Assembly (NCBI GenBank): GCA_030672365.1
Contig: DAOVGM010000025.1
Location: 1 to 40,427, forward strand
Origin: Methanomassiliicoccales archaeon
GTDB taxonomy: Archaea > Thermoplasmatota > Thermoplasmata > SG8-5 > JAGLSY01
Length of the DNA: 40,427 nt
Direction of reading: 5' to 3'
In this document: one piece after another, positions 1 to 40,427 of the stretch
How the letters are laid out: the number at the start of each line of letters is the position of its first letter
Numbering within the stretch: position 1 is the stretch's first letter
Made by a program: the position numbers and the translations under genes
The notes under the pieces: generated by a model
Told to the model about the DNA's origin: nothing
The model's database searches: none
The model's input: the letters and a program-made list of their open reading frames with translations, nothing else

Positions 1-1
1 T

Positions 2-322
2 AATGGGGCCGCATGGTCGCAGACAGAGGAGCTCACTCGCGATGACTGGGGAAGGGACGACGGCGGGGGGATGACATACAAAGAGGCGGACCTAATCTGT
101 TACGAAGACGGGCTGTACACGATCTGGGAGACCAACGCAGAACCCCAAATAGGCATTCCACAGTCCACATGGCTACTGATGGTAAAGATGACGCAATTGG
201 ACGATGGCCAACAGAATGGAACAAACTTGATGATTTTAGCAATCCTGCTGATAATCGTACTTGCCTCCGGTGCCTATATTCTGAAAAGGCGAAGGAACAT
301 TCGAGATAAATCTCACAAGTAG
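2..322 (+). CDS. C-terminal part of a membrane-anchored surface protein (5' partial)
   Basis: The reading frame is open from the left edge of the window, so this is the last 106 codons of a longer gene; the ATG at 71 is only an internal methionine. The visible part is a polar, Asp/Glu/Trp-containing segment, then one hydrophobic helix of about 20 residues (LMILAILLIIVLASGAYIL) followed by a basic tail ending KRRRNIRDKSHK. That is the usual layout of a C-terminal membrane anchor with an extracellular body and a short cytoplasmic stop-transfer tail. The function of the missing ectodomain cannot be read. Its stop codon overlaps the 3' end of the convergent caspase-like gene by 10 bp, leaving no room for a separate terminator between them. 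Confidence 0.6.
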   Translation, partial: NGAAWSQTEELTRDDWGRDDGGGMTYKEADLICYEDGLYTIWETNAEPQIGIPQSTWLLMVKMTQLDDGQQNGTNLMILAILLIIVLASGAYILKRRRNIRDKSHK

Positions 323-3300
323 AAATCGCCGGTGTATCCGTCCGAAATCTGCGGGTCCATCGTATACGGCGGGTAGTTGACCTCCACATAGGTCTTGGCC
401 AGTGGGGCGGCGTAGGTGAATACATCTTCGAGTATTGTTGTGCCTGCCATTCCGTCCCGGTATCCGTCCTCCCAGAAGTAGTATGTCCAGACGCCGTTTG
501 CGATGTCCGGCTGGCCGTCCCATGAGTACTGTGTGCTCTTCGCTGCCATGATACACAATCGTCCGGCAGAGCCAAGTGTGCTCATGCCACCGCTGTTGCA
601 GCTGTCGAAGAATATCAGGATGTGAGTACTGTCGTAGGTTGCGAACTTTGCCTCCAGCTCGGCCTTCTGTATGTATGTGGAAAGGTCATATCCTTCGGTA
701 GGGCAAATAACGCATTTTCCGCTCAGAATCCCGCCATGCCCCGAGAATGTGAATCCCGTGTAGTCGCCAGCCACTTCCGAGGAGCCCATATCATCCAGAG
801 CGGACAGGATATTTGCCTTTGTTGCCTGGGTATCCGTAATCAGGTCAACAGTATATCCGTCGCTGTTGAGGTTGGTGCGGACTTCGTTGGCATCGGCCAC
901 ACAGTATGTCAAATCACTTAGGTAAGTGAATTTGTTGATACCCACGACAACTGCATACTTGGCACCTGGGCCGCCACCCGCAGTGGTGAACGAGAAGACC
1001 CACTTGTCCTTGTTGTCAGCCTCCATCACACCATCTTTGTCCCCGTCGAGGGTATTACCGGCCAGATCAGTGGCTGCAACGTGAATTGTCACCGTATATG
1101 CTTCACCACCAAGAAGATCGCTGCTGGGGTTAAACGTCAACACAGTTCCGGCGGCATTCCAGGAGAACGACCCCGCAGTTGCAGGCACAATCTCAAAAGC
1201 CCCCTCTGTATTTGCCTGGTCCATCTCCTCATTGAAGGTCACGACAATGTTGGTTGTAACTGAAACACTAGTGGCACCATCCGCCGGGTCGTTGCTGACA
1301 ACCTGGGGGGGTATTATATCCGGCCCTATTACGTCGACAACCGTGGAAACCGCATCGCCCCAGTTGCCCTGCGCATCTCTTCCACGAACCCAGAGAGTCC
1401 TGGACCCGTCAGGCCATCCTGTGGTATCAACTGTGGCTGTAACACCCTCCAATACCTCGTCAAACCCGCTGTCTGAAGCACTCATTGGCGTTCCTGCGCC
1501 TGCGTTGGCCGGGCTTGCGCCGTCCGACCATTCTGCCTCCGCAATCGTGCTTCCCCCGGTCGTGGTATCGTCCACATGTGCCGTCAAGGTCAGCGGGCTT
1601 CCGGAATTCACTGGGTCAGGCGTTCCCTGTACATTGGAAACGATCGGACCGGTCAAATCAGGTTCGCTTTCCGTAGTAAACGAAAACACCCATTTGTCCT
1701 TGTTGTCTGCTTCCATATTGCCATCCTTGTCGCCGTCCAGTGTATTACCGGCAAGGTCTGTCGCGGCCGTGTGGATAGTAACAGTATATCCGGTGGACCA
1801 ATCAAGGTCTGCGGAGGGGTTGAACGTCATTATATCTCCACCAGGATTCCAAGAGAACGTTCCCGCAACTGCCGGCACAATCTCGAACGCACCCTCGGTG
1901 TTGGCCTGATTCATCTCCTCGGTGAAAGTGACTACAATATTTGTCGAAACTGGCACATCAAGGGCACCATCCACAGGGTCATTGCTGACAACCTGGGGTG
2001 GTATAATATCAGGGGCATCGGTCACGCTAAGCGTGGTGCTTGCTGTCAACCCCCAGTTTCCGGCAGCGTCCCTTCCATGGACATACAAGACATAATCGCC
2101 CAGAGCCCAACCCGAGACATCGACGTCTGCCGTTATATCCTCTGTTGGACTGTTGAAATTACCGTCTGACGCAGCCATCGGAGTGCCGCTTCCGTCGGCA
2201 CCCACAAAATCAACGAAATATTCGGCCTCTGCAATGTTGCTGCCCCCGGTTGTGGTATCATCAACTGTGCCGACCAGCGTAACCAGTACCGCACCCTCGG
2301 TAGGGTTTGGTGTTGCTGCCACCCCAGAGGTTATCGGCCCCGTGGTGTCAGGAGCATCCAATGTAGTGAATGACCACGGATTCAAGACCGGACCCGCTGC
2401 CAATGGGTTGCCTGCCAGATCCTGGCCGCTTGTAACGGTGAACGTATAGGTTGTTTCGTATGCGAAATCATTGTGCGTTAAGGTCAGGATGGTATTTGTC
2501 GGGTCCCAACTCTCTCCCCACCCGCCTGGGTCAGGGTCACATGTATATGCAACAGAGGCCGGGTTCATCTCCTCGCTGAAAGTGATGATGATATTCTGCG
2601 TCAAATCCACATCCACGGCCCCGTCTGCCGGGACAGTATTTGTTATCTCTGGCGGTGTTGTGTCAGGCTCTATTACTCCGACGACCGTGGAGACCGCATC
2701 GCCCCAGTTGCCCTGCGCATCTCTTCCACGGACCCAGAGAGTCCTGGACCCGCCAGGCCATCCGGTTGTATCTATTGATACAGTGACATCCTCGCTGACA
2801 GAATCGAATGTCCCGTCCGAAGCGCTCATCGGTGTACCGGTACCTGCGCTCGCAGGGGCACCCCCATCAGACCATTCTGCCTCCGCAATCGTGCTTCCCC
2901 CGGTCGTGGTATCGTCCACATTTGCCGTCAAGGTCAGCGGGCTTCCGGAATTCACTGGGTCAGGCGTTCCCTGTACATTGGAAACGATCGGACCGGTCAA
3001 ATCAGGTTCGCTTTCCGTAGTAAACGAAAACACCCATTTGTCCTTGTTGTCTGATTCCATATTGCCGTCCTTGTCACCGTCCAGGGTGTTGCCCGCGAGG
3101 TCGGTGGCCGTCGTGTGGATGGTTATGGTATAGGCGGTGGACCAATCAAGGTCTGCGGAGGGGTTGAACGTCATTATATCTCCACCAGGATTCCAAGAGA
3201 ACGTTCCCGCAACTGCCGGCACAATCTCGAACGCACCCTCGGTGTTGACCTGATTCATCTCCTCGGTGAAGGTTACGACAATGTTGGTCGAAACCGAAAC

Positions 3301-4770
3301 ATCAAAGGCACCATCCACCGGGTCATTGCTGACAACCTGGGGCGGAATAATATCAGGGGCAACCACAGTTGAGAATGTCCACGGATTCAAGAGAGGTCCC
3401 GCAACTAACGGGTTGCCAGCCAAATCGTCAGCGGCGGTAACCTGAAAGGTATGGGGTGTTTCAAAGGCAAAGTCCGAATGCGACAGTGTGACCCTGTCAT
3501 CGGGGAAACTGGCACTGTCCCACACCTCGCCCCACCCGCCTGGATTGGGATTACATGTGTAAGCAAATGTTGCCGTGTCGATGGTCTCGCTGAAAGTGAT
3601 GACGATATCCTGGTTCACAGCCACGTCCACGGCCCCGTCTACCGGGGCGGTTATGATTATCTGGGGGGGTGTGGTATCCGGCGCGGTCGGTGTCGCACTA
3701 TTTTCCACCGAGTTAGATTCCTCATTACCCGCCGAATCCTCTGCCCTGACGACAAAGAAATATTCCTGTTCATCTGTCAATCCTGATATCTGGAGGGTTG
3801 TCTGGTCTGTTGTATAGTCCGGCGAGGCAAAGTTCTGCCCACCAGACGATGTTGCCATGTAAACATTGTACGTTATCGGGTAGGACGGGTCTGTCGCGGG
3901 GTTCCACGCCAGGTCTACAGTTCCGCCAGTGCCGGTATTTGTTGCGGACACCAGTCCCGCAAAGGCAGGGGGAGTAGTGTCCCCCACGGTCCACACACAA
4001 TCACTGTCTGCCCAGATCCAGTAGGCGTTTCCCGGGCCCATATGCTCAGAAGGGAGCATCTCCCTGATGTCGTATGGCTCACCAGAATCAAAGCACCCGA
4101 CGAACCCATGAGGCACACCAGCCAAGGCATCTGCCATGGTCTTACTTTCCAGGCAAGGATACCCAACCATGTTCCATCCTTCCAGGAGATTGATGTCGGT
4201 GCTTCCAAGGGTGTCGCCGTCAACGGTCAGCAGACCATCGCTCCCCCCATCAGAGATCTGAAGCCAGATTCCCATCCTGTGGTTGATATTAAGCAATTGA
4301 TTGTATGTGGGGTTCCAATCTGACCTGTAAGATTTCCATACGTCAGCTGGGTCGGTTGCATCATAGTACAGGGCATAGTCCCAAATGGTGTCGCCACCCC
4401 CATCATCGAGCACCGCTAGAATATCCTCATCAGTTTGAACAAACGGAACTGAAACAAAATTCCAGCCCACAACAACTGGAATATCAAATACACCAGTACC
4501 TCTAATCCCATCAACTGGTTTGGAATATAATTGGTAATCCCCTCCATCTAAAGGCTCCAGATATGAGAAATCCGGGACAAGGGGCATGTCCACTGGCCAG
4601 TCAATAGTCTGAACGTTCAATTTATGTTCAACAACGCCACCCTCCTCAAAAAGCAGGATTTTCTCGTTTTGCACTGTCGAAGATAAGACATTGGAAGGAA
4701 TCGCACTTAGTATGAAAAAACAACAAATTGAAACGCAAAAGACACCCTTCAGACCACGAATTTTACCCAT
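313..4770 (-). CDS. Exported multidomain protein: Ig-like/FN3 repeats with C-terminal caspase-like (peptidase C14) domain
   Basis: A 1485-aa protein. Residues 1-31 form a signal peptide (KIRG, a hydrophobic core, then Ser/Thr). A region with GWN...VPF and GWNMVGYP motifs (about 75-260) precedes a fibronectin-III-like domain (about 265-365). Next come alternating Big_5-type Ig-like domains (PVDGA.DV...I.(I/V)TF.E pattern) and DTTTGGS.IAEAE modules up to about 1265. The C-terminal 215 residues match the caspase/metacaspase fold: KYAVVVGIN at the first strand, catalytic His1345 in FSGHGG and Cys1391 in FFDSCNSGG. Several Ig-like modules carry an acidic loop DGDKDG..E.DNKDKW that may bind calcium (inference). 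The protein is predicted to be secreted, probably a cell-surface or extracellular protease. GGTGAG lies 3 nt before the ATG. Substrate unknown. Confidence 0.85.
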   Translation of the reverse strand: MGKIRGLKGVFCVSICCFFILSAIPSNVLSSTVQNEKILLFEEGGVVEHKLNVQTIDWPVDMPLVPDFSYLEPLDGGDYQLYSKPVDGIRGTGVFDIPVVVGWNFVSVPFVQTDEDILAVLDDGGGDTIWDYALYYDATDPADVWKSYRSDWNPTYNQLLNINHRMGIWLQISDGGSDGLLTVDGDTLGSTDINLLEGWNMVGYPCLESKTMADALAGVPHGFVGCFDSGEPYDIREMLPSEHMGPGNAYWIWADSDCVWTVGDTTPPAFAGLVSATNTGTGGTVDLAWNPATDPSYPITYNVYMATSSGGQNFASPDYTTDQTTLQISGLTDEQEYFFVVRAEDSAGNEESNSVENSATPTAPDTTPPQIIITAPVDGAVDVAVNQDIVITFSETIDTATFAYTCNPNPGGWGEVWDSASFPDDRVTLSHSDFAFETPHTFQVTAADDLAGNPLVAGPLLNPWTFSTVVAPDIIPPQVVSNDPVDGAFDVSVSTNIVVTFTEEMNQVNTEGAFEIVPAVAGTFSWNPGGDIMTFNPSADLDWSTAYTITIHTTATDLAGNTLDGDKDGNMESDNKDKWVFSFTTESEPDLTGPIVSNVQGTPDPVNSGSPLTLTANVDDTTTGGSTIAEAEWSDGGAPASAGTGTPMSASDGTFDSVSEDVTVSIDTTGWPGGSRTLWVRGRDAQGNWGDAVSTVVGVIEPDTTPPEITNTVPADGAVDVDLTQNIIITFSEEMNPASVAYTCDPDPGGWGESWDPTNTILTLTHNDFAYETTYTFTVTSGQDLAGNPLAAGPVLNPWSFTTLDAPDTTGPITSGVAATPNPTEGAVLVTLVGTVDDTTTGGSNIAEAEYFVDFVGADGSGTPMAASDGNFNSPTEDITADVDVSGWALGDYVLYVHGRDAAGNWGLTASTTLSVTDAPDIIPPQVVSNDPVDGALDVPVSTNIVVTFTEEMNQANTEGAFEIVPAVAGTFSWNPGGDIMTFNPSADLDWSTGYTVTIHTAATDLAGNTLDGDKDGNMEADNKDKWVFSFTTESEPDLTGPIVSNVQGTPDPVNSGSPLTLTAHVDDTTTGGSTIAEAEWSDGASPANAGAGTPMSASDSGFDEVLEGVTATVDTTGWPDGSRTLWVRGRDAQGNWGDAVSTVVDVIGPDIIPPQVVSNDPADGATSVSVTTNIVVTFNEEMDQANTEGAFEIVPATAGSFSWNAAGTVLTFNPSSDLLGGEAYTVTIHVAATDLAGNTLDGDKDGVMEADNKDKWVFSFTTAGGGPGAKYAVVVGINKFTYLSDLTYCVADANEVRTNLNSDGYTVDLITDTQATKANILSALDDMGSSEVAGDYTGFTFSGHGGILSGKCVICPTEGYDLSTYIQKAELEAKFATYDSTHILIFFDSCNSGGMSTLGSAGRLCIMAAKSTQYSWDGQPDIANGVWTYYFWEDGYRDGMAGTTILEDVFTYAAPLAKTYVEVNYPPYTMDPQISDGYTGDFYL
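1526..3247. repeat. Near-identical internal duplication within the caspase-like gene, offset 1344 bp
   Basis: Bases 1526-1903 and 2870-3247 are direct copies at a constant 1344-bp (448-codon) offset. Identity is mosaic: about 1526-1709 differs at a single base, 1710-1790 shows many mostly synonymous differences, and 1791-1903 is identical for 113 bp. The encoded modules are the Ig-like pair (EGAFEIVPA...DLDWST and DTTTGGSTIAEAE). Long silent-site identity flanked by diverged stretches points to recent gene conversion or unequal crossing-over between domain repeats. Confidence 0.85.
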
Positions 4771-4799
4771 AGACTCACCACAGGGATTTTTGAAACCCC

Positions 4800-4936
4800 C
4801 AAGTCATTTCTGATTTTTACATATAACTTTAGAGTATAAGAATTTATCCTATAATATACGAGATAACACATAAATTCAGAATTCAAGCTAAGATTAAATA
4901 GGACAATTAATAAATAGAAAAGTGATATGAAGGGCG
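4800..4936. promoter_or_regulatory. AT-rich divergent promoter region (caspase-like gene / pgk)
   Basis: The 166-bp gap between two divergent genes is strongly AT-rich. On the plus strand AGATTAAATAGG lies around 4891-4902, a TATA-like box about 40 bp before the pgk ATG. On the minus strand a TTATATGTAA stretch at about 4818-4828 could serve the exported protein. Exact start sites cannot be fixed from sequence. Confidence 0.45.
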
Positions 4937-6181
4937 ATGAACCATTCCCGGGACTTCTTCACTATCGACGATTTCGACCTCAGGGGAAAGACGGTTTTGC
5001 TGCGTGCGGACATAAACTCGCCGATGGACCCCGTTTCAGGCAGGATTCTGGACGACACGAGAATGCGCCGCCACATCCCGACAATCAACGACCTCAAGAG
5101 CGGAAAAACGGCGATACTAGCCCATCAGAGCAAGCCCGGGAAGAAAGACTTCACGAACCTGTCAAAACACGCCGAGCAGCTGACCCAACTCCTCGGTCGC
5201 GGTGTGAAGTACGTCGACTCGCTCTTCGACGAAAAGGCACTGAACGCAATCCAGCAGATGAAGAACGGCGACATCATCCTTCTCGAGAACACACGCTTCT
5301 TCGCTGAAGAATTGGTTCTAAAAAACGCCAAACCAGAGATTCTCGCGAAGACGCACCTGGTCACCCGTTTATCATCTGTTGCAGACTATTACGTTAACGA
5401 TGCGTTCGCGGCAACGCACCGCGCCCAATCGTCGCTGATAGGCTTCGGAGAGGTCATGCCGGCAATGGCGGGGCGCCTCATGGAAAGGGAGCTGACGATG
5501 CTCGGAAAGGCGCTGGGCGCGGGCGGGAACACGACAGCGATCTTCGGCGGCGCCAAGGTCGACGATTCAATCGAGGTAATGGGCCACATGCTCGAGAGCG
5601 GAGTTGCCAACAAGATACTCACCGGCGGGCTGGTGGCTAGCATCTTCATCAAGGCCCAGGGAATCGAGCTCGGCAAGGGCAGTCAAGACGCAATCGGGAA
5701 GGAGGTGCCCGAACCCGAAAAGATGATTTCGACGGCCTCAGCCCTCTTATCAAAATACGGCGACATGATTCTCGTTCCGACGGACGTGGCGCTCAACGAC
5801 AACGGCATAAGATCGGGGACAAGAGTGTCCGAGCTTCCGAGCCAGCATCCGATTTACGACATCGGATTGGACACAATCGTGAAGTACATCGAGATCATCA
5901 AAAATTCAGATAACGTAATTCTAAACGGCCCGATGGGAGTCTTCGAGCTGGAGGAGTTTTCATTCGGCACTCTCGAGATTTTTAAGGCCTTGGCAGACAC
6001 CAAAGCCTTCACAGTCGTCGGCGGCGGTCACACCGCAACCGTGGTAAGCCAGCTCGGTCTCGAGGACAGGATAGACCACGTCAGCACAGGCGGCGGAGCG
6101 CTCATAACGATGCTCTCCGGAAAAACATTGCCTGTCGTCGAGATGCTGAAAAGGTCGAAAATAAAGTTCGACAAGAAGTGA
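4937..6181 (+). CDS. pgk: Phosphoglycerate kinase
   Basis: 414 aa, the usual length for archaeal PGK. It interconverts 1,3-bisphosphoglycerate plus ADP with 3-phosphoglycerate plus ATP in cytosolic glycolysis/gluconeogenesis. The N-terminal half has the substrate-side signature KTVLLRADINSPMD and the basic patch DDTRMRRHIPT. The C-terminal nucleotide half has FGGAKVDDS, NGPMGVFE, GGGHTATVV and STGGGALI. The ATG at 4937 follows AAGGGCGATGA; an overlapping ATG at 4927 is in another frame. It appears to be a single-gene unit, followed by a strong hairpin at 6281-6312. Confidence 0.95.
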   Translation: MNHSRDFFTIDDFDLRGKTVLLRADINSPMDPVSGRILDDTRMRRHIPTINDLKSGKTAILAHQSKPGKKDFTNLSKHAEQLTQLLGRGVKYVDSLFDEKALNAIQQMKNGDIILLENTRFFAEELVLKNAKPEILAKTHLVTRLSSVADYYVNDAFAATHRAQSSLIGFGEVMPAMAGRLMERELTMLGKALGAGGNTTAIFGGAKVDDSIEVMGHMLESGVANKILTGGLVASIFIKAQGIELGKGSQDAIGKEVPEPEKMISTASALLSKYGDMILVPTDVALNDNGIRSGTRVSELPSQHPIYDIGLDTIVKYIEIIKNSDNVILNGPMGVFELEEFSFGTLEIFKALADTKAFTVVGGGHTATVVSQLGLEDRIDHVSTGGGALITMLSGKTLPVVEMLKRSKIKFDKK

Positions 6182-6280
6182 TTATCCATTTCGAGCTTCA
6201 CGATTAAATTTATAAGCCATTGTCATTTCATCGTACCTGTTTGAAGCGATAAGCCATATGAGATTTACCATGGTGGTTGC

Positions 6281-6312
6281 GCCACTGTGGCCTCGCCATC
6301 AGTGGCTTTTTT
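6281..6312 (+). terminator. Strong hairpin plus T6 that copies both ends of the adjacent tRNA-Thr
   Basis: GCCACTGTGGC pairs with GCCA-t-CAGTGGC around a CTC loop, giving an 11-bp stem with one bulge, then six T. The first 11 bases are identical to the 5' end of the tRNA-Thr that begins at 6326, and CAGTGGCTTTTTT is identical to that tRNA's 3' end plus its trailing T-run. It is either a terminator or a tRNA gene copy whose middle has been deleted. A TATA-like TTAAATTTATAAG at 6203-6215 lies upstream and could start a short RNA of about 75 nt ending here (speculative). Confidence 0.55.
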
Positions 6313-6325
6313 CGTGAACTCAAAA

Positions 6326-6399
6326 GCCACTGTGGCATAGCCTGGCAGCGCGGCTGATTCGTAATCAGCAGGTCGAGGGTTCAAATCCCTCCAGTGGCT
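6326..6399 (+). tRNA. tRNA-Thr(CGT)
   Basis: 74 nt without an encoded CCA. Acceptor stem GCCACTG/CAGTGGC, discriminator T; D-arm GCAT...GCGC with AGCCTGGCA loop; anticodon stem GCTGA/TCAGC enclosing TTCGTAA, anticodon CGT (reads ACG); T-arm GAGGG/CCCTC with TTCAAAT. It is followed at once by a T-run (6400 onward) that would stop transcription. No intron. Confidence 0.95.
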
Positions 6400-6463
6400 T
6401 TTTTATTTCCTCTGGCAGAGCCCTTTTTTCATACTCAATCGGGAGCTGATATGTAATTCCGAA

Positions 6464-6475
6464 GCCCTTAAATCC
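6464..6475 (+). promoter_or_regulatory. TATA-like promoter element for the ABC exporter operon
   Basis: GCCCTTAAATCC is centred about 33 bp before the ATG at 6503. That places transcription start at or just before the start codon, so the mRNA is probably leaderless; no Shine-Dalgarno is visible. Confidence 0.5.
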
Positions 6476-6502
6476 CACCTGACCGCTTTCCAGTCAGAGA
6501 TT

Positions 6503-7231
6503 ATGGAAGAACTTGCCATCGAAACAAGCCAGCTTACCAAGAAGTTCGGGGATTTTACTGCGGTGAACGCACTCGACCTCAAGGTCAGAAAGGGTGAGGT
6601 TTACGGCCTGCTGGGGCCGAACGGAGCAGGCAAGACCACGGTCATCAAGGTACTCTGCGGTCTGCTGAAGATGAACGGCGGCAGCGCGAAAATGCTCGGC
6701 ACTCCCGCCCCCTCGAAATCCATAGCCGGCCGCATCGGATACATGCCGCAGGAAACCGCCCTCTATGTCGGCCTGACAGTTCGCCAGAATTTAGAATTCT
6801 TCGGCAGCATATTCGGGCTCGGGAAGGCCAAGGTTGAGGCCAGAATATCAGAGCTATTGAAGGTCATCGACCTGGAGGTGTGGGCCAAGACACTTGTCAA
6901 CAACCTGAGCGGCGGCATGAAGCATCGGGTATCACTCGCTTGCGCGCTCATGTCCGAACCGGAGATTTTATTTCTCGACGAGCCGACAGTGGGAGTCGAC
7001 CCCGAGCTGAGGGCGTCTTTCTGGCAATACTTTCAAAACCTCCGAAGCCAGGGCATCACGATTCTGATAACAACCCACTACATGGACGAGGCCAGACATT
7101 GTGACAGGATCGGCTTCATGAGGAACGGCAAGCTCATCGCGGAGGGCTCACCCACTCACCTTCTCGAAAGCACGAGAACGACCAGTCTCGAAGACGCGTT
7201 TCTGGAGGTCGTCAAGGAGGTCGGGCCATGA
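6503..7231 (+). CDS. ABC transporter ATP-binding protein (ABC-2/export type)
   Basis: 242-aa cytosolic ATPase subunit. Walker A GPNGAGKTT at about residues 39-47, Q-loop in GYMPQET, signature LSGGMKHRVSLA, Walker B ILFLDEPTVGVDP, and H-loop TTHYMDEARHC are all intact. The fold and motif spacing match the CcmA/DrrA/NatA group of exporters. Its stop overlaps the ATG of the permease gene by 4 bp (ATGA), so translation is coupled and the two form one transporter. The substrate cannot be inferred; drug, lipid or ion export are all possible. Confidence 0.93.
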   Translation: MEELAIETSQLTKKFGDFTAVNALDLKVRKGEVYGLLGPNGAGKTTVIKVLCGLLKMNGGSAKMLGTPAPSKSIAGRIGYMPQETALYVGLTVRQNLEFFGSIFGLGKAKVEARISELLKVIDLEVWAKTLVNNLSGGMKHRVSLACALMSEPEILFLDEPTVGVDPELRASFWQYFQNLRSQGITILITTHYMDEARHCDRIGFMRNGKLIAEGSPTHLLESTRTTSLEDAFLEVVKEVGP

Positions 7232-8361
7232 ATTTCAGGAGAGTGCTGGCTGTAACAAAACGGGTCTTTCTGGACCTGAAGAACGACAAGAGAACCCTCG
7301 CCCTCCTCACGCTCGCGCCGATCTTCTCGATGACCCTTTTCGGACTGGCCTTCAGCGGCGAGGTCAAGGACGTGCAAGTTATCGTGGTAAATCTGGACGA
7401 GGGCGCCACCATACCTCTCATCGGTGACGTTGTGTTCGCCAACGCCGTCGTTCACAACCTGGATACAGAAGTGCTGGCCATCACAACTTCCGCAAACCTC
7501 AGCGTATCCATCACAGAACTCGAGAACGGCAATGCCTGGGCAGTAATTTATTTCCCTGAAAATTACACGTCCGAGGCGATACTGGCCGCACTCCCGCTCA
7601 TCAACACCACCTCATATCTCGACATCTACATAGACACAAGCAACATCAACGTGGCGGAGTCGATAACCAGGGAGGTCAACGAGGCCATAATCTCGGCTGC
7701 GGAGGAGAACGGACAGCAGATGCCGGTTACCGTCCGTGCGACGCCGATTTACGGTTCCAACGTCGAATTCATGGATTTCTTCGTGCCGGGCATCATGTGT
7801 TTTGTCGTGTATTTTTTAACGACTCTTCTAACGCTCATAACCTTCGTCGGCGAGCGCGTGTCCGGAACACTCCACAGAGTACTGGCCACACCGCTGACAG
7901 AGGCCGAAATCGTTGCAGGCTATGCAATCACGTTTAGCGTTGTCGGAACCCTTCAGGCAACAATTTTGCTCAGCTACGGCATACTGGCCTTCGACGTAGA
8001 CATCGCGGGCGAGATATGGCTCGCGTTCCTGGTGATAGTTGTCCTGGCAATCGTCAGCCAGGCCCTCGGAATCCTCGGCTCGGCACTGGCCAAGAGAGAG
8101 GCACAAGCAGTGCAGCTCGTGCCGTTCATAGTCATGCCCGGTTTTCTTCTCTCCGGGGTGTTCTGGCCGCTGGAGGCGATTCCTGTCTGGCTCCGCCCTG
8201 CATCTTTATTCGTTCCGCCCACGTATGCAATAGATGCATGCCGCTCGGTCATGCTCCGTGGATGGGGCTTAGACATGGTATGGCACGATGTTGTTGCGTT
8301 GTTGATATTTGCCGCGGTGTTTTTAGCACTGGCTTCCTGGTCCTTGCGAAGACGGCAGTGA
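7228..8361 (+). CDS. ABC-2 type transporter permease
   Basis: 377 aa. One N-terminal transmembrane helix (about 24-45) is followed by a long extracytoplasmic region (about 46-185) and then five more helices to the C-terminus, the layout of YhhJ/DrrB-like ABC-2 membrane proteins. The motif region TFVGERVSGTLHRVLATPLTEAEIVAGY is typical of the cytoplasmic coupling segment. It overlaps the ATPase gene by 4 bp. It should work as a dimer with two copies of the upstream ATPase. The extracytoplasmic insert is Thr/Ser/Asn-rich and carries possible N-glycosylation sequons. Confidence 0.9.
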   Translation: MNFRRVLAVTKRVFLDLKNDKRTLALLTLAPIFSMTLFGLAFSGEVKDVQVIVVNLDEGATIPLIGDVVFANAVVHNLDTEVLAITTSANLSVSITELENGNAWAVIYFPENYTSEAILAALPLINTTSYLDIYIDTSNINVAESITREVNEAIISAAEENGQQMPVTVRATPIYGSNVEFMDFFVPGIMCFVVYFLTTLLTLITFVGERVSGTLHRVLATPLTEAEIVAGYAITFSVVGTLQATILLSYGILAFDVDIAGEIWLAFLVIVVLAIVSQALGILGSALAKREAQAVQLVPFIVMPGFLLSGVFWPLEAIPVWLRPASLFVPPTYAIDACRSVMLRGWGLDMVWHDVVALLIFAAVFLALASWSLRRRQ

Positions 8362-8402
8362 AATTTGATTGGAAAAAGCATGTGAGTTCCCTGGAACTCT
8401 CT

Positions 8403-8453
8403 AGAAATCCACCGAGATTTCTGGGAAATCGCTTGGGAATTTCTGGGAAATCC
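8403..8453. repeat. Cluster of overlapping inverted repeats (GATTTC/GAAATC)
   Basis: AGAAATC (8403-8409) pairs with GATTTCT (8416-8422); GATTTC also pairs with GAAATC (8425-8430) around TGG; AATTTCTGGGAAATCC (8438-8453) is a second copy of the same short hairpin. The hairpins are mutually exclusive. They lie between the permease gene and the TATA box (TTAATATAC, 8462-8470) of the next gene, so they could act as terminator or operator. Confidence 0.4.
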
Positions 8454-8501
8454 TAAACAAGATTAATATACTCAGACCCGCTTATTGTAAATACGATTGA
8501 C

Positions 8502-8861
8502 ATGAAGAAAGAAGATTTGATGTTCTATCTGGCATATATCATGCTTTTCATACTTTTAGGGGTGTGGATGCTGATATGGGCGTTGACAGACCTTTGCATA
8601 GGCTGTGCATTCGTGTTCTGGTTGCTGTGCGCAGGAGTTATCATGATGGTCATGGGCACAATCAAGACGAAGAGGAAGCCGCACGGCGAGAGCACACTGA
8701 TAATCGGAGGCATGCTGCTGTCTATAATATCCCTGGTGATACTGGCCTTCATATTCGACATAATCAGCGTCTGGGTAACCGTCGCCATAGCCATAATACT
8801 AATAGGCATCGGTGGTCTCGCATACTTTATGTCCAGAGTGAAAGGAACGATTGAAGATTAA
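8502..8861 (+). CDS. Small four-helix membrane protein, unknown function
   Basis: 119 aa with four predicted transmembrane helices (about residues 7-28, 31-51, 65-87, 90-109), a short basic cytoplasmic loop KTKRKPHGE between helices 2 and 3, and an acidic end TIED. I do not recognise the family. A TATA-like TTAATATAC about 35 bp before the ATG suggests a leaderless transcript of its own. It sits between an ABC exporter and the SPFH gene pair but has no overlap with either, so the context gives little functional help. Confidence 0.75.
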   Translation: MKKEDLMFYLAYIMLFILLGVWMLIWALTDLCIGCAFVFWLLCAGVIMMVMGTIKTKRKPHGESTLIIGGMLLSIISLVILAFIFDIISVWVTVAIAIILIGIGGLAYFMSRVKGTIED

Positions 8862-8888
8862 ACATACTAGTTTACGGATGTGAATTAA

Positions 8889-9425
8889 ATGACGGATTTG
8901 AGAGAAAGGGTCGAGGACGACAGAGGACTTATCAAAAAGATACAGTTGGCTATTCCCGGCTTCCGGGGATACAGGCAGAGGGAGGACCTGAGAATCGCGG
9001 ACCGCCTTTTGCGTGAGCAGCTGACAGACAGGCTCGGCTTTGCAGCCAAAAAGGCCGAGGAGTGCAGAAATCTCCTCGCCGAGGCAAAGGAGCTGGACAC
9101 CCTCGAGAAGGTCAGGAAACTGGTGAACGAGACCAACTCCGCAATGAACAGGATGAGGCATGCCGAGCAAGGGTACACAGGCGTCTCGCCAGATTATCGG
9201 ATTGAACAGAGCCAGCTGAACGTGATGTACGAGTGGGACCTGGCATTGCTGGACGACGTCCAGACAGTCAGAACCACACTGGACATCGTGGCGGGGGCGA
9301 TACCATCCGGCGACTTGGCCAGTGTCGACACCGGCATGAAAGCGGCATTGGACGCGCTCAACAATTTCAACGAATTATTCTCGAAGAGAAGAGAGGCCAT
9401 TGCGGGCCTGCTGGTAGAGGAATGA
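8889..9425 (+). CDS. Helical protein paired with SPFH gene, unknown function
   Basis: 178 aa, almost entirely helical and charged, without signal peptide or membrane span. Heptad-like stretches occur at about 45-80 (KKAEECRNLLAEAKELD) and 145-178 (ALDALNNFNELFSKRREAIAGLL), suggesting an oligomeric coiled-coil or helical bundle. GFRGYRQREDLRIADRLLR near the N-terminus is the most distinctive patch. The downstream SPFH/zinc-ribbon gene starts 16 bp later behind its own strong Shine-Dalgarno, so the two are very probably co-transcribed and functionally linked, perhaps as a partner of the SPFH assembly (inference). Confidence 0.75.
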   Translation: MTDLRERVEDDRGLIKKIQLAIPGFRGYRQREDLRIADRLLREQLTDRLGFAAKKAEECRNLLAEAKELDTLEKVRKLVNETNSAMNRMRHAEQGYTGVSPDYRIEQSQLNVMYEWDLALLDDVQTVRTTLDIVAGAIPSGDLASVDTGMKAALDALNNFNELFSKRREAIAGLLVEE

Positions 9426-9441
9426 AAGGAGGAGATTAATC

Positions 9442-10686
9442 ATGGCATTCGGAAGAGGCAAGAGCAAGAAAGGCGACGTGGCCAGGAACACATACACATG
9501 GCCACAGGAGTACAAAGGCGAGAACGTAATGTACAAGATACCGACGAACGTGTACTGGAACGATAATTTCGTGGTTTATGAAGATGAATACGCCGTCTTC
9601 TTCAGGGACGGCAAGGCGATGCACGTCTTCGACCAGCCGGGAAGGTTCGCGCTGACCACCCAGAACGTCCCGATCCTGAGGACGCTGGGACCGGCAGTCA
9701 CCGGCATCAAACAGCTCGGCGAGGTATACTACATCCAACGCAGGGAGTTCCGCGGAAAATTCGGAACACCGGAGCCGCTGACCTTCCGCGATGTGGACTT
9801 CGGGCTTGTCAGGTTGAGGATATTCGGCAACTTCTCGTACAAAGTCACAGACCCGATGCTTTTCATCACCGAATTCGTGGGAACTCACGGTTACAGTACT
9901 TCCAGCCAGGTCATCGAATGGCTGAAGTCGGAGCTCATCCAGACAGTCAACGACGCACTTGGAGAACTCAAGCGCGACAAGAACATGGCCATGGTCGAGA
10001 TGCCGGCCTATCTGCAAGAAATTGAACAACTCATACTCAGCAAGGTCGAGGACGAGATCACACGCTACGGACTCAAGATAATGAACATTGCCGGCTTGAC
10101 GATAACACCGCCGAAGGAAGTGCAGGACGCCATCGACCGCAGGGGTGCGATGGGAGCGCTCAACGTCGACTACTTGCAGTACCAGACCGGCAAGGCCATC
10201 GAGGGCGTCGGAGAAGGCGCGGCAAAGGGCGAAAGCGGCGGCGCAGCGGCATTCGCCGGCATAGGTGCTGGCCTGGGAGCTGGAATGGGCATGGGCGGAG
10301 CAATGACACAGGGCATGCAGGATACCAACCTGACCAAAGAGAAGGAAATAATGGTCATGTGTCCGCACTGCCAGGCACTCCTCGCGAAGGATGCAAAATT
10401 CTGCAAGGAATGCGGAAAGTCGGTCGGCGCTCCGGAGAAGGAGAACTGCCCGAAGTGCAATGCCGAGATAGCCAAGGATGCGAAGTTTTGCAGGGAATGC
10501 GGAGCCCCAACCGAAGTGAAGTGCCCGAAGTGCGGTGCGGAGATGGCTGCAGATGCCAAATTCTGTCGGGAGTGCGGCGAGTCATTGAGCGAGGAGCAAG
10601 AACCCGAACCGGCGGAGCTAACACACCCCACCGAGCCGGAGCAACCACCGCAGCCGGACCCGAGCCCACCGCCACCGCCGGAGTAA
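9442..10686 (+). CDS. SPFH/band-7 domain protein with three C-terminal zinc ribbons
   Basis: 414 aa. Residues about 25-240 match the YdjI-like ('virion core protein') SPFH family: ENVMYKIP...NDNFVVYEDEYAVFFRDGK and QLGEVYYIQRREFRGKFG...PLTFRDVDFG. A Gly/Ala-rich linker (about 243-290) follows. Then come three tandem CPxC...FCxECG zinc ribbons at 307-325, 336-354 and 361-379, and a Pro/Glu-rich tail. There is no N-terminal membrane helix, so it is probably a cytosolic or peripheral scaffold. AAAGGAGGAG precedes the ATG by 8 nt, a strong ribosome site. Close homologues in bacteria are often linked to membrane stress or TPM/toast-rack proteins; here the partner is the upstream helical protein. 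Confidence 0.88.
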   Translation: MAFGRGKSKKGDVARNTYTWPQEYKGENVMYKIPTNVYWNDNFVVYEDEYAVFFRDGKAMHVFDQPGRFALTTQNVPILRTLGPAVTGIKQLGEVYYIQRREFRGKFGTPEPLTFRDVDFGLVRLRIFGNFSYKVTDPMLFITEFVGTHGYSTSSQVIEWLKSELIQTVNDALGELKRDKNMAMVEMPAYLQEIEQLILSKVEDEITRYGLKIMNIAGLTITPPKEVQDAIDRRGAMGALNVDYLQYQTGKAIEGVGEGAAKGESGGAAAFAGIGAGLGAGMGMGGAMTQGMQDTNLTKEKEIMVMCPHCQALLAKDAKFCKECGKSVGAPEKENCPKCNAEIAKDAKFCRECGAPTEVKCPKCGAEMAADAKFCRECGESLSEEQEPEPAELTHPTEPEQPPQPDPSPPPPPE

Positions 10687-10708
10687 TCAAACATCCTAAT
10701 ATTCAGCA

Positions 10709-10820
10709 GGGCGGGGTTTGCCCGCCCCAACTAGCTATTTTGTCCCGCCCCAAACAATCAATGTGCCCCCCACCAGCTCCTGCGCTGGACGCGCCCGTCC
10801 CCCCACGTCCTGCTCGGAGC
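10709..10820 (+). repeat. C-rich intergenic repeat, copy 1
   Basis: Opens with a perfect 7-bp hairpin GGGCGGG-gtttg-CCCGCCC (10709-10715/10721-10727), then TTTTGTCCCGCCCC, CCCCCCACC, TGCGCTGG and the conserved end CCTGCTCGGAGC. The same ordered blocks recur at 13545, 23117, 27648 and 35011, all in this orientation. It fills the spacer between the SPFH gene and the DUF2085 gene, leaving only about 55 bp for the latter's promoter. Confidence 0.75.
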
Positions 10821-10878
10821 AACCAGATTCACCACATCCCTCGAAAGAATTATCTAATTGCCCACAATCTCCGCTTCA

Positions 10879-11484
10879 ATGGATATCAGTCCGGAAAAGT
10901 TAATTCTCTGGCTCAAGGCCCACAGAGCTCAGCACTTCTCGTTGGGCATTTTTGTGGCTTTCATCATCACCTTAATCTGGTTCCTAGGCTCTGTTATGAC
11001 GCCGTTTTTAGCACCAGCCGACACCATTGATTTCGGCGATGACGGTCGGACTGGCTACAGGGAGCATGCACAGATTATCAATGAGAATGTCACAAACGGC
11101 CTGGCCAGATTCTATTACACAGCCGGAGACCTCAACTGCCATCAAATATCAGAGCGGTCATGGTTCCTGAACGGCAACCAGATGCCGTTCTGCAGCCGCG
11201 ATATTTCCATATTCTTCGGACTGGCCCTCGGGGCACTGGCTATCCTATTTCTGGCCTTCGAATTGAACGTTTTTTGGATTCTGCTGGGCTTCGTCCCGAT
11301 AGGCATCGATGGCGCCCTCCAGCTTGTGACATCCTACGAAAGCACCAATCTCCTAAGGGCTTTAACAGGCACTCTGGCCGGCATAACGACGGGCATAATG
11401 CTTGGCACGATAATTCGCGAGGCCGCAGAGCTCCTGAAATTCAGAAAAGAGAGAAAGAAGTTTAGGGAGAAAGGACCTGAATAA
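10879..11484 (+). CDS. DUF2085 family integral membrane protein
   Basis: 201 aa. Four hydrophobic helices (about 20-43, 110-130, 132-150, 163-182). Between helices 1 and 2 is the family hallmark CHQISERSWFLNGNQMPFCSRD, with conserved Cys, His and the RS/PFCSRD motif typical of DUF2085; the cysteines could be paired or bind a ligand on the outer face. The C-terminus is a basic cytoplasmic tail. I chose the ATG at 10879 over an in-frame TTG at 10858 because the TATA-like TTATCTAATT lies about 30 bp before the ATG. The last 23 bp overlap the convergent mutase gene. The biochemical role of this family is not established. Confidence 0.85.
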   Translation: MDISPEKLILWLKAHRAQHFSLGIFVAFIITLIWFLGSVMTPFLAPADTIDFGDDGRTGYREHAQIINENVTNGLARFYYTAGDLNCHQISERSWFLNGNQMPFCSRDISIFFGLALGALAILFLAFELNVFWILLGFVPIGIDGALQLVTSYESTNLLRALTGTLAGITTGIMLGTIIREAAELLKFRKERKKFREKGPE

Positions 11485-12814
11485 CGTCCTCGGTCAGCTT
11501 CCTGAATTCCGCGAGCTTCGAGTCCACAAGACCTTCATCCTTCGCCTCGGCAGTGATTCTGAATATCGGTTCGGTACCCGAAGCCCTCAATAAAACCCAC
11601 CAGTCATCATCGACGATTTTCAATCCGTCGATGTCTGAAGTCTCGGCGGAAATGTGTTTTTTCATCTCCTGGAGAAGCATCGGTTTCAGCTTCTCGGGGC
11701 AGGCAACCCTAGTCCTCTTCAAGGTGTATCTCGGAAGCCGATCGACGAGTTGGGAGAGAGAGCCTTTTTCAGCTACAATTTGAACCATCTGGCACGCACT
11801 CATCATGCCGTCCCTGCAAAACATATGCTTCGGGAAAATCGCGCCGCCATTTCCCTCACCGCCGAAGACTCCACCGATTTCAGCGATCTTCCTGGCAATG
11901 AGTGGTGAGCCGACCGGCGTTATCTTGACTGCGCCACCCATTTCCTTGACAGTGTCGATTACAACTTTGGAGGTGTTGACAGGCACAACGACAGTTCCCT
12001 TTTCTTTCGACAAGATGTGCTTTGCGAAGATGGCTAGGCTCTTGTCACCGGTTACGTACCGCCCTTTCTCGTCGATGAACGCGGCACGGTCTGCGTCGCC
12101 GTCGTGAGCGACCCCGAAGTCAGCTCCCGCATCCACAACCGCATCTTTCAGGTCTCCCAGATGCTCCTCCACGGGCTCCGGAAGTCTGCCCGGAAACAAC
12201 CCGTCCGGCTGTGCATTGATTGTGATGACCCTGCAACCCAGCCTGGAAAGTATCTTCGGTGTCAGAAGACCACCGGGACCGTTCGAGCCATCAACTATCA
12301 CAGTCAGTTTTTTATCCTCCGGCAACGCCTGAAACTGGGACAGGATATAATCGATGTGGCCGGCGATCACACTGTGGTCGGAAACGCACTTCCCGACCTC
12401 TTGCCAGTTAGCACACCCCACACCTTCAGAAAATAGTCGCTCTATTTTCTCCTCTTCCTGTCGGGCCAGCTCCGTCCCATCACTGGCTATGCACTTGATG
12501 CCGTTGAATTCCGGTGGGTTGTGTGACGCCGAGATGACGACTCCGCCGTCGGTTTCGAGGTCACGGACAGCGAACTGGACGGTCGGCGTGGCAACAATCC
12601 CCAAGTCTATAACATTGCAGCCAGCGGCCATTATACCGGACGCTACCCCGGCTTTAATAATCGGGCCGGTGGTTCTCGCGTCCATGCCTATGCAAACACA
12701 CTTGCCCTTGCCGAAATAATGACCGAGTGCCAGACCCAATTTTATTGGAAAATTGAAATACTCGGAGCGGTCTGGCTTCCACCTAATTCCATTTGTGCCG
12801 AACAATCGCTTCAT
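11462..12814 (-). CDS. Phosphohexomutase (phosphoglucosamine/phosphomannomutase family)
   Basis: 450 aa with the four alpha-D-phosphohexomutase domains. Near the N-terminus is RLFGTNGIR; the phosphoserine loop is VISASHNPPEFNG; the Mg-binding loop is HDGDADR; the sugar-binding loop is FGGEGNGG; the phosphate-binding loop is LRASGTEP. It should isomerise hexose-6-phosphate and hexose-1-phosphate, feeding nucleotide-sugar synthesis for glycans. Which sugar is preferred (GlcN, Man or Glc) cannot be decided from motifs. The start is taken at the ATG of MKRLFGTNG; an in-frame TTG four codons earlier is less typical. It begins 15 nt after the LSm stop and is probably co-transcribed with LSm. Confidence 0.9.
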   Translation of the reverse strand: MKRLFGTNGIRWKPDRSEYFNFPIKLGLALGHYFGKGKCVCIGMDARTTGPIIKAGVASGIMAAGCNVIDLGIVATPTVQFAVRDLETDGGVVISASHNPPEFNGIKCIASDGTELARQEEEKIERLFSEGVGCANWQEVGKCVSDHSVIAGHIDYILSQFQALPEDKKLTVIVDGSNGPGGLLTPKILSRLGCRVITINAQPDGLFPGRLPEPVEEHLGDLKDAVVDAGADFGVAHDGDADRAAFIDEKGRYVTGDKSLAIFAKHILSKEKGTVVVPVNTSKVVIDTVKEMGGAVKITPVGSPLIARKIAEIGGVFGGEGNGGAIFPKHMFCRDGMMSACQMVQIVAEKGSLSQLVDRLPRYTLKRTRVACPEKLKPMLLQEMKKHISAETSDIDGLKIVDDDWWVLLRASGTEPIFRITAEAKDEGLVDSKLAEFRKLTEDVIQVLSP

Positions 12815-12829
12815 GAAAATGCCCAAAGT

Positions 12830-13039
12830 TTACTTCGGGGAAACCGAGACGATGTTGTTGCCCCTGAGAACGACAGTGCCAATTCTGCGGACTTTGTCGT
12901 CCTTCGTTTCCTCTGTGTCTTCCAGGACCATGTTCATGTACTCATCATAACCAGCCAGCTTTCCTTTCAGAGCTCTCCCGTCCTTTAAAAGAATTGTGAC
13001 TTCTCTCATTATCGATTTTTCCATAACGTGTAACGGCAT
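12830..13039 (-). CDS. Sm-like archaeal RNA-binding protein (LSm)
   Basis: 69 aa. Sm1 motif: ILLKDGRALKGKLAGYDEYMNMVLEDTEE region; Sm2 motif: RIGTVVLRGNNIVSVSP. Archaeal LSm proteins form heptameric rings that bind U-rich RNA, and the RNA-contact residues (Asp/Met-Asn in YDEYMNMVL and RGNN) are present. The start at the ATG of MPLHVMEKSI is preferred because it aligns with the usual PLDVL... N-terminus; a TTG four codons upstream and an ATG five codons downstream are alternatives. A TATA-like CTTTTAAATT about 55 bp upstream would give a short leader with a G-run. It is followed after 15 nt by the mutase gene. Confidence 0.92.
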   Translation of the reverse strand: MPLHVMEKSIMREVTILLKDGRALKGKLAGYDEYMNMVLEDTEETKDDKVRRIGTVVLRGNNIVSVSPK

Positions 13040-13118
13040 CGCCAAAGGCAAACCCCCCTCGTTTCTATTCCATAATCTTCTTTTTCAATTTAAAAGTTTG
13101 GTTTATGATATCACCTGG

Positions 13119-13502
13119 CTAACTCATCAGTTTTATGATAGCCTCTGCCGGCTCGCCGTTACAGTCCTCCAGAGCCTTTCTGGCTTCTTCTGGTGAAACG
13201 TTCGCCTGCGCGGCAACCAGTGCGATATCTTCCTCCGGAATCGCCATGCCGGCAGGTTCCGCCTCCGCAGAGGCCGAAGCCGTGCGCGCGCCCTCTATAA
13301 TATCCGGCTCGCCCATTATCTGGAAGGTCTTCTGGCCCTGGATGGTCATCATGGTGACCTCAGCCTTCGGGATGACATAGGTCTTGCTGGCCGTGGTAAT
13401 CACGACCTCTTGGACGTCCTTTATCTCTTCCTGGGTAATTCCCATTTTCTTCATGGCCATCTGCATCTGCTTCGGGTTCATGCCGCGCATTCCAGGCATC
13501 AT
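13119..13502 (-). CDS. nac: Nascent polypeptide-associated complex protein (archaeal NAC, alpha type)
   Basis: 127 aa. It starts MMPGMRGMNPKQMQMAMKKMGI, the classic archaeal NAC N-terminus. Then comes the NAC beta-barrel (about 30-70: VVITTASKTYVI...TMMTIQGQKTFQIMG), an Ala/Glu linker, and a C-terminal UBA domain (about 85-127: EEDIALVAAQANVSPEEARKALE). Archaeal NAC is a homodimer that shields nascent chains at the ribosome exit. It lies 79 bp upstream of LSm on the same strand, with a separate TATA-like box for LSm in that gap. Its own promoter (AAAATTTTAATACT) is next to repeat copy 2. Confidence 0.95.
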   Translation of the reverse strand: MMPGMRGMNPKQMQMAMKKMGITQEEIKDVQEVVITTASKTYVIPKAEVTMMTIQGQKTFQIMGEPDIIEGARTASASAEAEPAGMAIPEEDIALVAAQANVSPEEARKALEDCNGEPAEAIIKLMS

Positions 13503-13544
13503 AATATCACAACACCAAATCAGGGGTTTGAGTATTAAAATTTT

Positions 13545-13685
13545 GGGCGGGTACGTTAGACACCCGAACCAGTCGTTCTACCCACCCCAGCCAGTCTCTA
13601 TTCCCCCCCCATTCTGTTTTCATTCCCCCCACCCTTCCGCTCCTCCGCTAGCTTTGCCCAACCCCCCAAAGCCTGCTCGGAGCGG
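13545..13685 (+). repeat. C-rich intergenic repeat, copy 2
   Basis: GGGCGGGT...CCACCCCAGCC, several C-runs, CCCCCCACCC, TCCTCCGCTAGC and the terminal GCCTGCTCGGAGCGG. The right flank continues ACGAAGCAACCGAG, allowing a CTCGG/CCGAG stem also seen beside copy 5. It sits in the 299-bp divergent spacer between the NAC gene and the YdjM-like gene. The remaining about 110 bp hold the plus-strand promoter (GGTATATAAACG at 13730-13741). Confidence 0.65.
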
Positions 13686-13801
13686 ACGAAGCAACCGAGA
13701 TTGTACAATTATACTACATGCACAAATTCGGTATATAAACGAAAAGCGGCATCGCGATTTTGAAAAGGCAACACAAAGCCTTGGACAAGGAGAGAGATAA
13801 A

Positions 13802-14284
13802 ATGTCGAATAATTTAACTCACGGAATTGCCGGCTCGGTGCTGATGGCCGCGGTGAATGCGGTATTTGGATTGCCCATTCTCGGCCTGAACATCTTTATT
13901 GCCGGAATACTGGCCATGTTGATCAACCTCGATAGGATCGGAGGGGCGAGCGGAAAGAGGAGCCCCATCGGCCACTCTGTTGCATCGGCTGCAGCCTTTG
14001 TCTATCTGGCTTACTGTGCAATGCACGTTGCTCAGATGTTTGGTTTGATGGGTCCGGAAACCGCCGGTGCCATATTGTTGGCCGTGGTCTGTGGATACTC
14101 AAGCCATCTGGCCTTGGATGCTGTTTCCGGCGAGGGCATTTACCTTCTTCCAACGTCACGGAAATCGAGCAAGTGTTGGAACAACTGGCTCAGGATCTCT
14201 ATGGGCGGGGTTTCGCGGATATCGGACAGCAAAGCGAACATGGCATTCGGCGCCGTTCTGGTTGTTCTTATTGCACTCGTGTGA
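13802..14284 (+). CDS. YdjM/DUF457-like membrane-bound metal-dependent hydrolase family protein
   Basis: 160 aa with four to five hydrophobic helices. Conserved patches match the YdjM (LexA-regulated inner-membrane) family: LTHGIAGSV near the start, NLDRI...RSPIGHS (about 40-57), and SSHLALDAVSGEGIYLLPTS (about 101-120), where the His/Asp residues may bind metal. The hydrolase label is the family name; activity is not demonstrated. The ATG at 13802 has AAGGAGAGAG 7 nt upstream, so the longer frame beginning at 13760 is unlikely. A TATA-like GTATATAAAC lies about 65 bp upstream. The structured RNA element begins 6 nt after its stop. Confidence 0.8.
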   Translation: MSNNLTHGIAGSVLMAAVNAVFGLPILGLNIFIAGILAMLINLDRIGGASGKRSPIGHSVASAAAFVYLAYCAMHVAQMFGLMGPETAGAILLAVVCGYSSHLALDAVSGEGIYLLPTSRKSSKCWNNWLRISMGGVSRISDSKANMAFGAVLVVLIALV

Positions 14285-14289
14285 TACCG

Positions 14290-14424
14290 CCGTATGCTCC
14301 ACCGATTGCATGCAATAACTCGAAGCCAGTATTTTGCTTCGAGAGGTGAGCATATGGCAGCTGAAAAGTGAACTTCCAGGTCATTTATGGCCCGGTAGTT
14401 TACTCCAAAATGCTTATCATGCTG
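14290..14424 (+). ncRNA. Structured RNA element, copy A (two-domain fold)
   Basis: Domain 1: CCGTATGCTC-C-ACC (14290-14303) pairs with GGTGAGCATATGG (14345-14357), enclosing P2 ATTG/CAAT (the 12-bp palindrome 14305-14316) and P3 CTCGAAGC/GCTTCGAG (14319-14326/14336-14343): a three-way junction. Domain 2: CAGCTGAAAAG (14358-14368) pairs imperfectly with CTTATCATGCTG (14413-14424), with an inner stem GTGAACT/AGTTTAC (14368-14374/14397-14403) and a T-T mismatch before CC/GG. A second copy at 34191-34314 on the minus strand keeps every helix despite substitutions. It lies 5 nt after a stop codon and 23 nt before the next ATG. It could be a 3'-UTR RNA, a 5' leader or a free RNA. Confidence 0.75.
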
Positions 14425-14447
14425 AATTAGGATACTGCTCCGGTTCC

Positions 14448-16169
14448 ATGAATTCGGTTATATCGTTCACCGACATCGAGGCAGTTCAAGTCTCCAAATC
14501 CGGTCGCAGCGGAGCGGCACTGGCAGAGCTGTCACACGAGGGCTTCGAGATAGCCAGGGGCTTTATAGTCACCTCGGAGGTTTTCAACGAATTTCTGAGG
14601 AATCACGATGTTGCCGTGGCATGGACTGACTTCCACACGACCAGCCAAGAAAAGAAGGCCAAACCCGCGGCTTTAGAAAAACTCCTTGATGCGATGAGCA
14701 CCGCCCGTCTCATGTGGGAGCACGAGATGGAAATTATTACTCGATTCAGGGAGATGGACGGCATGCTGGCTCTCCATGTTTCCACGATTTCGGGCAGGGT
14801 CGAGAAGAGCACTCACGCGTTTACGGAGGCAGGCCTGTTTGAGAGCATCAAAACCCTCTGGGGCAAGTGGGCCAGCAAGGCAACTGTCGACGAATTGCAC
14901 GACGAACCGCCGGCCGTCGTCGTCCAGGAGGTCATCGAGGCCGAATCCACCGTCCAGCTCCAGAGAAAGAAGGACGGCTTCGAGTTGAGGACGGTATTCG
15001 GCCAGCCGGAAGGCCTCTTCGACCCGGAAATCGGTGCAGACCGTTATCATTTCAATTTCAGTTTGGAAATGACTAACTTCTCTGAAAAAGCGCAGGCATT
15101 CCAGCACGTGCCTCTCGAGGACTCGTTCGAGAGGATCGAGGTTTTCGAGGATTTCCAGAAGGACCCGAAGATAACTCAAGAGGTTCTGGACGCCCTGATC
15201 GAGCACATGAGCTTCATGCTCGAGCGCCCCGAGATAGAAGACATCATCGCAGTGATAGTGGAAGACAAGCCAGTCATCTCGGACATTGTGGTAACTCCCC
15301 TTGCGGAAAAATTACCTCTAGTGCTAGACCAGAGGCAGAAAAGCCACACCCTGATTCCGGAGATTCACGCCGAGCCAGCAGCCGCGCCGCTGCCGGTAGC
15401 AACACCGTCAGCAGTCGAGGGAGCCGAGGCCACGGAACCGCCGCTGACAATTATAACACCGGCGCCCCAGCAACTACGAACGAAGTTGTTCATTAAAGTC
15501 TCGGACCTATCGCAGCTTGACACGCTGGACAGGCGCGATTTTCAGGGCATACTGCTTGCAGGCGGCTGGCATCAGGGATTTGCCGGCCTTCTCGACGAGC
15601 TAAAGCCCAGATTTGCCGAGCTCACGAGAAAATTCCAGGGCATCAAATTCATCATCCAACTACCCACAGACCCGGAACTCCGAACGCAAATCATGAGGGC
15701 TGCCGAAGGAATTCCGTGTAACTTCCTACTGCCGCCGACGAGAACTGTCGACGAGCTTCACAAAATTAGCATGGGGCTTCGGAAGTCCGGCCAACCGAAG
15801 TTGTGGGCGCAGGTCGCCTATCCCAGCAATTTGTTCTTCATCGAGAGGACGGTACCCGAGGTCGATGCGATTTCAGCCGATTTGGAGACACTGGCCATCC
15901 ATTTGGTGGGCAAAGGGCACGAGACTTCCCACACCCCCAAGTACGACTCACACTCGATGCAGGAAGCGATTTCCCACCTCATCGAAAAGGCGCATGTCGG
16001 AGGCGCCGACCTATCAGTTCACAGGCCCGATTTCTCCATGGCCCCAGCACTTCTGGAGCATCTCATCAGGCACAATGTCGACATCCTCTGCGTTAGTCCC
16101 GGGGAGTTTGAGACAGTCAAGCACATCGTTGGCTCCGTAGAGAAGAGAATGTTGCAGGAAAGGGGATGA
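14448..16169 (+). CDS. PEP-synthase-like protein lacking the catalytic motifs (possible pseudoenzyme)
   Basis: 573 aa. The N-terminal about 45 residues resemble the start of the PPDK/PEP synthase ATP-grasp domain (VSKSGRSGAALAELSHEGFEIARGFIVTSEVFNEFL). ELRTVFGQPEGLFDPEIGADRYHF resembles the family's GLGE..V.G...PD.Y segment. A Pro/Ala linker (about 305-345) leads to a C-terminal region like the PEP-utilising TIM barrel, ending NVDILCVSPGEFETVKHIV. The phosphohistidine swivelling domain (GG.T.H) is absent, and the segment where the barrel has its catalytic Cys reads SVHRPD. It cannot be a normal PEP synthase and may be regulatory or have a new activity. The ATG at 14448 is preferred because the in-frame TTG at 14334 lies inside the RNA element. 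The decarboxylase gene starts 4 nt after its stop. Confidence 0.65.
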   Translation: MNSVISFTDIEAVQVSKSGRSGAALAELSHEGFEIARGFIVTSEVFNEFLRNHDVAVAWTDFHTTSQEKKAKPAALEKLLDAMSTARLMWEHEMEIITRFREMDGMLALHVSTISGRVEKSTHAFTEAGLFESIKTLWGKWASKATVDELHDEPPAVVVQEVIEAESTVQLQRKKDGFELRTVFGQPEGLFDPEIGADRYHFNFSLEMTNFSEKAQAFQHVPLEDSFERIEVFEDFQKDPKITQEVLDALIEHMSFMLERPEIEDIIAVIVEDKPVISDIVVTPLAEKLPLVLDQRQKSHTLIPEIHAEPAAAPLPVATPSAVEGAEATEPPLTIITPAPQQLRTKLFIKVSDLSQLDTLDRRDFQGILLAGGWHQGFAGLLDELKPRFAELTRKFQGIKFIIQLPTDPELRTQIMRAAEGIPCNFLLPPTRTVDELHKISMGLRKSGQPKLWAQVAYPSNLFFIERTVPEVDAISADLETLAIHLVGKGHETSHTPKYDSHSMQEAISHLIEKAHVGGADLSVHRPDFSMAPALLEHLIRHNVDILCVSPGEFETVKHIVGSVEKRMLQERG

Positions 16170-16173
16170 GCCA

Positions 16174-17304
16174 GTGTGGGAGGAGGGGCTTGGGGAAGAG
16201 GACGTTCTCAAAGAACTTCATGCCGCGTCCAGAAAAGACATGAAATTTAAGGACGGAAATATACTCGGCTCGATGTGCACCGAGCCGCTGGCTATCGCGA
16301 AAATGGCTCATTTTGACTTCATCGAGACGAACCTCGGAAATGCAGGTCTGTATCCGGGCACGAAACTTCTCGAGGACATCATCATAGGCCAGCTTGCCAC
16401 GTTGCTGAATGGGGAGGGGGTGTCGGGCCACATCGTGAGCGGCGGCACCGAGGCGAACATCACAGCCCTCTGGATAGCCCGTAACACGACCGGCAAGAAA
16501 GAAGTAATATTCCCAAAGAGCGCGCACTTCTCGTTCTTCAAGGCCTGCGACATCCTTTCGATGAAACCGGTGTCTGTTCCACTTACCGATGATTTCGTGA
16601 TTGACATCGACAAGGCCCGGAAAAAGGTGAATAAAAAGACGGCAGCCATAGTGGGCATAGCAGGCACAACCGAGCTCGGGATGATAGATTCGATTGAAGA
16701 ACTGGCAAGCATAACTCCGGACGATGCGTTCCTGCACGTCGATGCAGCCTTCGGCGGTTTTGTAATACCCTTTCTCGATGACATGCCGAAGTTTGACTTC
16801 AAAATTCCGGAAGTCTCAACCCTCACCGTCGACCCCCACAAGATGGGCATGGCCACGATACCGTCCGGCGCCCTGCTGGTGCGAAACCCGGAGAACATCA
16901 AGGAGATCGAGACGCTGGCTCCTTACCTCACACTGTTCAGGCAGACAGCGCTTTCCGGAACGAGGGGAAGTGCGGCTGTCGCGTCAACCTACGCCGCGAT
17001 GCGAGCTCTCGGCCGCAGAGGTTACTCCAGGATTGTCCAGCAATGCATGGTAGTGACTAACTACGCCGCCGACAAGGCCAAATCCGTGGGACTCGAGATA
17101 GTCAAGAAGCCGGTCATGAATGTCCTCGGGATCTACATGCCGACAGCCCCATCAAAAATTCAGGCCGGACTTGACGAAAAAGGGTGGAAGGTGTCTGTTG
17201 CCACAAACCCCGAATGCCTCCGCCTCGTCATCATGCCCCACGTCACGAAACAGAAGATTGACGAATTATTCGCGGACCTGCAAGAGGTGTTGGCCGGTGT
17301 CTGA
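16174..17304 (+). CDS. mfnA: MfnA-type L-tyrosine/L-aspartate decarboxylase (PLP-dependent)
   Basis: 376 aa, group II PLP decarboxylase. Visible motifs: SGGTEANITAL at 89-99, HVDAAFGG with the pyridine-binding Asp190, and DPHKMGM with the PLP Lys223; N-terminal GSMCTEP and TNLGNAGLYPGT are typical of archaeal MfnA. In methanogens the enzyme makes tyramine for methanofuran; in other archaea it makes beta-alanine from aspartate for coenzyme A. With no methanogenesis genes in the window I favour aspartate decarboxylation (inference). The start is a GTG preceded by GGGGATGAG, 4 nt after the upstream stop. The 3' end overlaps dph2 by 8 nt, so the genes are translationally coupled. Confidence 0.9.
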   Translation: MWEEGLGEEDVLKELHAASRKDMKFKDGNILGSMCTEPLAIAKMAHFDFIETNLGNAGLYPGTKLLEDIIIGQLATLLNGEGVSGHIVSGGTEANITALWIARNTTGKKEVIFPKSAHFSFFKACDILSMKPVSVPLTDDFVIDIDKARKKVNKKTAAIVGIAGTTELGMIDSIEELASITPDDAFLHVDAAFGGFVIPFLDDMPKFDFKIPEVSTLTVDPHKMGMATIPSGALLVRNPENIKEIETLAPYLTLFRQTALSGTRGSAAVASTYAAMRALGRRGYSRIVQQCMVVTNYAADKAKSVGLEIVKKPVMNVLGIYMPTAPSKIQAGLDEKGWKVSVATNPECLRLVIMPHVTKQKIDELFADLQEVLAGV

Positions 17305-18286
17305 AGAATTCGACTTCGAACTTAACAGAGTCGCCAGGGTCATCGCCGAGCGGAACGTGAAAACAGCTCTTCTCCAGTTTCCCGAAGGCCTGAAACGCCA
17401 GGCCCTCAAAGTCAAGGGCCAGCTTGTCGAAAAAGTGCCGAAATGCGACATAAAGATATCAGGGGAGCCATGCTACGGCGCCTGTGACATTCCGAAGACA
17501 AGCGACACTGAACTAATCGTCAACTTCGGGCACCTTCCGATTCCGAATCTGGCTAATGTAAAAGACGTAATATTCATCCAGGCCAGATCAGAAGCGGACC
17601 CCTTGCCTGCGGTCAAGGAAGCCCTGCCGAGACTGGGCGGGCGCGTCGGCATCGTTACAACAGCCCAGCACATTCACAAGATTCCCGAAATCACCGAACT
17701 TCTGGAAAGCCAGTGCAAGGTCGGAGTTGTCGGAAAGGGCGACGACCGCATCTTTTCCGAAGGCCAGCTCCTCGGCTGCAACGTATCGTCAGCCAAGTCG
17801 ATAGAGGACAAGGTGGACAATTTTCTGTTCGTGGGCAGCGGGGACTTTCACCCGCTGGCGGTGGCGATCGCCACATCGAAAGAGGTTATTATCGCGGATT
17901 CGATTTCGAGCGAAGTTCGCGAAATCAGCGAGTTGAAAGACAAAGTCCTCAGACAGAGATTCGGGGCTATCGCCACAGCCAGTCACGCAAAATCTTTCGG
18001 CATAATCGTGTCCACAAAGCCGGGACAACGGCGGGAAGAACTGGCCAAAGACATCGAGGTAAAACTGAAAGAAGCGAACCGCGACACACTCATTGTCGAG
18101 ATGGAGAACATCACACCGGCAAAGCTGGATGCTTTCGGACTGGATGTCTGGGTTTCGACGGCATGCCCGAGAATTGCAATTGATGACCATGCTCGATTTA
18201 CGAACCCGATTTTGACGCCGGCGGAGTTGGAAATAATGCTCGGTCAGATGGCTTGGGAAAATTATCTTTTCGATACTATAACTTAA
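17297..18286 (+). CDS. dph2: Diphthamide biosynthesis enzyme Dph2 (4Fe-4S, noncanonical radical SAM)
   Basis: 329 aa. It transfers the 3-amino-3-carboxypropyl group of SAM to the target His of EF-2, the first step of diphthamide synthesis. The three cluster-binding cysteines are seen in EPCYGACDIP, QLLGCNVSS and STACPRIAIDD, one per repeated domain, as in archaeal Dph2 homodimers. The start is the GTG in CCG-GTG-TCT, with GAGGTG 7 nt upstream and an 8-nt overlap with the mfnA stop. EF-2 in this window carries the target His (residue 599). A T-rich tract just after the stop probably ends the transcript. Confidence 0.93.
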   Translation: MSEEFDFELNRVARVIAERNVKTALLQFPEGLKRQALKVKGQLVEKVPKCDIKISGEPCYGACDIPKTSDTELIVNFGHLPIPNLANVKDVIFIQARSEADPLPAVKEALPRLGGRVGIVTTAQHIHKIPEITELLESQCKVGVVGKGDDRIFSEGQLLGCNVSSAKSIEDKVDNFLFVGSGDFHPLAVAIATSKEVIIADSISSEVREISELKDKVLRQRFGAIATASHAKSFGIIVSTKPGQRREELAKDIEVKLKEANRDTLIVEMENITPAKLDAFGLDVWVSTACPRIAIDDHARFTNPILTPAELEIMLGQMAWENYLFDTIT

Positions 18287-18299
18287 ATTTATTTTTATA

Positions 18300-18318
18300 A
18301 ACAAATATTTAAATAGGT
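18300..18318 (+). promoter_or_regulatory. TATA-like promoter for ftsZ (first copy)
   Basis: AACAAATATTTAAATAGGT is an extended AT box about 50 bp before the ATG at 18362. Transcription would start near 18335 and give a leader of about 25 nt containing GGGATGGGTG as ribosome site. Confidence 0.5.
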
Positions 18319-18361
18319 ATATTTCATTGTCCTGTCGAATTCAATAGGGATGGGTGTATAA

Positions 18362-19453
18362 ATGAAATCCATAATAGACGAAGCATTAGCCAGACATGAG
18401 ACCGAAAAGAGCCTTGAAAAGCCGAGCGGTTCTCCGGACGACGAAGAGTTGAAAGCGTTAGTTGAAACCCTCAAGATGAGCGTCAAGATAGTGGGATGCG
18501 GAGGCGGCGGCAGCAACACCATCAACCGCCTGACCCAGATTGGCGTCACAGGAGCGCAGATGTGCGCCATTAACACGGACGCCTCACATCTTTTGCACAC
18601 ACACGCCGCGAAGAAGATACTCATCGGCAGGAGGGCCACGAAAGGCCTCGGGGCCGGAGCGTTGCCAGAGGTCGGCGAGAGTGCCGCCCGCGAGAACGAA
18701 GAGGAACTACACGCATATCTGGACGGCGCGCACGTCGTGTTCGTCACCGCCGGAATGGGAGGCGGGACAGGCACAGGCGCTGCTCCGATAGTCGCCGACA
18801 TCGCGAAGGGCCTCGGAGCACTGGTCATGGGAGTAGTTACCATGCCGTTCAAGGCGGAGGGGCACATGAGATACGACAACGCGGTGAAGGGTCTGAACAA
18901 ATTGAGAAACCACTGCGACACGACCATAGTCATCCAGAACGACAAGCTTCTGGAACTTGTGCCAAGACTGCCTCTGGACGCCGCTTTTAAAGTTGCGGAC
19001 GAAGTGCTCATGAACTCCATCAAGGGAATCACCGAGACGGTCACCAAGCCCGGTCTTGTGAATCTGGACTACAGCGATTTATTGACAGTTATGCAGAACG
19101 GTGGAGTTGCCATGATCGGCATCGGCTCCTCGGATGATGAGCGCGAGCGCGTGGACCTGGCCATCAACGAGGCACTGAGCTCACCCCTTCTCGGAGACGT
19201 CGACCTGTCTGAGGCCAAGGGTGCCCTTATCAGGGTTGTTGGCGGCACAGACTTGACCCTCGAAGAGGCCGAGCATGCCGTAGAAATTCTGAGCAGCCAG
19301 ATAAGCCCGTCAGCCAGAATAATCTGGGGATGCACAGTCGACCCGACAGTTCACAACGAGGTCCAGACACTTCTCGTGGTGACAGGTGTGAAATCCCCGC
19401 AGCTCATCGAGGGCGGCCAGGCGGCGACTTCATCCGTGGACATGGTCCAGTAA
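18362..19453 (+). CDS. ftsZ: Cell division GTPase FtsZ (first paralogue)
   Basis: 363 aa. GTP-binding tubulin-fold protein that polymerises into the division ring. An acidic N-terminal leader of about 38 residues precedes [12 protein letters not shown]; the tubulin signature [10 protein letters not shown] is at 133-142; the T7 synergy loop region contains NLDYSDLLTVM. The ATG at 18362 follows GGGATGGGTGTATAA. Pop5 starts 26 nt downstream on the same strand. The second FtsZ starts at 23374; the two share the N-terminal pattern (M(K/S)SI..(E/D).LAR) and most core motifs, so I cannot assign FtsZ1 versus FtsZ2 with confidence. Confidence 0.96.
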   Translation: MKSIIDEALARHETEKSLEKPSGSPDDEELKALVETLKMSVKIVGCGGGGSNTINRLTQIGVTGAQMCAINTDASHLLHTHAAKKILIGRRATKGLGAGALPEVGESAARENEEELHAYLDGAHVVFVTAGMGGGTGTGAAPIVADIAKGLGALVMGVVTMPFKAEGHMRYDNAVKGLNKLRNHCDTTIVIQNDKLLELVPRLPLDAAFKVADEVLMNSIKGITETVTKPGLVNLDYSDLLTVMQNGGVAMIGIGSSDDERERVDLAINEALSSPLLGDVDLSEAKGALIRVVGGTDLTLEEAEHAVEILSSQISPSARIIWGCTVDPTVHNEVQTLLVVTGVKSPQLIEGGQAATSSVDMVQ

Positions 19454-19479
19454 GCTCGAATATTCCAGGAAGTTCTCCA

Positions 19480-19983
19480 ATGCCTCCTCGCGAGTTTCGG
19501 AAAAGGTACGTAGCATTCGTTATAGAGGCACCGAGGAACATCGAGCGCTGGGAGATGATTTCAGCACTTCAAAAGATGGCGACTGCAATGAACATGCTTA
19601 GCGAGGGCGAGAGAAGACCCTGGCTGACGACGTTTCGCGACAACCGCGGAATTCTGAGATGCGTTCATACAGACAAAGAGAGGGCAATCGAACTTCTCAC
19701 CAACATAACCGAGCTGGGCGAAGAGCAGATGAAGGTCGAAATCACAACAATAAAAACATCTGGCACAATCAAAAAGGCGAAGGCAAGCATACCCGAGCCG
19801 ATAGAATCTTCCGAAGAAGAACCAGAGGAAGATGCATCTAATGGTGTTGAACCGTTGGAAGAAACTTCCAATGGTGTGAAACCGTTGGAAGAAGACACCC
19901 ACCCTGATGAGCTGGCGGATGATGACGCCCCTCCTGATGACGAACCGGATGAACCAGAATACTCTGGCCAGCCAGATACTTAA
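19480..19983 (+). CDS. rnp2: RNase P protein component 2 (Pop5/Rpp14 family) with acidic tail
   Basis: 167 aa. The N-terminal about 110 residues match archaeal Pop5: PREFRKRYVAFVIEA at the start, WLTTFRDNRGILRCVHTDK in the middle and TSGTIKKAK at the end. Pop5 pairs with Rpp30 and supports catalysis by RNase P RNA in tRNA 5' processing. The last about 55 residues are a Glu/Asp/Pro-rich extension with a repeated short unit (SNGVEPLEE / SNGVKPLEE), unlike the short ends of most homologues. The ATG at 19480 has AGGAAG upstream. It ends at a bidirectional hairpin terminator shared with the thermosome gene. Confidence 0.88.
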   Translation: MPPREFRKRYVAFVIEAPRNIERWEMISALQKMATAMNMLSEGERRPWLTTFRDNRGILRCVHTDKERAIELLTNITELGEEQMKVEITTIKTSGTIKKAKASIPEPIESSEEEPEEDASNGVEPLEETSNGVKPLEEDTHPDELADDDAPPDDEPDEPEYSGQPDT

Positions 19984-19995
19984 AAATAATATTTA

Positions 19996-20021
19996 TGAGC
20001 CCGTAGAAAACCACGGGCTCA
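19996..20021. terminator. Bidirectional hairpin terminator between rnp2 and thermosome genes
   Basis: TGAGCCCGT (19996-20004) and ACGGGCTCA (20013-20021) form a perfect 9-bp stem with an 8-nt loop. A-rich sequence lies on the left and TTCTTAAATTTTT on the right, so the T-run is present in either transcription direction. Confidence 0.7.
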
Positions 20022-20040
20022 CTTCTTAAATTTTTGGATT

Positions 20041-21693
20041 TTACATATCCATTCCAGGCATGCCGCCCATTCCGCCGGGCATTCCGCCTGCACCAGGTGG
20101 TGGGCCACCCATTCCTTTCTTGGCTGCGATGACGTCGTCTATTCTGAGGATCATGTTCGCGACGTCTGTCGCGCTCTCGATTGCCTGGGTCTTGACACGC
20201 AAGGGCTCGATGATGTTCTGCTTCGCCATGTCCCTGACGTTGCCTGTGGAAACATCGATGCCGGCAGCCTTTTTCTTCTTGCCCTCGTGCTCGCTTCTCA
20301 GCTTGATGAGGACGTTGATAGAGTCGAGACCCGCATTCTCTGCAAGAGTCCACGGGATTATCTCTGTGGCTTTAGCGAACGCCTCGATAGCCAGCTGCTC
20401 CCTGCCGCCGACCTTCGAGCCGTATTTCGTCAGGCCGAGCGACATCTCGATCTCTGCCGAGCCGCCGCCGGGGATTGCCTTTCCGTCCTCGATAGCCACG
20501 GCGGTGACCTTCAGGGCGTCGTGAAGTGCGCGCTCCGATTCGTCGATGACGTGCTCTGTAGCCCCCCTTATGAGGATTGAAACGGCTTTTGCGTCCTTGC
20601 AACCAGTGACAAATGTCATGTCACTATCAGCAATCTTTCTCTCCTCGACCATGCCCGCGGTTCCCAGGTCTGTCTTCTTCAGGTCGTCCAGGTTGGTGAC
20701 CAGTTTTGCACTGGTCGCCTTGGCCAACTTCTCCATGTCGGACTTCTTCACACGTCTAATGGTGAATATGTTCTCCTTGGCCAGATAGTGCTGAACTAGG
20801 TCGTCGACACCCTTCTGGCAGAAGACGACGTTCGCGCCGGACTTCTTGATGAGCTCGACCTTCTTTTTAAGGGTCCTCTCCTCCTCGTCGAGGAAGGCCT
20901 GCAGCTGCGACGGGTCGGTTATCTGGATTTTTGCATCCACTTCGGTCTTCTTAATTTCAAGAGCCGAGTCGATGAGTGCGATCTTGCCGTTCTTCACGAA
21001 GGACGGCATACGGGGGTGAACTCTTTCCTTGTCCAGTATGATTCCCTCGATTAACTCCGTATCTTTCACAGAGCCGCCGTGCTTCTTCTCGACCTTGACG
21101 TTGTCGATGTCGACGACATAACTGGCACCGCGCTTCTCTGCAACGGCCAGTACGGCCATCACAGCAACGTCGGCCAGATATTTCTTGTGAGCACCGACGC
21201 TCTTGCCTGTCATGGCTGTCGTTGCGATGTTATTCAGCATTTTTGCGTCCTTCGGGTTCACTTTGACTCCGAGGCCGTTCAGAATTTTAATCGCCTCGGT
21301 GGCAGCCAGCCTGTAGCCGTTAGCTATGACAGTCGGGTGAACGTTCTGCTCGATGAGGTCCTCTGCCTTCTTCAGCAGCTCGCCGGCCATTACGACCGCC
21401 GATGTGGTACCGTCACCGCATTCGTTATCCTGCGTTTTGGCGACCTCAACTACCATCTTGGCTGCTGGGTGCTCGATATCGATCTCCTTGAGGATTGTCG
21501 CTCCATCGTTGGTAATAACGACGTCGCCCATGCTGTCGACCAGCATCTTGTCCATTCCCTTCGGACCGAGTGTCGAGCGCACCGCCTCAGCCACGGCTTT
21601 CGCGGCTGCGATGTTGTTGAACTGTGCGCCTTTTCCTCTACTTCTTTCTGTACCTTCTTTCAATACAATGATTGGTTGTTGTCCAGCCATCAT
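20041..21693 (-). CDS. Thermosome subunit (group II chaperonin)
   Basis: 550 aa. ATP-driven protein folding in a double-ring cytosolic complex. Family motifs: [14 protein letters not shown] near residue 43, GDGTTSAVV in the nucleotide pocket, and PGGGSAEIE toward the C-terminus; the tail is the expected Gly/Met-rich [15 protein letters not shown]. The start ATG-ATG has AAAGGAGGAG about 6 nt upstream. Only one subunit gene is present here; others could lie elsewhere. It converges with rnp2 and diverges from tiaS, with about 110 bp of shared upstream region. Confidence 0.96.
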
Positions 21694-21806
21694 TTTATCT
21701 CCTCCTTTAAGGATAGTATGGAGCCCGTCCTATATTTGTTTTTCTATAAAAGCCTTACCCACAAATAATAGTATAGAAGAAGAGAATCGGCACACGGTGA
21801 GCGAGC

Positions 21807-23108
21807 ATCTATATCGGCGTAGACGACACAGATTCCGTCAAAGGAATGTGCACGACATATCTGGCTACCGAGCTTGTCAGAGAATTCGAGGACTATGACC
21901 TCATCGGCAATCCGAGGCTCGTACGACTGAATCCCAACGTGCCCTGGAAGACAAGAGGGAACGGGGCGATTTCCCTCCTTCTCGGCAAGGGCCAGGGCAG
22001 GAAAAAGAAGATAGGCCAGATAGGAAAAAAAAGCATCCATGCCTACCACTTCGGTGTCAACCTGTCGGCAGAAAAATCGGACTTCGAGCGGGTTTGCAAA
22101 GTTGTCGACCGTCTGGCAGTGTTTGATGACGAAAACACAAATCCTGGCATAGTAATTTTCGACAGAAAACCCTCCGAATCATTCTATTGGCACACGGCAA
22201 GGGGCATTGTAACCTTGGAGGGCCTAGACTTTCTCGTCGAGCCGACCTTCAAAAAGGGCTGGAAGAACGGCAGGGGTCAGATAGGTGCGACAGCCGCAGT
22301 CGCCTGGAAACCGAAGGACAGGACTTACGAAATCATCGCCTATCGTGAGAGGAAAAAATGGGGCAATAAACGGAAAATTGACGAAGCCAGCGTGATCTCG
22401 ATGGACAATAAATTCTTCTCGACATTCAATAATTACGATTATGAGGAAAAGCATATGGCCATCGCCCCGAACTCGCCGTGCCCGGTCCTTTTCGGCATAC
22501 GTGGGGATTTGGAGCTGGCACTTCCGAAAGCCATGAAAGCGGTCAAGTCGGAAGCTATCGACAGATGGCTGATTTTTCTGACCAACCAGGGCACGGACGA
22601 CCACATCTACGATTACACAATCGGCAATCTGAAGCCCTTCAATTCGGTGAGGTCGGTCGGCGTCGTTTCCAGAAACCCGGAGATGCTGGAGGGCGGGCAT
22701 CTCGTTTTCAGGATTTCATCGTCTGGCTACGAGGTCGACTGCACGATTTATGAGCCTGCGAAGAAGTTCAGGGAGATTGGCGCCGCGCTTCGAATCGGCG
22801 ACATCGTCATCGTTTACGGCGGCGTCAGGGAAGACCCCTTCACCATTAATGTGGAGAAAATAAAAATCGAACAGCTGGCTGACTACATGGAGAAGGTATC
22901 GAACCCCAAGTGCCCGACCTGCAAAAAAGGCATGAAATCGATTGGCAAAGGTCAAGGTTACAGATGTGTGAAATGCGGCACCAAAGCCCGCGAGCGGGAT
23001 GCGGTTTTTAAACCTGCAAAGAGGAGCATCTCGGAGGGCTGGTACGAGCCGCCGGTGTCTGCAAGACGCCACCTATCTAAACCGCTGAAGAGGATGAAAA
23101 TAGGGTAA
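21807..23108 (+). CDS. tiaS: tRNA(Ile2) 2-agmatinylcytidine synthetase, with apparent noncanonical ATC start
   Basis: 433 aa from 21807. TiaS attaches agmatine to C34 of tRNA-Ile(CAU) so that it reads AUA. The conserved N-terminus [18 protein letters not shown] is encoded in frame from 21807 onward, but the first ATG of the frame is the Met of GMCTTYL (21846), after the essential DDTDS motif. Upstream there is only ATC-TAT-ATC-GGC and then an in-frame TGA at 21798. GGTGAG (21796-21801) is spaced correctly for the ATC at 21807, so ATC may be the start, or a base is wrong or mutated. The OB-fold region and a C-terminal zinc ribbon (CPTCKKG...CVKCG) are intact. Confidence 0.9.
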
Positions 23109-23116
23109 TCCAACCA

Positions 23117-23261
23117 GGGAAGGGCTTGTTCCCACCCCACATGGTGGGTGGGTTGCTGCTCGCCCAGGCGGTGGTTTTTCCCGCCCCGTGAATTTATACT
23201 CCCCCCACCCGGCGCCCCTCCCCTGGCTCGCCCCATCCCCCGCGAGCCTGCTCGGGACGCC
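23117..23261 (+). repeat. C-rich intergenic repeat, copy 3
   Basis: GGTGGGTGGG...GGCGGTGGTTTTTCCCGCCCCG, then AATTTATACTCCCCCCACCCGGC, CCCTGGCTCG and the terminal GCCTGCTCGGGACGC, in the same order as copies 1 and 4. G-runs at the left end can pair with the following C-runs. It lies between the tiaS stop and the promoter of the second ftsZ (CATTTTATATCC, 23291-23302). Confidence 0.7.
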
Positions 23262-23327
23262 AGTTTGTTATTATTTTTATTTGTAACAAACATTTTATAT
23301 CCTTAAGATAGTTAAGGGTAGAAGATG

Positions 23328-23351
23328 ACAGCCATGCTTGGAAATGGCTGT
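23328..23351 (+). promoter_or_regulatory. Leader hairpin upstream of second ftsZ
   Basis: ACAGCCAT (23328-23335) and ATGGCTGT (23344-23351) form a perfect 8-bp stem with an 8-nt loop, followed by TTTTGATATT. From the TATA-like box at about 23291-23302 transcription should begin near 23325, so the hairpin would be at the very 5' end of the mRNA, 14 nt before the Shine-Dalgarno GGTGG. A role in mRNA stability or attenuation is inference. Confidence 0.45.
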
Positions 23352-23373
23352 TTTGATATTGGTAGGTGGACTT

Positions 23374-24486
23374 ATGAGCTCCATTGTAAAAGATGTATTG
23401 GCGCGCTCCGTTCCGGAGACGTTTCCGCAGGATTCCCCGACAGCGAAGGTCGGTGGATTGAGTGCCGAGGACGAGGAACTGGAAAGAATACTGGCAGGTT
23501 TGAAGACTAACATTAAAATTGTAGGATGCGGTGGAGGCGGAAGCAACACCGTGAATCGTCTGGTGGAATCGGGCATCATGGGCGCGGAGCTCTATGCCGC
23601 GAACACCGACGCCCAGCACCTTCTCACGGTTCACGCACCCCACAAGATACTTCTCGGCAGACGTGCCACGCGCGGTCTCGGCGCCGGCGCTCTCCCGCAG
23701 GTGGGAGAGGAGGCAGCCAGAGAAGCCGAGGAAGAGATCAGAGCCGCCCTGACAGGAGCGGACATCGTTTTCATAACGTGCGGCCTCGGTGGCGGGACAG
23801 GGACAGGCGCTGCACCCATCGTCGCCCAGATCGCCAAGGAACTGGGAGCATTAGCCATCGCAATTTGCACCGCACCTTTCAAAGCAGAGGGGAATGTCAG
23901 GCAGGAGAACGCGGAATACGGTCTCGAGAGGCTGAGGTCTGTTGCCGATACAGTTATCGTAATCCCGAACGACAAGTTACTGGACTTAGTGCCGCGGCTA
24001 TCTATCGATGCCGCCTTTAAAGTCGCAGATGAGGTGCTCATGCGCTCCATCAAGGGCATCACAGAGGTCGTAACCAAGCCTGGTCTCGTCAATCTGGACT
24101 TCAATGATTTAAAAACGATCATGCGCGGCGGCGGAGTTGCCATGATAGGTCTCGGAGAAGGCGAGGACGAGGGCAGGGCTGCCGAGGCGGTGAATGAGGC
24201 AATAGATTCACCATTAATCGAGGTGGATATAAGCGACGCGGCGGGCGCACTTGTCAACGTAACCGGCGGACCGGACATGTCCGTCGCCGAGGCGGAGGAA
24301 GTCGCAGAGATAGTCCAGAGCAGGATAAGCGGCAATGCCAGAATCATATGGGGCGCGGCAGTCGACCCCGAATTGGAAGGCAAAATCCGTGTCATGGTAG
24401 TTATTACTGGAGTCAAATCCAAGCAGATGTACGGAAGGGAAGAGCTTAAAAAGGGGAAGGACATCGGCCTTGACCTGATAAAGTAA
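23374..24486 (+). CDS. ftsZ: Cell division GTPase FtsZ (second paralogue)
   Basis: 370 aa. [12 protein letters not shown] opens the GTPase domain at about residue 48; [12 protein letters not shown] is at about 137-148; the T7 loop reads [11 protein letters not shown]. It starts at the ATG in GGTGG-actt-ATG rather than the frame's upstream ATG at 23338, which lies in the leader hairpin and would add a hydrophobic stretch not seen in FtsZ. The C-terminus ends with a Lys-rich segment ([16 protein letters not shown]) that differs from the other FtsZ's end (EGGQAATSSVDMVQ), so the two may bind different partners. secE follows 24 nt later. Confidence 0.96.
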
Positions 24487-24509
24487 ATATTACCCGAAGG
24501 GTTGAGCAT

Positions 24510-24746
24510 ATGGACGTTGTCGAAGAATCGTGGAAAATACAGCACAAAATCGAGGTCAAGGCCAAGAACATCGGCAAGGGCAGGTACGGCAGGGTATTGA
24601 AGATGGCCAGAAAGCCCGAGATGGATGAGTACGTCAAAGTTCTGGAAATCACGAGCCTGGGCCTTATACTCATGGGCGCCCTCGGATTTTTGATTTACTG
24701 GCTGTGGACGAGGTTGCCAATCCACCTCACAGAGTTCATCGTTTAA
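24510..24746 (+). CDS. secE: Preprotein translocase subunit SecE (Sec61 gamma)
   Basis: 78 aa. An amphipathic N-terminal helix is followed by the conserved RVLKMARKPEMDEYVKV segment and a single transmembrane helix (about 48-67). It clamps SecY in the membrane translocon. It lies directly before spt5 and rpl11, a gene order conserved in many archaea (and mirrored by bacterial secE-nusG-rplK). Confidence 0.93.
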   Translation: MDVVEESWKIQHKIEVKAKNIGKGRYGRVLKMARKPEMDEYVKVLEITSLGLILMGALGFLIYWLWTRLPIHLTEFIV

Positions 24747-24758
24747 GGCGTGGTTTTA

Positions 24759-25667
24759 ATGTCATTGTTTGACGACACAGAAGAGGAAGAGCAGGAACCT
24801 GTCCAGGAAGAGGAAGACAGGCAGCCGATTATTCAAAGGACGATAAGCATCGACGTCGAGGGGGAGGACCGCAGGTCCATCACCACCGGCATAACCAGCA
24901 AGTACGACCTCCTTGTCAAGAACAACGGCACTTCCAAAGATACCGTTCTCATTTCCGCAGACCTCATCGCCGCAACCAGCCTGGGCGAGGACGCGGCAGA
25001 GTGGACGGTCACACTTCAGAAAAAAGATAAAGACCTGTGGGAAGTCGGAAAGACCGGCATCAAGGGCAAAGAGCTGGAGATCAAGGGCGGCGACAACGCC
25101 CCACTCATTCTCACGGTATCTTCACCGAGGGGAGCCAGATACGGCGACACGATGAACGTGATTGTAACAGCAAAGTCCGCTTCGAACCCAACGATTTCCG
25201 ATTCCGTAACTCTCAGGACCACCGCCCAGCAATCGGTACTGGCGATCAAGACCCAGATAGGACACGAGAGGACTGTCGCGGACACTCTGGGCAGCAGAAG
25301 TGAGAATCTGGGAGTTCAGTCGATTCTTTGCCCCCAGGCACTCCGCGGTTACATAATCGTCGAGGCGATGAACACGGACCGCCTCGCGGAAACCGTGCGC
25401 GGAATCAAGAGGGCCAGAGGCGTCGTGGCAGGCGAGATGAGCTTTGACGAGATAAATCACTATCTGACTCCGAAGCCGCTTGTATCAGGCATCGTCGAAG
25501 GCGACATAGTCGAGCTGATTGCGGGACCGTTCAAGGGAGAAAAAGCCCGAGTCCAGCTGATTGACGAGCCGAAGGAAGAAATAACCGTCGAATTATTCGA
25601 GGCGCTGGTGCCGATCCCGGTCACGGTCAAGGGCGACAGCGTCAGAGTCATAGAGAAAGATGGGTAA
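24759..25667 (+). CDS. spt5: Transcription elongation factor Spt5 with extra N-terminal Ig-like domain
   Basis: 302 aa, about twice the usual archaeal length. The C-terminal half is standard: NGN domain at about 158-240 (VLAIKTQIGHERTVADTL, RGYIIVEAMNTDRLAETVRGIKRARG) and KOW domain at about 243-300 (EGDIVELIAGPFKGEKARVQ). The first 25 residues are acidic. Residues about 26-156 form a beta-rich domain (YDLLVKNNGTSKDTVLI, PLILTVSSPRGARYGDTMNVIVTA) that resembles NEW3/CARDB-type Ig-like domains usually found outside the cell. Spt5 pairs with Spt4 to close the RNA polymerase clamp. The ATG at 24759 is chosen over a GTG at 24750. Confidence 0.9.
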   Translation: MSLFDDTEEEEQEPVQEEEDRQPIIQRTISIDVEGEDRRSITTGITSKYDLLVKNNGTSKDTVLISADLIAATSLGEDAAEWTVTLQKKDKDLWEVGKTGIKGKELEIKGGDNAPLILTVSSPRGARYGDTMNVIVTAKSASNPTISDSVTLRTTAQQSVLAIKTQIGHERTVADTLGSRSENLGVQSILCPQALRGYIIVEAMNTDRLAETVRGIKRARGVVAGEMSFDEINHYLTPKPLVSGIVEGDIVELIAGPFKGEKARVQLIDEPKEEITVELFEALVPIPVTVKGDSVRVIEKDG

Positions 25668-25741
25668 ACCGCGGAGCAGAGGATATTGAGAAAAACTTCG
25701 GAGATGAGAGAACAAAGCTTTGGAAAAGAGGGAGTGAAAAA

Positions 25742-26218
25742 ATGGCAGAAGTTATTGAAGCACTGGTAGACGGCGGAAAGGCAACGCCCGGCCCGCCGCT
25801 CGGGCCCGCACTGGGACCGCTCGGCGTGAACGTCGTCGAAATAGTCAAGGTCATCAACGACAAGACAAAGGCGTTCGAGGGAATGAAGGTGCCAGTCAAG
25901 TTGACCGTCGACCCGAAGACGAAGGATTTTGAGGTCTCGGTGGGGACTCCGCCGACGAGCGCTCTCATCATCAAGGAACTGGGCATCGACAAGGGCTCGG
26001 GTGAGCCAGCGACAGTCAAGGTCGCCAACATGACCTTAGAACAAGCCATCAAAGTCTCGGAAATGAAGAAGGACTCGCTACTCGGAAACACGACAAAGGA
26101 GCGAATTCTTGAAGTAACTGGCACATGCGTCTCGATGGGCATCCAGATTGACGGAAAAGACCCGAAAGATTTTCAGGCAGATTTGAAGAAGGGCACATAC
26201 GATAAGAAACTCGAGTGA
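25742..26218 (+). CDS. rpl11: Large ribosomal subunit protein uL11
   Basis: 158 aa. The N-terminal signature ATPGPPLGPALGPLGVNV is clear, as is the C-terminal rRNA-binding domain with GSGEPATVKVANMTLEQAI and TCVSMGIQIDGKDP. uL11 forms the base of the GTPase-associated stalk that contacts EF-2. It lies 74 nt after spt5, with GAGGGAGTG as ribosome site. Its TGA directly abuts the stop codon of the convergent xseB gene with no spacer. Confidence 0.96.
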   Translation: MAEVIEALVDGGKATPGPPLGPALGPLGVNVVEIVKVINDKTKAFEGMKVPVKLTVDPKTKDFEVSVGTPPTSALIIKELGIDKGSGEPATVKVANMTLEQAIKVSEMKKDSLLGNTTKERILEVTGTCVSMGIQIDGKDPKDFQADLKKGTYDKKLE

Positions 26219-26401
26219 TTAGTTTTCGGATTCACTCAGCTGCCTGACACGTGTCTCGGCTTTGGAAAGAATCTCATCTGCGAGTTTCGAGAGTTTCACA
26301 CCTTCTTCGTAAAGTTTCATCGCTCTCTCAAGTGGAATATTATCATTATCCAGTTCCTCAGTCACCTTCTCCAGCTTCTCCAATATCTCTTCAAACTTCA
26401 A
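26219..26401 (-). CDS. xseB: Exodeoxyribonuclease VII small subunit
   Basis: 60 aa. It matches the XseB pattern: FEEILEKLEKVTEELDNDNIPLERAMKLYEEGVKLSKLADEIL, two helices forming a coiled coil that binds the large subunit. It overlaps the 3' end of xseA by 11 nt, so the two are co-expressed. The protein is typical of bacteria and found in only some archaea. Confidence 0.92.
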   Translation of the reverse strand: MKFEEILEKLEKVTEELDNDNIPLERAMKLYEEGVKLSKLADEILSKAETRVRQLSESEN

Positions 26402-27569
26402 TCTCCTTCACCTCTCCTTTGATCTTACCATCCCTGAGTTGCCCCTCAAACCCACCTTTGCTGAAAGTAGCTGCCTCGCGAATCCTTTTCCCATCCTGAT
26501 AGAGAGCAGCCAGCCCACTCTCCTCTATCCCCGCGATCCATGTGGTTCGGAGGGCGGTATTCAACGTTGCGATGGATTCCCTGATCAAGGCCACCCTGTT
26601 CAGGGTATGGAATGTCAACCTTTCCTCGATTCTCCTGAGCTCCGTTTTTGACATCCCCAGCCTCGATTCGACCATTCTTCGTCTTAAGTCCATGTCGTAG
26701 AGATCCAGAGTCTGCCTTGCGCTGTTGAGGCGCTCCTCCATGATGTTATGCATGGCTTCCGTGAGGAGTCCATACCCCTCGATAAGTTTCTCCATTGTTT
26801 GTATTATCAATTCGGCCGCGGCGGTGGGCGTCGACACTTTGACATCTGCCACGAAATCGGAGATCACCTCGTCAACCTCATGACCGACAGCAGATATCAC
26901 AGGGGTTTCGCATGCGAAGACGGCTCGGGCCAGCTCCTCCTCGTTGAATGCCCATAGCTCCTCTATCGATCCTCCGCCCCTGCCGATGATGATTACATCC
27001 ACCTTGCCATTGAGTGAATTCAAGCCTTGGGCAATGGTTGCGGCAGCTCCCTCCCCCTGGACACGCGCATCCACCACAACAATCTCCAATCCGGGTCCCT
27101 CCATAAAAACTCTCAACATATCTTGAAGCGCCGCTCCCTTTTCCGAGGTTACTATGCCGACCCATTCGGGGAAAACTGGTATTGTTTGCTTCCTCTCAAC
27201 CGCGAAGAGTCCTTCCTTCAGGAGCATTTCCTTCATTTCAAGGAATTTTTTGTAAAGGTCTCCCTTTCCCTCTATGATGCAATCATACACATCCAACTGG
27301 TAGATGGAACCCATGGGATATGTGGTTATGCTTCCCATCAACACCACCTTGGTCCCGTTCTCCAAAGGCAAAACATCCATCTTGGAGGCCCTGGACGACC
27401 AGATGACACATTTCAGGGTCGCCTTTTCATCTTTGATGCTGAAGTAGTGATGCGCCCTGGCCGCGTAGTTCGTCACCTCGCCACGCACCGCGATATCTAT
27501 CAGTTCGGGCTGGTTCTTGATGGTATCTTTGATTATTTTCGCAACTTCGCTGACCGATACGGGCTGCAT
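26391..27569 (-). CDS. xseA: Exodeoxyribonuclease VII large subunit
   Basis: 392 aa, shorter than the about 450 of most bacterial XseA. An N-terminal OB fold (about 1-95: IAVRGEVTNYAARAHHYFSIKDEKATLKC) is followed by the catalytic domain with GIVTSEKGAALQDML, the GRGGGSIEELWAFN motif and AVGHEVDEVISDFVADVKVSTPTAAAEL. These supply the Asp, Arg, His and Asp expected in the active site. The shortening is in the C-terminal helical part that binds XseB copies. The enzyme degrades single-stranded DNA to oligonucleotides. It diverges from the HNH gene across repeat copy 4. Transfer from bacteria to an archaeal ancestor is likely (inference). Confidence 0.93.
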   Translation of the reverse strand: MQPVSVSEVAKIIKDTIKNQPELIDIAVRGEVTNYAARAHHYFSIKDEKATLKCVIWSSRASKMDVLPLENGTKVVLMGSITTYPMGSIYQLDVYDCIIEGKGDLYKKFLEMKEMLLKEGLFAVERKQTIPVFPEWVGIVTSEKGAALQDMLRVFMEGPGLEIVVVDARVQGEGAAATIAQGLNSLNGKVDVIIIGRGGGSIEELWAFNEEELARAVFACETPVISAVGHEVDEVISDFVADVKVSTPTAAAELIIQTMEKLIEGYGLLTEAMHNIMEERLNSARQTLDLYDMDLRRRMVESRLGMSKTELRRIEERLTFHTLNRVALIRESIATLNTALRTTWIAGIEESGLAALYQDGKRIREAATFSKGGFEGQLRDGKIKGEVKEIEV

Positions 27570-27647
27570 GAATTAGCATTAACATCAGTTCATATAAATC
27601 ATTTCAATGGAGGGTGGACTGAAACTATTGGACCAAGTACGTTCTGA

Positions 27648-27770
27648 CCGGGGGTGGGTCGTTTCCCGCCCCATCTGGTGGTTTGTCCCACCCCATCCAA
27701 TTCTGCCGCCCCCCACCCCGGCGTCCCTGCGCTGGCCAAGCCCGCCCCCCCTTGGCCTGCTCGGGACGCG
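27648..27770 (+). repeat. C-rich intergenic repeat, copy 4 (clearest copy)
   Basis: GGGGGTGGG-tcgttt-CCCGCCCC opens the element (a stem with one G-T), then GGTTTGTCCCACCCC, CCGCCCCCCACCCCGGC, CCTGCGCTGGCC, AAGCCCGCCCCCCC and the end GGCCTGCTCGGGACGCG. The blocks follow the same order as copies 1 and 3. It sits between xseA and the HNH gene (divergent), next to the HNH promoter AAAGTATAATTACC. Confidence 0.75.
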
Positions 27771-27816
27771 TGATTAAAGAAAAGTATAATTACCACCAAA
27801 CCATATTTCCTTATTA

Positions 27817-28785
27817 ATGTTGAGGGAAGTTGTGGACTTTCGGATTGTTTCTGAGGGGAAGGTATTACATATCTCTAAAATTCGAGGTAATCTGAAATCA
27901 GAAGACCGAGACAATTTGGAAAATAAAATTAATGACACATTAGAAAATCAATTTGAAGGAAAACAAATCAAAATTGACGGAATAAATGTGGAATTAGACA
28001 ATCTGGACAAGACGACAATCTTGGAGATGGTCAAGACATCCATTCCAAAGACATTAACCCCAATACTTGAGAGAGTAATCCAACTGGCAGACAGGTACTA
28101 TGAGAACAGTATCAAGGGACTGTATGAGACAATCGAGAGTGAGAAGCACAGACGAGCGGACAGGCTGTTGCCTTACGTGGAAAAAGCCATAAAGATAGAA
28201 ACCATCATCAAGAAGAGCACCATACAACAAAAAGATATACTTGTGGATGGTGATTATAAAATTGCAATAATTTCCCCTACCCAAACAGCAAAACTTACTG
28301 ACATTGGTTTATTTGTTTGGATTGATAATTCATACGAGTGGGTTCAATATAAATCCAAGGTCATTTTTGCTTTCACAATTGAGGATTTTACAAAAAGCGA
28401 AGAATATCCGATTTGCTTAGGCAATGAGCCAAAACTACCCTCAAAAAATTATTGGTTTTACAAGGAAAAAATATACTGGGAAAATGATGGACTTGATCCC
28501 GAATCTGTAAAAGCACTTGCTGATGCCAGGGAAAGCAAAAAACAAAGAAAAGTCGAATTTCTTAAAGGCCCTGAAACTAAACAGAAATCAAGGAGATATA
28601 TTGACGATGATGTCAAGCTGGCTGTTTGGAGAAGAGATAATGCCAGATGTGTAAAATGTGGCTCAAATAAAGATTTGGAATTTGACCACATCATACCTGT
28701 TTCAATGGGCGGTAGCAGTACTGAAAGAAATCTCCAACTTCTTTGTGAAAGGTGCAATAGAGAAAAAGGAGCAGATTTGAAATAA
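27817..28785 (+). CDS. HNH endonuclease domain protein (AT-rich, likely acquired)
   Basis: 322 aa. The C-terminal about 60 residues are a classic HNH nuclease: CVKCGSNKDLEFDHIIPVSMGG, then NLQLLCERCNREKG, with the two CxxC pairs that hold zinc and the catalytic His in DHI. The N-terminal 240 residues are charged and Lys/Ile-rich and are not recognised; they include a helical stretch (about 85-140) and a beta-rich region (about 145-225). Codon use is visibly AT-rich (AAA, AAT, ATT, TTT) compared with its GC-richer neighbours, a sign of transfer. The TATA-like AAAGTATAATTACC is about 30 bp before the ATG, so the mRNA is probably leaderless. Could be a defence or mobile-element nuclease. Confidence 0.85.
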   Translation: MLREVVDFRIVSEGKVLHISKIRGNLKSEDRDNLENKINDTLENQFEGKQIKIDGINVELDNLDKTTILEMVKTSIPKTLTPILERVIQLADRYYENSIKGLYETIESEKHRRADRLLPYVEKAIKIETIIKKSTIQQKDILVDGDYKIAIISPTQTAKLTDIGLFVWIDNSYEWVQYKSKVIFAFTIEDFTKSEEYPICLGNEPKLPSKNYWFYKEKIYWENDGLDPESVKALADARESKKQRKVEFLKGPETKQKSRRYIDDDVKLAVWRRDNARCVKCGSNKDLEFDHIIPVSMGGSSTERNLQLLCERCNREKGADLK

Positions 28786-28989
28786 ATGGGTGATAAAATG
28801 GAAGAGGACTATATTGAAGGATATTTTTCAAAACCAATAAGTGATGAGTTAGCGACTGAAATTGGAATAGCCATTGGTTATAGAAAGGGTAATCAGCTTA
28901 TGTTTGACAAAAAACAAAGATGTATAGGATTTGTTTGTCATAAAGAGGATTTTGAAACAAGTATTAAGACCCGTGTAAAAATTAAATAG
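28786..28989 (+). CDS. Small AT-rich protein next to HNH gene, unknown
   Basis: 67 aa starting immediately after the HNH stop (TAA then ATG, zero spacing). It is acidic at the N-terminus (MGDKMEEDYIEGYF), with one short hydrophobic stretch (ATEIGIAIGY) and a basic end (IKTRVKIK); it contains two cysteines. No family recognised. It shares the AT-rich composition of the HNH gene and was probably acquired with it; it could be an inhibitor or accessory factor of the nuclease (speculative). An internal ATG at 28798 is an alternative start. Confidence 0.65.
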   Translation: MGDKMEEDYIEGYFSKPISDELATEIGIAIGYRKGNQLMFDKKQRCIGFVCHKEDFETSIKTRVKIK

Positions 28990-29031
28990 GGGCACAGAAC
29001 CTTAACTATTTTTCGTTTATCTCTAAACAAA

Positions 29032-30468
29032 TCACAAAGAAAAATACTCAAGACACTCTTTTAGAACTTCCGGCACATTATAAATGACATCAAGCGCGGT
29101 CATCGAGTAACTCATTTCCTCGAAGGCCAAGTCTCCGGCGGAGCCAGACAGGTAGGCCGCGATTCGCGCCGCGTTGTAGGGCGCGACGCCTTTCGACAAA
29201 AGGCCGCCGACAAGGCCGGCCAGCACGTCGCCGGTTCCTCCCACTGTCATGCCCGGGTTTCCCGTTCTATTCTTTTTTGTGTTTGTGCCGTCGGTGATGA
29301 TATCGACGGCTCCCTTCAGGATAACAGTTGCTCCGAATTTAGCAGCCAACCTTTTGACGACATCTTCGGAGATGGCATTATCGCCGACACCGGCCAGCTT
29401 CCTGAATTCCGCCTTGTGCGGCGTCAGCACAACACCCTTGCCTTTCAGGATGTCGTGCTGCCCGACCAGCGATGCAAGGCCGTCGGCATCGATTATCATC
29501 GGCTTGTCTGTGCTAGCTATGACCTCTCGGAGGGTGTGCAAAGTGTGAACATCGTCACCAGCTCCGGGCCCGATGACCAAAGCGTCGGCCTCGTTAGCCA
29601 GTTCTTTCAAGTAATCGACATGTTCCTGGCCGATCTTATCGCCGGCCAGCGGTTTGACAATGTAGTTCGGAGAATAAGAGGCGATGACGTCGCGGCAGTT
29701 TTCGGGCGCCGCGATTGTCACGAGGTCGCAGCCAGCTGCGTATGCTGCCATGCCGGAGAGCGCAGGGGCCCCGGTGTACGGGCCGCCTCCGATGACCAGC
29801 ACCCTGCCGTTCTGGCCTTTGTGCGAATCTCCCTCTGGAATGGGGTAATAAGCAAACTCCCCGGGGCCGACGAAATCCACGGCCTCTGACGGAATTCCGA
29901 TGTCCTTCACAACTATCTGGCCGGAGTTTGTTTCATCCATCCCATCTTTGACATCGTGCAATGCAATCGTGAGCGCGGGGCGAACAGCCAGGTCAGCCCC
30001 GAAGCCGCTCGGGACATCGATCGACACGATTTTGTTGCCAGAGCCGTTCAAATAACCAATCCATTTTCTGTATGGTTCCCGAATCGAGCCGGACATTCCG
30101 GTCCCGAGCATCGCGTCGATAATTAGAGATGCTCCTTCCAGCTCGGAAACGTCCGCGTTTTCGATGACCGAGATGTGCCCCCTCATTTTCTTGAAATTCG
30201 ACATGGCCAGCTCGGTTCTGATGTTATCCGAGCCTTTCAATAAAAGAACTTTAACTTTCCAGCTCATTTGATCCAGATATCTGGCCGCGACAAAGCCATC
30301 GCCGCCGTTGTTGCCGGTCCCGCAAATTACGGTGACTTCGCCTTTTTCATATCTCTCGTCGACGACCTTTGCAATCGCGGAGCCAGCATTTTTCATCAGC
30401 GTGGCGGTGGGCACACCGAGGAATTCGGCATTTATGTCCATAACACGGGTTTCCTGCGGGCTCATCAT
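29032..30468 (-). CDS. nnr: Bifunctional NAD(P)H-hydrate epimerase / ADP-dependent dehydratase
   Basis: 478 aa. It repairs hydrated NADH/NADPH. The N-terminal YjeF epimerase domain (about 1-215) has CGTGNNGGDGFVAARYL at 49-65. The C-terminal ribokinase-like dehydratase domain (about 220-478) has GGGPYTGAPALSG, VIGPGAGDD, LTPHKAEF and VGGTGDVLAG, the phosphate-binding and catalytic Asp region. The fused order is usual in bacteria and many archaea. Its ATG overlaps the stop of the upstream 741-aa gene by 4 bp, so it is the last gene of the KaiC-like operon. Confidence 0.94.
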   Translation of the reverse strand: MMSPQETRVMDINAEFLGVPTATLMKNAGSAIAKVVDERYEKGEVTVICGTGNNGGDGFVAARYLDQMSWKVKVLLLKGSDNIRTELAMSNFKKMRGHISVIENADVSELEGASLIIDAMLGTGMSGSIREPYRKWIGYLNGSGNKIVSIDVPSGFGADLAVRPALTIALHDVKDGMDETNSGQIVVKDIGIPSEAVDFVGPGEFAYYPIPEGDSHKGQNGRVLVIGGGPYTGAPALSGMAAYAAGCDLVTIAAPENCRDVIASYSPNYIVKPLAGDKIGQEHVDYLKELANEADALVIGPGAGDDVHTLHTLREVIASTDKPMIIDADGLASLVGQHDILKGKGVVLTPHKAEFRKLAGVGDNAISEDVVKRLAAKFGATVILKGAVDIITDGTNTKKNRTGNPGMTVGGTGDVLAGLVGGLLSKGVAPYNAARIAAYLSGSAGDLAFEEMSYSMTALDVIYNVPEVLKECLEYFSL

Positions 30469-32690
30469 TCTTCATCACCGAGGTACAAGTCCAGTATCTT
30501 TTCGTACTTCTTGAAATGCTCGCTGTTCGCAAAGTCCTCTATATGACTTTCGGGCAGATGCTCCAGCAGGTCATCAAGCAGCTTAAGAACGTGCTTCAAT
30601 TCATCACGGTGCTCCTTCGACCTGTCGTACTCCTTCTCGAAGGCCAGTATCCTCTCCTGCAGTCCATCGAGACCACGTTTCAACTCCATTTCCCTGGTGC
30701 CGACCTCTAATCTTTTTTTGTCAATTTCCTCCATCACGACCATGACCTTATCGAGCTCCCCATCTGCCTCTGCAGTCGCACGCGGTTCGGGGCCCGCCTC
30801 ATCGGAGAGGGTTTTTACCGAGCCGGCAATGTCGATTGTAAGCCCCTTTCTCAACCGAGTCAGGGGTTTGAAATCCCTCATACAGAACGAATCCTTCATC
30901 GACGTGATTCCGAGGATCAATTCACCCTCGTGCTCGGAAATATCGATTGTCCCGTCGAAGATTTCGGCCAGGGCCGCGACAACGCGACTGTCCTGCGCGC
31001 CCTTGTCCAGCAGCACGATAGAGGTGATACCCGCCTTTCTGAACTGTGCCCGGATAGTCTGGGAAAAATGATGTATCGTCCGCAAATCGTACTCACGCAA
31101 CGAATACGAGAGCATGTCGATGACCGCCACTCCTTTCACCTCCGAGTTTATCTGGTTCAACGCGGTGTTCAAAGCCACACCCAGATGCATTATGTCCTTC
31201 GAGGCGCTCAGGACACCACCCATGTCTTCGACTCCCATGACTCTCTTGTTCTTCTGAGAATTCCAGTCAACTATTCTCAGCATGCCGGTATTGATCAAAT
31301 TGGTGGTTTGGAACCCCCTCTCGGTAAGTCTAGCTATGAGTTCGGCCGGAGGGGACGATGACAGGATGACAACAAGTGAATTTCCCGCAGCCAGACTGTC
31401 AGAGGAATGCTGAAGAACCACATCTATCGGAAACAGTTGCGACGGTATCATGAATAGAAGCGAAGAGCCACGGGGAACTCCCCCGCCAGTCATGATCTCC
31501 ATGCCCGGGCCGCCGACCTGAGTACGCTCGAAATCGATGTCAGAAAAAGAGATTCCGTTTGCTTCCCTTTCAGACTCGTCATCGCCGCACCAGGCCCCCC
31601 TCTTGTCGACATTGACCCTGCACCGAAGTTTATCAAAAACCCCGGGAAACGAGACGAGGCTTATGCAATTCTGAATGGCGCCTTGTTCGACGTGCTGGCT
31701 GATGTCCAGAACACAGTCGAAATGCTCCTGAAATGCGCCCAGTTCCTGCTTTGAATGGACGCTTCCATTCAACGTAAAAAGGCCGCAAAATCGCCTGGTC
31801 CGCAATTTGGCCCTGAGCGCACCCATAAAATCAAGGGCAGTATCGAAATCGACGTTGATTATGGCGTCCGAAACAAAGTCCACAACAACCCGAACCTGCT
31901 GAGTCTGGCATAGAGAAAAGGCGGAATCGAAGGCAACGCTCACGTTCGTCAAACCACTGGAACAGCGTACAACGTTCCCGGTGACCTCGACGCCGTGAAC
32001 TCGCTCGACAAGTTTGCTGTACCAGTCGATGAAAATGAGATAGCCGGGTTCAACATATTTCGGAACGTCCACACCCAGAAGCATCAGTCGTCGTTTTATT
32101 GCATCTGGCGGTTCCTTCCCCGTGGCGAAAATCACGGAGCCGCCTGATTCCAACCCCTCCTTCACGAAGAACGCGATGATGAGGTCGCGCTCGATGCCTT
32201 GCTTTCCGCGCAGTAGGAGCGCGTGATCGTTCGAAAGCTCGTACCGAATCGCCTTGTCGATTTTTTCGATGCCGAATTTTAAAGATTCGGACACGCCCTC
32301 TTCCGTAACCCCCTCCGAAACAGCCAGCAAGTTCGGAAACGCCTTTCCGAGGTCGAATTTTTGTATATCCGCGGCATGCTCGGAATTGAACTTATCGAGC
32401 GGAGCGCTTATGTTCCGCTCCGCCTCCTCCGAACCGATGAAAATCTCCATGATGCTTCCAGCTGCGCCCACCAGCACCCGGATGCCGGCGATGGACCTCT
32501 CATCATCAGGCATCTGGCTCGCATCAATGCTCAAATCGTCGTTGATAGTCAATTTCTCCAGAACGGGGTGCTCTTTCCGATACCTTTCGACAGCGTTGTT
32601 GAACTGTAACTCAACCAGAATCTCTTTGTTGTGCTCTATTATCGCAGCAAGTAAGCTGGCGCATAGTTCAATTCTGGTGTTTGCAGCCAT
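30465..32690 (-). CDS. Large protein with two degenerate RecA/KaiC-like domains and a C-terminal coiled coil
   Basis: 741 aa. N-terminal domain (1-100) of unknown type. RecA-like domain 1 (about 140-380) has LLLRGKQGIERDL at the P-loop position (157-169) without a proper GKT/S, and YLIFIDWYSK. Domain 2 (about 395-625) has GVPRGSSLLFM (404-414) in the same place and LRIVDWNSQK, so the two are internal repeats. Residues about 645-715 form a charged coiled coil. The layout resembles archaeal KaiC/RAD55-like signalling ATPases that have lost nucleotide hydrolysis. GGAGG lies 4 nt before the ATG. It lies 13 nt after the intact KaiC-like gene and overlaps nnr by 4 bp, so it is probably a partner of that ATPase (inference). 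Confidence 0.75.
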   Translation of the reverse strand: MAANTRIELCASLLAAIIEHNKEILVELQFNNAVERYRKEHPVLEKLTINDDLSIDASQMPDDERSIAGIRVLVGAAGSIMEIFIGSEEAERNISAPLDKFNSEHAADIQKFDLGKAFPNLLAVSEGVTEEGVSESLKFGIEKIDKAIRYELSNDHALLLRGKQGIERDLIIAFFVKEGLESGGSVIFATGKEPPDAIKRRLMLLGVDVPKYVEPGYLIFIDWYSKLVERVHGVEVTGNVVRCSSGLTNVSVAFDSAFSLCQTQQVRVVVDFVSDAIINVDFDTALDFMGALRAKLRTRRFCGLFTLNGSVHSKQELGAFQEHFDCVLDISQHVEQGAIQNCISLVSFPGVFDKLRCRVNVDKRGAWCGDDESEREANGISFSDIDFERTQVGGPGMEIMTGGGVPRGSSLLFMIPSQLFPIDVVLQHSSDSLAAGNSLVVILSSSPPAELIARLTERGFQTTNLINTGMLRIVDWNSQKNKRVMGVEDMGGVLSASKDIMHLGVALNTALNQINSEVKGVAVIDMLSYSLREYDLRTIHHFSQTIRAQFRKAGITSIVLLDKGAQDSRVVAALAEIFDGTIDISEHEGELILGITSMKDSFCMRDFKPLTRLRKGLTIDIAGSVKTLSDEAGPEPRATAEADGELDKVMVVMEEIDKKRLEVGTREMELKRGLDGLQERILAFEKEYDRSKEHRDELKHVLKLLDDLLEHLPESHIEDFANSEHFKKYEKILDLYLGDEE

Positions 32691-32703
32691 GGGGCCTCCG
32701 GTG

Positions 32704-33429
32704 TCAGAATACCTTTGACTCGGCTGACACGGTAATTCCTGTGTTGGTAATCAGAAGAGGATGTTTGGTTGTGTCATGCTTTGTGAACCTCATCTTTCGC
32801 ACGGTGAGCGTTCTTCGAAGCTCGCCTTTTACATCCTCCAGTCCGAGAACGATGAACGAATCGGCGATGAACTGCTCGATGCCGTATCTGGTGAGCTGCT
32901 CGCCTTCGACAGATTCAGTAACTAACAGCGTGGTGATGGACTTTTCTTTCAGAAACGCAGCGAATTTAAAGAGTTCGCGCCTCAACTTACCTGGCGAATC
33001 CTCGTAGTACAGGCCGACAGCGGTTACAGAATCGATGGCAACTCTCTTCGCACCGCTGAAATTCAAAAGGTTGGAAAGCAAATCCTGCAAGGCCTCGAAA
33101 CCGACGACACCCTCCTCCTCGGAGACGGACGCCCTCCTGCGGACTTCACCGAGGTCCAGAAGAATGAGTTTTCCCTCCTGCTCGTACTTTTCCAACTCCA
33201 TTCCGTAGGCGTCCATAGCCCTCAGGATATTCACCCGCGGCTCCTCCAAGGTGATGTATATGCCAGTCTCCCCATGATCCTTCACGCCAGTGTAGATAAA
33301 CTGCATACCCATAAGACTCTTCGCGCTACCGGCAGGGCCGCTCACGAGGTTTACGGTGTCCTCTGCGAAGCCACCACTAATCAACGAATCCAATCCAGAT
33401 ATGCCAGTTGGTTTTCTTCCCTTTGCCAT
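32704..33429 (-). CDS. KaiC-like RecA-superfamily ATPase
   Basis: 241 aa, a single RecA-type domain. It starts with the KaiC-family entry GISGLDSLISGGF; Walker A is GPAGSAKS at 31-38; next come YITLEEPRVNILRAM, a Walker B region VAIDSVTAVGLYYED, and LLVTESVEGEQLTRYGIEQFIADSFIVL. The overall pattern matches archaeal KaiC/GvpD/RAD55 proteins and also ArlH, but no archaellum genes are nearby. Unlike the downstream protein its nucleotide site is intact. It is part of a tight cluster: 3 nt after the 84-aa gene, 13 nt before the 741-aa gene. Confidence 0.9.
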   Translation of the reverse strand: MAKGRKPTGISGLDSLISGGFAEDTVNLVSGPAGSAKSLMGMQFIYTGVKDHGETGIYITLEEPRVNILRAMDAYGMELEKYEQEGKLILLDLGEVRRRASVSEEEGVVGFEALQDLLSNLLNFSGAKRVAIDSVTAVGLYYEDSPGKLRRELFKFAAFLKEKSITTLLVTESVEGEQLTRYGIEQFIADSFIVLGLEDVKGELRRTLTVRKMRFTKHDTTKHPLLITNTGITVSAESKVF

Positions 33430-33432
33430 TTA

Positions 33433-33687
33433 TTACACCCCAATATTTTGTATTCCGCCGTTTCCCAGTCTGTTAATCCTGATAAGCACCAATTGAGCGT
33501 CGTTGCCGATGAAGAACGGAAGCACGGTCTTCAGTCTCTCCACGAGCTTGGGAATGTCGGTTGCCGTGATGTCGTCGAGATCCAAGCCAGCATCTTCGGT
33601 CTGCTTTTTCAACACGTGAACGCTCATCCTTCCGAGCATACTGTTTTCCATGATATTCAGAACGTTCTGGCCCAACTCATTCATCAA
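33433..33687 (-). CDS. Small helical protein upstream of KaiC-like ATPase, unknown
   Basis: 84 aa, starts ATG-ATG. Predicted helix-loop-helix: NVLNIMENSMLGRMSVHVLKKQ, an acidic loop (GLDLDDITATD), then KLVERLKTVLPFF and a strand QLVLIRINRL. No family recognised. It overlaps the upstream 98-aa gene by 4 bp and is 3 nt from the KaiC-like gene. Its layout parallels the 98-aa protein (LG(K/R)..., EDAG/EDG, then a second helix and strand), suggesting distant paralogues that may form a heterodimer acting with the ATPase (inference). Confidence 0.75.
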   Translation of the reverse strand: MMNELGQNVLNIMENSMLGRMSVHVLKKQTEDAGLDLDDITATDIPKLVERLKTVLPFFIGNDAQLVLIRINRLGNGGIQNIGV

Positions 33688-33980
33688 CTCTCACCAAATA
33701 AACCCAACCCCCTCAAATTCTCCATGATCTGAGCGGATTTTTCACCTTCAAAGCAGCAACGGACAGAGGTTGTCAGCATGATCTTTGCCGTTGCCTTTCC
33801 AAACGCATTCACCAGAGATTCGTTCAACTCGAGGATGGAATCAACTGGTTGCTCCTTGTTGAAACCGTCCTCTCCCATCTTTACAATGTTGCGAGCCATC
33901 TGGAAACCGATGGCCTTTCCCAACGTTTTGTAAAGTTCTCTGTAAATCTGTTCTGCACATTCTGGGTCTAAATCAGCCAA
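33684..33980 (-). CDS. Small helical protein, first gene of KaiC-like operon, unknown
   Basis: 98 aa. Start TTG preceded by GGGGAT at good spacing, under a TATA-like TTTATATAT about 45 bp upstream; no ATG is available. It has a long helix (AEQIYRELYKTLGKAIGFQMARNIVKMG), a loop, a second helix ELNESLVNAFGKATAKIM, and a strand with two adjacent cysteines (VRCCFEGE). The CC pair could bind metal or respond to redox (speculative). No family recognised. It is translationally coupled to the 84-aa gene by an ATGA overlap and is the first protein gene after tRNA-Val. Confidence 0.75.
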   Translation of the reverse strand: MADLDPECAEQIYRELYKTLGKAIGFQMARNIVKMGEDGFNKEQPVDSILELNESLVNAFGKATAKIMLTTSVRCCFEGEKSAQIMENLRGLGLFGES

Positions 33981-34058
33981 GTCAAATCCCCGCTAAATTG
34001 GATGTTAGTAAAACCAACAACATATATAAATGGTTTTGGGAGATACAAAAAAAAAGTA

Positions 34059-34165
34059 TGGGCCTACCCAGATTCGAACTGGGGACCTCCGCCATGTCAA
34101 GGCGACGTCATTTTTGGCACTGACGGACACCAACCCACCAATGAAACCAACTAGACCACAGGCCC
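34059..34165 (-). tRNA. tRNA-Val(GAC) with a 33-nt D-loop intron
   Basis: Acceptor stem GGGCCTG/TAGGCCC, discriminator A; anticodon arm TCGCC-TTGACAT-GGCGG (anticodon GAC); T-arm CCCAG-TTCGAAT-CTGGG. The D-arm is interrupted: GTCTAGTTGGT is separated from AATGAC by 33 nt (34145-34113). TCAT at the intron start pairs with ATGA in exon 2, and the following TGG pairs with CCA before an AAA bulge, giving a relaxed bulge-helix-bulge (H-B-h'). Splicing would give a normal 74-nt tRNA with the intron after nucleotide 20. The 3' trailer has a T-run on the minus strand. Confidence 0.85.
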
Positions 34166-34190
34166 ACTGCCTTCCTCTGAAATGAAAAAT

Positions 34191-34314
34191 CGTTGAAATA
34201 CTTTTGCATGTGAACTACCGACCCGAACCGGAAGTTTACATTTCAACGGTCACACACTCAACATCTCGAAGCTATCGGCTTCGAGTTATTGCACGCAATC
34301 GGTGGAGCATACGG
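34191..34314 (-). ncRNA. Structured RNA element, copy B
   Basis: The minus strand reads CCGTATGCTCCACCGATTGC, GTGCAATAACTCGAAGC, then GCTTCGAG, closely matching copy A at 14290. P1's 3' strand is GTTGAGTGTGTG (34262-34251) where copy A has GGTGAGCATATG: C to T and two A to G changes all keep pairing as G-T wobbles. P3 is CTCGAAGC/GCTTCGAG (34265-34272/34278-34285 on plus). Domain 2 is closed by CGTTGAAAT/ATTTCAACG (34248-34240/34199-34191), a perfect 9-bp stem where copy A has a different paired sequence. The inner stem is GTAAACT/AGTTCAC. It lies 9 nt after the GINS stop and 25 nt before tRNA-Val. Confidence 0.75.
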
Positions 34315-34323
34315 CAGCAGACC

Positions 34324-34953
34324 CTAACCTTCTATGACCTTCGCCGCGCCACGAGCAATCAGCACGTCGGCAAAGTTGATGGGCAGTGTTACCACATCCT
34401 GCTTTTTGAGGTTATAGACACGGTTCGTGCCGGTGAAAGAAGGAATGTCCTCTAGTATCTGGACGGTCGCAATCGGCACCTCCTCGCGTTCTGGCTCCGA
34501 AATTTCTTCTTCAGCAACCTCGGAACCGGGCGCCCTTTCTTCAACAGGCACGCTGGCCGCGATTTTTTCCGCGATATCATCAGTACCGCCGCCGCGGAAA
34601 TGCCTGAGGATGTCAACAAGAGAAGAATACAACTTTTTCTCGTTTTCTGTCAAGTACTTCGGCATCTCGCTGCCGGAGACGCCGGCAAGGGCGGCTAGTG
34701 AGATTTTTCTTTCCCTGTGGCAGTAAGTCTGGTCAAGCCTCTTTTGAACCTTCTTGATCTCATCCTGCAGCATCATGGCCTTGGCGCTGGAAACGCTTCC
34801 GTTCGTGTTCTCGTCGGAATACTCTTCCTTCAACCGGGCCAAATACTGGCTCGCGCGCCCGAAAAAATCGCCTTTGATGTGAGTCAGAGTCTTACTTCGT
34901 CTCTCGTTTCGATAAACTTCAGAAATCTCGGTAAAACCAATATCATCGACCAT
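34324..34953 (-). CDS. GINS complex subunit (Gins51 type)
   Basis: 209 aa. An N-terminal helical A-domain (about 1-110: EVYRNERRSKTLTHIKGDFFGRASQYLARLKEEY, CHRERKISLAAL) is followed by an acidic linker (about 120-160) and a C-terminal B-domain (about 162-209: VQILEDIPSFTGTNRVYNLKKQDVVTLPINFADVLIARGAAKVI). The A-then-B order identifies the Gins51 (Sld5/Psf1-like) class. GINS links MCM helicase and RecJ-like/GAN protein in the replisome. A TATA-like ATTATATACC is only about 15 bp before the ATG, so the exact promoter is uncertain. The RNA element starts 9 nt after its stop. Confidence 0.88.
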   Translation of the reverse strand: MVDDIGFTEISEVYRNERRSKTLTHIKGDFFGRASQYLARLKEEYSDENTNGSVSSAKAMMLQDEIKKVQKRLDQTYCHRERKISLAALAGVSGSEMPKYLTENEKKLYSSLVDILRHFRGGGTDDIAEKIAASVPVEERAPGSEVAEEEISEPEREEVPIATVQILEDIPSFTGTNRVYNLKKQDVVTLPINFADVLIARGAAKVIEG

Positions 34954-35010
34954 CAGAACGGGTATATAATGCGCATATTTGGAGGTATCGGTGGTGTAAT
35001 TTCAGCGGAC

Positions 35011-35160
35011 ATTTCCCTCCCCCGCCAGCGTGTGAGTTTATGCCCGCACCAGCTGTTGGGTGTTTTTTTCCCACCCGCGCTCCAGGTTATATTTGACACC
35101 CCCGCCCTCACAGGCGGGGCATGCTCAAACTGTCCCCCTTTGCCCTGCTCGGAGCGGAAG
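35011..35160 (+). repeat. C-rich intergenic repeat, copy 5
   Basis: GGGTG-ttttttt-CCCACCC, a second hairpin CCCCGCC-ctcaca-GGCGGGG (about 35100-35119), CTGTCCCCCTTTG and the end CCCTGCTCGGAGCGGAAG. The end block matches copy 2 including the right flank. The internal hairpin arrangement differs from copies 1, 3 and 4, so this is the most diverged copy. It occupies the gap between the GINS and GNAT genes, both on the minus strand, at the GINS 5' side. Confidence 0.6.
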
Positions 35161-35345
35161 AAAATCGACCGAGCGAGCAGGCTCTGGCGAGTTTTTCTTG
35201 TTATCCTTCTTAGATGGCTGACGAAGCCTGCCGTCCTTCTTATGATTGACGAAGTTCAATCATGATATTATAAACAAGAGCCAGCGCAGCTCGGTCCTAA
35301 AAAGAAGAAATAGGGCTCGGAGCGGAAGGACTCCAAAGCGAAAAG
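35161..35345. repeat. Hairpin-rich spacer with a tandem TCCTTCTTA..TGACGAAG unit
   Basis: There is no gene here. TCCTTCTTAGATGGCTGACGAAGCC-type sequence occurs at about 35210-35230 and again at about 35234-35255 (TCCTTCTTATGATTGACGAAG). The second forms ATGATTGA/TCAATCAT (35242-35249/35256-35263), and the first a short GGCT/AGCC stem around the same GACGA loop. GCTCGGAGCGGAAG, the tail of repeat copy 5, recurs at about 35308. GACCGAG...GGCTCT and AGAGCC...CTCGGTC are partly inverted across the region. Confidence 0.45.
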
Positions 35346-36275
35346 TTATCCTGACCAAGAGGAAACGTGGGCGAGTTTACTATTTTCGTCCGGTCCAGTC
35401 AACTGCATGCGGATGAGGGTGCCCGTTAGCCTGTAGCCGCGGTCGAGCAAGGATTTCAGCTCGACCCTGGAGCCGGAGTAGAATCGGATGAACATTCCGA
35501 TTTTTCCAAGCTCCACGGCGCGGTTCTCACACCAATCGAAGAGGGCCAGATGTTTCATCTCCGGCCCGATGTCCGAAACCAGGAGCTTGACGATTGCGGT
35601 GTTGCTCCCCTCGATGAGGTCGTAGGCGTGGAAAAGAAGGTGTGCCTTCCAATCCGGTTCATTAACTATTATGGCCTCGCCCAGTCCATGCTTGATAGTG
35701 CTTTCCAACTCACATGAATAATCAAGCCCCGGAACGATGTCATTCCACCGTTCCTTCAACCCAGCCAGATCAGAGTTCGGCTCAATGCTCCGGCATGGCA
35801 AATCAAATTCTTGGGCACGGAGATTTGTCAGGTCCTTGTAGAGCACGTAGCTCAACTGTTTCGGCTCGAAACCCAGCTTGGAATAGAAGGCGACGTTCCG
35901 GCTACTGGTGGTCATCGTTTCCAGGCCAATGGTGGTGCACCCCGCAGCTTTCAGGTATTCAGTTGTCCGCATGGTCAGCATCTTTCCGATACCCTTATTT
36001 TGATATTCGGGGCGTACTTCGAACGGCCCGAACCACCCGATTCTACCCCATCGATGACAGATTATCGAACCAACGATATCGCCCCCGACTCGAGCCAGAA
36101 AAAAACCGTCTGGCTCCTTCTCCATGTAATATTTCAGGTTCTGACGACTCCTCAACATCAAAGGAACTTCTCTCATTTTTTCTTTCAAAAAATAATCCTG
36201 CCAGACAACTGCCTGCATTTCCCTTACAGTGTCTATGTCCTCATATTTCATCAGGCTTATTTCCGGCCTTTCCAT
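35346..36275 (-). CDS. GNAT-family N-acetyltransferase with unknown C-terminal domain
   Basis: 309 aa. The N-terminal about 150 residues are a GNAT domain: DIVGSIICHRWGRIGWFGPFEVRPEYQNKGIGKMLTMRTTEYLKAAG, with the acetyl-CoA pyrophosphate loop QNKGIG, and a later NVAFYSKLGFEP. The C-terminal about 150 residues (WNDIVPGLDYSCELESTI ... ELGKIGMFIRFYSGSR) resemble a second, degenerate GNAT-like fold without the pyrophosphate loop, as in two-domain acetyltransferases. The substrate is unknown. It diverges from the str operon; the 290-bp spacer has the uS12 promoter near its right end and no other clear gene. Confidence 0.85.
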   Translation of the reverse strand: MERPEISLMKYEDIDTVREMQAVVWQDYFLKEKMREVPLMLRSRQNLKYYMEKEPDGFFLARVGGDIVGSIICHRWGRIGWFGPFEVRPEYQNKGIGKMLTMRTTEYLKAAGCTTIGLETMTTSSRNVAFYSKLGFEPKQLSYVLYKDLTNLRAQEFDLPCRSIEPNSDLAGLKERWNDIVPGLDYSCELESTIKHGLGEAIIVNEPDWKAHLLFHAYDLIEGSNTAIVKLLVSDIGPEMKHLALFDWCENRAVELGKIGMFIRFYSGSRVELKSLLDRGYRLTGTLIRMQLTGPDENSKLAHVSSWSG

Positions 36276-36469
36276 TCAACCACAGCCAGACTTCATTCGT
36301 TATGGGTACAATAATCACAGATGTCGCCCAATGTCGGCTGAGAGGTCATGCCCTTCGAGCCAACCCAAGAATCGCACCGTCCGTGTTTCGCAGGTACCGT
36401 TCCAAGTTTGCAAGCCATATTTTAACCGTGACTTAATCCATAAGCTATTATTTTAATTTTGGCCAGTCT

Positions 36470-36512
36470 TTCCTATATAAACTAACAAGCAGTTAACAAT
36501 ATATATAACCAG
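36470..36512 (+). promoter_or_regulatory. Two TATA-like boxes upstream of the str operon
   Basis: CCTATATAAACTA (about 36473-36485) and CAATATATATAACC (about 36498-36511) are two strong archaeal TATA-like elements, 95 and 65 bp before the uS12 start. They allow two transcription starts for the uS12-uS7-EF-2 genes. The sequence from 36276 to about 36465 shows nothing else I can identify. Confidence 0.55.
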
Positions 36513-36566
36513 TTCTTTGTCCCCACACTTCCCAATACCTAAATGTAAAAGATAAAGGTGTTCAAA

Positions 36567-36995
36567 TTGGCAAGAGGATTATACACAGCTAGAAAACTCA
36601 AAAACGACCGCCAGAAATTCCGCTGGAGTGACAGGAATTATCGCAAGAGAGTCGAGAGGCTGAAGGAAAAAGCCGACCCACTGGAGGGCTCGGCACAGGC
36701 TCGCGGCATAGTTCTGGAAAAGGTCGGAATCGAGGCAAAGCAGCCCAACTCGGCTATACGCAAATGTGTTAAAATCCAGCTTATCAAAAACGGTAGGCAA
36801 GTTACCGCTTTCGCAGTCGGCGACGGCGCAATTAATTTTATTGACGAGCACGACGAGGTTCTCATCGAGGGAATCGGGGGCAGGATGGGCCGTTCTTACG
36901 GCGACATCCCCGGCGTCAGGTTCAAGGTCATTCAGGTGAATAACGTCTCGCTGGACGAGATGGTGCGCGGCAGAAAGGAGAAACCAGTAAGGTGA
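36567..36995 (+). CDS. rps12: Small ribosomal subunit protein uS12
   Basis: 142 aa starting at TTG ([22 protein letters not shown], the normal archaeal N-terminus) with AAAGGTG 6 nt upstream; a GTG three codons earlier is part of that ribosome site. The decoding-centre motif [10 protein letters not shown] is present, as is [20 protein letters not shown]. uS12 lies at the decoding site and contacts EF-2. First gene of the str operon; uS7 follows 4 nt after its stop. Confidence 0.95.
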
Positions 36996-36999
36996 TTTT

Positions 37000-37920
37000 A
37001 TGGCAGACGACAAGCCTGTTGAGGAAGTAAAAGAAGAAAATGTTGAAGAGGCAATCGAAGAACCTGTCGAAGAGTCGAAGGTCGAAGAAGCACCAGAACC
37101 TATAGAAGAACAACCAGTCGAAGAACCGAAAGAAGAGCCCAAGCCGGAACCAGAACCCGAGCCGATAGAAGATGAGCCCGCCGAAAAACCGAAGGAAAAG
37201 GAACCGGCAGAGGAGCCCAAGACCGAAGAGCCAGCACCGGAGAAAAAGCCGCCCAAGGAAGAAACTCCAGATGCCGAGCAACCGGCCGCCGAGGAGGCTC
37301 CGGAGAAGAAAGAAACAAAACCGAAGGGCCCGAAGAAGGCAGTCGGTCTTCCGCCGGATAAGATATTGCTTTTCGGAAAGTACAACATGGCGGAAGTGGT
37401 GGTGAAAGACCCCGGCCTGGAGCGTTATCTCAATTTAGAGCCAATAATCGTTGCTCACACAGGAGCGAGACATGCAAACCGCTCATTCGGAAAGAGCAAG
37501 ATGCACATCATCGAGAGACTGGTCAACAACATGATGAGGACCGAGAATTACACGGGTAAGAAAACGAAAGCCTATAATGTTGTCAAAGACGCCTTCGAAA
37601 TCATCGAGAAGAGGGCGAAGAAGCATCCTGTCCAGGTCCTCGTGGAAGCACTTGAGAACTCTGCGCCGCGAGAGGAAATCACTCGTCTGAGATACGGTGG
37701 AATATCGGTTCCAAAAGCCGTGGACACCAGCTCTTCGAGAAGGCTCGACATCGCATTCAGGAATATCACGCACGGGGCTGTTTCGTCATCCTACAAAAGT
37801 GCCAAAAGCATCAAGACCTGTCTGGCAAACGAGATAATACTGGCATCGAAGAGCGACATGAACAGTTTCGCAGTTTCTAAGAAAGAAGAAATGGAAAGAA
37901 TCGCAGCTTCTGCACGATAG
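37000..37920 (+). CDS. rps7: Small ribosomal subunit protein uS7 with long acidic N-terminal extension
   Basis: 306 aa, against about 190-210 for usual archaeal uS7. The ribosomal domain begins at about residue 118 (KILLFGKYNMAEVVVKDPGLERYLNLEP, ARHANRSFGK, NNMMRTENYTGKKTKAYNVVKDAF) and ends in the usual way. Residues 1-117 are low-complexity Glu/Pro/Lys with repeats such as EEPKEEPKPEPEPEP. The extension is in frame with a good start (ATTTT-ATG after the uS12 stop) and has no alternative internal Met before the domain except near residue 130, so it appears to be translated. Its role is unknown. Confidence 0.93.
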   Translation: MADDKPVEEVKEENVEEAIEEPVEESKVEEAPEPIEEQPVEEPKEEPKPEPEPEPIEDEPAEKPKEKEPAEEPKTEEPAPEKKPPKEETPDAEQPAAEEAPEKKETKPKGPKKAVGLPPDKILLFGKYNMAEVVVKDPGLERYLNLEPIIVAHTGARHANRSFGKSKMHIIERLVNNMMRTENYTGKKTKAYNVVKDAFEIIEKRAKKHPVQVLVEALENSAPREEITRLRYGGISVPKAVDTSSSRRLDIAFRNITHGAVSSSYKSAKSIKTCLANEIILASKSDMNSFAVSKKEEMERIAASAR

Positions 37921-37938
37921 ATATAATGAGGAATTTTT

Positions 37939-40137
37939 ATGGGACGAAAAGAAGACAACATCAAAAAAGCGCAGGCCCTGATGAATAAACATAAAGCGAT
38001 ACGCAACATAGGAATCGCGGCCCACATCGACCACGGAAAGACAACGCTGAGCGACAATCTCATCGCAGGCGCGGGTATGATGTCCGAGGAGCTGGCAGGC
38101 AAACAACTCCTGTTGGATTACGACGAGCAAGAGCAGGCCCGGGGAATTACAATCAACGCCGCGAACGCATCAATGGTTCACGAATATAAGGGCGGCGAGT
38201 ATCTCATCAACCTGATTGACACGCCAGGTCACGTGGACTTCGGTGGCGACGTTACGAGAGCCATGAGAGCTGTCGACGGCTCTATTGTTCTCGTGTGCGC
38301 TGTTGAAGGAATAATGCCCCAGACCGAAACCGTCATTCGCCAGTCCCTGAAAGAGAGGGTTCGTCCCCTACTTTTCATCAACAAGGTGGACCGTCTTATC
38401 AATGAATTGGAAGTGACCCCCGAGCAGATGCAGGAGCGCTTCATCAAAATCATCAATGGCGTCAATGAACTGATAAGTAGCATGGTTCCACCAGAGTTCA
38501 AAAAAGACTGGGGAATCAAAGTTGAGGACGGCAGCGTGGCCTTCGGCTCTGCATATCATAACTGGGCGATTTCCGTTCCATTCATGGCGGATAGCCAGAT
38601 GGGCTTCAAGGACGCTTACGAATACTGCAAAAACGACGACCAGAAAACCCTGGCCAAGAAAGCGCCGATTCACAAGATTCTGCTCGATATGGTAATCGAG
38701 CACTTGCCCAACCCAATCGTCGCCCAGAAGATTCGAATCCCGAACATCTGGCACGGTGATTTGGACTCGAAATTAGGCAAGAGCATGATAGGCTGCAGCG
38801 AGAAAGGCCCAGTCGCCCTGATGATTACGAAAATCATCATAGACACGCATGCAGGCGAGGTCGCAATCGGCAGGCTTTTCAGCGGCTCGATTCAACGAGG
38901 CCAGGAGCTTCACGTCATCGGCATGCCCGGAAAGAACAGGGTCCAGCAGGTAGCACTCTGTGTCGGTTCGGACAGAATACCTGTGGAGCAGATCGGCGCG
39001 GGCAACATAGTGGCAGTCAACGGCCTGAAAGATGCGATTGCGGGTTCGACAGTCTCCGACGACGCGGAAATGGAGGCCTTCGAGAAAATAACCCACTACT
39101 CGGAGCCAGTGGTTACGGTAGCCATCGAGGCAAAGCACATGAAAGACCTTCCGAAACTTGTCGAAGTCCTGAGGTCAGTGGCAAAGGCCGACCCGTCGAT
39201 TCACGTAGAAATTAACCAGGAAACCGGCGAGCACCTGATGTCCGGCATGGGAGAGCTTCACCTCGAAATCACCGAATACAGGATTGTCAACGAGTACGGG
39301 GTCGAGATACAGGCATCTCAGCCGATTGTCGTTTACAGGGAATCCATCGAAAGGCCAGCAGGTCCGTTTGAGGGCAAATCCCCGAACAAGCACAACCGCT
39401 TTTACATAGAAGTCCAGCCGCTGGAGGAAGAAATCGTCAACAGCATTCTGCAGGGGACTATTCAATCCGAGGGAAAGATCAAGGACTCCAAAGCGCTGGC
39501 CAAGCAGCTTCAAGACTTTGGAATGTCGAAAGAGGAGGCCAAGAAAGTCGTCATATTCTCCGGTCCGAACATGTTTGTGGACACCACAAAAGGTATCCAG
39601 TACCTTCATGAGACCATGGAATTGTGTAAAGAGGCATTTCTGGAGGTGATGGTCAAGGGACCACTGGCCAACGAGAAGGTCATGGGCGTGAAGGTCAGAC
39701 TCGTCGACGCCAAACTCCACGAGGACAGCATTCACAGAGGGCCGGCGCAGGTTATTCCGGCCGTGCGCCAGGCCATCTACGGTGCCATGTGCCAGGCCCA
39801 GAGAGTTCTTCTCGAACCGAAGCAGAAGGTGTTCATTAACGTGCCGCAGGATGTGATGGGGAGCGCCACCCGTGAAATGCAGCAGAGACGCAGCATTATC
39901 GAGGACATGGAGCAGGACGGCGACATGACGATGATAAAAGCGAAGGCGCCAGTGGCAGAGATGTTCGGATTCTCGAACGACATCAGAAGTGCGACAGGCG
40001 GTCGTGCACTTTGGTCGACGGAGAACAGCGGTTTCGAGAGGATACCGAGGGAATTGCAGGCCGAAGTAGTCGGACAAATCAGAACGCGAAAAGGACTCAA
40101 GCCAGAGCCTTATGACGAGCACTATTACGCAGCTTAG
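37939..40137 (+). CDS. fusA: Translation elongation factor 2 (aEF-2)
   Basis: 732 aa GTPase that drives ribosomal translocation. G1 [10 protein letters not shown], switch region [15 protein letters not shown]3 [13 protein letters not shown]4 INKVDR; domain IV has [12 protein letters not shown], whose His599 is the diphthamide site modified through Dph2 (gene at 17297). The C-terminus ends [10 protein letters not shown]. It follows uS7 by 18 nt, with AATGAGGAA as ribosome site. EF-1A follows 69 nt later behind its own TATA-like box (AAATATATATG). Confidence 0.97.
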
Positions 40138-40206
40138 TTAAAATACAAAGAAATATATATGAATTAGATATAGGGAAGGAAACCAAACCCGTATGGAGGA
40201 AATAAA

Positions 40207-40427
40207 ATGGCAGACAAACCACATATGAACATTGTCTTCATAGGACACGTCGATCATGGAAAGTCTACACTGGTAGGCAGATTGCTCTTGGACACAGACA
40301 CGATCGAGCAGCACGTTATCGACAAGTATAGGAAAGAGGCAGAGGGGAAAGGGAAGGCTAGCTTCGAGTTCGCTTGGGTCATGGACGGCCTGAAGGAAGA
40401 GCGCGAAAGGGGTCTGACAATCGATGT
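40207..40427 (+). CDS. tuf: Translation elongation factor 1-alpha (partial, cut by window end)
   Basis: First 73 codons only. [20 protein letters not shown] contains the G1 loop; the switch region follows ([11 protein letters not shown]). A strong ribosome site (TATGGAGGAAATAAA) precedes the ATG. It delivers aminoacyl-tRNA to the ribosome. Order EF-2 then EF-1A is the usual archaeal str arrangement. Confidence 0.95.

Follow-up and report, generated by a model that had tools for sequence, protein, structure and literature searches.

A dispersed archaeal repeat with a covarying three-way junction, probably a PATE- or REP-like relative of IS200/IS605 transposons

Archaeal REP- and PATE-like repeats are usually described by their end hairpins only. 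In the omega/reRNAs of TnpB, a structured segment terminates where an IS200/IS605-type element has its right end. The PATEs of Haloquadratum walsbyi are transposase-free, have neither terminal inverted repeats nor a visible target duplication, carry IS605-type palindromes near both ends, and occur in tens to hundreds of copies with nested insertions (PMC3119063). Bacterial REPs and BIMEs, linked to the Y1 protein TnpA-REP (RAYT), are high-copy intergenic folded repeats; their units are simple hairpins of 21–65 nt with a GTAG/GGAG tag (PMC2817692, PMC6006769, PMC8266576). IS608 combines left and right hairpins with GL AAAG and CL TTAC (PMC5934647).

Here we describe a repeat family from a 1.26-Mb draft archaeal genome (83.5% complete), two copies of which lie in the window, the whole 40,427-nt stretch of DNA analyzed. 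Judged by its sequence, the family looks like a PATE/REP-like relative of IS200/IS605 transposons with an unusual conserved internal junction. It shares the features of PATEs listed above, but in most copies an order-wide covarying three-way junction lies between the end hairpins, many copies without the left end keep the fold, and the host is one Thermoplasmata-related order rather than a haloarchaeon. With REPs it has in common a high copy number, an intergenic position, a folded unit, and a link to Y1. Unlike them, its unit measures 120–215 nt and holds a three-way junction, the Y1 elements that share its ends are of the IS200 type, and the 5' GTAG/GGAG tag is replaced by a conserved 5' flank, GA(T/G)ACC, before the junction and its following hairpin. 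Compared with IS608, the two hairpins, a TTAC-type target, and (for the L143 group, see below) an AAAG guide by the foot of the left hairpin recur, whereas there is no transposase gene, the putative right cleavage site is TTTAC instead of TCAA, and the internal junction (D1) is additional. Covariation maintains this junction across the order, also in copies without transposon ends, and with many natural replicates at hand the choice between selfish DNA and a domesticated structure can be tested. A ready covariance model comes from the alignments as well, which would prevent such repeats from being annotated as lone ncRNA genes.

Anatomy and covariation of the fold

Both copies in the window are of a short type, consisting of D1 and a second hairpin, D2:

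14281–14403, plus strand: copy A, a complete short-type element (D1 and D2, right end TTTAC); covariance model R1 114.4 bits, E 1e-24, alignment A1
14282–14284, plus strand: TGA stop of the upstream gene (13760–14284), within the left edge of the element (ORF table, sequence)
14289–14299, plus strand: P1 5' strand of copy A, GCCGTATGCTC, partner 14348–14358; 99.4% of cells paired in 30 own-genome copies
14305–14316, plus strand: P2 small hairpin of copy A, ATTGCATGCAAT, weakly conserved (72% of cells paired)
14319–14343, plus strand: P3 hairpin of copy A, CTCGAAGC...GCTTCGAG, both-sided change in 6/9 pairs
14348–14358, plus strand: P1 3' strand of copy A, GAGCATATGGC, from pairing in the own-genome alignment
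14368–14403, plus strand: D2 hairpin of copy A, GTGAACTTCCAG...CCGGTAGTTTAC, with a T.T mismatch; both-sided change in 10/11 pairs
34210–34323, minus strand: copy B, a short-type element with a degenerate P1; model R1 87.3 bits, 82 bits by DNA

Aligning 30 own-genome copies defined D1 as a three-way junction (P1 of 11 bp, a short P2, and P3 of 8–9 bp) and D2, downstream of D1 in each copy, as a hairpin of ~11 pairs with a T.T (U·U) mismatch in 29/30 copies. Long copies carry an extra left hairpin (D0) and a longer D2. The full-length layout is TTA(G/C) just outside D0, then a linker, D1, and a D2 that closes the element with TTTAC. P3 is genome-specific, with CTCGAAGCC in genome G000 and CGCAGAG/GCGGCG in G001/G002. 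In four G000 copies (C51, C85, C92, C39), the P1 3' strand is interrupted at a shared site by a common foreign insert (TAATCAATGGG...CCATTGATTA), and at seven loci (L169, L172, L181, L164, L176, L178, L277) various left modules are joined to one D1–D2 right module.

The initial annotation had reported a three-way junction followed by a second hairpin at 14290–14424, and the fold of copy A is confirmed (MFE −52.3 kcal/mol, z = −5.1, 0/200 shuffles as good). The family unit, however, spans 14281–14403, and the family-wide P1 is 11 pairs long instead of 13. The diverged copy on the opposite strand is also present, shifted from 34191–34314 to 34210–34323 (82 bits by DNA, 87 bits by model), directly 3' of the stop codon of a gene labelled Gins51-like from a weak Gins51_C Pfam match (34324–34953, minus strand). 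Copy B was said to keep every helix, yet P1 in this copy combines a C-A mismatch (GGC to GAC) with four G.U wobbles and is missing from the MFE fold, and the z-score of copy B reaches only −1.2; both P3 and D2 are preserved. The P1 changes between the two copies, described as compensatory, are one-sided, so copies A and B alone are no proof of compensation, which does appear in the larger alignments. The stem proposed to close the second domain (CAGCTGAAAAG/CTTATCATGCTG in copy A, CGTTGAAAT/ATTTCAACG in copy B) is built from sequence 3' of the element and is not a family feature: among 57 copies, the mean longest outer helix was 6.2 bp versus 5.6 in shuffles, and the 11 consecutive outer pairs of copy B are a single-locus exception.

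Both-sided change affected 22/35 pairs in the own-genome set (30 copies), in which 93% of cells were paired; no shuffle equalled this pairing, and slid registers all dropped to 30–41%. An order-wide set of 30 copies gave 32/35 pairs, with shuffles and slid registers nowhere close, and here P1, too, was rewritten (GCCGTATGCTC/GAGCATATGGC versus GCCATGCACC/GGTGCATGGC). The corresponding value for the genus of the metagenome-assembled genomes (MAGs) RS_9_71 and RS_8_37 was 24/35. Alignment A1 was made by sequence, whereas A2 and A4 were made by the covariance model and therefore lean towards it. Strong selection on the fold is strongly supported by these comparisons; it may act on RNA, as originally proposed, or on single-stranded DNA, and D1 may be kept as either. 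G-T cells outnumbered A-C cells (120 versus 52, a fixed wobble pair left out), which favours the plus strand as the folded one. No Rfam family exceeded its gathering threshold for copy A (best 14.6 bits, threshold 100), and a tRNA was the sole Rfam match in the window. Separately, positions 34056–34162 (minus strand) encode a tRNA for valine (anticodon GAC) whose D-arm region is enlarged by ~33 nt of inserted sequence, which appears to be a non-canonical intron; this tRNA is absent from both the ARAGORN and the Rfam output.

Relation to IS200/IS605 transposons

The ends of long copies match those of L143 and L142, IS200-type Y1 transposase elements in genomes G004 and G011 (Pfam Y1_Tnp). Identity is 91% over 35 nt in the left hairpin D0 and 94% over 33 nt, up to the element end, in the right hairpin (the right half of D2), which ends in GTTTAC in L143/L142 as in the long copies. 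Palindromes resembling those of IS200/IS605 thus lie near both ends of long copies and at the right end only of the short copies A and B. D2 of copy A is the counterpart of the IS200-type right end, as judged through the long-type copies from which the homology to L143/L142 was established. AAAG occurs just 5' of the foot of the left hairpin, beside TTA(G/C), in L143/L142 and in the copies of G004 and G006. Between their left end and the transposase, L143/L142 are also predicted to form a three-way junction, unrelated in sequence to D1.

Evidence of movement comes from several loci. One copy (L105, G002) interrupts a GNAT acetyltransferase gene; its flanks, when joined through one TTA(C/G), restore a reading frame of 164 aa in which a GNAT domain spans the junction, and the exact cut is ambiguous because TTA stands at both ends. 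We infer from this one case an empty site without target duplication. Between G004 and G006, the element was present in one species only at 3/3 doubly flanked loci, one of which (L247 versus L268) is a plain empty site while the remaining two hold other sequence too. Near-identical copies occupy unrelated loci within G006, several copies lie at contig ends, and composite elements occur at several loci.

Given the end match to Y1 elements, the GNAT interruption, and the insertions that differ between sister species, we consider it probable that these repeats are non-autonomous, palindrome-based mobile elements of a PATE/REP-like kind, with IS200/IS605 transposons as relatives. During replication, a Y1 transposase supplied in trans would cut out and insert the element in the form of a folded single strand, recognizing it by its end hairpins and by guide/target pairing, as for IS608. 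D1 would be an accessory structure, conserved as part of the right-end module, to which we assign it because it accompanies D2 even where the left end differs or is missing. The element carries no ORF. Weighing against this reading, no autonomous element carrying D1 was found, and Y1 genes, which occurred in 7/13 order genomes, were found neither in the 83.5% complete own draft genome nor in several copy-rich relatives. A second Y1 type (L140, L141, L144, L145, L148, L151; 1–2 matches per genome) has a locus alignable between G004 and G006 and another palindrome (GGTAATCGGCAATCT..AGATTACCGG) nearby in G005 and G006, a combination that looks like an archaeal RAYT/REP pair. As mobiliser of the present family, this second Y1 type (L140, L144, L148, and others) was rejected, since its loci carry a different palindrome and the element lies near L148 only.

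The structured segment of these copies reaches up to an IS200/IS605-type right end, and its position and size would fit an omega/reRNA, with D1 and the right end as scaffold and the flank as guide of a TnpB-like nuclease. However, the OrfB_IS605 domain was unmatched in the 13 order genomes searched and the zinc-ribbon family gave one marginal score above cut-off, although control genomes do give matches to both, and no recurrent ORF adjoins the copies. With no TnpB in these 13 genomes, the element is not an obvious guide RNA, and an orphan one seems very improbable.

Distribution and genomic position

A covariance model search, as the initial annotation had suggested for finding homologues, recovered 60 copies from the own genome (E<1e-7). 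Further copies were found in relatives from the order: 11 other genomes contained from 1 to >100 each, and four reached at least 107, 110, 56, and 31. What had been taken for a two-copy structured RNA family is thus a dispersed, transposon-related repeat with ~60 copies in the own genome, different in kind as well as number. The annotation had named a transposable repeat conserved at the DNA level only as its counter-case; the repeat is indeed transposon-related, but its conservation is not confined to the sequence level. At E 0.01, matches occurred in 12/13 order genomes and 0/28 other genomes of the class, and stricter filters applied to a 350-genome class sample left 11 positive genomes, all from this same order. 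Among other named genomes, the closest that carry the element are the 'Thermoplasmata archaeon' MAGs RS_9_71 and RS_8_37; unrelated bacteria gave single matches to the P1 pattern. Two pairs of contigs, G000 C32/C58 and G012 C44/C69, have the same sizes (19748 and 46715) and element matches at identical coordinates; the G000 and G012 bins are overlapping or misassigned.

Copies adjoin stop codons rather than start codons, their neighbours are unrelated genes, and the orientations of gene, element, and gene are mixed (−el− 17, +el− 13, +el+ 12, −el+ 10). In 20/33 cases the antisense gene downstream has its end within the element, for 7 of them exactly 4 nt in, the outcome expected if the element had inserted at TTAC (read as G TAA on the complementary strand). 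When ORFs close to 138 copies were clustered, no linked or element-borne protein family was seen at >11 loci. A conserved intergenic structure might suggest a riboswitch or attenuator that serves a regulon as its cis-regulatory leader, but mixed orientation, proximity to stop codons, and the lack of a common downstream gene family refute this reading, to which we attach next to no probability.

Two G000 copies (C21:718–835 and C11:23091–23208; L126, L129) lie between a tRNA 3' end and a repeat of the final ~11–12 nt of that tRNA (GGTTCCCTGCA / GGCTCCCTGCA). In G006, L288 holds at ~9380–9850 a tandem array of partial tRNA-end copies (GGACCAGTCGTAGTCGCAAAC...CGACTGGTCC) beside an intact tRNA.

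Copies without transposon ends

By a sequence test on 58 own-genome copies, the left end is absent from 44 and present in 14–15. TTAC is kept in 12/15 copies with a left end versus 11/43 plain copies without one. Although D2 diverges from the consensus at 37% of sites in the 24 copies with neither left end nor TTAC, 92% of its cells are paired, versus 53% expected under independent site change, and 77 double changes stand against 8 single breaks. Nearest sibling copies differ at 13–55% of unpaired sites; across the 58 copies, 85 broken pairs were counted versus ~446 expected under neutral decay since the nearest-sibling split, a test that uses a structure-guided alignment and assumes that intermediate copies were never lost. 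Such high pairing in diverged end-less copies means that the fold seems to be kept after insertion, which suggests selection in place. The same pattern could also arise from lost intermediates or from a mobile lineage recognized by shape alone.

Intact folds in copies without a left end, and often without TTAC, go beyond what end recognition alone explains and speak against a purely mobile interpretation. Since other PATEs consist of simple ends only (PMC3119063), D1 ought to be dispensable for mobility. Beyond the ends of a jumping gene, the fold probably matters in its own right. Within the mobile family that we favour, many left-end-less copies, A and B included, might be resident, with a fold kept for a local role at gene 3' ends, a weaker part of our proposal. 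A less probable alternative regards the short copies without a left end as elements domesticated at gene 3' ends, acting as functional structured RNA or as cruciform-forming DNA. A host protein could then recognize the three-way junction and hairpin in a transcript, for instance protecting or processing mRNA 3' ends, and the mobile copies would be the source or a derivative of the resident ones. Put more fully, and equally tentatively, the family may be an order-specific structured nucleic acid, probably RNA, whose three-way junction and U.U-mismatch hairpin derive from an IS200/IS605-type element and have been selected at dozens of gene 3' ends per genome after most copies lost their transposition ends. 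Domestication would account for the paired D2 of the 24 end-less copies and for the deficit of broken pairs; unrelated neighbour genes in all orientations, and the assumption behind the neutral-decay test, weigh against it. It could also draw on two pairs of copies in G000 and G001/G002 that agree in orientation and are flanked by the same orthologous genes. Even at these two co-located loci, however, the helices differ and match the genome-specific types, which does not support vertical inheritance between genera and points to spread within genomes.
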